Shown here in pieces: positions 1-47,565 of a stretch of 47,565 bases of DNA. The notes under the pieces are model-generated. The model was not told where the DNA came from. It did not search any database and saw nothing but the letters and a program-made list of their open reading frames with translations. Positions within the stretch are counted from its first letter, which is position 1. Each line of letters opens with the position of its first letter. The position numbers and the translations under genes are program-made. The stretch is taken from positions 1 to 47,565 of IMG/VR virus record IMGVR_UViG_3300005618_000026, one strand, 5' to 3'. Source of the stretch: a virus.

Positions 1-602
1 ATATCTTTATCAGGAATTGCACCATATTGCTCACCAGTACCAACGCCGGCATCTGAAACAATACGAACTTTTCCAGTAACCTTATACCAAAACTTATAAC
101 CAAATTGTTGAGCTTTCGCATCTAAGAAGTGCAATCCACCCTCAGTTACCTCATACACCAATCCGTTGTGCGGAGTCATCAATAAGTCATTTGCAACTGG
201 ACCGAAGCCACCTCTACGATTTGAATTATTTGGTTCAGGTGTCTTCAACGAACGATTACCAACCGCTTTATCAAAAGTTCCACGATGGAAATATAAAGTT
301 ATTTCATCTTCGCTTTGGCGACCAAACGCAGTGTAAAGTAAAACTTCTGGTGTCCATGTATCAAGCATGGCTTTCATAATGAAACGACGATCCCATTTAG
401 GTTTACTATTATCACCTAAGATTACATCTTGATTATCTGCATAATCATCAATGTTTAAGGTATAATATTCAACTGGAATACCTTTAATCGCGGCCAATTC
501 AGCCATCATACGATCATAGGTTTCTTTTTCACGACTACAAGGATCGGAACTAAATTGTGTCCAATACTTGTCGTAACTAAATGGATCAGACAAACCAGCC
601 AT
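1..602 (-). CDS. gp14: gp14-like neck (head completion) protein, 3' end cut by window edge
   Basis: The reading frame opens at 602 (ATG GCT GGT) and runs off the left edge, giving about 200 residues. The order of conserved pieces follows T4 gp14: a G(I/V)xxxYY motif (GIPVEYYTL), a hydrophobic stretch, an FGxQxxDE(I/V)TL segment (FGRQSEDEITLYF), then LVYEV and a FGYKFWYKVT segment. In T4, gp14 joins gp13 to close the filled head and form the neck to which the tail binds. Gene gp13 lies directly upstream on the same strand. There is no Shine-Dalgarno sequence; a perfect late promoter word ends six bases before the start codon, so the late message should begin almost at the ATG. Family assignment is from recalled sequence similarity and position; fairly sure. 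Confidence 0.8.
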   Translation of the reverse strand, partial: MAGLSDPFSYDKYWTQFSSDPCSREKETYDRMMAELAAIKGIPVEYYTLNIDDYADNQDVILGDNSKPKWDRRFIMKAMLDTWTPEVLLYTAFGRQSEDEITLYFHRGTFDKAVGNRSLKTPEPNNSNRRGGFGPVANDLLMTPHNGLVYEVTEGGLHFLDAKAQQFGYKFWYKVTGKVRIVSDAGVGTGEQYGAIPDKD

Positions 603-608
603 AATCCA

Positions 609-616
609 TATTTATA
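609..616 (-). promoter_or_regulatory. T4-type late promoter TATAAATA for gp14
   Basis: On the minus strand this reads TATAAATA, the T4 late promoter word used by the gp55 sigma factor. Six bases (TGGATT) separate it from the gp14 ATG. By T4 spacing the first transcribed base would be about 603, one base before the start codon. Confidence 0.7.
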
Positions 617-622
617 TGTTTA

Positions 623-1882
623 TCAGCCCGTAAAGAAGTCTGGTGGTTCAGAATACATATGATCATCAACAATTTGCTTCTCAATTTTCTCTCTCAAAGC
701 ATCACCACGATTCAAATACAACTCACCATTAAATGAACTTCCATCAGGGAAAGTCATGTTTTGATATTTTGAACCATTCATACCAACTTGGATCATTGCA
801 TGTGCATATGCCAATTCACGCACTGCTTGATGATTATACATTTTTTCATCAGCAACACGACGATAGCACGACATAGCCATAACACCTTTTGATGATGGTG
901 GAGGACTAATGCGAACTGTATGGTCAAGAGGACTGAAATAAGCCATCATTTTTGTTGTGAACAATGTACGATACATTTCCAATGTTTGCATGCCCATAAA
1001 CCAAGAAACGATGTCTACGGAACCAATACCGCCCCCAATCCATGAACCCCAACGATTATCAAATGATGTTGATGAATTCATAAATCCATAACTTCCGCCA
1101 GCTTGGAATAAACCACCTAATGGAGCAAAAAGCACATTATCTTCATTATTACCATAACCACCAAACATACCTTTGTATAAGGTATCAGTGATTGCTATGA
1201 CATCTGTTGGAACTGTGTAAATTGTTTTGAAAACATAACCATTTTGTTGAGGTTTTACTGATGTGTCACCTTCTGTCCAGAAAGGTCCAATTGCTTGCGG
1301 ATCATATTTCATCTTATCAGTAAAGCAGTGATCAGCAGGAATGTTATCACCGCACCAACTTGGACCAGGATCTGTTTCACATGGGCAAAGATTGCCGGCA
1401 GCATCCAAATATGGATAAGTATGACCATCTGAATGTGCAGTGTCATAAGGTAATGTACATGTTGAAAGCATTGATGGATTAAAATCAGTGGAACATTTAT
1501 TATCATTCCCACCCATACCATCAACAACAATTGTTGGACCATTAAACCCAGGAAGTGGTCTGGACATTGGCGTTCCTGTCATACCAGGAGTACCAGTTGT
1601 TCCTGTAGTTCCAGAAGTACCTGGAGTTACGTGACGCCATTTTCCACCAGTTGGTCCTGGTTGACAAACTTTTCCAGTGCCATCGTAATAAAGCAATTCT
1701 GGACAAATTGCGATCATTGATTCAACATTACCAATTCCACCGGCATGTTCGCCGAAGAAATCGCATGCATGATCAATACAGTCATCAATTTGTGTTGTAT
1801 CAATTAAAACGTCAATGACGGGTTGGCCAAGTCTACGACGGATCCAATTAGCAAGTTCACGTTTTTTCTGATATGGACGCAT
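623..1882 (-). CDS. gp13: gp13-like neck protein with a large Gly/Thr/Pro- and Cys-rich insertion
   Basis: The first 60 residues (RRRLGQPVIDV, then DDCIDHACDFF) match the start of T4-type gp13, and the end matches its C-terminus (YNHQAVRELAYAHA, NGSKYQNM, then FNGELYLNRGDALREKIE and a PPDFFTG tail). T4 gp13 is about 309 residues; this one is 419. The extra length falls roughly at residues 60-225 and holds a collagen-like run of Gly-Thr/Pro triplets (residues 75-115) followed by a segment rich in cysteine; ten Cys lie before residue 230. The gene is one frame with no sign of frameshift. A late promoter variant lies 20 bases upstream and an SD (GAGGG) precedes the ATG. Role: head completion with gp14. 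The insert probably projects from the collar. Confidence 0.8.
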   Translation of the reverse strand: MRPYQKKRELANWIRRRLGQPVIDVLIDTTQIDDCIDHACDFFGEHAGGIGNVESMIAICPELLYYDGTGKVCQPGPTGGKWRHVTPGTSGTTGTTGTPGMTGTPMSRPLPGFNGPTIVVDGMGGNDNKCSTDFNPSMLSTCTLPYDTAHSDGHTYPYLDAAGNLCPCETDPGPSWCGDNIPADHCFTDKMKYDPQAIGPFWTEGDTSVKPQQNGYVFKTIYTVPTDVIAITDTLYKGMFGGYGNNEDNVLFAPLGGLFQAGGSYGFMNSSTSFDNRWGSWIGGGIGSVDIVSWFMGMQTLEMYRTLFTTKMMAYFSPLDHTVRISPPPSSKGVMAMSCYRRVADEKMYNHQAVRELAYAHAMIQVGMNGSKYQNMTFPDGSSFNGELYLNRGDALREKIEKQIVDDHMYSEPPDFFTG

Positions 1883-1901
1883 CTATTAGCCCTCTGAATC
1901 A

Positions 1902-1909
1902 TATTTATC
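1902..1909 (-). promoter_or_regulatory. late promoter variant GATAAATA for gp13
   Basis: Minus-strand GATAAATA, one base off the T4 late word, 19 bases before the gp13 ATG, followed by a GAGGG Shine-Dalgarno. Predicted start of transcription is near 1896. Confidence 0.5.
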
Positions 1910-1910
1910 T

Positions 1911-2459
1911 TTATTTTTCAACACCCAAAGCTTTTTTAACAAGTTTGATTAATTCCCACTTTTGAGTTTTAGCATTCATACTCTCAACATTTGCTGGAAC
2001 TTGAATTTTCAATATCTTTACTGATTGTTTTAATTCTTCCATTGTTATTTTGACCCAATTAACAGTTGCTAGATCAAATGGCAATTCACCAGAAGAAATT
2101 GCTGGAGGAGCAGATGGATTTTCTTCTTTTACAGTTGGTTCTTTATAAATCTCATCAATTTGATCAGCAACATTATGAGGATCACTTTGTGAAATTATTT
2201 TAAACTCATGTTTATTGGTATCTTCAAGTCTAATATCTTGGAATTGAAAATTATTATTTTGTGTCATGCTTGGAATACGATGAAAATCAAATGCAACAGG
2301 TCTTAAAAACTCAAAAGTTATAAGCATGTGATGTGGACCTTCAATCGTTCCACCTGGAAGAATTTGAACTGGTGGCGATCCTTTTTCCCAAATTTTTCTC
2401 AAATTGACACTATAATCCATAATATTATAAAATGTTGCATAATCATTTTTGTCGGACAT
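1911..2459 (-). CDS. hypothetical protein, 182 aa, in the neck/head block
   Basis: I do not recognise a family. The first 100 residues look like a mixed beta domain with a hydrophobic core (PHHMLITFEFLRPVAFDFH). Residues 105-130 are a Pro/Glu-rich linker, and the end (MNAKTQKWELIKLVKKALG) looks like a short helical DNA- or protein-binding unit of the SAP/LEM kind, but that is only a resemblance. It is upstream of gp13 on the same strand and has a clear SD (GGAGA) before the ATG. A structural or assembly role would fit the neighbourhood; that is inference from position only. Confidence 0.6.
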   Translation of the reverse strand: MSDKNDYATFYNIMDYSVNLRKIWEKGSPPVQILPGGTIEGPHHMLITFEFLRPVAFDFHRIPSMTQNNNFQFQDIRLEDTNKHEFKIISQSDPHNVADQIDEIYKEPTVKEENPSAPPAISSGELPFDLATVNWVKITMEELKQSVKILKIQVPANVESMNAKTQKWELIKLVKKALGVEK

Positions 2460-2498
2460 ACAAAATTCTCCAAAAATACAATTATATAGAATAAAATA

Positions 2499-2506
2499 GA
2501 TAAATA
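2499..2506 (+). promoter_or_regulatory. late promoter variant GATAAATA
   Basis: GATAAATA 19 bases before the ATG of the small plus-strand gene at 2526; the predicted leader of about 14 bases contains GGGG as a ribosome binding site. Spacing and leader mirror those of the gp13 promoter on the other strand. Confidence 0.5.
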
Positions 2507-2525
2507 AGATAATTGGGGTCTTAAT

Positions 2526-2840
2526 ATGGCAAGATATGAAAAAACTATTGCAACTAAGGATTTTGTTGTTTCTATTCTTTTAACTTCAACCCCAACTTCT
2601 GTAAGAGACTTATTGCCATCAAGTATTCAAGAACAAATAAATAACCTTATATCATCATCAGACATTCTTGATGGATATATAGTTGGACCAAATGGTTTTG
2701 ATGTTACTCGCGATCATCCTGATGCAGCAATAGAAACAATACCTGCCAACGAAAGATATTTATGTCCAATGGAAAATTGGATTGATCACGTAATAGTTAG
2801 TGGTGCAGGATCTGCTGTTGTACGTATTCTATACAATTAA
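2526..2840 (+). CDS. hypothetical protein, 104 aa
   Basis: A lone plus-strand gene inside a minus-strand virion block, with its own late promoter variant and a GGGG ribosome site. No family recognised. The protein has an amphipathic helical middle (SVRDLLPSSIQEQINNLI), a beta-like end (DHVIVSGAGSAVVRILYN) and no signal peptide or membrane segment. Its 3' end overlaps the convergent gene by 4 bases. Late expression suggests a virion or assembly protein; nothing more can be said. Confidence 0.6.
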   Translation: MARYEKTIATKDFVVSILLTSTPTSVRDLLPSSIQEQINNLISSSDILDGYIVGPNGFDVTRDHPDAAIETIPANERYLCPMENWIDHVIVSGAGSAVVRILYN

Positions 2841-3382
2841 CAATTTCGTAAACAAATAATAAAGTGTGAATTATTACCAAGATCGGATAAACTAAATCCA
2901 TCAACTGGAAATAATTCACTTTCTTTTTCATCTTTCCAATTATTTGTTAAATTGCTGACATATGTTTTACCTGGATACTTATCACCCAATCTTTTCCACA
3001 ACTTAAAACTATGCGGTGATAGATGAGTATCTGATCCTAATTTTCCATATCTATTTAATAATTGCTCATAAATTTGTTGAGCTATACCTTGACCACGATA
3101 TGCATCAATAACGCCAGAAAAATTAATTAAAGGTATACCTTTTGGCTCATACTGGTAAGATACTCTAGCGACAGCTTGACTAGTTTCTTTATCAACAGCA
3201 AATGTAATAAAAAGTCCCATTTGAGCCTGATAGGTTGGAAAATAAAATTTATCGTTTTGATCTAAAGATATTGGCTTTTTTGCAGAAACTATATTAAATC
3301 TTTTTTGAACATCATTTGGATTGACGCTATCACCATCATCATTTGACATTGATGGCATTTCATAAAATACTTTAAAACTCAT
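2837..3382 (-). CDS. GNAT-family acetyltransferase-like protein
   Basis: Residues 85-130 show the acetyl-CoA binding motif of GNAT enzymes: a beta strand, then YRGQGIAQQIYEQLL, which matches R/Q-x-x-G-x-G/A plus helix, followed by HSFKLWKRLGDKY, typical of motif B. The substrate cannot be told. The start overlaps the end of the 3379 gene by 4 bases (ATGA), so the two are translationally coupled. The N-terminus (MSFKVFYE) resembles that of its partner, which looks like a capsid-targeting peptide, but lacks the (L/I)xE cleavage residues. It could be a packaged protein or simply co-expressed. The fold is fairly sure, the role unknown. Confidence 0.65.
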   Translation of the reverse strand: MSFKVFYEMPSMSNDDGDSVNPNDVQKRFNIVSAKKPISLDQNDKFYFPTYQAQMGLFITFAVDKETSQAVARVSYQYEPKGIPLINFSGVIDAYRGQGIAQQIYEQLLNRYGKLGSDTHLSPHSFKLWKRLGDKYPGKTYVSNLTNNWKDEKESELFPVDGFSLSDLGNNSHFIICLRNC

Positions 3383-4287
3383 TCAACTACACCTTTTAAA
3401 ATTTCAGCACTTGGCGCATCAACTTTTTGAATCAACGGATAAATCGCTCTTACTTCTTCTGGTTTCATTGGTCCAGTATTAGAAGCATTTCTTATACCTT
3501 GATTTATACCATATTTTGCAAATGCGTTTGGCATAAGCACACCGTATAATTTTTCTCTTCCTTCTGTTTTTCTTGTAAAAACGTAGAAAGGATATCCGCC
3601 ATACATATTAACATATTGTTGAGGGTCATCAGTTACGCAAAAACGATCCCCTCCATCTTTATTTTTCCAACAAGGCGCCATTGCTTGTTCATTAGTTGAT
3701 ACTTTATAAACTTTAAAATTATCATCCTGAGCAACTAAATTTTGTTTTGTTGTGTCTCTATGTTCACCTGTATCAACAAATGCTCTTAATAACTTTTGAT
3801 GATCAAAAATATAACTTATTACTTCAGCGGCATCACCAGTTTGTGGATTATAGTTTTTTATGAAATCGTATTCTGGACCTTCAGCATGTTTTCCGTCTTT
3901 ATATTTGTCTAATGCTTGTGACATCAAAGAAAATGCTTTTACATAATCCTTATTTTCACCATATTGATATTTTAAACTTTTAATAATGTCATATATTTGG
4001 GCAGGAAGTGTATCCTTTATTTCTTCTTTAGAATATCCTTCACTTTTTGCATATGACAAATATTCTCCAACTTGAGTATTTACTGTTTTAACTATTTCTT
4101 TTGCAATTGGAATAAGAAAATAATGTTTAGGATCATATGTCAAACTTCCAGCAGCTTCTTTTGCTTGCTGAAAAATTAATCTCTTAAAATGTTCAAGTTC
4201 AGGATCCCATGAATATTCATCCCAAGTTGAATTGAGTTGATTTAAAAATGGAGATTCTTTTAGGTAAAATTTCTGAAAAGATTCCAT
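3379..4287 (-). CDS. putative internal head protein, 302 aa, function unknown
   Basis: The N-terminus MESFQKFYLKE lines up with the capsid-targeting peptide of the T4 internal proteins (MKTYQEFIAE), and LKE matches the (L/I)xE rule of the gp21 protease, so cutting after Glu11 is predicted. The rest is soluble. Residues 175-265 include an FCVTD...QYVNMYGGYPFYVFTRK pattern resembling the WCTA-type motif of some uncharacterised phage proteins; I cannot name the domain. A perfect late promoter ends six bases before the ATG, with no SD. The GNAT-like gene follows with a 4-base overlap. Late expression plus targeting peptide suggests packaging and ejection with the DNA; that is inference. Confidence 0.6.
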   Translation of the reverse strand: MESFQKFYLKESPFLNQLNSTWDEYSWDPELEHFKRLIFQQAKEAAGSLTYDPKHYFLIPIAKEIVKTVNTQVGEYLSYAKSEGYSKEEIKDTLPAQIYDIIKSLKYQYGENKDYVKAFSLMSQALDKYKDGKHAEGPEYDFIKNYNPQTGDAAEVISYIFDHQKLLRAFVDTGEHRDTTKQNLVAQDDNFKVYKVSTNEQAMAPCWKNKDGGDRFCVTDDPQQYVNMYGGYPFYVFTRKTEGREKLYGVLMPNAFAKYGINQGIRNASNTGPMKPEEVRAIYPLIQKVDAPSAEILKGVVE

Positions 4288-4293
4288 AGAAGT

Positions 4294-4301
4294 TATTTAT
4301 A
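4294..4301 (-). promoter_or_regulatory. T4-type late promoter TATAAATA, leaderless arrangement
   Basis: Perfect TATAAATA on the minus strand, six bases (ACTTCT) before the ATG at 4287. The predicted first transcribed base, about 4288, is next to the start codon, exactly as at gp14. Confidence 0.7.
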
Positions 4302-4315
4302 TTTTATCATTTAAA

Positions 4316-4351
4316 ACAAAAAACCCACCAGTCCAGAAGACTGATGGGTTT
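4316..4351 (-). terminator. Rho-independent terminator downstream of gp23
   Basis: Read on the minus strand, AAACCCATCAGTC pairs with GACTGGTGGGTTT around the loop TTCTG (13 pairs, one of them G-U), followed by TTTTTTG. It lies 25 bases after the gp23 stop codon, as expected for the strongest late transcript of the phage. Confidence 0.85.
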
Positions 4352-4375
4352 CTTTCTGCTTATAGCAGCGATTGA

Positions 4376-5728
4376 TTAGCGTGAGCCAGCCAATGCACTG
4401 TTACTCAAGTTTACAACCTTGATGAAGCGATAGTAGTTTTCTGAACCCCAAAGTGAATCAAGAATACCGTAACGAGTCATGACACCGATTACTGGTTGGA
4501 ATGATTCAACTTGTGTGGTACGTGAGAACATAACTGGAACGTATGGGCAGTAGATGATACCTGCGTCATTTTCCTTTGGACCCTTGTAGCCAACGACTGC
4601 GTAGTCTTGTGCTGCGAATGAGTCGCGATACAATGTAAAGCGACCAATTGTACCAACCTTTGCGACACCTGAAACTTCAGTATTCAATGAAGAACTGATT
4701 GGTGAGAGCAAGAAGTTTTCCAATGATTCCAATGCTGCAACGACACCTGGGGAAGCGATGACGAAGTTACCTGCACCACGACGTGTTGCGACAGCGATTT
4801 CGTTTGAAGCCTTCAAGAGAACTGTGTACAATGTACGGAACTTCTCTTGTTCCCAGCGACCATCAGCAGTACCGTTAGCATTACCAACAGTGCCGTAGTC
4901 CCATGTCAATACGCCACCTTGGATAGCGCGATAGATGATACGATTCTTGATTTCCAAGTCGATTTCAGCAGCGATTTCATAAGCAAGCAAGTCAGTCAAT
5001 TCTTCTTCAACGTCAACATTGTGCATGTTTGCCAAGTCTTGTTGAGCTTCAAGTGTCCAACGTGCTTTCAACTTACGTGTTGAAGCTGTGATTTCTTTCT
5101 TTTCAATGGTCAAGCCCATTTCACGGATGTTGCCTGATTCTGCATCGCAAACCTTACCATCTGTGTCAAGACGTTCACCGAAACCAGTCAAGTAGCCTTG
5201 TGAACCACCTGAGAGACCTGATGCTGTAATGTCTGCAATCTTGCCGCCAGTGCCTACGCCTGGTTGGTTGCCGTATTGTGCAATTGCTGCGTTACCGGTG
5301 ATACCAGTTCCACTTTGTGAACCTGAGAATTGTGGGTAAACAGTATTGTAGCCAGCTTCAACACCAGTTTGTGGGCCTGATTGGTAGCGATAGCGCAATG
5401 CGTATGCCAAACCAACTGGTGTGAACATTGGTTGAACGCCAACGAGGTCGTTGGTGATCAATTCAGGGAAAACACGCGCAACGAGTGGCATTGCGATTCC
5501 CATGTACTTAGCAACACCTTGGTTGCCGATGATTGCTGGATTGATGGTGCCGTCTGCACAGCCTGCACCAACTTCAGTTGATGTACCACCGTTTTCGTTC
5601 AAGATTTCCTTATGGAACCACTTCTCTTCGTTTTCCAAGAGTTGTGCTGTAAGGACTTGTTTCTTTTCTGACTTGATGTGGGAAATCATTGGTTCCCATT
5701 TTTCAAGTAACATTTCGATATTTTTCAT
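4376..5728 (-). CDS. gp23: major capsid protein (gp23 family)
   Basis: The 450-residue protein matches T4 gp23 through the N-terminal helix (KKQVLTAQLLENEEKW), the VGVQPMFTPVGLAYALRYRY segment, LKARWTLEAQQDLANMHNVD and the C-terminal PVIGVMTRYGILDS. It forms the hexamers of the HK97-fold head shell. The prohead protease consensus (L/I)xE occurs once at the right place: LNE at residues 43-45 followed by Asn-Gly-Gly, so the propeptide is about 45 residues against 65 in T4. Codon use is more GC-rich than in the neighbours, as expected of a highly expressed gene. The scaffold and protease genes lie just upstream, and a strong terminator follows. Confidence 0.96.
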   Translation of the reverse strand: MKNIEMLLEKWEPMISHIKSEKKQVLTAQLLENEEKWFHKEILNENGGTSTEVGAGCADGTINPAIIGNQGVAKYMGIAMPLVARVFPELITNDLVGVQPMFTPVGLAYALRYRYQSGPQTGVEAGYNTVYPQFSGSQSGTGITGNAAIAQYGNQPGVGTGGKIADITASGLSGGSQGYLTGFGERLDTDGKVCDAESGNIREMGLTIEKKEITASTRKLKARWTLEAQQDLANMHNVDVEEELTDLLAYEIAAEIDLEIKNRIIYRAIQGGVLTWDYGTVGNANGTADGRWEQEKFRTLYTVLLKASNEIAVATRRGAGNFVIASPGVVAALESLENFLLSPISSSLNTEVSGVAKVGTIGRFTLYRDSFAAQDYAVVGYKGPKENDAGIIYCPYVPVMFSRTTQVESFQPVIGVMTRYGILDSLWGSENYYRFIKVVNLSNSALAGSR

Positions 5729-5755
5729 GATTGTCTTTCTTTGTAGAAGGGGTTA

Positions 5756-6823
5756 TTATTTTGTGTATTTTGGTTGTACACGTCCGGCCCAATTGTTCAT
5801 TGGGGTTGCTTCCTTCTTAGGGGAAGTCTTTGTTGAAGCATCGGATTTATCACTCTCGTTCAAAATCTTTTTCTTTTGGAATTCAATAGCAGTTGAATCA
5901 GCGATTGGTTTGGCTGGGGTTTGTACAACTGTTTTGACTTCTGGTTTCGCAGATTCTTCAATCTTTTGAACCACTTTTTGTTCTGGTTTAGTTGAAACTT
6001 CGGTTACAATATCACGAATTGATTCGTAATGTGTTTCCAACTTTTCAATTTCAACATCTTCAAGAAGCTTGACAGCCTTTTCACGTTGAGCAGATGTAAG
6101 ACCTTCAGTCAAACTCTTAATCTTCGAGTGGCGTTCTACTTCTCTCTTCTCTTTCTTGAGGACTACTATGTCCTTCATTGATTTTTGAACTTCTGTTTCA
6201 AGACGAGCGATTTCTTCTTTTGCTTCCTTAATTAGCTTGTAACCAGTAGTGTCCAATTTGATGAAATTACCAGAAAATGACTTCATGATACCTTCAACCA
6301 ATGGTTCCAATACTTGAATACGGGCCGCAGACTCCATAATCTCCGCTGGAATAGCTTCTGACAATTTGGCTTCCAAGTATTCGGAAACTTTGTCAATCAA
6401 TCCAACTTTGAATTTTTTAACCTCTTCTACAAGAGCGGCATTTTGATTTGCTTTATATTCTTGTGCTTCTTCCAACAAAATCTTGTTGGCTTCTGCCTTA
6501 AATTTTTCTTTTTCTTCTTCAACTTTTTGCTTCAAAACTTTAGCTTCTTCTAATACTGTAGCTTCAAGTTCTGACTTGTATTTCTCTGCTTCTTCAACTA
6601 GAATCTTTTCATTCTCTGCTGCTTCTGAAAGAAGTGCAGCTTTTGTGGTTTCTAGTTCTTTTTCCTTAGTTGCGTATGCTTCACTAAGAAGTTTTTCCTT
6701 AGCAGAAACACGCGCTTCCACGGTTTCGTTAATAAGGGTACTAATTGATGATTTTGTTGATTCATCTAATTGGCCAGCTTGGATGCCTTCCAATAATGTT
6801 TCAAGTGCGGTCTTGTCAGACAT
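5756..6823 (-). CDS. gp22: prohead core scaffold protein (gp22 family)
   Basis: A 355-residue, highly charged, nearly all-helical coiled-coil protein (long Glu/Lys/Ala heptads at residues 40-150 and 200-260), lying between the protease and the capsid gene as gp22 does in T4. Scaffolds of this family form the core on which the head shell assembles and are then cut to peptides by the gp21 protease; several (L/I)xE sites are present. The C-terminus is low in order but ends in a basic stretch (NNWAGRVQPKYTK), the part that contacts the shell in T4. A late promoter and a strong SD (AGGAG) precede it. Confidence 0.9.
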   Translation of the reverse strand: MSDKTALETLLEGIQAGQLDESTKSSISTLINETVEARVSAKEKLLSEAYATKEKELETTKAALLSEAAENEKILVEEAEKYKSELEATVLEEAKVLKQKVEEEKEKFKAEANKILLEEAQEYKANQNAALVEEVKKFKVGLIDKVSEYLEAKLSEAIPAEIMESAARIQVLEPLVEGIMKSFSGNFIKLDTTGYKLIKEAKEEIARLETEVQKSMKDIVVLKKEKREVERHSKIKSLTEGLTSAQREKAVKLLEDVEIEKLETHYESIRDIVTEVSTKPEQKVVQKIEESAKPEVKTVVQTPAKPIADSTAIEFQKKKILNESDKSDASTKTSPKKEATPMNNWAGRVQPKYTK

Positions 6824-6850
6824 TTCAATAGTCTCCTATTTCTGAAAATT

Positions 6851-6858
6851 TATTTATA
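6851..6858 (-). promoter_or_regulatory. T4-type late promoter TATAAATA for gp22-gp23
   Basis: Perfect TATAAATA on the minus strand with a predicted leader of about 22 bases that contains the AGGAG ribosome site of gp22. It would drive scaffold and capsid synthesis, ending at the terminator at 4316-4351. Confidence 0.8.
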
Positions 6859-6868
6859 TATAATCCGA

Positions 6869-7564
6869 TTAGATATTTCTGAGAAATTTTTGTAACTCAT
6901 TAAGAAATAACTTATTTCGTAATTCCGAGTCTTTTGGAAGTGATTCCAAACTACGTTCTAAACCATTGTAGCATTCAGTGATAAGTCCATTATCACCAAT
7001 GATATATGCTTTATTTTCCAAGATACCTTGGACGAAACCTTGTGGGGCGGATGGATCAGCAACAATATCACTTGCAATCAAATCGCATTGTTGAACTGTC
7101 TTTGATCCATCTTTATTTGCTTGTTCAGCAAGAACACCTAAACAACGTGTTGAAGATCCAATGCGCAATCCTTCTTCTAAGAAAGTTTGTGCAATTCTTC
7201 CTGATGGATTCTTACCAAGAATCTTTGCCTTACCCATGCAATCATTGCCGTTCCAATTAAGTTCGGTAATATAGTGTGAAACTTTATCAAGATTAATTTC
7301 AACACCATCAGGGTGACCCAATTCACCAAATGAACGGAATCCAACTTTTGGATTCATTCTTTCAGTTATGTACTTTTGTACAACTGGTTCCATTAATTGT
7401 TTTGGATACATACGTCCATTGCGATTTTTTACGTTCGCTTGAATGAATGGGCCGGTAATGTAATAGGTGCGTTCTTTTGTGCCGTCTTCATTCTCAATCG
7501 TTTCAATCAAACGTGTGAGTGGAACTGCATCAAAATCTTTAGCTTCAACAATTAGTTTTAGCAT
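6869..7564 (-). CDS. gp21: prohead core protease (gp21 family)
   Basis: At 231 residues it is close to T4 gp21 (212). The N-terminal half carries GPFIQANVKNRNGRMYP and GELGHP; His84 is the likely catalytic histidine. The Ser of the GSSTRCLG loop (Ser137 or Ser138) is the likely nucleophile, as in the herpesvirus-like serine proteases of this family. It cuts scaffold, capsid and internal proteins after (L/I)xE during head maturation. ATG at 7564 is chosen because it follows AAGGCG; the ending lies inside the gp22 leader region. It is transcribed with gp20 and the two small genes before it. Confidence 0.93.
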   Translation of the reverse strand: MLKLIVEAKDFDAVPLTRLIETIENEDGTKERTYYITGPFIQANVKNRNGRMYPKQLMEPVVQKYITERMNPKVGFRSFGELGHPDGVEINLDKVSHYITELNWNGNDCMGKAKILGKNPSGRIAQTFLEEGLRIGSSTRCLGVLAEQANKDGSKTVQQCDLIASDIVADPSAPQGFVQGILENKAYIIGDNGLITECYNGLERSLESLPKDSELRNKLFLNELQKFLRNI

Positions 7565-7576
7565 GCGTGTTTCGCC

Positions 7577-7783
7577 TTATTTTTTGCTTTCATCTGCCAA
7601 CTTACTTGCGTCGGATGCGATTTTCTCGGCATCTGCATTAAGTTTTTCAACTACTGCTGGTTTTCTATTATTTATAGCGTTTTGCAGTGCTCCACGTACA
7701 ACAAGAGGAAATTGTTCATCGGCAGTGCGATAATCATTCTTTCCAAGTGCTGATAACCATTTCTTAATTGCTTCGTCAAACAT
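7577..7783 (-). CDS. small prohead core protein candidate (gp67/gp68 position)
   Basis: A 68-residue protein starting MFDEAIKKWLSALGKN. The ATG at 7783 is preferred over one 30 bases upstream because an AAGGAA ribosome site sits 7 bases before it. The sequence is helical and charged (Ala/Lys/Asp-rich), with no Cys. In T4 the small core proteins gp67 and gp68 are encoded exactly here, between portal and protease. Position and composition suggest a core role; sequence similarity to either T4 protein is not evident to me. Confidence 0.6.
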   Translation of the reverse strand: MFDEAIKKWLSALGKNDYRTADEQFPLVVRGALQNAINNRKPAVVEKLNADAEKIASDASKLADESKK

Positions 7784-7825
7784 TTTATTTCCTTGTGTTT
7801 TTATTATAATCAAACGTTATTTTAA

Positions 7826-8251
7826 TTAGCAGCAAATATACAATTCAGGTCTGTAAAGAAATCCATAATCAGTTTTATAACCAATAAAAACATCATAAAG
7901 TGTATCTGGTTTCAAATTTACCATTCTTCCTGGAGAAACATCACTTAACCATAATTCGGCACCAATACCTCCAGGAATTCGCGAATCTATAAAACTTTGT
8001 TCTAATGGAATACGATATTCAAATGGACCTGGAGCAATGCGTAAATAAAATGAATCAGGAGTTGGAAAACTCCAAATAACACCTTGAACATTTTGTTTCT
8101 GCCCATCTATGGCTTGGGCTAATTTATAGATATTATCTACATCTAAGTAAATAATATCTCCAATATTAAATGTTTGTTCAGCATTAGCCTGATACAATAA
8201 TTTTGGATCAGTGTGTGAGTGACTTATTGTTAAATCTCTATAGGAAGTCAT
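7826..8251 (-). CDS. beta-rich virion protein candidate, 141 aa
   Basis: No firm family. The layout GDIIYLDVDNIYKLAQAIDG, GVIWSF, YRIPLEQSF, LWLSDVSPGRM and VFIGYKTDYG is the rhythm of small all-beta modules found in phage fibres and head decoration proteins, where a hydrophobic turn (xLWLSxxxPG) recurs. The protein ends in Cys-Cys. It sits between portal and core genes, with the start 5 bases after the portal stop and no clear SD, so translation is probably coupled. A decoration or fibre role is inference. Confidence 0.55.
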   Translation of the reverse strand: MTSYRDLTISHSHTDPKLLYQANAEQTFNIGDIIYLDVDNIYKLAQAIDGQKQNVQGVIWSFPTPDSFYLRIAPGPFEYRIPLEQSFIDSRIPGGIGAELWLSDVSPGRMVNLKPDTLYDVFIGYKTDYGFLYRPELYICC

Positions 8252-8256
8252 TTACA

Positions 8257-10032
8257 TTAAGCGAAACTATCTAAGTTATCGCTTCCTCCTTTTTCATTTC
8301 CACTAGATTCTTCTCCACTTCCAGTTTCAGAAGAAGTTGATTCTTTATCATTTGATGAATCTTTTTCATTTCCTGATTTAGAACTATCTTTATCTAAATC
8401 AGCAAGATCATCTAAGCTATCTTTACTTCCCCCACCTTTACTGCTAGAACCTCCACTATCACTACTTCCTCCACCACCCGAACCACCAGCGCCACTAGCT
8501 TCATATTCATTCTTATCTTTTTGAAGCCAGAAATCATTTTCAGCAATATCATCATCACTGAATTTCAAGAATTTGCGCATCAACCATTGCAATGAAAGAA
8601 GTGGTTTCTTACCACTGTCTTCATCACTTTCACTGTAACTTACGAAGCGTTCAAAGTTTTCTGAGCGGCGGGTAAGAATATCTGTTTCAAGGGCTTCTTC
8701 AAACAAGTTGTTACCAATCATGTCAACACGATAATCAAATTCATTGATACCATATTCGTCAGCATAACCTTTTAGACGTAAATGACTGATAAAAATTTGT
8801 GAGAAAATATCTTTAAAACGATCAACAAATTGTAGAACCATTTTATGGAAACGTACTTCTTCGCGTGTAATGTCTGATGTATCGCCAAGACTAAATCCTG
8901 TATCAGATTTAACGCGACTCATTGGAATACGCATTGCGCGATACAGTTTATCTAAAAAGTATAGGACGTCATCAATTTGACCAAGATTATCGCCGCCAGC
9001 TAATGTGTCTACCTTACTACCTTTTCCATTTTGTGATGGAAACCAGAAGTCTTCAATCATTGCTAATGTATCAATAGTTTGACTTGTTTCGCCAGTTGTT
9101 GGATCAAAAGTTTTTCTTTGACGATATTTCTTCATCAAATTTTGTACATATTGTTCAGCTTTTGCTTTAGGGAGATTACCAACTTCAATTGTAAAAATAC
9201 GACGTTCAGGAGCATGCACCAAACGATAAATTACAAGGGCATCTTCCATTTGACGTAGCTTGCGATAATCAACCTTTGCAACATCAAGATATGATCTTAC
9301 AATCTTCTCATAACGATTAGGACGATCATAAATGCCAGAATTAGCATAAGCTACCATCTCTGTTGGCATTTGAATGATATTGGTTTCGTTCTTGTGTAAG
9401 AAGAATGCAATGTTGTCACTTTCACTTTCTTCCCACAAAGGGAAGGTATATTCTGGCAACAAATGTTTAACTCTAAGGATTCCACGTTCTTTAGCTGTGA
9501 TTGGATCAACAACTTTTTCTAAGAATATTTCACCTTCAATCATGTATGCAGTGAACCATTCGTAAATATATTTACGAACATTGATAACTTCATTCATCAA
9601 ATAATCCCACTCCTTGTGGAGATTGGCCATTACATTTTTATTTTGTTGAAAAAGTGGATTAGTAATTGTTAATTGAATTACTTGATCTTCTGATGAGAAA
9701 TTTATTGCTTCATCTTGAATTTCACCCAATGCGAATGAAATTTCTGGAAATAATGCCATACCACGATAAAGTGCTAAGCGTTGTCCTTTTGGTTGTTCAG
9801 TGGCATGAAGAAATGTATTGAAATTTGCCGATTGATTTGCGAATTCGCCTGGTACTGCTGTAACAGTTACATCTTCCATTTCAGTCGCAGATGGAATGGT
9901 TTGGCGGCCATACTTATCACCTTGACGATCAAAAGTATTATAAATTCTTTTGTAGTGAAGTTGTTGCTGATCCTTAGTCCAATTGTTTCTGCGGACGAAT
10001 GGCGATAAAATTCTTGAGAAAAAGTCAGACAT
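8257..10032 (-). CDS. gp20: portal vertex protein (gp20 family)
   Basis: The 591-residue protein carries T4-type portal hallmarks: an N-terminal YDTFDR/GRQ-like segment, ALVIYRLVHAPERRIFTIEVGNLPK, FDPTTGE, DFWFPSQNGKGSKVDTLAGG, and RMPMSR-like RIPMSRVKSDTGF. Portals form the dodecameric ring through which DNA enters and leaves. The last 85 residues are low-complexity Gly/Ser then Asp/Ser/Lys, about 65 residues longer than T4 gp20 (524 aa), perhaps a flexible tail in the head interior. A late promoter and a 55-base leader with SD (AGGAA) precede it. Confidence 0.95.
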   Translation of the reverse strand: MSDFFSRILSPFVRRNNWTKDQQQLHYKRIYNTFDRQGDKYGRQTIPSATEMEDVTVTAVPGEFANQSANFNTFLHATEQPKGQRLALYRGMALFPEISFALGEIQDEAINFSSEDQVIQLTITNPLFQQNKNVMANLHKEWDYLMNEVINVRKYIYEWFTAYMIEGEIFLEKVVDPITAKERGILRVKHLLPEYTFPLWEESESDNIAFFLHKNETNIIQMPTEMVAYANSGIYDRPNRYEKIVRSYLDVAKVDYRKLRQMEDALVIYRLVHAPERRIFTIEVGNLPKAKAEQYVQNLMKKYRQRKTFDPTTGETSQTIDTLAMIEDFWFPSQNGKGSKVDTLAGGDNLGQIDDVLYFLDKLYRAMRIPMSRVKSDTGFSLGDTSDITREEVRFHKMVLQFVDRFKDIFSQIFISHLRLKGYADEYGINEFDYRVDMIGNNLFEEALETDILTRRSENFERFVSYSESDEDSGKKPLLSLQWLMRKFLKFSDDDIAENDFWLQKDKNEYEASGAGGSGGGGSSDSGGSSSKGGGSKDSLDDLADLDKDSSKSGNEKDSSNDKESTSSETGSGEESSGNEKGGSDNLDSFA

Positions 10033-10092
10033 TTCGTTTCCTGTTAATTATTATAATACCCTGAGTTTAATTATAATGTTTATACACCCCTA

Positions 10093-10100
10093 TATTTATA
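10093..10100 (-). promoter_or_regulatory. T4-type late promoter TATAAATA for gp20
   Basis: Perfect TATAAATA on the minus strand, 60 bases before the gp20 ATG. It is back to back with the plus-strand late promoter in the hairpin at 10125-10183. Confidence 0.75.
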
Positions 10101-10124
10101 CACTTTATTGACCATTGAACCCTG

Positions 10125-10183
10125 ATTTCATAAAGTTGTATTCCCTTATATAAATAATTATTGGGAATACAACTTTATGAAAT
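10125..10183 (+). repeat. 21-bp perfect inverted repeat enclosing a late promoter and covering the HNH gene start
   Basis: The left arm 10125-10145 (ending GTTGTATTCCC) and the right arm 10163-10183 (starting GGGAATACAAC) are perfect reverse complements, with a 17-base AT loop between them. TATAAATA lies entirely in the loop and the ATG of the endonuclease gene lies in the right arm. A read-through transcript would lock the start codon in the stem. A transcript from the internal late promoter would begin near 10162, lack the left arm and leave the start free. T4 homing endonuclease genes such as I-TevI are known to use this logic. Confidence 0.85.
10149..10156 (+). promoter_or_regulatory. T4-type late promoter TATAAATA in hairpin loop
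   Basis: Perfect TATAAATA inside the loop of the inverted repeat. The predicted first base (about 10162) is at the start of the right arm, which begins GGG, giving a 15-base leader before the ATG at 10177. Confidence 0.8.
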
Positions 10184-11073
10184 GTAATGTATGTAATAAA
10201 ATTTTTGATAATTTTAGAAAACTTTCTAAGCATATCAGGGATAATCATAAAGAATTTTCAATTCAAAAATATTACGATACTTTTGTAAAAAAGGAAAAAG
10301 AAGGTTTATGTCCAATATGCAACGCTCCAACAAATTTTGCATCTATATCTAAAGGATATCATTTAATTTGCTCATCGCGTAAATGTGCATGCACATTTAA
10401 CAGAGACAAATTAAGAAAAAATCCAGAAAAATTTAATTTATTTAAAGAAAAAGTATCTAAAAATTTAAAAAACATGTGGAAATTTAAAGATAATTCTTTA
10501 AGAGTATCAAAAACAACAAAAACTAGGAATAAATGGGTTGAAACTTTATCAGATGATGAACGATCTGAAATTTTTGGATGGTTAAATAAATTATCACCAG
10601 AAGAAAAATCAATAAAATGCAAAGAGTTATTAGATAAAACATTGTTTAAATGGTGGAAAAATGCATCAGATGAACAAAAGCAACAAACATATAAAAAAAT
10701 TGTAGAAACAAAAATTAAAAACGGAACATGTCTACCCGAATCAGAAGAATATAATTATTTAAATTACAAAAAACAAGTTAGAAAACTATCTGAACAAAAT
10801 TACAAAAAATATAAGGAATTTATAAACCCAAACAACTTAATACGTTCAAGAAAAATGCAACTTGATCATCGTGTTAGCATATTTAATGGATTTATTTTAG
10901 GTATACCAAAAGAAATCATTGCAAGTCCATATAATTTAGAACTTTTAGATGGATATAAAAATAATCAAAAACACAAAAACAATTCTATTTCAATTGAGGA
11001 ATTATGTCAAAATTTCAAAAAAGTATATTCATCCCAACAAATCCAAAAAAATACAAAGGAAAAACTCCGGTAA
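10177..11073 (+). CDS. HNH homing endonuclease, free-standing
   Basis: A 298-residue basic protein. N-terminal zinc fingers: Cys3-Cys6-His19-His24 (C2H2), then Cys45, Cys48, Cys65 and Cys70/72. A long Lys-rich helical middle is the likely DNA-recognition part. The HNH nuclease is at the C-terminus: Asp230-His231 (QLDHRVSIFNGF), Asn253 in SPYNLELL, and Asn263 with His266. Such enzymes nick or cut DNA at one site and spread their own gene. The gene is strikingly AT-rich compared with gp20 and gp4, a sign of transfer. Its last 70 bases overlap the start of gp4 in another frame, and the gp4 ribosome site (GAGGA) lies inside it, so it inserted directly against gp4. Confidence 0.85.
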   Translation: MKCNVCNKIFDNFRKLSKHIRDNHKEFSIQKYYDTFVKKEKEGLCPICNAPTNFASISKGYHLICSSRKCACTFNRDKLRKNPEKFNLFKEKVSKNLKNMWKFKDNSLRVSKTTKTRNKWVETLSDDERSEIFGWLNKLSPEEKSIKCKELLDKTLFKWWKNASDEQKQQTYKKIVETKIKNGTCLPESEEYNYLNYKKQVRKLSEQNYKKYKEFINPNNLIRSRKMQLDHRVSIFNGFILGIPKEIIASPYNLELLDGYKNNQKHKNNSISIEELCQNFKKVYSSQQIQKNTKEKLR

Positions 11074-11447
11074 TAGCAAGAAGTTCCTGGGAAACTAAAT
11101 TCATGCATTTCTTGGATTCCAACGCTAATGTATTGGAATGGTCAAGTGAAAGTTTGGCAATACCTTATATCAATCCTTTTACAGGAAGATGGTCAAGATA
11201 CTTCCCTGACTTTGTAATTAAATACAAAGATAATAAGGGTGTAGAAAAATTTGAAATAATTGAAGTGAAACCAATGAAGCAAACCATTGCTCCTACAGTT
11301 TCTAGAGGAAAATCTAAAAAGACTGTCCTAACAGAAAATAAAACTTGGATTGTTAATAATGCTAAATGGGCATCAACAGTAGAATTCTGTAAAAAGCATG
11401 GTTATGCATTCAGAATTATTACCGAGAATGATTTATTTTTTAAGTAA
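11004..11447 (+). CDS. gp4: head completion protein / TnsA-like nuclease (gp4 family)
   Basis: The 147 residues follow T4 gp4 closely: PTNPKKYKGK, RSSWETKFMHFLD, VLEWSSESLAIPY, NPFTGRWSRYFPDF, then FEIIEVKP and NAKWASTVEFCKKHGY. The Glu of RSSWE, the Asp of FPDF and the EVK triad fit the TnsA/PD-(D/E)XK-type nuclease fold. In T4, gp4 trims or protects packaged DNA ends in head completion. The ATG at 11004 is chosen because it follows GAGGA and matches the family start; it lies inside the homing endonuclease gene. It converges on rnh with an 8-base overlap. Confidence 0.9.
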   Translation: MSKFQKSIFIPTNPKKYKGKTPVIARSSWETKFMHFLDSNANVLEWSSESLAIPYINPFTGRWSRYFPDFVIKYKDNKGVEKFEIIEVKPMKQTIAPTVSRGKSKKTVLTENKTWIVNNAKWASTVEFCKKHGYAFRIITENDLFFK

Positions 11448-12384
11448 ATAATTCTTCAACATCATTAAGATTATTCATTAACGAATTACCTGTAGTTTTA
11501 TTAGTGGCAATACGCTGAATGATTTGATCCATATTAGACATGTTACGCAACAATTCTCTAAACTTATTTTTAGACAAATAATGGAATATTTCTTTTCCAG
11601 ATGGAAGAACATAATCCTTAAAATTATCTTTAAATTGTTTGATTAATGCCTGCGGAGTTCTATCTAGATCAATGAGAATTGTATTTCTCTTAAACCGTTC
11701 TTTATATTCTTCACCAAAAGTTACTATTGAACCATCAGCATTTGTATGAAATGGTGTCTTATCATCAAACATTTCTTGAAGCTTACCTTCATTCAAAATC
11801 TTTTCAGCAGTCTTATCACCAACACGTTCTTTAATTGAAGGTACGTTATCACCTGGATCACCAGTTAAAATTTTAATTTTAAGCTCTTTAATAGGATCAT
11901 CACAAACTAAAAATTTTGCTTTAATTGGATCATAAATTTTAACATTTTTATATTTAAGTAATTGCAAATAATCTGTATCAGATGTTACAATTATTTTTTC
12001 AAAATTTTGCCAATCTCTTGCAAAAACTCCTGCCAAGTCATCTGCTTCTAAGTACTTTTGCTGCAAGACGTAAAATGGAAAATATTGCTTAACTTCTTCA
12101 GTAAATGCTCGGTAGTTATCAAAGAACGCAGTCCAATCAATATCTGTTTGTTTTGCCCTGGCCGCTTTTCTATTTTCTTTATATTCTAGGTAATATTTTT
12201 TACGCCAGTTTTCTTTATCATCAACCAACAAAACAATTTCATCAGCGGCAAATTTGCGCGATGTATTGATGATTTGATTAAACATCAAATGCTTGAAATA
12301 ATTCCATCCAACGTCCTTAATATCTTTATTGGCTGCGTGAAGACAGCGGTAAGCGACGTGATTTAGGTCAAATAATACTATCAT
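11440..12384 (-). CDS. rnh: RNase H / 5'-3' flap exonuclease (T4 RNase H family)
   Basis: A FEN-1/T4 RNase H type nuclease of 314 residues (T4: 305). Metal-binding acidic positions are visible: LFDLNHVAYR at the start, VDDKENWRKKYY, EADDLAGVF, VTSDTDYLQLL and the helix-hairpin-helix region TGDPGDNVPSI followed by VGDKTAEKIL. It removes RNA primers from Okazaki fragments together with gp32 and gp45. It stands apart from the replication cluster on the minus strand. The start codon is preceded not by an SD but by a hairpin (12386-12411). Confidence 0.92.
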   Translation of the reverse strand: MIVLFDLNHVAYRCLHAANKDIKDVGWNYFKHLMFNQIINTSRKFAADEIVLLVDDKENWRKKYYLEYKENRKAARAKQTDIDWTAFFDNYRAFTEEVKQYFPFYVLQQKYLEADDLAGVFARDWQNFEKIIVTSDTDYLQLLKYKNVKIYDPIKAKFLVCDDPIKELKIKILTGDPGDNVPSIKERVGDKTAEKILNEGKLQEMFDDKTPFHTNADGSIVTFGEEYKERFKRNTILIDLDRTPQALIKQFKDNFKDYVLPSGKEIFHYLSKNKFRELLRNMSNMDQIIQRIATNKTTGNSLMNNLNDVEELFT

Positions 12385-12385
12385 T

Positions 12386-12411
12386 AGTTAGTTCTTTTAA
12401 AAAGTCTAACT
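12386..12411 (-). promoter_or_regulatory. hairpin abutting the rnh start codon
   Basis: On the minus strand AGTTAG...CTAACT (six pairs) encloses a CTTTT/AAAG stem, ending one base before the rnh ATG. No Shine-Dalgarno is exposed. It may control ribosome entry, but the stem is AT-rich and weak. Confidence 0.4.
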
Positions 12412-12438
12412 ATCTATGATATGAAGTTTTTTATGGAA

Positions 12439-13281
12439 TCAATTAGTTTTGCGCTTTACGCCGAGTTTTCCCATATACAGTGCAATATCATCAGTTGTTG
12501 TTCCTGGCATATTTGCCTGTGGAACTCCTGCTGGCGCACTCATTCCAACTGAACCTCCACCACCATTACTTACATCACCATCTTCTTGAATTGGTGCTGT
12601 TTCTGGTTGAGGATTTGAAATGTTTATAACTGCTTGTGGATCAACTGTTGTGATATTGTTATGTTTGAGGAATTGATTGACAGTATCCAAATTTAATGGC
12701 AATTCTAATGCTCTGAATAAATTTGCGATACTTGCAGGAGTTGAATCCTTCATAACATCTTCGTACAATTTTCTATTTTCTGGTTTAGCACCAAGTTTAG
12801 CATCAAAATTTGCAATTCCTGCAGTTGATGTTGCTGGACCTGATGTTGCAACTGGACCAGCACCTGCAGCACCACCAGCATCCTCATCAAGAGCTTTTAG
12901 ATTACTCTTCATTTCCAAACGAAGTTTTGCCAATTCATCTTTTAGACGGTAATCAGCAACATATTCGCCAACTTCTACTTCGCCTTGGTTTGGGTTTTGT
13001 TCTTTCTTTGGCTTGTCTTCTTCTGGTTTTGTGTCAGTAACAAAACCTTTATCTTCAACTGCTGATGGCAATGGTTCATTCTTTTCTACTTCTGTAGGAT
13101 GAACCATCTTGTCTTCTTTTGGAGCTTCTTCAATTTTGTCTTCTTTTTCTTTACCGTAAATTACTTCTTCTTTAGGGACCTTAATTTTTGATCCATATTG
13201 AGATTCAAGAATTACAAAGTTTTTATCTTCTTTTGCAAGAGTATAAGGAAAACCTTTGTAGATAACATGTTTGGAAGCCAT
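12439..13281 (-). CDS. late acidic protein with SH3/KOW-like start, 280 aa, function unknown
   Basis: No family recognised. Residues 5-40 (VIYKGFPYTLAKEDKNFVI then KIKVPKEEVIYG) look like a small SH3/KOW beta barrel. Residues 45-115 are a Glu/Lys/Pro-rich disordered linker, 130-155 an Ala/Gly/Thr-rich stretch, 160-220 helical, and the end Gly/Pro-rich. It has its own late promoter (13307-13314) inside the 3' end of the resolvase gene and an SD (AAGGAA). Late control suggests a virion or assembly protein; composition fits a core or internal head component, but that is a guess. Confidence 0.6.
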   Translation of the reverse strand: MASKHVIYKGFPYTLAKEDKNFVILESQYGSKIKVPKEEVIYGKEKEDKIEEAPKEDKMVHPTEVEKNEPLPSAVEDKGFVTDTKPEEDKPKKEQNPNQGEVEVGEYVADYRLKDELAKLRLEMKSNLKALDEDAGGAAGAGPVATSGPATSTAGIANFDAKLGAKPENRKLYEDVMKDSTPASIANLFRALELPLNLDTVNQFLKHNNITTVDPQAVINISNPQPETAPIQEDGDVSNGGGGSVGMSAPAGVPQANMPGTTTDDIALYMGKLGVKRKTN

Positions 13282-13286
13282 ATATT

Positions 13287-13781
13287 TTATTCCTTAGACA
13301 ATTGATTATTTATACATTCTTGCCACCCATAAGTGGCAATAGCTAATGCATCTGACATTCCGTCATGTGGCTTTTTGCTTCTTGGTGTAGCTAAAAGACT
13401 TACTTGAGGATATTTAGCTGTAATAAATGCAATTGTGTCTTCCTTTTCATGCTTTTCATCACCCATGAGAGTTTTTTGCCATTTTCTAGGTCCAACTGTA
13501 ACTATTTTGAATCCAAGTGCTTCCATAACGCCATGCAGCCCACCGGTACCCCAACCGAAACGAAACATGGATGTTACTCCTTGTCCTGGCATGGCATGAA
13601 CTTGTTCAATGTAAATGATGTCTGGATTTAAATTTTTTAGCAATAATGCTACCGATCTAAAATCCAATTCATCTTTATCTTGTGAACTAGTTCTAATTGG
13701 CATTGGAGTTACAGATACTGTTGTATCATCAATATACGCTATTCCACCTTTTTGACCTGGATCTATACCTACAAGTTTCAT
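13287..13781 (-). CDS. RuvC-like Holliday junction resolvase
   Basis: The RNase H-fold resolvase signature is complete: GIDPGQKGGIAYID (Asp7), IIYIEQVHAMPGQG (Glu59), then KKPHDGMSDALAIATYG (Asp140 and Asp144), giving the four acidic metal ligands of RuvC. At 164 residues the length is normal. It would resolve branched DNA made by uvsX/uvsY/uvsW recombination before packaging, the task of endonuclease VII (gp49) in T4. Endonuclease VII is not seen in this window. The start overlaps the stop of the 13781 gene by one base. Confidence 0.9.
   Translation of the reverse strand: MKLVGIDPGQKGGIAYIDDTTVSVTPMPIRTSSQDKDELDFRSVALLLKNLNPDIIYIEQVHAMPGQGVTSMFRFGWGTGGLHGVMEALGFKIVTVGPRKWQKTLMGDEKHEKEDTIAFITAKYPQVSLLATPRSKKPHDGMSDALAIATYGWQECINNQLSKE
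13307..13314 (-). promoter_or_regulatory. T4-type late promoter TATAAATA inside ruvC 3' end
   Basis: Perfect TATAAATA on the minus strand within the last codons of the resolvase gene, with a leader of about 20 bases carrying AAGGAA before the ATG at 13281. It separates late control of the 12439-13281 gene from that of the resolvase. Confidence 0.7.
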
Positions 13782-14167
13782 TATTCTACTTTCTTTATAG
13801 ATTCAGATATTTTAGTTTTAATTTCTCTAGTTTGTTCTTCCGTAAAAAATCTATTTTTTACAATTTTCCCATCCTCAAAAAACAATTTATGACGTTCATT
13901 CATGAAATCATTTGAATCTGAAATATTATAATATTTTAGGATTTCTTTGATTGCATCTTCGTATAAAACATATTTTTCTCTTTCCAAATTGATAAGTAAT
14001 TTTTCTATTATTTTCAATAATGGTGCAACTTCTTTGTCTTTTTTACATAATTCTCTAAGAATAGTATGAACATCATCATCTTCTAACAAAGTATTTGATG
14101 CTTTCTTCTTAGCTATACGGATTTCTTCAAGTGTTTGCTCTAACTGATTTTTTATAATTGAATCCAT
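13781..14167 (-). CDS. hypothetical protein, 128 aa
   Basis: Not recognised. All-helical and charged, with a long predicted coiled coil (residues 1-25 and 45-75) and no Cys apart from one in a helix. It is co-transcribed with the resolvase (the stop shares a base with the resolvase start), so a helper of recombination or simple operon company are both possible. The promoter region is shared divergently with uvsY. Confidence 0.6.
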   Translation of the reverse strand: MDSIIKNQLEQTLEEIRIAKKKASNTLLEDDDVHTILRELCKKDKEVAPLLKIIEKLLINLEREKYVLYEDAIKEILKYYNISDSNDFMNERHKLFFEDGKIVKNRFFTEEQTREIKTKISESIKKVE

Positions 14168-14185
14168 AAGAATTCATTTTATAAT
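14158..14185 (+). promoter_or_regulatory. sigma-70-like promoter for uvsY-uvsW
   Basis: TTGAAT (14158-14163), a 16-base spacer and a perfect TATAAT (14180-14185). The transcript would start near 14192 and run through uvsY, uvsW and the glycosyltransferase gene. A second TATAAT at 14198 has no good upstream partner. No late word is present, consistent with early or middle expression. Confidence 0.6.
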
Positions 14186-14214
14186 AAAGTGTAAAAATAT
14201 AATCGGACCAATAT

Positions 14215-14709
14215 ATGCAAATTAATGTTGAACTATATGAAAATAAACAAAAAGTTGAAGATCATTCAAAGAAGTACAAAGATTTGATGGAAGAGAAGAT
14301 TAAAAAACTTACTGCGCTTCAAGAACAAGTCCTAAAAGATTTAAATGAAATAGATAGAAAAAACCTTGTTACTGAATCAAATCACAATATTTCAAAATAT
14401 CATCGTTACTTATCACTTTTGACAGAAGAGAGAATTACTTTTGCAAAAATGAAAACAAAGAAGGAATTATTTGATGGTGAAGTTAATGAGTACTATCGTT
14501 TCCATTGGGATAAAAGTACCAAGCTTACCGAATCTGCTATTGGAAAATATGTAGCAGCCCACCCTTTGATAACAAGTATTTCAAATCTTGTTAGAGTTGA
14601 AGAAGCTATTGTAGAGTATCTAGAAGGTGTAGTTCAAACCTTTGGAAACAGAAACTTTACGATTAAAAATATAATTGAAGCAAGCAAACTTGAACTTGGA
14701 CTAACATGA
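14215..14709 (+). CDS. uvsY: recombination mediator UvsY
   Basis: Residues 55-160 follow T4 UvsY (137 aa): ISKYHRYLSLLTEERITFAKMK, YYRFHWDK, then LVRVEEAIVEYLEGVVQTFGNRNF and TIKNIIEASKLELG, matching the T4 ending IKSRGFAIKHIQDMRAFEAG. A helical N-terminal extension of about 50 residues is added. UvsY loads the UvsX recombinase onto gp32-coated single strands. Its stop overlaps the uvsW start (ATGA), the pairing also found in T4. Confidence 0.82.
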   Translation: MQINVELYENKQKVEDHSKKYKDLMEEKIKKLTALQEQVLKDLNEIDRKNLVTESNHNISKYHRYLSLLTEERITFAKMKTKKELFDGEVNEYYRFHWDKSTKLTESAIGKYVAAHPLITSISNLVRVEEAIVEYLEGVVQTFGNRNFTIKNIIEASKLELGLT

Positions 14710-16157
14710 ACGAAACTTGGCTAAAAATAACAAAAATTGACGAAAGTTATGGACACATAACTAGTAATCACCCATCTATAATGGGTGACTTATATTCGTT
14801 TTTTTCCCATTTTGTTGATGGGTATTATTTTATGCCTAAATTCAAGGCTGGTGTTTGGGATGGAAAAGTCCATTTCATGGAGAGAAGTGGAAAAATTCCT
14901 ATTGGATTAATTCATTTAGCTTGCAAATTTGTTAAACAAGATGGAATGAAAATATTTTTGGATCCATCATTTGTTGAAAAATATGATGCATTACCAGATT
15001 TTGAAGATCATACAAACAAATGGTTGAGTGAAGTTTACACTCCTTATTCCTATCAGTTTGATGGTGCGCTTATTGCATTAAAGTATAACCGCTGCATTTT
15101 GGAACATGCAACTGGTGCTGGCAAGTCGCTTACCATGGCATTGATTATAATGTACAACTTGCAAAAAGCTAGAGCCAAGAAAATTCTTATATTGGTTCCT
15201 GGTATTTCTTTAGTACATCAACTTGCTTCAGATTTTATAGATTATGGAATTCCTCCGGAATGGATTGGTAAATATTACGCGGATCAAAAAGATACGAATG
15301 AGAAGATCATCATTTCTACATGGCAATCTTTAAAAAACAATGCTGATCTTGCTAGCGAATTTGACATGCTGATTGCTGATGAAGTTCACTCAATAAAAGG
15401 ACACGAAATTAAGAAAGTTGTTGATAATTGCCGTAATGCAAAATATAGAATCGGATTGACTGGTACGATGCCTGATAAGAAGACCGATAATATGTCTGTT
15501 CTTGGTTCAATTGGACCTATATTGCATAAAATTAGTTCAAAAAATCTCATTGAAATGGGAACTACAAGCGACATTATTATTAAAATACCTTTCTTAGAAT
15601 ATGCTCCAGAAATAAAATCAAAAGTAAGAGGATTACCACTTCCTGATGAAAAAGAATGGTTAGAAAATTACGACCCAAGAAACAATATAATTAAGAAAAT
15701 AATTTCAAAGCATGTTGAAAAAGGTCATAATTGTTTGATTCTTGTTGATCACATTTCCCATGGTGAAAAATTATTTGAAAAAGTTTCGGAAATAGAAAAT
15801 TGTAAACCATTTTTTATTCGCGGAGAAACTGCCGGTGAAGAAAGAGAAAGAATTAGAGGATATACAAATGAAAACGAAGGCGTTGTTATCGTTGCTACTT
15901 ACGGTGTATTTTCAACTGGTGTCTCCATCAAGAGATTACATACGGTTTTATTTGCGTCGGCAGGAAAATCAAAGATACGCACATTACAAAGTATAGGGCG
16001 TGGATTACGTCTCCATAAAGATAAAAAACATTTAATCCTGTATGATATTGGTGATAGTACAACATATGCCGAAAAGCACCTAGAAAATAGAATTCAAATC
16101 TATACCAAAGCACAATTTAATATAGATTGCTTTGAAATAAAAGTTAAAAATGGATAA
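14706..16157 (+). CDS. uvsW: ATP-dependent DNA helicase UvsW
   Basis: Superfamily 2 helicase motifs in order: Walker A ATGAGKS (residues 135-141), DEVH (225-228), LTGTMPD (251-257), and motif VI QSIGRGLRLH near residue 430. The N-terminal 100 residues contain the UvsW substrate domain pattern FSHFVDGYYFMPKFKAGVWDGK. At 483 residues it is near T4 UvsW (502). It unwinds R-loops and branched DNA and drives branch migration, switching replication from origin to recombination mode. It is followed after 3 bases by a glycosyltransferase gene. Confidence 0.95.
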   Translation: MNETWLKITKIDESYGHITSNHPSIMGDLYSFFSHFVDGYYFMPKFKAGVWDGKVHFMERSGKIPIGLIHLACKFVKQDGMKIFLDPSFVEKYDALPDFEDHTNKWLSEVYTPYSYQFDGALIALKYNRCILEHATGAGKSLTMALIIMYNLQKARAKKILILVPGISLVHQLASDFIDYGIPPEWIGKYYADQKDTNEKIIISTWQSLKNNADLASEFDMLIADEVHSIKGHEIKKVVDNCRNAKYRIGLTGTMPDKKTDNMSVLGSIGPILHKISSKNLIEMGTTSDIIIKIPFLEYAPEIKSKVRGLPLPDEKEWLENYDPRNNIIKKIISKHVEKGHNCLILVDHISHGEKLFEKVSEIENCKPFFIRGETAGEERERIRGYTNENEGVVIVATYGVFSTGVSIKRLHTVLFASAGKSKIRTLQSIGRGLRLHKDKKHLILYDIGDSTTYAEKHLENRIQIYTKAQFNIDCFEIKVKNG

Positions 16158-16160
16158 AAT

Positions 16161-18059
16161 ATGCCAATAATTCAAAATACTACAAATCATGCAATTCCAG
16201 TTGTAATCAGTGGTTCAAGAAAAACTATTAAGCCTGGACAAATTTTGAATGGTCCTCAAGCATTACTTTCAATTCCTGGACTTCAACTAGTTCAATCTGA
16301 AAAGAAAATTATTATTCCAGATGCAGTAAACAAGCGGGTTGAAGATGTTATGTCATCTGAGACAAGCGTACAACCTACACCACCTGAAAAAGTTTCAGTT
16401 AATTTTGAATTTATACAAACGCAAGAGGATACTTTGGAAACAGAAAGTAAATTTAATTCTATTAATACATTTTTAAAAGAATATAGAGATAGAAATGATG
16501 TACCATCAGTAACAATTGGCATATTAACAAAAAATCAATATCAACTTGTCGTTGATTGCTGTGAATCTATTTTCAATAAAGTTCAATATAAGAATGTGAC
16601 ACTTTTTATTATTGATACAGGATCAAATGATCAAAATGTGAGGAATTATTATAAACTTCTTCCACAAAAATGCGCTGATAAAAATTGGACTTATCAGTTC
16701 ATGCAAATTGATCATTATCACTTTAGTCAAAACTATAATTCAGCAGCACGTCAAGTAAAAACTGATTATTTCCTAATTCAAAATAATGATACAGTTGCAT
16801 TGAATGATTATGTTTCTCAAATGATGGTTGTTGCGATCAATCAAAAGGTTGGTTCAGTTGGAACGCGCATGTTGTACAAAGATGGTTCAATACAACATGA
16901 TGGCCAATTCATTTACAATGGCCCTAATGGACAAATATCTACACCAGGACATTTGCATCTAAGAGTTAAGCCTGAACAATTAAATGATCAACAAAACTTT
17001 GGAACACACTTGGTAGACGGAAACACTGCCGCTGGTGTCCTTATGAAAACATCAGAATATATTGCCATTGGTGGTATTGATGAGGGATATAAAGATATTT
17101 TCCAAGATGTTGATTTAATGATGAAAATTACTCCTATGTTGGGTAAATTTAATTATTGTTCAAGAGACGCAAATATTATTCACATTGACAATGCAACACG
17201 ATTAATGCAAGGACATGATCCGAAACGTGCAGCAGCAATGTGGGAAGATACACATTATTTGAAAGATCGTGTTGTTAAAAATAACTGGATTTATTCAAAG
17301 AAACAAGAACCGGTAGATTTTTCATTTATTACGCTTGTTAGAGATACGCAAAAATATAATCAATTCTTGACTTCGCTTTCCCAACAAATGGGTGCTAACT
17401 CTTATGAAGTTATACCTATTCCAAATTACTTTAATCAAATAAATTCTGCTTTTAGAGGATTGAATATTGGTCAAGATATTTCAAACGGTAAATATTTAAT
17501 TTTCTGTCATGATGATATTATTCTTTCAAATAATTGGATTGAACGGTTGAAATATCACATCCGAAACTTAGAAAATAATTCTATTCAATGGGGTGTTCTT
17601 GGACCTGCAGGTATAACTATTGGATCTGAACAAGGTGCATATTTCTTAACAACTGAAACAGGCGAAAATATAAAAATAAAAGATTCATCAGTAATAAATG
17701 ATAAAGAAATTTATGAAGTTGGATGCCTAGATGAACTCTGCTTAATTACTAAAAAGTCAACAGGATTACGTTTCTCTGATAGAGAATTGAGTGGATTTCA
17801 TTTTTACGGAGGAAATCTTTGCTTAGAGTCTAAGAGACTAGGATTGAGAAACTTCGCTATTGATTGCTGGACATTCCATCAAAGCGATGGCAATAAAAAC
17901 GTTTCTAGTAAGGAAAAATTTGATCTTTTCTATGAGTCAGCAAAAACCTTTCAAATGTGGTCCATGAAAAGTGGCATAACATCTTGGAGAACAACGACAA
18001 CCAAGTGTTCCGGTCCACGTCAAGAAGACTTGATGATTTTTATAGATAGCCCCGTATGA
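16161..18059 (+). CDS. tandem-domain GT-A (family 2-like) glycosyltransferase
   Basis: Three parts. Residues 1-50 form a small beta domain (IIQNTTNHAIPVVISG) like those in phage virion proteins. Residues 115-375 form a GT-A domain with VTIGILTKNQ, the nucleotide-binding DTGSND (152-157) and a DXD-like NND (208-210), then GGIDEGYKDIFQDVDL as the acceptor/catalytic loop. Residues 385-610 are a second GT-A-like half with FCHDDII in place of the DXD motif and SGFHFYGGNLCLESK. The sugar donor cannot be told; NNDT-type enzymes often move rhamnose or galactose. It follows uvsW in one operon and is the last gene before the RNA candidate. Confidence 0.8.
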   Translation: MPIIQNTTNHAIPVVISGSRKTIKPGQILNGPQALLSIPGLQLVQSEKKIIIPDAVNKRVEDVMSSETSVQPTPPEKVSVNFEFIQTQEDTLETESKFNSINTFLKEYRDRNDVPSVTIGILTKNQYQLVVDCCESIFNKVQYKNVTLFIIDTGSNDQNVRNYYKLLPQKCADKNWTYQFMQIDHYHFSQNYNSAARQVKTDYFLIQNNDTVALNDYVSQMMVVAINQKVGSVGTRMLYKDGSIQHDGQFIYNGPNGQISTPGHLHLRVKPEQLNDQQNFGTHLVDGNTAAGVLMKTSEYIAIGGIDEGYKDIFQDVDLMMKITPMLGKFNYCSRDANIIHIDNATRLMQGHDPKRAAAMWEDTHYLKDRVVKNNWIYSKKQEPVDFSFITLVRDTQKYNQFLTSLSQQMGANSYEVIPIPNYFNQINSAFRGLNIGQDISNGKYLIFCHDDIILSNNWIERLKYHIRNLENNSIQWGVLGPAGITIGSEQGAYFLTTETGENIKIKDSSVINDKEIYEVGCLDELCLITKKSTGLRFSDRELSGFHFYGGNLCLESKRLGLRNFAIDCWTFHQSDGNKNVSSKEKFDLFYESAKTFQMWSMKSGITSWRTTTTKCSGPRQEDLMIFIDSPV

Positions 18060-18150
18060 TATTTTGTACATTGTCCGTTAGCTTGAGTTTTCAAATAGCT
18101 CCAGTTGTAAATTGATTAGGTGAGAAACAAAGCCTTTTCTTTTGAGTCAA

Positions 18151-18395
18151 CGTTAAAAATTTGAGGAAGAGTTTGTGATATTTCCTAGTAGATGAGGCGT
18201 ATTATGGACGTGCCGAGGGGACAAAGGCAAGCAGAAAGTAACATCTACCGCCTATATCATAAGACAGCTCACAGGCGTTGTGTGATGAGTTTCTTCGGGC
18301 CCGAAGAATGGTCAAATATTTCCAGGTCTCCATACAGAGGATAACTCAGTATGGCCTAAGAGATACTCGGCTATTCTTAAAATTTAACGATTTTT
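18151..18395 (+). ncRNA. candidate structured RNA, about 245 nt, not matched to a known class
   Basis: This lies in the only gene-free stretch over 300 bases and is clearly more GC-rich than its flanks. A long closing stem pairs 18151-18171 (CGTTAAA, AA bulge, TTTGAGGAAGAG) with 18371-18389 (CTATTCTTAAAATTTAACG): 17 pairs, one of them G-U, with two G-A mismatches. Inside, in order: GTAGATG/CATCTAC (18188-94/18242-48) around a TGCC/GGCA hairpin; CGCCT/AGGCG (18249-53/18273-77), stacked on it with no gap; the 18-nt palindrome TTCTTCGGGCCCGAAGAA (18291-18308); and AGG-CCATAC-GAG / CTC-GTATGG-CCT (18324-57). A-rich joins (GACAAAG, GCAGAAAGTAA) favour the plus strand, and ATTTTT follows the closing stem. 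tRNA, tmRNA, RNase P and group I intron cores were looked for and not found. Confidence 0.65.
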
Positions 18396-18625
18396 CAGGG
18401 AAGAGCAGTTTTATTTAGAAAAAATTATTCAAGGAAGAATAAGAAGAATAAGAAGAAAAAATACCAAAAAGAAGTTTATATCCTCATTATTTGTAAATTA
18501 TGAATATTCATAGTAATTACTAATATTTTTATTATTAGTAATAACGCCGAAAACACCCTCTTCTTACTTATCCTTTACTTTCGCTACGCTCAAGATAAAG
18601 GACTCGCTCCTTTAGGAGCTTCGTC
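18396..18625. other. gene-free AT-rich spacer with purine tract and two hairpins
   Basis: No coding frame is convincing here. 18430-18458 is a purine-rich run with repeated AAGAAT/AAGAAG units. 18516-18542 is an AT inverted repeat (ATTACTAATA / TATTAGTAAT). 18606-18619 is GCTCCT-TT-AGGAGC, 7 bases beyond the stop of the minus-strand gene; it could end that transcript, but no T run follows. Strings such as CGCTACGCTC and GGACTCGCTCC here are unlike the rest of the window and may be of foreign origin. Confidence 0.5.
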
Positions 18626-19240
18626 TTACATTCTGTTTGTATTTGGTAAGTTATTTTTAAATTTCTTGGCGCCAAACTGTTTTCTTGCAGTAGGACCAAC
18701 AACAATTCCATCGCTACTTTGATCTTTAAAATGACCAAGTTGATATTTACCAAGTGTTGCTTTTTCAACATTTTCTTGAAAAAAGTTTTCTTCATCTGAA
18801 TCTTCAATATAAATTGGTTTCAAAAAACATTTACATGCTGAAAAGTATTCTTCTATTGCCTTTTTATCTTCATCTGATATGTTTCCATCAGGTGCAACAA
18901 TTAATTTATGATTACCTGGTACATTTCCATTTGGATAAGGTATAGCATCAGCTTGTGGATGCACTTTAACAACACCAACAATGACTAAATTCTGATTATC
19001 AGGTGTTTCTGTTGGAATTATTACATCCCATCCCATATCATCAGAAGGATTAATGTACAAAGGTGTTTCTCCATAAGAAAATGGCAAAACAACATCTTGT
19101 CTCCAACGACCGTTTTCACCTTTATGCAACTCAACTGTAACAGGTACGGGGTTTGATGTACCAATATCAACTATCTCACGAAAAGAAGTTTTCTTTGATT
19201 CATTTTCAAAAATATATGTTAAAATACCTTGTGTATTCAT
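18626..19240 (-). CDS. late protein, possibly internal to the head, 204 aa, function unknown
   Basis: No family recognised. The N-terminus MNTQGILTYIFE ends in IFE followed by Asn, matching the (L/I)xE rule of the gp21 protease at the same distance (12 residues) as in T4 internal proteins. Residues 25-110 look beta-rich with an RWRQDVVLPF strand and many Pro; residues 125-160 are acidic and helical. A perfect late promoter and an SD (AGGAT) precede the ATG. A packaged-protein role is suggested by start and promoter only. An alternative is an ordinary late structural protein. Confidence 0.6.
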   Translation of the reverse strand: MNTQGILTYIFENESKKTSFREIVDIGTSNPVPVTVELHKGENGRWRQDVVLPFSYGETPLYINPSDDMGWDVIIPTETPDNQNLVIVGVVKVHPQADAIPYPNGNVPGNHKLIVAPDGNISDEDKKAIEEYFSACKCFLKPIYIEDSDEENFFQENVEKATLGKYQLGHFKDQSSDGIVVGPTARKQFGAKKFKNNLPNTNRM

Positions 19241-19259
19241 GGATCATCCTGGTTAAACG

Positions 19260-19267
19260 TATTTATA
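19260..19267 (-). promoter_or_regulatory. T4-type late promoter TATAAATA
   Basis: Perfect TATAAATA on the minus strand with a leader of about 13 bases carrying AGGAT before the ATG at 19240. Confidence 0.75.
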
Positions 19268-19323
19268 GCTTTTTCATTGATTTATGATACAAAAATGATA
19301 AGATTATCTTCTATTTGGTTTAG

Positions 19324-19331
19324 TATAAATA
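19324..19331 (+). promoter_or_regulatory. T4-type late promoter TATAAATA upstream of nrdB
   Basis: Perfect TATAAATA; the predicted first base is near 19337, only about four bases before the hairpin at 19341-19427. A late promoter in front of nucleotide-synthesis genes is unexpected, since in T4 nrd genes are early/middle. Confidence 0.6.
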
Positions 19332-19340
19332 AAAATACAA

Positions 19341-19427
19341 GTTGAATCACAGAAAGTAAAGTTATGAACAAGTATTCGGTTAATTTGAATGCAACCACAA
19401 AAATCATTACTTCACTTTCTGTTCAAC
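19341..19427 (+). repeat. imperfect inverted repeat at the 5' end of the nrdB message
   Basis: Left arm 19341-19366 and right arm 19405-19427 pair as GTTGAA/TTCAAC, CAGAAAGT/ACTTTCTG, AAGT/ACTT and ATG/CAT: 21 pairs with a 3-base bulge and two mismatches, around a 38-base loop. If transcription starts at 19337, this stem forms the extreme 5' end of the RNA. It encloses most of a 22-codon frame. Confidence 0.65.
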
Positions 19428-19432
19428 AATAA
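19364..19432 (+). CDS. possible 22-aa leader peptide upstream of nrdB
   Basis: ATG at 19364 opens a 22-codon frame (MNKYSVNLNATTKIITSLSV then QQ) that ends 28 bases before the nrdB start. Its ATG is paired in the hairpin stem and its last codons run through the right arm, so ribosomes translating it would open the stem. There is no strong SD. It may be chance; it is listed because the geometry is that of a leader. Confidence 0.3.
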   Translation: MNKYSVNLNATTKIITSLSVQQ

Positions 19433-19460
19433 ACTAAATTAATTTTTGAGGCAAAACACA

Positions 19461-20435
19461 ATGGTTGTTGAAGAACCTATTCTTATCCCCACCTTAGACC
19501 GATTTGTAGTGTTTCCTATCAAGTATCCGACTATTTGGGAATACTATAAAAAGCAAGAAAATTCATTCTGGACAGCAGAAGAATTAGACTTGTCAAGTGA
19601 TGTCAGAGATTGGGAAGAAAAACTTACTGATGATGAAAAACATTTTATTTCATATACCTTAGCATTCTTTGCAGGGTCAGATGGAATTGTCAATGAAAAC
19701 ATCGCTGCCCGTTTTTATAATGAAGTTCAAATTCCTGAAGCAAGAATGGCATATTCATTTCAGATCGCAATGGAAGGTATTCATGCTGAAACATATTCAT
19801 TGTTGATTGATACATACATTCGTGATGCAAAACAAAAAGATTTCCTTTTAAATGCAATTAAGAATATCCCAATCATCAAGAAAAAGGCTGAATGGGCTTT
19901 TAAATATTTGGAAGGTGACCAATCATTTGCTGAACGTTTGATTGCCTTTGCCGTTATAGAAGGATTATTCTTCTCGTCTAGCTTCTGTTCAATCTATTGG
20001 TTAAAGAAGCGTGGATTAATGCAAGGTCTTGGAGTAAGCAATGAATTGATCGCAAGAGATGAATCAGTTCATAGAGAATTTGCTTGTCATCTTTATTCTT
20101 TCTTGAATGCAAAACTTCCAACAGGAAGAATTAAAGAAATAATTCAAGAAGCCGTAGAAATTGAAACTGAATTTGCAACAGAAGCTTTGCCTGTTTCTCT
20201 CATTGGCATGAACAAAGATTTAATGTCAACCTACATTAGATATGTTGCTGACAATATCCTAAGTGCATTGGGTGAAGAAACAATTTACAATGTACAAAAT
20301 CCATTTGATTTTATGGATCTTATATCTCTTCAAGGAAAATCTAACTTCTTTGAAAAACGCGTGACTGAATACCGTAAAGCTGGTGTAGGTCAATCTGTTG
20401 AGGGAAATAAAATCGTTTTTGACGCTGAAATTTAA
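19461..20435 (+). CDS. nrdB: ribonucleotide reductase class Ia, small (R2) subunit
   Basis: 324 residues with the full di-iron and radical site: Asp in FFAGSDGIV, ExxHxxxY as EGIHAETY (the last Tyr is the radical site), IEGLFFSSSF, and DESVHREF with the last Glu and His ligands. The sequence is of the eukaryote-like R2 type (PTIWEYYKKQENSFWTAEE). The ATG at 19461 is chosen because GAGG lies 9 bases upstream; an in-frame TTG 15 bases earlier has no ribosome site. The R2 C-terminal tail (IVFDAEI) that docks on the large subunit is present. nrdA follows after 27 bases. Confidence 0.97.
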   Translation: MVVEEPILIPTLDRFVVFPIKYPTIWEYYKKQENSFWTAEELDLSSDVRDWEEKLTDDEKHFISYTLAFFAGSDGIVNENIAARFYNEVQIPEARMAYSFQIAMEGIHAETYSLLIDTYIRDAKQKDFLLNAIKNIPIIKKKAEWAFKYLEGDQSFAERLIAFAVIEGLFFSSSFCSIYWLKKRGLMQGLGVSNELIARDESVHREFACHLYSFLNAKLPTGRIKEIIQEAVEIETEFATEALPVSLIGMNKDLMSTYIRYVADNILSALGEETIYNVQNPFDFMDLISLQGKSNFFEKRVTEYRKAGVGQSVEGNKIVFDAEI

Positions 20436-20462
20436 ACGTATAATCTAACTTGGAGTTACTGA

Positions 20463-22907
20463 ATGCTAGTCTTAAAAAGGGATGGACAAAAAGAACCTGT
20501 AAAATTGGAGAAAATCCAAAAGCGAATTAAAGTAGCTTCTAAAGGATTAAACCGTGTTGATGTTGATGCAGTTTCGCAAAAAGTTGTTGCTGGTCTTTAC
20601 GATTGTGTTACATCAAAAGAACTTGATAACCTAGCAATTGAAACTGCTGCGTATCTTTCTGCAAAGGATCCTCAATACGATACCCTAGCAGTTCGTTTGG
20701 CAGTTTCAACTTTACATAAAGAGACTGATGAAACCTTTAGTTCAGCTATTGAAAAGTTGTACAACAATACAGATACACATGGTAATCCTAAGCCTCTTAT
20801 TTCAGAAGAAGTTTATAAAATTGTAAAGAAAAATTCTTCATTTTTGAATTCTTCTATTGTAGATAATAGAGATTATTTGTTTGATTATTTTGGTTTTAAA
20901 ACACTTGAGCGTTCTTATCTATTAAAGATTAAGAAGAAAATTATTGAACGTCCTCAACATATGTGGATGCGTGTTTCCATTGGTATTCATAAAACAGATT
21001 TGGAAGCCGCAGTCAACACATACAACAAAATGAGTTTGTTGGAAATGACTCACGCTACACCTACACTTTTCAATGCAGGTACTCCAAAGAATCAAATGAG
21101 TTCATGTTTCCTTCTTCAAGTAGAAGATGATTCTGTTCATGGTATTTTTAATTCGTTGAAAGAAACTGCCCTCATTTCACAAAGTGCAGGTGGAATTGGT
21201 ATCTCATTTTCAAATGTACGTTCAAAAGGCTCTGTAATTTATGGTACTGGTGGCTCATCAAATGGTATCGTTCCATTCCTAAAGATTTTTGAAGCAACTG
21301 CCCGTGGCATTGATCAAGGTGGAGGTAAACGCAAGGGTTCATTCGCAATTTATTTGGAACCATGGCACGCTGATATTTTTGAGTTCTTGGACCTGCGTAA
21401 AAACAATGGCAAAGAAGAAATGCGCGCAAGAGATTTAAATCTTGCTTTATGGATACCTGATATTTTCATGAAGCGTGTTGAGGCTGATGGCGATTGGACT
21501 TTACTAGATCCAAATAAGTGCCATGGTCTGCATGATTCATTTGGTGATGAATTTGAACAAAAGTATTTGAAGTTTGAATCTGAAGGTAAGGGTGAAAAAA
21601 CTATCAAGGCCAGACAAGTTTGGGAAGCAATCATTACCTCTCAAATTGAAACAGGGCAACCATATATTCTTTATAAGGATGCAGCATGCCGTAAATCAAA
21701 TCAAAAGAACTTGATTGGTAATGGAAAAAATTTGTCTTCAAATCTTTGTGCTGAAATTCTTGAAGTTGTTGGTAAAGATGATATTTCCGTTTGTAACTTG
21801 GCATCAATTTCGTTGAAATCATGTATTGAAGGTAAAAAGGAAAAGATTTTTAACTTTGAAAAATTGGAAGAAATTGCACGCACATTAACAGCCAATTTGA
21901 ATCGTGTTATTGATGAAAATTACTATCCTGTAGAAAAAGCTAGAACAACTAACCTGCGTGATCGTCCAATTGGTATTGGTGTTCAAGGGTTAGCGGATGC
22001 ATTCGCAGTTATGGGTTATTCATGGGATTCAGCAGAAGCTAAACAATTGAATAAAGATATTTTTGAAACAATATATTTTGGTGCTGTTTCAGAAAGTATT
22101 GTACAAGCAAGAGCTTCAGGCGTTTATGGTACATATGAAGGAAGCCCAGCATCACAAGGATTGTTACAATTTGATTTATGGAATATTGCACCTTCTGATC
22201 GTCATGATTGGAAGAAAGTAAAATCTGATTTGAAAAAATATGGCATGAAGAATAGTCTTCTTATTTGCTGTATGCCAACAGCATCAACTTCACAAATTCT
22301 CGGTAACACAGAATCAATTGAAATGACAACATCAAATCTTTATAAGCGTTCAACATTATCTGGTGAATTTGTTGTTATTAATAAATATTTGGTAGATGAT
22401 TTGATAAAGCAAAACCTTTGGAATGATGGATTACGTCAAAAGATCATGGCAGCAGATGGATCAATTCAAGGTATTGAAGAAATTCCTGCAGAAATAAAAG
22501 CACTGTACAAAACTGTTTGGGAAACAAGTCAAAAAGTAATTCTCAATATGGCTGCTGATCGTGGTCCTTATATTTGTCAAACTCAAAGTATGAATTTGTA
22601 TGTAAGGGATGCAAATATGGCTAAAATGACAACAGCATTATTCCATGGTTGGAAAGCTGGTTTGAAGACTGGCATTTATTACTTACGTCAGCAAGCTGCA
22701 TCTGATGCTGTAAAGATTACTCTTGATAATAAGGTAAAAGTTAAGGATGATGAACTACTTTCTAAAGCAATAAAGAAACTAGAATATTCTGGATATGACA
22801 AGGAAACTATGGATATGCTTAAACAAAATCCTAAAGAATTAATTGAAATTGCCAAGGGCGTTTGTTCTATTGCTGATCCAAAAAGTTGCGATATGTGTTC
22901 AGGCTAA
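20463..22907 (+). CDS. nrdA: ribonucleotide reductase class Ia, large (R1) subunit
   Basis: The 814 residues begin with an ATP-cone (MLVLKRDGQKEPVKLEKIQK, about residues 1-90), the allosteric activity switch. Active-site residues are all visible: first redox Cys in QMSSCFLLQ, NLCAE (thiyl Cys with Asn and Glu), second redox Cys in DISVCNLASISL, radical-transfer tyrosines in TGIYYLRQQAASDA and the C-terminal shuttle pair CDMC. It should therefore be a fully working enzyme converting NDP to dNDP for phage DNA. An SD (TTGGAG) precedes the start. Confidence 0.97.
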   Translation: MLVLKRDGQKEPVKLEKIQKRIKVASKGLNRVDVDAVSQKVVAGLYDCVTSKELDNLAIETAAYLSAKDPQYDTLAVRLAVSTLHKETDETFSSAIEKLYNNTDTHGNPKPLISEEVYKIVKKNSSFLNSSIVDNRDYLFDYFGFKTLERSYLLKIKKKIIERPQHMWMRVSIGIHKTDLEAAVNTYNKMSLLEMTHATPTLFNAGTPKNQMSSCFLLQVEDDSVHGIFNSLKETALISQSAGGIGISFSNVRSKGSVIYGTGGSSNGIVPFLKIFEATARGIDQGGGKRKGSFAIYLEPWHADIFEFLDLRKNNGKEEMRARDLNLALWIPDIFMKRVEADGDWTLLDPNKCHGLHDSFGDEFEQKYLKFESEGKGEKTIKARQVWEAIITSQIETGQPYILYKDAACRKSNQKNLIGNGKNLSSNLCAEILEVVGKDDISVCNLASISLKSCIEGKKEKIFNFEKLEEIARTLTANLNRVIDENYYPVEKARTTNLRDRPIGIGVQGLADAFAVMGYSWDSAEAKQLNKDIFETIYFGAVSESIVQARASGVYGTYEGSPASQGLLQFDLWNIAPSDRHDWKKVKSDLKKYGMKNSLLICCMPTASTSQILGNTESIEMTTSNLYKRSTLSGEFVVINKYLVDDLIKQNLWNDGLRQKIMAADGSIQGIEEIPAEIKALYKTVWETSQKVILNMAADRGPYICQTQSMNLYVRDANMAKMTTALFHGWKAGLKTGIYYLRQQAASDAVKITLDNKVKVKDDELLSKAIKKLEYSGYDKETMDMLKQNPKELIEIAKGVCSIADPKSCDMCSG

Positions 22908-22955
22908 AATTTTTTACTTTGTAATACAATAAGTAAGAATTTTAAAAGGAAAAAT

Positions 22956-23351
22956 ATGAAAAGTAAAAAGTTAGTAACAGCGACAAAAGTAACCAATAGT
23001 GATCCATATATTGAAGCTGAAAATGATCCAAGAATCACTCCAAAAAGAACAAAGAAGGTTGCACTTGAACCTCTTGAAGATAATGTAATTGTTCAAAAAA
23101 TTGAAATTTCAAGAACAATTTCCCAAGGTGGAATTTTTATTCCAGAATCAGCTTCAAAAGAAAAACCACAACAAGCTACTGTAATTGCTGTTGGTCCTGG
23201 TCGCTATCTTCAAAATGGTCAATTAGTAAAATCAGTACTAAAGCCTGGAGATACTATTATAATGGGTCGTTTTGGTGGCACAGATGTTACCGTAGAAGGT
23301 GATCTTTTGACAATCATCAAAGAACAAGACATAGTTGCTAAAGTTGTCTAA
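22956..23351 (+). CDS. groES: GroES-like co-chaperonin (functional counterpart of T4 gp31)
   Basis: Residues 36-131 are a Cpn10 domain: ALEPLEDNVIVQKIE, the mobile loop around ISRTISQGGIFIP, EKPQQATVIAVGPG and the C-terminal IIKEQDIVAKV. It resembles bacterial GroES much more than T4 gp31, which kept only the fold. An extra N-terminal tail of about 35 residues, basic then acidic, is unusual. Such proteins cap the host GroEL so that gp23 can fold. A clean SD (AAAGGA) precedes the ATG. Confidence 0.93.
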   Translation: MKSKKLVTATKVTNSDPYIEAENDPRITPKRTKKVALEPLEDNVIVQKIEISRTISQGGIFIPESASKEKPQQATVIAVGPGRYLQNGQLVKSVLKPGDTIIMGRFGGTDVTVEGDLLTIIKEQDIVAKVV

Positions 23352-23362
23352 ATAATAATAAT

Positions 23363-23965
23363 ATGAAGTTCAATCGCTATGTAGATTTAGAAGAAGGTAA
23401 AGATAATATTTCATTACCTAAACTCTGGCTACATGGCGATAGGAATAAAAGAACTTCATTTAAAGATCAAAAAATGGATCGTGATCCATATGGGAATGAT
23501 TCTCCAAATGAAAGCGGTCCGGGTATTTATTTTACACAGCTATTAAGTGAAGCTAGAAATTATGCTGCACCTGATGGGTTTATCTATCAATGTGAAATAA
23601 CACCAAATAAAGTTCTTACTTTAAATACAAAAAACTCTAAAATAGCTATTGAAAAATTGATTAGTTGGGCTGAACCAGAAAATCTTAAAAAATATTTGGA
23701 AAATTGGGATGAAAATCCCAAATTAGCGTTTAGAAAAGCAGTTTCAAACATGGTTAATCATTATTCAAAATTAATTGATGCCGCTTGGACTATTTCTAAT
23801 GATGAGTATGCATATGATCCTAACGGTTGGGCAAATTCAATGCTAAACTTGGGATATGATGCATTTTATAACGAAAAACGTGATCATTTAATTGTTTACA
23901 ATCCTAAAATTATTAGAATTGTAAAAGAAATACCATATGGTACTGAAAACGACGAAGAACTTTAA
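23363..23965 (+). CDS. ADP-ribosyltransferase-like protein with a capsid-targeting-like start
   Basis: The N-terminus MKFNRYVDLEE ends in LEE followed by Gly, at the right distance for a capsid-targeting peptide cut by gp21. The body shows the ADP-ribosyltransferase fold rhythm of PARP/Tpt1-like proteins: LWLHGDR (strand 1 with His-Gly), then SGPGIYFTQLLSEARNYA, then GFIYQCEITPNKVL, and a closing LIVYNPKIIRIVKEI strand. The catalytic Glu is not obvious. T4 packs the ADP-ribosyltransferase Alt in its head to modify host RNA polymerase; this gene could be a compact analogue. It follows groES after 11 bases and converges on the metallopeptidase gene. Confidence 0.6.
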   Translation: MKFNRYVDLEEGKDNISLPKLWLHGDRNKRTSFKDQKMDRDPYGNDSPNESGPGIYFTQLLSEARNYAAPDGFIYQCEITPNKVLTLNTKNSKIAIEKLISWAEPENLKKYLENWDENPKLAFRKAVSNMVNHYSKLIDAAWTISNDEYAYDPNGWANSMLNLGYDAFYNEKRDHLIVYNPKIIRIVKEIPYGTENDEEL

Positions 23966-24381
23966 GCTTCTTCGGTTGAATAAATTTCAGGATGATCAAG
24001 ACCGAACATATAGACTAAATCAGCAGCCTTAGTATTGGCTTCATCTTCCAATTGTTTATTGCGACCTTGCATTTTTTCTGGAATTCTTTTATCTTCATCT
24101 TGCTTATAATGCACTAATTCATGTGCAAGGGTTCTAAAGAAATCTGCCATTGCACGGCCAAGTTTTAAAACAGATACTTCCTTATCTTTAGGATCATAGC
24201 AACCAAATGTCATTCCTTCTTTTCTTTTAGAAAGAATTTTTATTGAAGGTAACTGCTTTATACCCAAGTTTTTAGCTACAAATCTTATAAACAATGTTTG
24301 AAGGTCTGGTGTGGTATCTTCAATTTCAACAATTAACTTGACCTCAGCATTTTCAAAAAGTAAACCTAAGTTATTTGTCAT
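23962..24381 (-). CDS. small zinc metallopeptidase (HExxH), possibly packaged
   Basis: A gluzincin-like motif AHELVH (zinc His87 and His91, catalytic Glu88) is followed at 21-23 residues by LEDEAN, where Glu114 or Glu112 is the likely third ligand. At 139 residues it is close to SprT/IrrE-like minimal peptidases. The N-terminus MTNNLGLLFE ends in LFE followed by Asn, which suits gp21 cleavage. A late promoter lies nine bases before the ATG, with no SD. The target protein is unknown. It may be delivered with the DNA or act in late assembly. Confidence 0.75.
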   Translation of the reverse strand: MTNNLGLLFENAEVKLIVEIEDTTPDLQTLFIRFVAKNLGIKQLPSIKILSKRKEGMTFGCYDPKDKEVSVLKLGRAMADFFRTLAHELVHYKQDEDKRIPEKMQGRNKQLEDEANTKAADLVYMFGLDHPEIYSTEEA

Positions 24382-24390
24382 AGTAATTCT

Positions 24391-24398
24391 TATTTATA
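24391..24398 (-). promoter_or_regulatory. T4-type late promoter TATAAATA, near-leaderless
   Basis: Perfect TATAAATA on the minus strand; the predicted first base (24385) leaves a leader of about four bases before the ATG at 24381 and no ribosome site. Confidence 0.65.
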
Positions 24399-24451
24399 TT
24401 TTTTAGTTTGATTTATGATACAAAGTGTGTAGTTGTTAGAGTTCAATACAT

Positions 24452-25222
24452 ATGCCAAATGCAATTTTGTTTCACGGAACGACATCTCATTTTTTAGATT
24501 CTATTGAAAAGGAAGGATTAATACCATTTCCTAAAAATAGAATTTATAGTTTCCATGATGGATCAATTGATTGTTTTAGTAAAAAAAGTTTAGGTGGAGT
24601 GTATCTAACATCTAAACGCGAATCAGCAAAACATGCTGCTGATATTGCATGTGACAGAATCCAAGATGGAAATCCTATAATATTTCAAATTTCAGTTAAT
24701 TTAAATGATGTTATTGCTGATGAGGATGAAATAACCCCAGGAATAGATCAAGCATGGTATGAGACTGTCTCGTATATGAAACATAACTCAAATAATATGG
24801 GTGCTATATTAGCTGAAATACAAAATTCATCCTCAGATCATTTTAAACTTAGACATAATTTTATGAATTCACTTCATGCATTCATTGGTGAAGGTGATGA
24901 AAGAAATGATGAATTATTAGAAAATACATTTTATGGATTAATAAGATTGAAATGTGCTCATTCGCATCATATAGATAAAAAACATTTTTGTATTCAATAT
25001 CAATCACATAATAAATTTTTTAGAAATCATAATGAAGAATTTTCAACATTAGAAGATGAAGAAGATAAGTTTCAGATAATTGTTGATAAGTTAACAAAAC
25101 ATTATGTTGGATATATCAAAAGCGCATTAGATACTAATTGGTTAGGAATAACCACTTGCCGAACATTACAAACCATTCCATGGGAAACTGATAGAGATAC
25201 AAAAATAATCAAGTTTGAATAA
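24452..25222 (+). CDS. ADP-ribosyltransferase / Tpt1-like fold protein, 256 aa
   Basis: The start ILFHGTTSHFLDSIEKEGLIP is the His-Gly-Thr signature of PARP/RNA 2'-phosphotransferase-like enzymes; GGVYLTSKRESAKHAADIA is the second conserved strand-helix, and PIIFQISVNLNDV the third strand. The C-terminal 110 residues (His-rich, acidic) are not assignable. The reaction (transfer of ADP-ribose from NAD+ to protein or nucleic acid) is inferred from fold only. Unlike the 23363 gene it lacks a capsid-targeting-like start. It converges on gp46 with a 14-base overlap. Confidence 0.6.
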   Translation: MPNAILFHGTTSHFLDSIEKEGLIPFPKNRIYSFHDGSIDCFSKKSLGGVYLTSKRESAKHAADIACDRIQDGNPIIFQISVNLNDVIADEDEITPGIDQAWYETVSYMKHNSNNMGAILAEIQNSSSDHFKLRHNFMNSLHAFIGEGDERNDELLENTFYGLIRLKCAHSHHIDKKHFCIQYQSHNKFFRNHNEEFSTLEDEEDKFQIIVDKLTKHYVGYIKSALDTNWLGITTCRTLQTIPWETDRDTKIIKFE

Positions 25223-27026
25223 CTTGCTTGCATTCTTGAATTTGATCTAACTTAGTAAATCCACCCTCTTTTTTCAAGTGGACAATAGTATTAAAATTAT
25301 CCTCAGAAATTTCTTTCTTGTGAGTGATAACATATGTTGCCAGTTCAGGATCCATTGTCTTAAAGTCTGATTTCAAGAATGTCATCAATGAGTAGATGCC
25401 ATCTGAGCACATAGAGCTATCACAAACTTCATCCAAGAACAAAATATTGCAATCAACACTACTTTGTGACTTAGCAATAGAAATGATGCTAAACATAAAG
25501 GCTAAATCAATTCTCTTCTGTTCTCCACTTGAAAAGTTGCTGTAACCAAATTCTTCGCCACGTTTGGTTTTGAAAACTTCTTCAAGATCATGATTAAATG
25601 AAATTTTGTAATTAGCACCAAAATGAGAAAGATATTCATTCATCTTTTTATTGATGACCGGAATTATTTTTTTAATAACCCAAGTCTTAATGCCATTATC
25701 GCCAAATACATCTTTTAAGAAATCATTATATTTTAAAGAATTTTCAGAAGCTGCTACCTCAGCAATTTTTTCATCAAGAATTACCTTAGCTTTATCAATC
25801 ATTTCTTGTGTGATTGTCTGTTTGAATGATGCTGTTTTTACATTTTCTTTGTTAAAAGAGTCGTTTAAAGATTCCAATCTTTCTTCTAAACGAGACAAGT
25901 CTTTTTTAAACTCTCTTTGAAGGCTAATAGTGTTACTTATTTTATTAAGTTTTTCTTGAACTTCTTTTTGTTTCTCTTTAAAACCGAGAATCTTCTGAGC
26001 GATTTCTTTATTTTGTGTAAGTAATTCTTCTTTTCTTGCTTCCAGATCAGATAAATGCTTTTTTGCATGATCGCCATCGGTTGGACTATTGCATGAAGGG
26101 CATATTGGATTATCAAGAAGAGTGCGAATCTTTTGAGGAATTGACTGTACTTCAGTTTGACCTAAATCAAATTTAGCTTTATATTTTGCAATAGCTTCTA
26201 ATATTTTATCTTTCATTTCTTCAAGCTTTGCGTGCTTTTCAGAATAATCAATATCACATATTTGTTCAGCTTTCTCTTCAATAGCTTTTTTTGTTGTTTC
26301 TATTTGTTTAAGGATTGATGCTTTCGCAGCTTCGTGATCAATGTGCCACTTCTTGATCATATCAGCATATGACTCAAACATAGAAACTTGCTGATTGTAG
26401 TTTTCTCTTATTAACTTCAATTCAGCAGATGAAATCTTTAATAGACTTCTACTTTCATTGTAATCCTTACGAGAAATATCTAACATCTTGCCATATATGC
26501 ATAAATTGTTGATGTCTTCAAATAATGACCGCTTTGATGCAATAGGCATTTTAAAGAATGGAATACTATAATTAATATTAACCGCAATTATGTATTTAAA
26601 TGTAGTAAATGAAATACCAATCAAATTTTGAATAACTTGTTGATCTTCACGTTTACTTGAACGTTCTTCATCTTGATGATCTTTTTTCTTTGCTACTGAA
26701 AGATCAATTAATCTGACATAACCAGGTTTCAATCCTCGTTCAATAGCATAATCTTTGTTATTAATTGAGAATGTTAGTCTAACTTCACATTCATGTTCAT
26801 TAACTGAATTGACTATCTTATCATTATTTAATTCTCGTAGAGTCTTCCCATATAATGCCCAAACAATAGCCTCACAAATAGTAGATTTTCCTACACCATT
26901 TGATGTGGTTTGGCCAATAACCTTACCCATAATGGCGTGTAGACCAGTCGTAAAGTTTAAAATAAATGGAACATTGCCAACTGATAAGAAATTTTTAATC
27001 TCTATTGATTTGAAGTATATTTTCAT
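25209..27026 (-). CDS. gp46: recombination nuclease subunit gp46 (SbcC/Rad50 family)
   Basis: An SMC-like ATPase of 605 residues: N-terminal Walker A region (residues 34-49, ending NGVGKST), Q-loop region, two long coiled-coil arms, a zinc hook CPSC near the middle, then the signature FSSGEQKRIDLAF and Walker B ILFLDEVCDSS. With gp47 it resects DNA ends to make the single strands used by UvsX. It overlaps the gp47 stop by one base, so the two are made together. Confidence 0.95.
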   Translation of the reverse strand: MKIYFKSIEIKNFLSVGNVPFILNFTTGLHAIMGKVIGQTTSNGVGKSTICEAIVWALYGKTLRELNNDKIVNSVNEHECEVRLTFSINNKDYAIERGLKPGYVRLIDLSVAKKKDHQDEERSSKREDQQVIQNLIGISFTTFKYIIAVNINYSIPFFKMPIASKRSLFEDINNLCIYGKMLDISRKDYNESRSLLKISSAELKLIRENYNQQVSMFESYADMIKKWHIDHEAAKASILKQIETTKKAIEEKAEQICDIDYSEKHAKLEEMKDKILEAIAKYKAKFDLGQTEVQSIPQKIRTLLDNPICPSCNSPTDGDHAKKHLSDLEARKEELLTQNKEIAQKILGFKEKQKEVQEKLNKISNTISLQREFKKDLSRLEERLESLNDSFNKENVKTASFKQTITQEMIDKAKVILDEKIAEVAASENSLKYNDFLKDVFGDNGIKTWVIKKIIPVINKKMNEYLSHFGANYKISFNHDLEEVFKTKRGEEFGYSNFSSGEQKRIDLAFMFSIISIAKSQSSVDCNILFLDEVCDSSMCSDGIYSLMTFLKSDFKTMDPELATYVITHKKEISEDNFNTIVHLKKEGGFTKLDQIQECKQVIQT

Positions 27027-28111
27027 TAATTTTTTAGGGATCTTAAATAAATTTGGTTAGCATATTTTATCAGTTCAGTCTTATCAAGTCCATCAGGAAT
27101 ATTGATTTGATCAAGAAAAGAATTTATAAACATCTGTGGATCAAAATTATGATCAGTTGTTGCAGCTTCTAGGTCTGAAGTATCTAAAGATTCAACTGTC
27201 TCATCAAGTATTTCTAAACGACGTGTACCTATAGTATCTATTACATCTAACGCTTCAATTCTTTGTGTAGCATCAGGCGTTTCATCAAACACTAATTTGA
27301 CATAATTATCCTTAGCTTTCTGCAAAAGAGACATGTCTTTATTAACTGCTGACCATTTTAAAAGAACGTGCTTAGAACAGTTCTCTGATTGAATAAATTC
27401 CATACTATTTGTTTCAGTATCCCAAATAGTTACACCTTTATCATCACCCCAATCGTTCCAAGTAATTTCATATGGACATCCAAGGTATTGAATCTTATCA
27501 AATGCTCTACGTAAATGGAAGTGTCCACTAAAAGTTTGATCAAATGAATTGAATGCAGTCTGATCTAAACCCTTCTCTTCAACAACTCCATTGACAATTT
27601 CAAATCCATTGATTTCAAAGTGTCCAAGACATAGGTTAGCAGTCTTTTTACCGGTTGTTTCAAAATCATTTACTATTTTATTAAAGCTTTTCCAGCTTCT
27701 ACTTTCTTCAACAAGCCAAGGTACTGCCAAAACTTTATAACCTTTGAAATTATATCCTTTTATTTGTGTAATTGTTTCAACGCGATCATCAAATTTCTTA
27801 AACACATTGATAGATGCGACTTCGGTAGTTGTTTTAAAATAAATGTCATGATTGCCAGCTAAAATCTTTATTTCAAGCGTTGGCTTTGAATCAAGAAGGG
27901 CTTGCATAATATCAATTGCAATGCTTTTGACTAACACGCTTACCAATGTTCTTGAATCAAATAAGTCACCAAGAATCCAGACAATATCAATGTCTTTTTC
28001 TTGAATTATTTTTACTACTTGATTTTTGAAAAAATCTCTCGTCTGATACAAGAAATCTTCATTATTATTTTTTACACCTAGATGTATATCGCTTACTAGT
28101 AGAAATTTCAT
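27026..28111 (-). CDS. gp47: recombination nuclease subunit gp47 (SbcD/Mre11 family)
   Basis: Calcineurin-like phosphoesterase motifs: SDIHLG (Asp8, His10), LGDLFD, GNHD (metal and catalytic His) and GHFHLRR. The 361 residues are close to T4 gp47 (339). It is the nuclease half of the gp46-gp47 complex. It lies directly between gp55 and gp46 on the minus strand. Confidence 0.95.
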   Translation of the reverse strand: MKFLLVSDIHLGVKNNNEDFLYQTRDFFKNQVVKIIQEKDIDIVWILGDLFDSRTLVSVLVKSIAIDIMQALLDSKPTLEIKILAGNHDIYFKTTTEVASINVFKKFDDRVETITQIKGYNFKGYKVLAVPWLVEESRSWKSFNKIVNDFETTGKKTANLCLGHFEINGFEIVNGVVEEKGLDQTAFNSFDQTFSGHFHLRRAFDKIQYLGCPYEITWNDWGDDKGVTIWDTETNSMEFIQSENCSKHVLLKWSAVNKDMSLLQKAKDNYVKLVFDETPDATQRIEALDVIDTIGTRRLEILDETVESLDTSDLEAATTDHNFDPQMFINSFLDQINIPDGLDKTELIKYANQIYLRSLKN

Positions 28112-28119
28112 TTAACCAC

Positions 28120-28590
28120 TTATGGTAACAAGTGATCTTCTCTTTTCAACCAATTTTTCTCATGATAGTACTTTTCAACGTATGCCTTCTTCATTTCAGC
28201 GTGCTTCTTTTCTTTCTTAATGACTTGAATGAAAGCGTTTTTTACGATTTGGGTGCAATATGCGAAAGCATTATCAGATTTTTCAGGTTTAAAAGATTTA
28301 CTGTATTTTAATAGGAACAAAATAGCTCTACTTTTCATTTCTTCAAGATAACTATATGAAGAAAAGTTTTTCTTTGTCGCATAATTTTCAACTAGGTCCA
28401 TAAAGATTTCACCAAGACGATCAGTTGCGATACCTTTATCTTTACCATTTTTCTTCTCTGATTCAATATATTTGAGAAGTTCCTCTTTAAGCTCCTTATT
28501 ATTAACGCGCTGACGCTTAACAATTTTCATCTTGCCTTTGCCACGCATACGATTTTTTTCTTCTGGTTTTGTAGCTTTGATGTCTGTCAT
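28120..28590 (-). CDS. gp55: late transcription sigma factor gp55
   Basis: A 156-residue sigma region 2 protein: FSSYSYLEEMKSRAILFLLKYSKSFKPEKSDNAFAYCTQIVKNAFIQVIKKEKK matches T4 gp55 (FNFSGY..W..EM..DG.., [23 protein letters not shown]). No region 4 is present, as in T4. The C-terminus (REDHLLP) may be the hydrophobic tail that binds the sliding clamp. It explains the TATAAATA words across the window. A TATAAATA on its own strand lies 50 bases upstream. Confidence 0.92.
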   Translation of the reverse strand: MTDIKATKPEEKNRMRGKGKMKIVKRQRVNNKELKEELLKYIESEKKNGKDKGIATDRLGEIFMDLVENYATKKNFSSYSYLEEMKSRAILFLLKYSKSFKPEKSDNAFAYCTQIVKNAFIQVIKKEKKHAEMKKAYVEKYYHEKNWLKREDHLLP

Positions 28591-28638
28591 TTGTTCCCTA
28601 ATTAAAATTTGTCTTAAATTATTATAATAAAAAAGACT

Positions 28639-28646
28639 TATTTATA
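28639..28646 (-). promoter_or_regulatory. late promoter word TATAAATA upstream of gp55
   Basis: Perfect TATAAATA on the minus strand with a predicted 42-base leader to the gp55 ATG. If used, gp55 would sustain its own synthesis and that of gp47 and gp46. The intervening palindrome TTATTATAATAA (28619-28630) also offers a TATAAT. Confidence 0.55.
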
Positions 28647-28663
28647 ACGGAATAGGAACTCCA

Positions 28664-29692
28664 ATGGCTGAATCAAAGAAACTGCTTAACTTTCCCTCAG
28701 ATAAGAATGGGTGTGGTTTCTATCGCACAATTATCCCTTTGGGATATTTGAGTGCAAAACTTGAATGGGATACAACATTTATGTATCAATTCGTTTTTGA
28801 TTTAAATCTTGTTCGCATGTCAGATTGGATCAGATTTCAACGTCAATGTACTGATAATCAAATGCGTTGTATTTGGGAATACCGTAATTGTATTGATAAG
28901 ACAGGTGGAAAATCTAGATTAGCATATGAATTAGATGACTTGGTACATGGAATTGAACCGCATAACGTTTTAGCTTACCAATTCTATACACCAAAACGTA
29001 GAGAAAATGTTGTCAACATCATGAAAATGTCTAATGTTGTAACCTTTTCAACTCCATTTTTGAAGGATTTTTATCAACAAAATTTTGGTATTAATCATTC
29101 AGTTGTAATTCCAAACTTTTTGCCAAAGTTCTTATGGAATCCTACATTTACTGATAAATCAGTGGGTGGTAAAAAGCCAACTGTAGTTTGGGCTGGATCC
29201 GCATCGCATTGTGGTCCTGGTGGCGACTTAGAATTCATGATTCCTATGATTGAAGCAACCGTTGATGAATTTGATTGGCTGTTTATTGGCGTTGTACCTG
29301 AAAAGTTGAAAGGTAAAGTTCGCTTTATGCCATGGGTCAACTTTTGGGAATATCCAAGCATGATGCAAACCGTTCGTGCTGACTGCGCTATTGCTCCAAT
29401 TACAGACACAATTTTTAATATGGCTAAGAGTGATCTTAAATATAAAGAATTCGCTGCAATGAATATTCCTATCATTTGTTCAAGTATTGGAAATGGTAAA
29501 GGTCCATATGATTTGGCAAATGCTCCTTTGCTTGTTCAAAATGATCCTGATGCGTTTTATACAAAAATCAAGGAAGTAACTGAAAATGCTGCTCTTAAAG
29601 CAGATGTTTTAGCAAAACAGAGAGCGTACGTTGAACAAAATTGGTTTGAGAATCAATCCTCAATTGACTTATATGATCAAACTTATCGTTGA
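28664..29692 (+). CDS. GT-B glycosyltransferase, 342 aa
   Basis: The C-terminal half has the GT-B donor domain pattern: PTVVWAGSASHCGPGGDLEFM, FDWLFIGVVPEKLKGKVRF, ADCAIAPITDTIFNMAKSDLKYKEFAAMNIPIICS and a closing helix. The N-terminal half has SDKNGCGFYRTIIPLGYLSA, typical of family 4-like phage enzymes, and SRLAYELDDLVHG. No membrane segment. The donor and acceptor are unknown. It starts the accessory plus-strand block, has an SD (TAGGAA) and is followed by a terminator. Confidence 0.82.
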   Translation: MAESKKLLNFPSDKNGCGFYRTIIPLGYLSAKLEWDTTFMYQFVFDLNLVRMSDWIRFQRQCTDNQMRCIWEYRNCIDKTGGKSRLAYELDDLVHGIEPHNVLAYQFYTPKRRENVVNIMKMSNVVTFSTPFLKDFYQQNFGINHSVVIPNFLPKFLWNPTFTDKSVGGKKPTVVWAGSASHCGPGGDLEFMIPMIEATVDEFDWLFIGVVPEKLKGKVRFMPWVNFWEYPSMMQTVRADCAIAPITDTIFNMAKSDLKYKEFAAMNIPIICSSIGNGKGPYDLANAPLLVQNDPDAFYTKIKEVTENAALKADVLAKQRAYVEQNWFENQSSIDLYDQTYR

Positions 29693-29718
29693 TTGATCTA
29701 AAAATCCAACTACAATTG

Positions 29719-29748
29719 AATCCAACTTTACAATAGGTTGGGTTTTTT
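29719..29748 (+). terminator. Rho-independent terminator-like stem with T run
   Basis: AATCCAAC (29719-29726) pairs with GTTGGGTT (29737-29744) and is followed by TTTT. A second identical AATCCAAC at 29703-29710 can pair with the same right arm. The next gene starts 3 bases after the T run, so this may control entry into the downstream cluster. Confidence 0.6.
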
Positions 29749-29751
29749 GTT

Positions 29752-31137
29752 ATGCGTATTGGTTTTTTAATATCTGATCAACATTTTGGCGTTTGTGGTG
29801 GTATAGGTCAATTCGCTAAGAGTTTTTGTGAAATGGCTATTCGCCAAGGTTGGGTTGTTGATTTTATTGTTGATAAACCAATTAGAAAACGTGAAGGTTC
29901 ATTAGAAGATACTTTTGAAGCACATCAATTTTTTTATCCAACCAAGCCATTGTCATATGGGACTCACGCAAGCTATTTCCAGTTTGGTGATTCAATAAAT
30001 CAAGAAAAAATCATAAATTTCAGAGATTCGGCAGTAAATGCATTGACTCATAATATTTACAATGTCTTTGTTGTAAATACTCCTGAAGGATTACCAGCAT
30101 TACATACCCTTTGGGTACATAAACATGTTCCTATTGTATATTACACTCATATTGAAAATATGGTGTTCTTTGATAGTGATCGTAACGACACATTTCTTGA
30201 TTCATTTAATCAACAAGTAACCAATTGGTTTACATTGGAGGGTGTTACTGTTGGTACACAGACTGAACAAAATAGAAAAAACATTCTAGCAAAATATCCA
30301 AAAGCACGCGTGTTATCTTTGCCAATGTTTGTTCCTGAACAAGAGCTTTTGAAAAATAAAGAAACAAAACGTGAAGGTGTGTTATTCATCGGTAGACACG
30401 AACAAAGAAAAAATCCAACATTATTCATAAAAACATTAGTTGATATTAAGAAAAAATATGGTGTTGAATTACTTGCTAAAGTAATGACACGAGGAACGCA
30501 TAAAGAAAAGTGGGAAGAAGCATTTGCTGAAGCAGGACTTAAAAACTATATATTGAAATTTGATATTATTGGTAAAGAAAAAGTTGATTTCATTCAAAGC
30601 GCAAAGGTAGCATTCCATCCTTCATTAAGAGAAAGTTTCGGATTTAGTGCCTTTGAAACTCTGCATTCATGCCGAACTATATTGATTGAAGAGTTTGCTT
30701 GGTGGGAAAATTTTAAAGATTGGCCTAACTTGACTGTTTCTACCAAAGAAAAGGTAGTAGATGATGTTTTTACTCTTTATAATTTAGATGCATATGATGC
30801 AGAAGAAATTAACAAATATTCAAAAAAAGTATATGACAATACACGATTGGAATGGGGTATGTTTTTTGAAGGTATTTTCATGCAAGAAATACTCAATGAA
30901 TCAGCAAACACATATATGGGAAGAAAAAATCAATTAACTGAATTGATGGATAATAACGATCAAATTAAAGTTTCGGAATATTATGCAAATGGATTCCGAC
31001 AAGATTTATTTGATAAGCTCATGCAGACAAGCAAGAAAAAATATAAGATATTCAATAAAAAAGGATATACTATATTATCAAATAAAGACGCGATACGGTA
31101 TGAAAATAATAATTCAATAACAGATTTGTTTTCTTAA
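29752..31137 (+). CDS. GT-B glycosyltransferase (family 4-like), 461 aa
   Basis: N-terminal GT-B domain: RIGFLISDQHFGVCGGIGQFAKSF with the glycine loop, and VPIVYYTHIEN. C-terminal domain: EGVLFIGRHEQRKNPTLFIKTL, AKVAFHPSLRESFGFSAFETL, where ESFGFSAFE matches the E-x7-E donor-binding motif of family 4. About 100 extra residues follow. It begins the run of genes leading into folE and dpdA, so its acceptor may be modified DNA, but a capsid or surface sugar is equally possible. Confidence 0.85.
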   Translation: MRIGFLISDQHFGVCGGIGQFAKSFCEMAIRQGWVVDFIVDKPIRKREGSLEDTFEAHQFFYPTKPLSYGTHASYFQFGDSINQEKIINFRDSAVNALTHNIYNVFVVNTPEGLPALHTLWVHKHVPIVYYTHIENMVFFDSDRNDTFLDSFNQQVTNWFTLEGVTVGTQTEQNRKNILAKYPKARVLSLPMFVPEQELLKNKETKREGVLFIGRHEQRKNPTLFIKTLVDIKKKYGVELLAKVMTRGTHKEKWEEAFAEAGLKNYILKFDIIGKEKVDFIQSAKVAFHPSLRESFGFSAFETLHSCRTILIEEFAWWENFKDWPNLTVSTKEKVVDDVFTLYNLDAYDAEEINKYSKKVYDNTRLEWGMFFEGIFMQEILNESANTYMGRKNQLTELMDNNDQIKVSEYYANGFRQDLFDKLMQTSKKKYKIFNKKGYTILSNKDAIRYENNNSITDLFS

Positions 31138-31177
31138 TTCTTGACGTGGAATTACAACAATTTAGAATGGATAACAT

Positions 31178-31801
31178 ATGACGAAAATTAAAGCAAATGG
31201 TAATCAGCCTCTTACTGAAAAAGAATTGGCCAAAAAACAAAAGAAAATGGAAAAGGTCTTTCAAGACTTCTTTAAAGTTCTTGATTTTGATACAGAAAAT
31301 GATCCTAATATTAAAGAGTCTTCACAACGCATGGCAAAAATGTGGGTTAGAGAACTCCTTGAAGGTAATTTCTCCGAAGAACCAAAAATAACTACTTTTC
31401 CAAATCAACAAAACACAGACCAAATGATTATTTCTGGTCCTATCAAGGTTGATTCTGTATGTAGCCACCATGGAATTACAATTGCCGGTTCATGCTATAT
31501 CGCATACATTCCAGGTGACGAAGTTATTGGAATTTCAAAATTCTCAAGAATAGTTCGTTTCTTTAGTCGTCGTATGCAAATTCAAGAAGAAATGACACAA
31601 CAAATTTCTGATTACATACAAAACTTGATGAAGCCTAAGGGAATTATAGTGTTCATGAAGTGTCGTCACTTTTGCGAAATTGCCCGTGGTGTTAGAGAAG
31701 AAAATATCTGGATGACTACTTCATCCGTACAAGGTGTTTTTAAAGAAAACGCATCAGCAAGACAGGAATTCTTTAACTTGATTAATGTAGGTAACAAGTA
31801 A
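31178..31801 (+). CDS. folE: GTP cyclohydrolase I
   Basis: Zinc and active-site motifs of FolE: VDSVCSHHGITIAG (Cys95, His97/98), YIPGDEVIGISKFSRIVRFFSRRMQIQEEMT, and CRHFCEIARGV (Cys166). The 207-residue length is typical. It turns GTP into dihydroneopterin triphosphate, the first step towards folate and 7-deazaguanines. In phages it usually marks queuosine-type DNA modification. Start chosen at the ATG after GGATAAC. It ends 4 bases before the dpdA-like gene. Confidence 0.95.
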   Translation: MTKIKANGNQPLTEKELAKKQKKMEKVFQDFFKVLDFDTENDPNIKESSQRMAKMWVRELLEGNFSEEPKITTFPNQQNTDQMIISGPIKVDSVCSHHGITIAGSCYIAYIPGDEVIGISKFSRIVRFFSRRMQIQEEMTQQISDYIQNLMKPKGIIVFMKCRHFCEIARGVREENIWMTTSSVQGVFKENASARQEFFNLINVGNK

Positions 31802-31805
31802 TACA

Positions 31806-33107
31806 ATGGAATACCAATCAGATTTCATTTTTTTCCCTGCCATTTCAATTGCGACACATACGCAAATCATGAAGGCAGATTTCAAAGTTAAGGGTAAATC
31901 TCCAAGATTTTACTTAAATAGTCTTACAGATGATAAGAAGCTATTTAATCATCCTTATATTTTGACATCAGCAGCGCACAACTTCAAGAATATAAATTTC
32001 ATGAAGGATATTGGTGTTAATGATGTGAATAAAGATGTAAATCTGATTTTTGGTGACTCGGGTGGATTCCAAATCAAGACTGGAGTAATCAAAGATACAC
32101 CAGAAATAAAGGATAAACTTTATACATGGATGGAAAACAATGTAACAATGGCACCAATCATTGATCATCCACCTACATATAATGGAGATAAAGTATCAGA
32201 AAAAGATTTTGATGAATATTTGAATAAAACAAAAGAAAATATTGAATATCTTCAAAAGCGTCCAACAAAAAACAAGATTAATTGGTTGAATGTTACCCAG
32301 GGCGTTCTTTATGAAGACCGTAAGAAGTGGTACGATGCTGTAAAGGACTATAACTTAGATGGTTGGGCTATGGGATCTTTAAGAAAAGATGCCAGAGTAA
32401 TTCTAAATGCATTTGCTGTGTTCTTAGAAGGTGGTGAACTGGAAAAGAAAGATAGATGTAAACACATTCACTTCTTTGGTATCACTGCAACCAAATACAT
32501 GCCATTGATGATTTACATCAAGCATAAAATGCATCAAGCTGGATACAAAATTAACGTATCAATGGATAGTTCCTACGCAACACAAAATGGTGGTTGGGGA
32601 AAATTCCTATTCTCGCATAACGATTTTGAAGCCATAAATTCAATTGATAATAAAGAGTCATATTTGAGTTCAGAAAAATCAAAAGGATTCCTATCTTACC
32701 ATTTGAGTAACAGACTTATTGGAAAGGTTAATGGTGATGTAAATCTTCCATGCTATTGCCCTGTATGTACTGGTATTAAACTAAAAGATATTTTAAATGA
32801 CAATGCGTTAAAAACTGTTGGTGAGTCGTATTACTATAATGTTGTTCAATCACATAACGTGTTCGTTTTAAAAGAATATGTGAATAGTCTTCAAAATATT
32901 ATTTACACAAATTCATATGACCTGTACAGTAGCGCATTTAGAAGTTATGATGTATATTTGTTCAAATTAATTGATAAAATGTTTGATAATCCAAAACAAG
33001 CAAGTTATTTAATTGCAAGTGAAGGTGAAAGACTTTCAGATAGAGAAGAACAAGATAAAGCCCAAGAAAAAGAGGGTGAAGATATGAAAAATGAGTTCTT
33101 TGAATGA
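31806..33107 (+). CDS. dpdA: DpdA-like 7-deazaguanine DNA (or tRNA) transglycosylase
   Basis: A TGT-superfamily protein of 433 residues. Asp84 in FGDSGGFQ is the general base, Asp254 in VSMDSSYA the nucleophile, and Cys316, Cys318, Cys321 with His350 form the zinc site CxCxxC...H. The overall sequence is of the DpdA kind (an ITSAAHNF-like ILTSAAHNF start and TQGVLYEDRKKW middle) rather than bacterial Tgt. DpdA swaps guanine in DNA for a 7-deazaguanine base, guarding the phage from restriction. It sits between folE and a zinc dehydrogenase, which overlaps it by 4 bases. A tRNA substrate cannot be fully excluded. Confidence 0.85.
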   Translation: MEYQSDFIFFPAISIATHTQIMKADFKVKGKSPRFYLNSLTDDKKLFNHPYILTSAAHNFKNINFMKDIGVNDVNKDVNLIFGDSGGFQIKTGVIKDTPEIKDKLYTWMENNVTMAPIIDHPPTYNGDKVSEKDFDEYLNKTKENIEYLQKRPTKNKINWLNVTQGVLYEDRKKWYDAVKDYNLDGWAMGSLRKDARVILNAFAVFLEGGELEKKDRCKHIHFFGITATKYMPLMIYIKHKMHQAGYKINVSMDSSYATQNGGWGKFLFSHNDFEAINSIDNKESYLSSEKSKGFLSYHLSNRLIGKVNGDVNLPCYCPVCTGIKLKDILNDNALKTVGESYYYNVVQSHNVFVLKEYVNSLQNIIYTNSYDLYSSAFRSYDVYLFKLIDKMFDNPKQASYLIASEGERLSDREEQDKAQEKEGEDMKNEFFE

Positions 33108-34024
33108 ATATGTTATTACATACTACAGGAAAAAGAGACATTGAAGAAATAGAGTGGTGTCCAACATTAGTTAAACCTGATGAAATTATGATAAAAACTT
33201 GGGCATGTGGTGTATGTCGTAGCGATGTTGCTGCATATGCTGGATGGGAAAAACCAATGCCTTTTGGTCAACAAGGACATGAGGGGCTTGGGACTGTTAC
33301 TGCTATTGGTTCAGATATTTTAAATGTAAAAATTGGTGATTATGTTGCAACATGGTCAGATCCTGCATATTCTGATTTTTATAAAGCAAAAGTTGGTGAA
33401 TATGTAAAAGTTCCAGAATTGAAAAAGGATTATATTCTTCAACCATCAGCATGTGCGATCAATATTGCTAGAAAGTTTTTAGCACAAGCAAGATATGGAT
33501 GGCCAATTTTAATTATTGGTTCAGGATTTATGAGCTTGATTATTGGACAATACTTAAAAATACTTGGTAGAGAAGTAGTTGTGGCAGGGTCATCACATAA
33601 GTCTGAATGGGATAAAATAGGTATACCATTAACATCAGTGAATGAACTTGTTGAAAGTGGAAAGAAGTGGAAAGGTATCATTGATTTAAGTAGTAAAGCT
33701 GAAAATTTTGATTTAATCAGTAAACATCTTGGTGATGTTGAAGCAGTTATTTGTTATGCTGCAACACCATTTACTCCTGTAACTACAAATTTCTTTGATT
33801 CGTGCTGGAATTGTCATACATTCATCATGCCAAGTCCAAGAAATAAAGATTTCAATGACATGATGAGATTGACCGCAGAATTAATTTCTTTAAACAGAAT
33901 AACAGTTGGCAATTATTGGACGCAAGAATACAATAGATCATCTATGACCGAAGTTAAACAAGCATTTGAAGACGGAGTCAATCGTCCAAGTGGTTATTTA
34001 CGCGGCTACATTCGCTGGAACTAA
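33104..34024 (+). CDS. zinc-dependent alcohol dehydrogenase (MDR superfamily)
   Basis: Catalytic-domain motif ACGVCRSD (Cys35 or Cys38, Asp41) and GHEGLGTVTAIG (His59, Glu60) of medium-chain dehydrogenases, then a Rossmann fold with ILIIGSGFMSLIIGQ. At 306 residues it is short, and the four-cysteine structural zinc loop is absent. It would oxidise or reduce a sugar or alcohol using NAD(P). The start overlaps dpdA by 4 bases, so it is expressed with it; it could act on a side chain of the modified base or on the sugar donor of the next gene. Confidence 0.8.
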   Translation: MNMLLHTTGKRDIEEIEWCPTLVKPDEIMIKTWACGVCRSDVAAYAGWEKPMPFGQQGHEGLGTVTAIGSDILNVKIGDYVATWSDPAYSDFYKAKVGEYVKVPELKKDYILQPSACAINIARKFLAQARYGWPILIIGSGFMSLIIGQYLKILGREVVVAGSSHKSEWDKIGIPLTSVNELVESGKKWKGIIDLSSKAENFDLISKHLGDVEAVICYAATPFTPVTTNFFDSCWNCHTFIMPSPRNKDFNDMMRLTAELISLNRITVGNYWTQEYNRSSMTEVKQAFEDGVNRPSGYLRGYIRWN

Positions 34025-34026
34025 TT

Positions 34027-35094
34027 ATGAACGTTTATATTATGGCCCTTGAGGCAATTGAAAGTCGTTATACCTGGTATTGGGAAACAGAATTAGAAAA
34101 ACGTATTAATGAATATATTAAAAACGATATAACTCTTAATGAAAAAAATATAAAAGTAATAACTTTAAAAGGTGATGATGAAGATAATGAAGTAGTAGCT
34201 ACCCAAGGTGCATTTCTAAATTTCACAACAACAAATGCATGGAAAAATAGTCAGATGAATAAGCTAATTGGCTTATTTAAGAGTGGTGAAATAAAACCAA
34301 AAGATAAAATAATATTTCCTGATGCATGGCATCCTGGTATAATTCAAGTTAGATACATCAGTGAATTGACTAAAGTACCTGTATCAATTTATTCACTTTG
34401 GCATGCTGGTAGTTATGATTATCAAGATTTTTTAGGTAGAGAAATTCAAGATAAAAGTTGGGTAAGACACGCAGAAGCAGCATTCTTTGATGCATCTGAT
34501 TACAATTTATTTGCTACTAGATTTCATAAATCAATGTTTATGCAAACATTTAAATATAGAGTAAATAAGAATAAAGCGCATATTGTAGGATTTCCATTTC
34601 AATATATAAAAGATGTTAAGCAACCTGAAGTAATTAAAGAAAACATTATTCTGTTTCCACATAGAATAAGTTCCGAAAAACAACCACAAGTATTTAAAGA
34701 ATTGGCAAAGCGTATTCCAGAATATCAATTTATAATTTGCCAAGAAAAGAATTTATCTAAAACGCAATATGGTAATTTGCTTGCTAGATCAAAAATGGTA
34801 TTCTCTGCGAATCTACAAGAGACACTTGGTATTTCATGCTATGAAGGTGCAGTAAACGGAGCATTACCCTTCGTTCCTGATAGATTATCATATAAAGAAA
34901 TGTATCCAAAATGGTGTCAGTATGAAGGATATTTAACTGGCGGTAGTTTGGAATCACGATATTTAGATATTTTATCATTTATGGTGAAGGATATGCTCGC
35001 AAATTATGATGAACATGCAAAGAAATTGCCAAGTTTGGTGAAACGTCTAGATCGTTTCTTTACAATGGATAAAATGTTACAGGTTATATTTTAA
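34027..35094 (+). CDS. GT-B-like glycosyltransferase, 355 aa
   Basis: N-terminal residues 80-150 hold KDKIIFPDAWHPGI and VPVSIYSLWHAGSYDYQDF. The C-terminal domain shows ENIILFPHRISSEKQPQVFKELA, EYQFIICQEKN, SKMVFSANLQETLGISCYEGAVNGALPFVPD, the usual GT-B donor site with Glu-rich loop. It starts 2 bases after the dehydrogenase stop. Donor and acceptor unknown. Placement inside the folE-dpdA-QueD run makes modified DNA a reasonable acceptor; this is inference. Confidence 0.75.
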   Translation: MNVYIMALEAIESRYTWYWETELEKRINEYIKNDITLNEKNIKVITLKGDDEDNEVVATQGAFLNFTTTNAWKNSQMNKLIGLFKSGEIKPKDKIIFPDAWHPGIIQVRYISELTKVPVSIYSLWHAGSYDYQDFLGREIQDKSWVRHAEAAFFDASDYNLFATRFHKSMFMQTFKYRVNKNKAHIVGFPFQYIKDVKQPEVIKENIILFPHRISSEKQPQVFKELAKRIPEYQFIICQEKNLSKTQYGNLLARSKMVFSANLQETLGISCYEGAVNGALPFVPDRLSYKEMYPKWCQYEGYLTGGSLESRYLDILSFMVKDMLANYDEHAKKLPSLVKRLDRFFTMDKMLQVIF

Positions 35095-35098
35095 TAAT

Positions 35099-35275
35099 AT
35101 GAAAATAAAATATGATCTTTCTTATAAACATGTAGCTGGTGTTGGACCACTACCTCATATAACATTGGATTTGGATTTTACTATAGAAGAAAAACCAATC
35201 TTGATGGAAGTGTTAGAAGAAATTAAAACCGCAACAATCATTAAGAGAAAAAATGAAAATAACAGTAAAAACTAG
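35099..35275 (+). CDS. small hypothetical protein, 58 aa
   Basis: ATG at 35099 lies 4 bases after the glycosyltransferase stop and the frame runs 58 codons, overlapping the QueD-like gene by 23 bases. The product (starting MKIKYDLSYKHVAGVGPLPH, with VGPLPHITLDLDFTIEE as a beta hairpin and a basic tail) has the look of a real protein. No family known. The tight spacing supports it being translated as part of the operon. Confidence 0.5.
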   Translation: MKIKYDLSYKHVAGVGPLPHITLDLDFTIEEKPILMEVLEEIKTATIIKRKNENNSKN

Positions 35276-35606
35276 TTTCCCAGGTATTCATCGTTGGAAA
35301 GATGCTCCCGAACAAGTGGATTTTCTACGAAGTTTCCACAGACATATTTTTAACATTTCTTTTTCTCTTGAAGTGACTCATGCTGATAGAGAGCTTGAAT
35401 TCTTTGTATTAAAATCAGCAGTAGATTCATATATTGATGCTAAGTGGTCAAATTATAAAAATAACCATAATTTGAAATTTTTTGGAGATGATTCTTGTGA
35501 ATCTCTTGCGTTAGCTATAAAAACTTTTCTTGAAACTGAATACGGTTCTGGTAGAAAAGTATCTGTAAAAGTTCAAGAAGATGATGAAAATTATGGTGAA
35601 GTATGA
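35253..35606 (+). CDS. QueD / 6-pyruvoyl-tetrahydropterin synthase-like protein
   Basis: The 117 residues follow the tunnelling fold: His13 in SFPGIHRW, His29 and His31 in FHRHIF (zinc triad), RELEFFVLKSAVDSYID in place of VVDFxxLK, SCESLALAI in place of PTxENLA, and a final KVQEDDENYGEV strand. QueD makes carboxytetrahydropterin from the FolE product. The cysteine that usually precedes the HxH motif is missing (SFHRH), so chemistry may differ from host QueD. It lies in the folE-dpdA run and overlaps the next gene by 4 bases. Confidence 0.75.
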   Translation: MKITVKTSFPGIHRWKDAPEQVDFLRSFHRHIFNISFSLEVTHADRELEFFVLKSAVDSYIDAKWSNYKNNHNLKFFGDDSCESLALAIKTFLETEYGSGRKVSVKVQEDDENYGEV

Positions 35607-36061
35607 ATGAAAGTAAATTAATTACAGCCTTTGATATGGATGGCGTTATTGTATCCGATATTAATATGGATTATAATAATCCCGAGCAACTTGAAAAAAT
35701 AAAACAAATTCGTATGGTTTGTGAACCAATTTTCAGACCACATGGCACATTTGTTATCATTACCGGTCGTCCAGAAAATGAGCATGATCAGACTTGGCAA
35801 TGGCTGGAAATGTATAATGTAAAACCACAAAGAGTTTTCTTTAAACCAGAGCAATACGATTTCTCAAAACAATCAATAATTGATCATAAGGCAAGAACTA
35901 TTCGTGAGTTGAATAGAACATTATACTATGGGTATGTCACAAAATTTGTTGAAAGTGATAAAACTCAAGTTGAAGGTATTTCTAAGCAAGTTGATATTCC
36001 TGTAATTCATTTTCCAGTATTTTCAAGCAATGCGTTAGTACATGCAGGATGGTGGTACTAA
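35603..36061 (+). CDS. HAD-superfamily phosphatase
   Basis: Motif I AFDMDGVIV (nucleophile Asp11, acid-base Asp13), motif II IITGRP (Thr), then YGYVTKFVESDKTQVEGI in the region of motifs III-IV, where a Glu-Ser-Asp replaces the usual Asp pair. The 152 residues leave no large cap, as in small nucleotide or polynucleotide phosphatases. It could dephosphorylate a pathway intermediate; substrate unknown. It overlaps the QueD-like gene by 4 bases. Confidence 0.75.
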   Translation: MNESKLITAFDMDGVIVSDINMDYNNPEQLEKIKQIRMVCEPIFRPHGTFVIITGRPENEHDQTWQWLEMYNVKPQRVFFKPEQYDFSKQSIIDHKARTIRELNRTLYYGYVTKFVESDKTQVEGISKQVDIPVIHFPVFSSNALVHAGWWY

Positions 36062-36349
36062 ATGCCAAAATATACACCTGATGAACTTAATAAATTGCTT
36101 TTTAATAAAGTAAATCAAGCTATTAGTTTACATGCAATAGGTGATAATAAAAAGTCCGCAATTACATTAGCAAGTGCTGCCAGAATTCTTGATCGTTGGG
36201 ATCGTTTAGTCAAAAATCCACCAGTAAAGAAAGAAAAACATATTGAAGAAAGTGTTGTAGAAAATGATCCAGGACGACGGCAGAGAGAAGGAACTGATAA
36301 AAAAGTTCAAACTGAAACAAGCTCCGAGTCGGAAACGTCAGGATCTTGA
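36062..36349 (+). CDS. hypothetical protein, 95 aa, overlapping the nuclease gene
   Basis: Begins right after the phosphatase stop. Residues 1-50 are helical (LNKLLFNKVNQAISLHAIGD, ASAARILDRWDRLV); the last 40 residues are charged and Ser/Glu-rich. Not recognised. The last 86 bases are shared, in another frame, with the start of the 36264 gene, an unusually long overlap for this genome. Confidence 0.55.
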   Translation: MPKYTPDELNKLLFNKVNQAISLHAIGDNKKSAITLASAARILDRWDRLVKNPPVKKEKHIEESVVENDPGRRQREGTDKKVQTETSSESETSGS

Positions 36350-36911
36350 CGCTTTTTTGCATTATAAGCGTATCAGTTATGATTTTGAATTAAAATCAAC
36401 AACAGTTGGTGATGTTTCAACTGCAAGTCCAGTGACAATTGATCACATTAAAAAATGGCGTCATATACATTGGTTAATTGGAATTTATGATGAAACCACT
36501 GTTAAATTAAAACATGTTTTATATGCTAGTCCTGATATGATGACCGATTGGTTGAATGCACAAGAAGAAGATATTCAACGCGGTCTAACAATTTCACATG
36601 CGCTAGCTGGAAAAATTGATTACGACCTACTTTTTAAAATATTTGGAGAGAAACCTTTCTATACATTTGAAGAAGCTAAAAAGGTCTACAAGAAATTGTG
36701 GACTAAAAACGAATATATGTTGATGTCAGATATTCCTGGTGGATATTCATCAGAAACTATGTTGAAAATGTTCCAGGATCACAACTTATCTTATATGATA
36801 AGAGGTAGCTTCTTAAATAATCCCAAGATAACGAAAAAGTATACCGATAAGTTCATTAAAATAGATGGTGATTTTGCTAGAACACTGCGTAAAATCATTA
36901 GTCCAACGTAA
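36264..36911 (+). CDS. PD-(D/E)XK-like nuclease candidate, 215 aa
   Basis: The segment DLDAFLHYKRISYDFELKSTT has the acidic residue, then E-x-K (Glu-Leu-Lys) of PD-(D/E)XK nucleases, followed by TIDHIKKWRHIHWLIGIYD, a beta-strand and helix pattern seen in restriction-type enzymes. The rest is helical with no further motif. The start at 36264 is the first ATG before the conserved part; no good SD, so coupling to the 36062 gene is likely. Close to modification genes, it could cut unmodified host DNA; this is inference. Confidence 0.55.
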   Translation: MIQDDGREKELIKKFKLKQAPSRKRQDLDAFLHYKRISYDFELKSTTVGDVSTASPVTIDHIKKWRHIHWLIGIYDETTVKLKHVLYASPDMMTDWLNAQEEDIQRGLTISHALAGKIDYDLLFKIFGEKPFYTFEEAKKVYKKLWTKNEYMLMSDIPGGYSSETMLKMFQDHNLSYMIRGSFLNNPKITKKYTDKFIKIDGDFARTLRKIISPT

Positions 36912-36925
36912 CAAAGGGAAAATAT

Positions 36926-37354
36926 ATGTCAGAAGAAAAAGAAGATAAACCAAAAAAGATGTTCGTTATTGAGCACATTATTTGGGATGATGGCGAGGTT
37001 GATTCAACAATGTGTGAATTCCGTAAATCAAATTCTGGTAGAGGAGCTCCTAAAAAATGGAATCTAGGTCCAAAAGATTTTCATCGCCGCGTGGAAGAGT
37101 TATTGGGTGCATCAGATCAGATAAATGAAATCTTGTCACAAAATACAGGACTTGTGGATATTTCATCCGTTAGCGTTAAACAAGTTCTTCTTGATGATGT
37201 TGAAGAGGAGCCATCAACACCACAACATATAGTGGATGACGAAGAAAATAAACCACAAGAAAAACCAGCCAAAAAAGATAAAAAGTCAAAAGAAGCTAAG
37301 TCAAGTTCAGACGAAGGCTTAGATGACATCAATTTTGGTGAGTTTGACAAGTAA
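36926..37354 (+). CDS. hypothetical protein with acidic C-terminal tail, before gp43
   Basis: Residues 12-75 form a compact domain (FVIEHIIWDDGEVDSTMCEF, then RGAPKKWNLGPKDFHRRVEELL). Residues 85-125 are a Glu/Lys-rich linker, and the end DEGLDDINFGEFDK is acidic with aromatic residues, like the C-terminal tips of single-strand binding proteins that recruit partners; gp32 here ends in a similar way. No family recognised. An SD (AAGGGA) precedes it, and it is co-oriented with DNA polymerase, so a replication accessory is plausible. Confidence 0.6.
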   Translation: MSEEKEDKPKKMFVIEHIIWDDGEVDSTMCEFRKSNSGRGAPKKWNLGPKDFHRRVEELLGASDQINEILSQNTGLVDISSVSVKQVLLDDVEEEPSTPQHIVDDEENKPQEKPAKKDKKSKEAKSSSDEGLDDINFGEFDK

Positions 37355-37393
37355 TTTTCATATATAATAACACAACAAACAAACGAGTAGTCA

Positions 37394-39985
37394 ATGACCT
37401 TTTCTTCAGTATCCTTTTCACCATTCAGCACAAAAATCCATTGTTGGGAATATGATGCTCAAGGCAATAAAGTTCATATTGAAGAAAAGGCACCGTTTTA
37501 CTTCTTCATGAAAAATGATGAAGGTTCTTTTACAAGTATCTTCGGTGATAAACTCAAGAAAATTGAGTTTGAAAATTATGGTAAAATGAAAGAGACGCGT
37601 GAAATGTTTAAAGCTGCCAACAGACAGCTTTTTGAATCAGATGTTGATATTCCAAATAGATTTGTATTGGATAGATATAGCAATCAAGAAATTAAGAATA
37701 TACCAAAATATGACGTATTCTTTATTGACATTGAAGTTCACTCGGAAGAAGGTTTCCCTGATCCAGATTTAGCTGAACATCCTATTACTATTATTACGGT
37801 ATATTCAACTAAAAAAGAAAAGCTGTATGTTTTCAGTGAAAAAGATTTTGATAGATCATTCTTACCAGAAAATGCTTGGGTTAAAATATTTGATACAGAA
37901 GAGGAACTATTAAAGTCCTTTGTCGCGTTCATTAGAAAACTTCATCCTGACTTTTTAAGTGGTTGGAATAGTAGTGGTTTTGATATTCCTTATATCATAA
38001 ATCGTGCTTATAAGATAATTGGTGAAGAAGAGACGCGGAAAATGAGTCCTGTCAAATACATCAAAGAAGTTAAAAAGAAGATGCGATTTGGTAAGGAAAA
38101 GACAACATACGAAATTGCAGGTATTAACTGCATTGACTATTTAGATTTGTATCGTAAGTATCATCAAGGTGAACAAGAATCATTCAAACTTGGTTATATT
38201 GCAAAAGTTGAAATTGGTGAAACTAAGTTGGAATTTGAAGGTACTTTGCGCGATTTGTATTTGAAGAATTGGCAGCGATATGTTGAATATAACGTACAAG
38301 ACGTTATGATTTTGGTAAAAATTGACAAGCGTATTAAGTTCATGGATTTGATGATTGGTATTTGCTTGAATTGCCGTGTTCCATTTGAACAGTTTGATAA
38401 AACCACGCGCGTTTTGGATGGAGCATTCATTTCACGCCTAAGTACTGAGAATACCATTCTTCCAGATGTTCCTCCACAAGACGGTAACGATCAATATGCA
38501 GGTGCTTTCGTTCGTGATCCTGATGTTGGTATGCATGATTGGGTTGTTTCATTTGACGCAACATCTCTCTATCCATCAATTATGATTCAACATAACATTT
38601 CACCTGAAACAAAGGTAATGGTTGTACATGATCAATTTGTTCCAGATATTTTTGACGCATTAGAAGGTAAACCTGTTGATGAAGGTACATTGAATCTTTT
38701 CTGTTTTGAAAACATGAAGATGAAAGATGTTATTGCCAAAATTAAAGAAAATGAATGGACTATTGCGGCTAATGGCGCAATTTATCGTCATGATAAAAAA
38801 GGTGTTGTCGCATCATTCGTTAAAGATTGGTTTGATAAGCGTAAATATCACAAAAAGCTCATGCAAGTAGCTCAAACTGAAGAAAACGAAGATGAAGAAC
38901 AATTGCAAAAAGGTCTTCAACAAAACTATAAGATCCTGATTAACTCAGTTTATGGATATGTTGGTAGTAAGTACAGTCGCTTATATGATCGTGATAATGC
39001 ATTAGCGGTAACAATTACTGGTCAAGAAGTATTGAAGTCTGGTATGGCTGCTATTGATTTGTATTTCAAAGAGCGTTGGCCAACTACAGAGACTGGTAAG
39101 AAATTAAATGCGCAGTCAATTCCATCAACTTTGATATATGGTGACACTGACTCATTGTATTTGAATATCGGAAAGGTATTGAAGTCAATCAACTATAATT
39201 GGGAAGATGCTGCAAAGACTAAAGAATTTGTAGAAAAGAAAATAGAACCTTTGCTATTCAAGATCATCAACAATGCGATGGAAATCTTGACCATGAAACG
39301 CATGAATACCAAAGATTGCAAGATTTCATTCAAACGTGAAATGATAGCACGTAGAGCAGTATTCTTGAGCAAAAAACACTATGCTGCTTGGATCATGAAA
39401 TTGGAAGAAGAAGAAGTTAAGCCAGGTTCAAAGCATGAAATTGAAGCTAAGGGCCTTGAAATGGTTAAGTCTTCAACTCCTGAAATTATTAGAGATTTCA
39501 TGAGAAATTATATTCTCCACTTTCTAAAAACTGCTGATTTAAAAGAATCAAACAATACGATTAGCGCAATTTATGATAAATTTAAAGCAAGTGAATTCGC
39601 CAAGATTGCAAAAATCACAAACGTCAATAACATTGATGAATATACTGGATCAGATGGTAATCCAATTAAAGGTACACCAGGACACGTAAAAGCAACTATA
39701 CATTACAATAACCTTTTAATAAGAAATGGTTGTGCAAATGACTACCAAAAGATTTTTGAAGGTGATAAAGTTAAATTGGTGTACTTAAAAAATAGTAATC
39801 CATATGGTATTGATGCTATTACATTTAAGGACGTTATTCCAACAGAGTTTGGCTTGGATGGGTACGTAGATTATGATATAATGTGGGAGAAAGTATTCAT
39901 TGAACCAATCCGTCAATTCTATGATGTAATGCGTTGGGAAATGCCAGCTTTCGATAAAGAAAACATAGACGATTTATTTTGTTAA
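37394..39985 (+). CDS. gp43: DNA polymerase, family B (gp43)
   Basis: 863 residues. Proofreading exonuclease: ExoI FIDIEV (110-115), ExoII GWNSSGFDIPY, ExoIII YNVQDV. Polymerase motif A FDATSLYPSI near 386, motif B KILINSVYGYVGSKYSRLYD, motif C YGDTDSL near 582. The C-terminal ENIDDLFC is a likely sliding-clamp binding tail. All catalytic acids are present. T4 gp43 is 898 residues. It heads the run gp43-uvsX-gp41-33-59-32. Confidence 0.97.
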   Translation: MTFSSVSFSPFSTKIHCWEYDAQGNKVHIEEKAPFYFFMKNDEGSFTSIFGDKLKKIEFENYGKMKETREMFKAANRQLFESDVDIPNRFVLDRYSNQEIKNIPKYDVFFIDIEVHSEEGFPDPDLAEHPITIITVYSTKKEKLYVFSEKDFDRSFLPENAWVKIFDTEEELLKSFVAFIRKLHPDFLSGWNSSGFDIPYIINRAYKIIGEEETRKMSPVKYIKEVKKKMRFGKEKTTYEIAGINCIDYLDLYRKYHQGEQESFKLGYIAKVEIGETKLEFEGTLRDLYLKNWQRYVEYNVQDVMILVKIDKRIKFMDLMIGICLNCRVPFEQFDKTTRVLDGAFISRLSTENTILPDVPPQDGNDQYAGAFVRDPDVGMHDWVVSFDATSLYPSIMIQHNISPETKVMVVHDQFVPDIFDALEGKPVDEGTLNLFCFENMKMKDVIAKIKENEWTIAANGAIYRHDKKGVVASFVKDWFDKRKYHKKLMQVAQTEENEDEEQLQKGLQQNYKILINSVYGYVGSKYSRLYDRDNALAVTITGQEVLKSGMAAIDLYFKERWPTTETGKKLNAQSIPSTLIYGDTDSLYLNIGKVLKSINYNWEDAAKTKEFVEKKIEPLLFKIINNAMEILTMKRMNTKDCKISFKREMIARRAVFLSKKHYAAWIMKLEEEEVKPGSKHEIEAKGLEMVKSSTPEIIRDFMRNYILHFLKTADLKESNNTISAIYDKFKASEFAKIAKITNVNNIDEYTGSDGNPIKGTPGHVKATIHYNNLLIRNGCANDYQKIFEGDKVKLVYLKNSNPYGIDAITFKDVIPTEFGLDGYVDYDIMWEKVFIEPIRQFYDVMRWEMPAFDKENIDDLFC

Positions 39986-39997
39986 AGGAAAAATAAC

Positions 39998-41146
39998 ATG
40001 GCTAGAACTAAAAAACAAGTAGACGAACCTCAAGAAGTTGTTGATGTCGTCAAAACAGTAAATAAAGCAAAAGACTTTCTCAAGAAATATAACAAGAGCG
40101 CATATGCCTCAGTTCTAAGTGAAAGTAGAATCAGTAATGTAACTGATTGGATTTCATCGGGATCATTTTCATTGAATCGTGTTCTCAGTGGTTCATATAT
40201 TAAGGGATTTGCAAACAATCGCCTATATATCATTGCTGGACCATCAAGTACAGGTAAATCACTTCTTTGCGCAAGAGCTTGTAAAGAAGCCCAATCAAAG
40301 GGATACACCATCTTTTACTTTGACTCAGAAAATGCAATTGATAATGAATTTATGCAACGTTTCGGTGTAGATACTGATGCATTGATCTATATTCCAGTTA
40401 AGACAATTTCAGAATTCAGAAATACCGCAGTTCAAATGATGAAGGACTGGCGTACAGATGAAGCAACAAAAGATTCTCCTGCATTATTCTTCTGTGACTC
40501 TTTGGGTGGCATGATGGGTACTAAGGAAGCAAATGACGTTGTAGAAGATAAACACGCATCTGATATGGGACAACGTGCTAAAGAATTGCGTGCATGTGCC
40601 CGCGTTCTCACAATTGAATGTGCTCACCACATGATTCCAATGATTTGTACAAATCACACATACGAACAAGCAGCAGCAAATCCACAAGCAGCACCAACAA
40701 CAGTCATGTCAGGTGGTCAAGGATTCTTCTACGCTGGTTCAGCAATCATTTACTTGAAGAAGCGTCAAGTTAAAGAAGATGGAAAAAATGCTCTCGGTGA
40801 TACTGTTAAGACAAAGACAGGTAATATCATCATTGCAACTGCTGAAAAGAATCGTTTCGTTCCAGAAGGTACGAAAGGTGAAATCTATTGTGACTTTGAA
40901 CGTGGCATTCAAAAATGGTATGGCCTTCTTGAAGATGCTGTAAAACATGGATTCATTGAAAAGCGTTCAACACGTCTTTATGTCAAGCATTTAGACAAGA
41001 GTTTCTTTGAATCACAAATTTTCACCAAAGAAGTATTTGAACCAATTTTTGATGAACTCAATAAAAAGGTTGAAGAAGATTTGAGATTCAGTATCACAGT
41101 TGATGATACTGAAGAAGCACCAGAAGTTGACGAAACACCAGCTTGA
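39998..41146 (+). CDS. uvsX: RecA-like recombinase UvsX
   Basis: RecA-fold strand-exchange protein of 382 residues (T4: 391). Walker A GPSSTGKS (81-88), FYFDSENAID, Walker B region ALFFCDSLGGMMGT, and loop TNHTYEQAAANPQAAPTTVMSGGQG. The acidic C-terminal tail is typical. It pairs single strands with duplex for recombination-dependent replication, helped by UvsY, gp32 and gp41. It is followed by a stem that overlaps its stop codon. Confidence 0.95.
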   Translation: MARTKKQVDEPQEVVDVVKTVNKAKDFLKKYNKSAYASVLSESRISNVTDWISSGSFSLNRVLSGSYIKGFANNRLYIIAGPSSTGKSLLCARACKEAQSKGYTIFYFDSENAIDNEFMQRFGVDTDALIYIPVKTISEFRNTAVQMMKDWRTDEATKDSPALFFCDSLGGMMGTKEANDVVEDKHASDMGQRAKELRACARVLTIECAHHMIPMICTNHTYEQAAANPQAAPTTVMSGGQGFFYAGSAIIYLKKRQVKEDGKNALGDTVKTKTGNIIIATAEKNRFVPEGTKGEIYCDFERGIQKWYGLLEDAVKHGFIEKRSTRLYVKHLDKSFFESQIFTKEVFEPIFDELNKKVEEDLRFSITVDDTEEAPEVDETPA

Positions 41147-41158
41147 TTGCTGGTGTTT
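41133..41158 (+). terminator. 10-bp hairpin over the uvsX stop codon
   Basis: AAACACCAGC and GCTGGTGTTT are perfect arms with the loop TTGATT, which contains the TGA stop. The right arm ends in TTT followed by CC, so termination would be partial at best; protection of the 3' end or attenuation before gp41 also fit. Confidence 0.55.
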
Positions 41159-41212
41159 CCAACTTAAACTTATCTATTCACTGACTTTAAAATAACTAGA
41201 GACAACACCTAA

Positions 41213-42679
41213 ATGACAAGCACATCAAAATTAGAAGGTTATATCATTAAGAATTTAATGGTTAACAACAGTTTTACATTGAATTATCTGCAAAAACTTC
41301 ATCCAGATTTTTTTAGTGATAAGTATAAAGAAATTATTAAAGGTATTCATGCCTTTTATAAGAAAAATCAAAGATCACCAAACAAAGAAATTCTTTGTGA
41401 TATAATCCTTCCAAAAGTTATTTCTTCTGACGATAAGAAATTAGCAGCTACGATTGATCTTGTTGAAAGTATTGGTTTAGTAACTATTGAAACCACTGAT
41501 CTAAAAATAATTGAAGAAGAAACCCAATTATTCATCAAGAGAAATGTTTATATTAAGGCAATTACTGACGGTGTTGACCTAATTAAATCAAATAAATTTG
41601 ATGAAATCGTTTCTTTATTTGATAGTGCTCTTGAAAAGCTTTCTTTTAATGATGATTTTGGTTTGGATTATTTCTCTGATTTAGAAGGTAGATTAGAACG
41701 TGCTGCAACATTGAACGAAGCAACATCAACAACATATCCAAGTCTAGATAGATTGATGGGTGGTGGTTATCGCAGCAAAGCGTTGTTCATTTATGCTGGC
41801 CCTGCAAATACTGGTAAAACATTGGTATTGAATGACAGTGCAGCAAACTTGGTAATGCAGGGTAAGAATGTTGTTTATTTTACCCTAGAATTAGCACAAG
41901 ATTACATTGCACAAAGAACTGACGCAAAATATTCACAAGTAAGCATGAATGAAATTAATGCTTCGCCCGAAATGGCTTTGAAGAAAGCTATTTTGAAACG
42001 TGATGAAAATAAAACAAAGAACAAGAAGGTTGGAAAGTTAATTTATAAGTATTACGGTCCAAACACTGTTAGTTCAAATGATATGTATGCTTTGATAAAA
42101 AATATGGAAATGAAAATGGGGATAAAGTTTGACTTTGTTTTCGTTGACTATCTCAAATTATTAAAACCAAATGGAAAATTGTATTCCGATAACATGTATG
42201 GAAAGTTGGAAGCTGTATGCCAAGAATTGAGAGGTATGGCTGCTGAATTGGATGTATGCGTAGTAACAGCATCACAAACAACTAGAGATTCTTATAATTC
42301 AAATCAAATAGGTATGGCACAAATGTCAGACTCTTTGGGTATTGCTCAAACTGCTGACGTGATCATTACTTTAATTAGAAATGATCAAATGAATGAACAA
42401 AATTTGATGATGTTGCAATTGGCTAAGAGTCGTTTTAGTAGAAATGAAGGTAGCGTAACTATGAAGGTAGATTATGATTACATGAGATTAATTGATGTTG
42501 ATGAAAAAGATGGTCAAACAAATCTTAGAAAGAACATAACTATTGCTGGACCAAAAAATGTTAAGCAAGAAAAGAAAGAAGTACGGGTCAGAGTTGCAGA
42601 AGGTGATGAAGATTACGAAAATTCACCAATCCCAAAGACGACTCCAAAGGCAACAACACAAGTTGAAGAAGTTTTCTAA
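41213..42679 (+). CDS. gp41: replicative helicase gp41 (DnaB family)
   Basis: N-terminal domain (1-150) followed by a RecA-type core: Walker A AGPANTGKTL (195-204), VVYFTLELAQDYIAQRTDAKYS, Walker B FDFVFVDYLKLL, VVTASQTTRDSYNS and ADVIITLIRND. The 488 residues match T4 gp41 (475). It unwinds the fork as a hexamer and is loaded by gp59. The C-terminal 40 residues are low complexity. Confidence 0.94.
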   Translation: MTSTSKLEGYIIKNLMVNNSFTLNYLQKLHPDFFSDKYKEIIKGIHAFYKKNQRSPNKEILCDIILPKVISSDDKKLAATIDLVESIGLVTIETTDLKIIEEETQLFIKRNVYIKAITDGVDLIKSNKFDEIVSLFDSALEKLSFNDDFGLDYFSDLEGRLERAATLNEATSTTYPSLDRLMGGGYRSKALFIYAGPANTGKTLVLNDSAANLVMQGKNVVYFTLELAQDYIAQRTDAKYSQVSMNEINASPEMALKKAILKRDENKTKNKKVGKLIYKYYGPNTVSSNDMYALIKNMEMKMGIKFDFVFVDYLKLLKPNGKLYSDNMYGKLEAVCQELRGMAAELDVCVVTASQTTRDSYNSNQIGMAQMSDSLGIAQTADVIITLIRNDQMNEQNLMMLQLAKSRFSRNEGSVTMKVDYDYMRLIDVDEKDGQTNLRKNITIAGPKNVKQEKKEVRVRVAEGDEDYENSPIPKTTPKATTQVEEVF

Positions 42680-42687
42680 AGTAGGTG

Positions 42688-42715
42688 TTGTATTGTAAAT
42701 CCCTGATGCTATAAT
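42688..42715 (+). promoter_or_regulatory. sigma-70-like promoter with extended -10 for the 33-59-32 group
   Basis: TTGTAT (42688-42693), 16-base spacer, TGCTATAAT with a perfect -10 (42710-42715) and the TG extension. It precedes the gp33-like, gp59 and gp32 genes, which need high early or middle expression. Confidence 0.65.
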
Positions 42716-42734
42716 TGTTGCAATCGCTCAACAC

Positions 42735-42755
42735 TTTAGAATGTAAAATTCTAAA
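42735..42755 (+). repeat. 8-bp perfect hairpin in the leader of the gp33-like gene
   Basis: TTTAGAAT and ATTCTAAA around GTAAA, between the promoter and the start codon at 42767. It would be near the 5' end of the message; a stability or control element is possible. Confidence 0.5.
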
Positions 42756-42766
42756 ACAGAGAGCGG

Positions 42767-43105
42767 ATGCAAATAATGAGTAATAATCAAAAACGTATAG
42801 AAAAAGAATTAACATACGAGGAGATAGGAAAGAAAATAGGCATAAGCCCACAGCAAGTGCATAAAATTGAAAAGGACGCTTTAAACAAAATCATCAGAAT
42901 GATGAGAAATTGTAGTCCTAACAATACTATTTTTGAAATATTATTTGCCGTTAGCGATCATCTTGGTATAAGCTTAGAACAGCTTTATAACAAGTTAGAT
43001 AAAGAGAATTTGGATGTTCTTGGCCTTTTTGTGCAAGAGCAATATGGTAAGACGATAGAAGGTTGGTCACCTGATGAAAATCCTTTAGAAAAGTTTTTTG
43101 CATAA
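42767..43105 (+). CDS. gp33-position protein with sigma region 4-like helix-turn-helix
   Basis: 112 residues, the same length as T4 gp33, and followed by gp59 and gp32 as gp33 is in T4. Residues 15-43 (LTYEEIGKKIGISPQQVHKI then EKDALNKI) match sigma-70 region 4.2, the helix-turn-helix that reads the -35 box. The C-terminus DENPLEKFFA looks like a clamp-binding tail (L-x-x-F-F). In T4, gp33 takes the place of sigma region 4 on the polymerase flap but is not known to read DNA. ATG at 42767 follows GAGCGG; a second ATG 9 bases on is possible. The last base of its stop is the first base of the gp59 start. Confidence 0.7.
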   Translation: MQIMSNNQKRIEKELTYEEIGKKIGISPQQVHKIEKDALNKIIRMMRNCSPNNTIFEILFAVSDHLGISLEQLYNKLDKENLDVLGLFVQEQYGKTIEGWSPDENPLEKFFA

Positions 43106-43719
43106 TGAATGGATGGCAATTACAATCTTTGTGTAGATCAATGAATGGATGGGCTAAGGTTCCATTAGATAGTTATCTAGTTTCTTCTGATAAGCCATTT
43201 TTTGAAATGTTAAATGAATATTTGTTTAGAACACGTCATTTATCAGACGAAGAAATTCGTGATTTTGTAAGAGCCAACTATAATTTTTCAATTACTTCAT
43301 ATGAACCTCATGATTTAATGGAAGATAATGCTTGGGAAATATATATTCAATGGAAAACGGATTATTCCTCTCTAAGTCTTTACTATGACACGATTAAAAA
43401 AAGTTTTAATTTCATTGAAAACTTCGTTATAAATAGTAGTATAGATATTGAACAATATAAAGAGTCTTTCGCTAAGAAACATATTAGGGATAGAACTATA
43501 GATTGGTCAGTAGCTGTTCATTTAAAACTAGTAAATATAAAGTCATTAAACAAGGCTGACAAAATCTTGTTGAAAGACTATCTAAAAAGTAATAAAATAA
43601 TAACACAACGTTTGTTAACAAGTTCCGAACTCAAAAATCTTATGGTTAATGAAGAAGAACAAATGAAAAAGACGATTGAAACATTCAGGCAAAAGTTTCA
43701 GCAGTCTATAAACAAGTAA
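43105..43719 (+). CDS. gp59: gp59-like helicase loader
   Basis: 204 residues (T4 gp59: 217), all helical, just before gp32 as in T4. Alignable pieces are KPFFEMLNEYLFRTRHLSDEE, WKTDYSSLSLYYDTIKKSFN, and SVAVHLKLVNIKSLNKADKILL, which parallels the T4 segment SYIFKLLQSNIISFETFILL. It would bind fork DNA and gp32 and load gp41. Similarity is modest; the position carries much of the weight. Confidence 0.7.
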   Translation: MNGWQLQSLCRSMNGWAKVPLDSYLVSSDKPFFEMLNEYLFRTRHLSDEEIRDFVRANYNFSITSYEPHDLMEDNAWEIYIQWKTDYSSLSLYYDTIKKSFNFIENFVINSSIDIEQYKESFAKKHIRDRTIDWSVAVHLKLVNIKSLNKADKILLKDYLKSNKIITQRLLTSSELKNLMVNEEEQMKKTIETFRQKFQQSINK

Positions 43720-43745
43720 ATTGCCGGTAAAGAAAGAAGTATGTC

Positions 43746-44762
43746 ATGGGAAAATTAGCATCAATAATGAGTCAATTCAGTAAAGTGAAGGAAACTCTAC
43801 AAGAAGAAAAAGATAAGGGAAAGAACAAATCATACGATAATCCGTATTTGTTTAAGCCAACTTTTGAACCGGGTGAAGAAAGAACTAAATTTACTGTTCG
43901 TTTCCTCCCAATTCAAGAAAGTGCAACTGGCAAGCCTTGGGTTGAATTGCGTTATCATATGTTCCAACGCGAAGGTGATAATCGTTTCGTAAAGGTTATT
44001 GATCCAAGATCATTTGATCCAAAAGCAACAAATCCAATTGCTGAACGTGCAAATCAATTGTGGAAGAGTGATAATGTAGTTGATAAGGAATTGGCAAAGA
44101 AATTCTTCGCAAAAACACGTTGGTTCACCTTGGTTTATATCAAGAAGGCTCCAGAATCACAAAAGAAGTTTGAAGGTAAAGTTTTGTTGTTTGAAATTGG
44201 TAAGCAAATCTTTGATAAGTTGGATGCAGCCATTAATGATTATGATATGGCATTTTGGGATCCAAATGAGGGTACAGATATGTTGTTGGTATTGAAACAA
44301 AAAAATACCAAAGATAAGTGGCCAGATTATACTGATTCAGCGTTCGTTCAAAAAACATCGCCAATTAGCACAGATGAATCTGTAATTGCGTCAATTGAAA
44401 AGGCATTGGATGAAATCACAATCAAGACTCAAGTTGTTGATCGTGATGGAATCAAATCAAGTTCAGAGTTGAAGGAATTGATGTATGGCGGATTGCAAGA
44501 AGGTTCATCAGAATCAACAGAAGCAATTGATACAACAACCGTTTCGGATGTAGTTGGTAATACAGTTGTAGAAGTTACCAATACAGATATTGAAGTTGAA
44601 ACTGTAGTTGCAAAGCCAACTGCTAAACCAGCAGCAAAGCCAAAAGTTGAAGTTAAGGCAGAAGTCAAAGCTGAAACCAAGGTCACAAAGACCGAAGTAA
44701 AAACTGAAACACCAGACGATTCAACATTTGATGTTTCATTCTCAGATGATGATTTCAAGTAA
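43746..44762 (+). CDS. gp32: single-stranded DNA-binding protein gp32, without zinc cysteines
   Basis: N-terminal LAST-like basic segment (residues 1-30), OB-fold core TKFTVRFLPIQES, WVELRYHMFQREGDNRFVKV, TRWFTLVYIKKAPESQKKFEGKVLLFEIGKQIFDKLDAAI, then a long Lys/Ala/Val/Glu linker and an acidic tip (TFDVSFSDDDFK) that recruits partners. In T4 the core holds a zinc site of one His and three Cys; here the matching stretch (DPRSFDPKATNPIAERANQL) has no Cys at all. A terminator follows. Confidence 0.9.
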   Translation: MGKLASIMSQFSKVKETLQEEKDKGKNKSYDNPYLFKPTFEPGEERTKFTVRFLPIQESATGKPWVELRYHMFQREGDNRFVKVIDPRSFDPKATNPIAERANQLWKSDNVVDKELAKKFFAKTRWFTLVYIKKAPESQKKFEGKVLLFEIGKQIFDKLDAAINDYDMAFWDPNEGTDMLLVLKQKNTKDKWPDYTDSAFVQKTSPISTDESVIASIEKALDEITIKTQVVDRDGIKSSSELKELMYGGLQEGSSESTEAIDTTTVSDVVGNTVVEVTNTDIEVETVVAKPTAKPAAKPKVEVKAEVKAETKVTKTEVKTETPDDSTFDVSFSDDDFK

Positions 44763-44781
44763 TTAGCACACATTGCTAATC

Positions 44782-44819
44782 AAAGGGGGCTGGGTATAAT
44801 ATTACTCAGTCCTTTTTTG
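44782..44819 (+). terminator. strong Rho-independent terminator after gp32
   Basis: AAAGGGGGCTGGGTA pairs with TACTCAGTCCTTT (G-U pairs allowed) around TAATAT, followed by TTTTG. A second small stem ATTAGCA/TGCTAAT (44762-44780) comes just before. It separates the replication run from the sugar genes. Confidence 0.85.
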
Positions 44820-44837
44820 TTTTAACGAGGTTGAGAG

Positions 44838-45875
44838 ATGGAACGTATTTTAATTGTTACAGGATGTGCAGGATTTATTGGATTTAATTGGTTAAAATAT
44901 TATCTCAAAAATAATAAGACTATTTGGGGCAGTATTGTTTCTATTGATAGTTTTACATATGCAGCACAATATAATATTGAAGAATATTTAGATTTATGTA
45001 AAACTCATGGAATTATTCATATTGAAAAAGATATTAATCTTTTATCAAATAAAGAATATGTTGAATTTTCTCCTAAGAGTTGGGATGCAAAATATACTGT
45101 TTTGAATTTCGCATCACAAAGTCACGTTGATAGAAGCATTGCAAGTCCATCGCAACTTTATTTTGATAATATTGGAATCCCAGCATCGTTAATTGATTGG
45201 TTAGGTGGAACTCAAAAGATTGAAGTTTTTAATCACATTAGTACAGATGAAGTTTATGGCGATATTAAAATTTCTGAGAAGGATGACAAATCAAAATGGT
45301 TCACCACAAAGAGTCCATTCAATCCAAGTAATCCTTACAGCGCAAGTAAAGTAGCTCAAGAAGCCTATTTGATGTCACTATCAAGAACGTTTGGGTTGAA
45401 TCTTCAAATTTATCGGATGGGAAATCAATTTGGAAAACATCAACATCCGGAAAAAATGTTGCCAATCTCAGTCCTTCGTTCCATGGCAAGTCGTCCAATA
45501 AAAATTTATGGTGAAGGCAAGAATTGCAGATTATGGACTTATGTTGAAACCACTGCAAAGATTATTAGTGATCGTTTGGAAAATCCTGTAGATAAAAATC
45601 CAAAACATCCTCAAGATATTTTACATATTGCCGATAAACGTTTCCTAGTTGATAATAATTATATAGTTGAATTGATACGATTGACACTAAAACAAAAATA
45701 TGATATAACAACATCCGTTGAATATGTTCCTGATCGCAAAGGTCATGATGAAGTGTACGCATTGATTACTGAACCAGCAATTGATCAATATTTTACAAAT
45801 TCATTGCAAGGAACAATTGAGGAAATAGTAGAATTTTACGTACAAGGATACAAAAATGCAACCTATGACAATTGA
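44838..45875 (+). CDS. dTDP-glucose 4,6-dehydratase-like enzyme (RmlB family)
   Basis: Extended short-chain dehydrogenase: NAD-binding TGCAGFIG (8-15), ASQSHVDRSI, the STDEVYGD motif (135-142) with Asp-Glu used by dehydratases, YSASK (Tyr167, Lys171) and a C-terminal SVEYVPDRKGHDEVYAL. The STDEVYG and GHD motifs favour RmlB over other epimerases. It would form a 4-keto-6-deoxy sugar nucleotide. The RmlC-RmlD fusion follows one gene later; an RmlA is not in the window. Confidence 0.88.
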   Translation: MERILIVTGCAGFIGFNWLKYYLKNNKTIWGSIVSIDSFTYAAQYNIEEYLDLCKTHGIIHIEKDINLLSNKEYVEFSPKSWDAKYTVLNFASQSHVDRSIASPSQLYFDNIGIPASLIDWLGGTQKIEVFNHISTDEVYGDIKISEKDDKSKWFTTKSPFNPSNPYSASKVAQEAYLMSLSRTFGLNLQIYRMGNQFGKHQHPEKMLPISVLRSMASRPIKIYGEGKNCRLWTYVETTAKIISDRLENPVDKNPKHPQDILHIADKRFLVDNNYIVELIRLTLKQKYDITTSVEYVPDRKGHDEVYALITEPAIDQYFTNSLQGTIEEIVEFYVQGYKNATYDN

Positions 45876-46155
45876 TTCTGATAGAGAAGAATTACATGGA
45901 TATTTTAAACAAGAAATTTTGCCATTAATTAAACAAAAAGAACACACGCAAGAGTTTAAAAAATCAATTGATACTCTAATATCAAATAAATTTGGAATAA
46001 AATACAAAATTATCGTTAGATTCTATGATGATACGGTTCGTGTTTCTGCCCATAAGAAATCAAATGGTATCATATACTTTATGGCAGCAACATCCGAGAA
46101 CAAAGCTGATTATGATTTCAGCAATGAGGGTTGGGCTACTACTTTTTTTAAGTGA
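45856..46155 (+). CDS. hypothetical protein, 99 aa
   Basis: Overlaps the dehydratase end by 20 bases. Helical first half (LHGYFKQEILPLIKQKEHTQ), beta second half (KYKIIVRFYDDTVRVSAHKK, GIIYFMAATSE). Not recognised. It is held in the operon between two sugar nucleotide genes, starting after GGAT as a weak ribosome site. Confidence 0.6.
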   Translation: MQPMTIDSDREELHGYFKQEILPLIKQKEHTQEFKKSIDTLISNKFGIKYKIIVRFYDDTVRVSAHKKSNGIIYFMAATSENKADYDFSNEGWATTFFK

Positions 46156-46162
46156 GATATAA

Positions 46163-47565
46163 ATGACAAATACGGTTGGACATAAAGAGCTTGAAAATTG
46201 GTGGGATGGCCGCGTCATAATTGATGAATTAAAAGAATTTGTTGATGCCCGGGGTTCGCTCACTGAATTATGGCGAAATGATGATGATAAAGCAAAGGTA
46301 ACTGAAAAAGATGAAACAAATTCATCTTTTTATGAACCGTGTATGTCATATTGGAGTGAAACAAAACCATTCGTACAGAGAGGTCCACATGAACATGTAG
46401 GACAAACTGATGTGTTTGTGACATGGAAAGCACGAATGATTTACAATCTTTATAATCCTGTTACAAAAGAAATGAAATATTTTGTAACTGACCCAACAAA
46501 AATTTATCGTGTAAAAGTTGGTATTGGCATTATTCATTCATATAGAAATATTGGTTTTTCAGATTCATTAACTGGCAATTTTCCAACATCATTATTCATG
46601 GGTTTGGATAAAAAGGGATGGAAAGATGGGCAAAAAGTTGATGAAATTCGTCATGAAGAAGAAGTAAAACCAGAGATAACATATTGGTTGCTTGGTGCTG
46701 GTGGTCGTTTGGGTAATTCTTTCTTAAAATCTCTTCATAAGAAGATGGGTTATCACACATTCAACGTTATTCCTTTATTTGATAAATTTGCAAACAATAA
46801 AGAAGGTTATGATAAGTTGAATGTTTTGTTGGAAGAAATTAAGAAGACAAAAAATAGTGTAATTATCAATTGTGTTGCTTATACAAATACGGCTGATACA
46901 GGATCAGCATTACATAATGCATGTAATACATCACTACCAACATATTTGACATCATTTGCTGCATTAGAAAACGTACCATTAATCCATTTCAGCACTGATT
47001 ATGTTTATCAAACGGGCGCATTAAATGCTTATACTCAAAGCAAAATGCGTTATGAATCATGGCTTAAAGATTCAATATCATCATCACATATCGCAGAATT
47101 TAAAGCAGCAAAAGAAGCCGAAATTCAAGATATGGAAAATAGTTCAATGGATGAAATAACAATAGAAGCATATCGGACAAAATTTGAAGAGGTTGTTTCT
47201 ACCTTAGAAAAAAATAAAGCTGATATTGAAAAAAATGTGCGTATTTTAAGAGTGGCGAATTTGTTTTCTGTTGATACTAAAGAAGATATGTTTGATAAAA
47301 TTTATGCAAAAATTAAAGATGGGTCAATACGTGTACCATTTAAGAAGTGGTCAACCCTTCCAACATCAACGGATGACCTAGCTGATTGGGTCGTAAGTGA
47401 TGTTTTGAATAGTTTTGACAAATTCAATGTATTTACTAATGTAAGTGGTAAGCAATATACAATGGAACAAGTTGTTAAGGATCTATTCAAGAGTAATATT
47501 CCTATCATAGAAACTAATAATGCATTGGTAGACCTTAATCATACTGCTTTTATTTCAGACAATGC
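46163..47565 (+). CDS. RmlC-RmlD-like fusion (3,5-epimerase plus 4-reductase), 3' end cut by window edge
   Basis: The frame opens with ATG at 46163 and is still open at the right edge (467 codons). Residues 15-165 are an RmlC-like cupin: FVDARGSLTELW, QRGPHEHVGQTDVFVTWKAR, and GIIHSYRNIG as the second His strand. Residues 173-467 are an RmlD-like reductase: LLGAGGRLGNSF (nucleotide loop), IINCVAYTNTADTG, HFSTDYVY and Tyr290-x3-Lys294. Together with the RmlB-like enzyme this gives three steps of dTDP-L-rhamnose-type sugar synthesis. The segment between STDYVY and the Tyr-Lys pair is shorter than usual, and residues 304-340 are an extra helical insert. Confidence 0.85.
   Translation, partial: MTNTVGHKELENWWDGRVIIDELKEFVDARGSLTELWRNDDDKAKVTEKDETNSSFYEPCMSYWSETKPFVQRGPHEHVGQTDVFVTWKARMIYNLYNPVTKEMKYFVTDPTKIYRVKVGIGIIHSYRNIGFSDSLTGNFPTSLFMGLDKKGWKDGQKVDEIRHEEEVKPEITYWLLGAGGRLGNSFLKSLHKKMGYHTFNVIPLFDKFANNKEGYDKLNVLLEEIKKTKNSVIINCVAYTNTADTGSALHNACNTSLPTYLTSFAALENVPLIHFSTDYVYQTGALNAYTQSKMRYESWLKDSISSSHIAEFKAAKEAEIQDMENSSMDEITIEAYRTKFEEVVSTLEKNKADIEKNVRILRVANLFSVDTKEDMFDKIYAKIKDGSIRVPFKKWSTLPTSTDDLADWVVSDVLNSFDKFNVFTNVSGKQYTMEQVVKDLFKSNIPIIETNNALVDLNHTAFISDN

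Follow-up and report, generated by a model that had tools for sequence, protein, structure and literature searches.

Large Structured RNAs in Phages

To our knowledge, only a small number of large structured RNAs have been described from phages, and what they do is still an open question. In phage T4, the stable RNAs C and D, of about 120–140 nt, are encoded in the tRNA cluster and have no known function. Larger representatives are ROOL (about 660 nt) and GOLLD (over 800 nt), which are often located near tRNA islands. Both are ornate RNAs of phages and prophages: phage-encoded, non-coding, multi-helix, pseudoknotted RNAs of unknown function that hold self-complementary loops (PMC12286853). In GOLLD, as well as in the RNA OLE, these are symmetric palindromic kissing loops whose sequence switches between members (PMC12286853).

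The element described here, in a window of 47,565 nt (the whole stretch of viral DNA analysed), shares with ROOL and GOLLD the features listed for both, and possibly with OLE the type of palindrome. In contrast to ROOL and GOLLD, it comprises about 280 nt and lies beside the uvsW–glycosyltransferase (GT) pair, and no tRNA genes were found in the window. Its closed domain (18,151–18,389) does not reach the length of above about 550 nt used to recognize those two RNAs, the entire gap that holds it being 566 nt, and their Rfam covariance models have no match in the window or in its relatives. OLE is bacterial and much larger, and neither its sequence nor its model matches in the window. The T4 RNAs C and D are likewise small RNAs of a T4-like phage, but by description they are shorter and lie in a tRNA cluster, and the window has no tRNA genes. 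Likewise, tmRNA, RNase P RNA, 6S RNA and group I introns are large RNAs structured through pseudoknots or helices between distant segments, but the original prediction could recognize none of them here. This agrees with ARAGORN, which detects zero tmRNA in the window, with the tRNA-like ends and tag reading frame of tmRNA found by neither ARAGORN nor Rfam, and with the models of RNase P RNA, 6S RNA and group I/II introns, none of which matches the window region at E = 10 or below. The Rfam search that had been proposed for the region (Rfam 15) gave no match to a catalogued family at the gathering threshold and, with the cutoff relaxed to E = 10, no relevant one, and the gaps of the relatives gave no match either. 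No description of the element was found in the open-licence literature. We place it as a new family, without Rfam match, within the known kind of large structured phage RNAs of unknown function. The stretch probably encodes, on the plus strand, a free-standing folded non-coding RNA, known so far only from this T4-like clade, which would have its own transcript and act in trans.

Genomic Context of the Element

The window encodes the gene set of a large T4-like phage (UvsY, UvsW, a gp20-like portal, a gp23-like capsid protein, DNA polymerase and UvsX), together with SbcCD-like and ribonucleotide reductase genes. This virus also has a second, longer record (262,529 bases), in which the element is identical. 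The 5′ neighbour is a two-domain GT gene (16,161–18,059; Glycos_transf_2 and Glyco_tranf_2_5), and the 3′ neighbour is g204 (18,626–19,240), a 204-aa gene of unknown function located on the opposite strand and convergent. The gap between them (18,060–18,625, 566 nt) contains no ORF of at least 60 aa, the longest inside having 50 aa. It had been described as the only long gene-free stretch of the window, which holds, since the contig end that looks gene-poor is an open-ended gene. The local richness in GC was also confirmed (G+C of 0.42–0.48, versus about 0.30–0.35 around). Between the RNA and g204, repeated words similar to CGAAG/GCGTAGCG appear in the window (18,540–18,620) and in the relatives L082, L084 and L088, and possibly constitute a two-way terminator.

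A capsid-protein scan of viral contigs gathered about 20 records of relatives, 52–83% identical, in which GT and uvsW were located by protein search and found to be adjacent; two uvsW alignment scans added further loci. About 15 loci with the uvsW–GT order were recovered, each holding a non-coding, structured spacer after GT. In every full copy, a gap without a long frame directly follows the GT stop codon, with the exception of L086, where one extra ORF follows GT and the promoter and the RNA stay together behind it. Convergent orientation of g204 is seen in the window, L082–L084 and L086–L088. The element itself is present in the phage of the window and in at least nine uncultured relatives. 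In spite of this fixed address, blastn searches of the element against named phages and the contigs of the relatives returned low-complexity matches only, and failed to link elements even between phages that share 80% identity in the capsid protein, indicating that the sequence has drifted beyond the reach of blastn.

Several other features were observed at these loci. L113 (9215–9400), L114 (9227–9410) and L115 (9231–9400) keep the promoter, and their structured stretch after GT extends over only about 130 nt. In L084 (3700–3960), tandem A+T-rich repeats, composed of the unit TTGAAATTATTATTAATTA and a second unit, lie 3′ of the RNA. In L083 and L087, the g204 homologue is contained within an ORF of greater length (about 567 aa), which has an inserted stretch and a C-terminal part that by eye resembles a HAD-type phosphatase (FCDMDGVLVDF). 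Finally, uvsW of L092 (reverse complement, 24–1043 and 1240–2133) is broken at the DEAH box: the first ORF ends in FIADE followed by CLHPDSLISMSNGTKKKIKD, the second begins with EDNHNYFAEDVCVSN followed by CHGLK, and a free ORF of 78 aa lies between them. This interruption looks like a naturally split intein. It was read out for L092 only; in L093, L005, L006 and L219 the same interruption is suggested by the break point shared in the protein search.

Architecture of the Element in the Window

The plus-strand domain is enclosed by a long-range closing helix, whose strands are CGTTAAAAATTTGAGGAAGA (18,151–18,170) and CTATTCTTAAAATTTAACG (18,371–18,389). The original prediction had counted 17 pairs in it; RNAduplex does pair 18,151–18,173 with about 18,369–18,389 at −13.5 kcal/mol (−11.4 in a second estimate), which gives the helix thermodynamic support, while the count becomes 19 interrupted pairs. 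Inside, hairpin D is formed by GTTTGTGATAT (18,171–18,181) and GTATTATGGAC (18,199–18,209). Its loop holds the 5′ strand of helix A (GTAGATG, 18,188–18,194), which pairs with CATCTAC (18,242–18,248), so that A and D together make a pseudoknot, an arrangement absent from the original prediction. The prediction of two helices stacked without a gap was correct, as helix A is directly abutted by hairpin B, CGCCT-ATATCATAAGACAGCTCAC-AGGCG (18,249–18,277), with stem strands at 18,249–18,253 and 18,273–18,277 and a conserved loop that in the window reads AUAUCAUAAGACAGCUCAC.

Downstream, hairpin C is the predicted 18-nt perfect palindrome TTCTTCGGGCCCGAAGAA (18,291–18,308; TTCTTC-GGGCCC-GAAGAA), the third longest in the window. 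It is followed by the motif GGTCAAATA (18,310–18,318; GTCACATA in relatives), which is the 5′ strand of helix E, with the 3′ strand at 18,360–18,372 (GAGATA…GGCT). This helix (GGUC…UAUUUC/GAGAUA…GGCU in the window) finds its partner 50–58 nt downstream in four phages, namely the window, L083, L087 and L086, and encloses an apical 3′ hairpin, CCATAC/GTATGG (18,323–18,359). The long 3′ hairpin noticed before is present. The run of five T residues reported after the closing stem is also there (18,391–18,395); it may represent a terminator tail, and it is absent from the terminator listing.

The Pseudoknot Core Is Conserved across Phages

The core pattern consists of hairpin D, whose loop pairs downstream to form helix A, and hairpin B, which follows the 3′ strand of A either directly or after a single base. 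It was examined in 10 phages, window included. In L083, helix A is CTAGCAGA/TCTGCTAG and B is CGTCTG/CAGACG; L087 has the same B stem with CCAACA/TGTTGG in A, and L086 combines GTAATAG/CTATTAC with CGACTG/CAGTCG. In L090 and L092, B is CGG/CCG, and A is AAGATTT/AAATCTT and CTGTTT/AAACAG, respectively. L085, L084 and L082 show the same topology with other loops. With the A/B junction as the anchor for up to nine phages, every one of the seven pairs of helix A occurs as two, three or four types of standard pair, and four types are found at the third pair of B. An absence of compensatory changes in related phages had been set beforehand as the result that would refute the structure; instead, A and B change on both sides and stay paired. 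The loop of B is conserved while its stem covaries, AUAAGRCA being kept in the window, L086, L087 and L092, with one change in L083 and L090, among the six phages aligned. The window thus exhibits both the D/A/B topology and this loop. MAFFT misplaces helix A, which ruled out a four-sequence model that includes the window.

Since this pattern came initially from visual reading of the gaps, two further tests independent of that reading were applied. The first was a covariance model (R1) built from L083, L087 and L086 only, leaving the window out. Its best match in the whole window, on both strands, is 18,235–18,277 on the plus strand (E = 0.0072; the next has E = 1.1), which corresponds exactly to the 3′ strand of A together with hairpin B. 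Chance matches occur elsewhere at E = 0.02–0.5, and the E-value by itself therefore does not decide the matter, but the window match falls inside the single gap in which it had been predicted (566 of 47,565 bases). R1 also matched L103, within uvsW, and L115, within an SbcC-like gene; both were rejected as chance.

The second test was a structure-only scan for D/A/B triples, in which stacking energies were compared with those of 4,000 dinucleotide shuffles. On the plus strand, p was at most 0.01 in L083, L084, L085, L086, L090 and L092, 0.02–0.03 in L082 and L088, and 0.10 in L087; the window, with p = 0.074, is not significant alone. Combined by Fisher's method over the nine relatives, window excluded, the scan gives about 5e-14 on the plus strand and 0.016 on the minus strand. 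In the window, the top triple coincides fully with the visual reading, and in L088 and L092 it partly differs. The DNA pattern of the B loop was also searched for. In viral collections it yielded one extra contig, L273, which reads as coding, and its bacterial or archaeal matches in genome collections, which show no wider match to the element, were taken as chance, an individual coding check covering a minority of them at most.

A Sister Subgroup with a Different Interior

L111, L112 and L118 form a sister subgroup without D/A/B and with a different interior, in which compensatory changes appear at 24 of 75 consensus pairs (25 of 66 with L089 added). Their closing helix spans about 235 nt, similar to that of the window. 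The subgroup is probably related to the window element, given the same address, a 5′ pseudoknot and the closing helix. An H-type pseudoknot at the 5′ end stands out clearly in L082, L112, L118 and L115, and is strong in the last (0 of 500 shuffles as good); in the window it is unsupported (209 of 500). Three extra contigs recovered with the DNA pattern CAACAAATTGCTTTGAC of this subgroup look coding by eye and were taken as chance.

An Independent RNA or Part of the GT Messenger

The element could instead be a cis-acting 3′-untranslated part of the GT messenger, which would protect the mRNA end or end transcription before the convergent gene. We consider this rather unlikely, although the element lies close behind the GT stop codon in nearly all phages and a T run follows the closing helix. 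A promoter-like site just after GT, with 10–11 of 12 matches and mostly better than shuffles, is found in 10 of 16 relatives (among L082–L088, L113–L115 and L118); it has the form TTGAA/T-(15–17)-TATAAT and occupies the same place as a weak site in the window. The latter, TTGAGT-17-TGTAAA (18,083–18,111, plus strand), has 8 of 12 matches and is not better than chance (274 of 300 shuffles as good), and in L089, L111 and L112 no promoter was seen between GT and the RNA. An independent promoter for the window hence rests on analogy with its relatives. Against a role in the messenger, besides the strong sites of the relatives, the extra ORF of L086 parts GT from the promoter plus RNA, and a fold with a conserved unpaired loop is far more elaborate than a terminator or a stabilizer needs. 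Nor is the RNA a leader of g204: riboswitches and other cis-regulatory leaders precede the gene that they regulate and share its strand, and g204 is convergent on the opposite strand. The promoters of the relatives, the arrangement of L086 and the convergent g204 together favour an independent RNA over a tail of GT or a leader.

The Self-Complementary Tip

The tip of hairpin C had raised the suggestion that the RNA forms dimers. Assembly into dimers or larger RNA-only complexes via GGGCCC, like the kissing loops of OLE, ROOL and GOLLD, has some appeal, as symmetric palindromic kissing loops are used by OLE and GOLLD, and a change of palindrome between members would have a precedent in them (PMC12286853). 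The 18-nt palindrome of the window presents GGGCCC as a hexaloop, and L092 holds TCTGCGCAGA (10 nt) in the same place. In contrast, the palindromes of L083, L086, L087 and L090 are no longer than expected by chance, and combined without the window the relatives give p = 0.14. Dimerization through this poorly conserved tip is possible; as an explanation of the element, such assembly seems unlikely.

Folding Energy and Coding Potential

The single-sequence tests on the window are modest. On the plus strand, the folding energy of the element departs only mildly from that of shuffled sequences (z about −2.2), 5 of 200 of which fold equally well. The reverse strand behaves similarly (z about −2.4), so a claim from the single sequence alone would have been weak. 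Unconstrained folding favours other pairings: its minimum-energy fold lacks helices A and B, whose probabilities are 0.10 and 0.0006, respectively. A chance fold in a non-coding spacer would fit such a modest score, similar on both strands, but it is very improbable in view of the independent model match, the conserved topology, the changes on both sides of the helices and the strand asymmetry across relatives. A short coding gene is more improbable still, since the ATG-started frame of 50 codons that exists (18,192–18,344) crosses the pseudoknot, the changes follow base pairing, and no long frame was seen in the gaps of the relatives.

Implications for the Phage RNA Family

The element has kept its shape although its sequence is hardly recognizable between phages any more, and it is therefore probably a real RNA gene. 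As read from the sequences, the conserved core comprises the D and A pseudoknot stacked directly on B, with its conserved loop, followed by C, E and the closing helix. According to the mechanism that we propose, the element would be transcribed as its own RNA, as suggested by the sigma70-like promoter that most relatives hold between GT and the RNA, and would fold into a compact pseudoknotted body. It may then act in trans, offering the conserved unpaired AUAAGRCA loop of B and GUCACAUA to a partner, either protein or RNA, in the course of infection. A more ambitious version appears doubtful to us: a new ornate phage RNA, abundant in infection, with a double-pseudoknot body and self-assembly via its palindromic tip, a smaller analogue of ROOL and GOLLD with its own fold, kept across the lineage for an essential task.

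RNAs of this kind can escape notice by drifting beyond sequence search. The element has a core that is defined, always occupies the same genomic address and comes in diverged natural variants, which make its fold testable.
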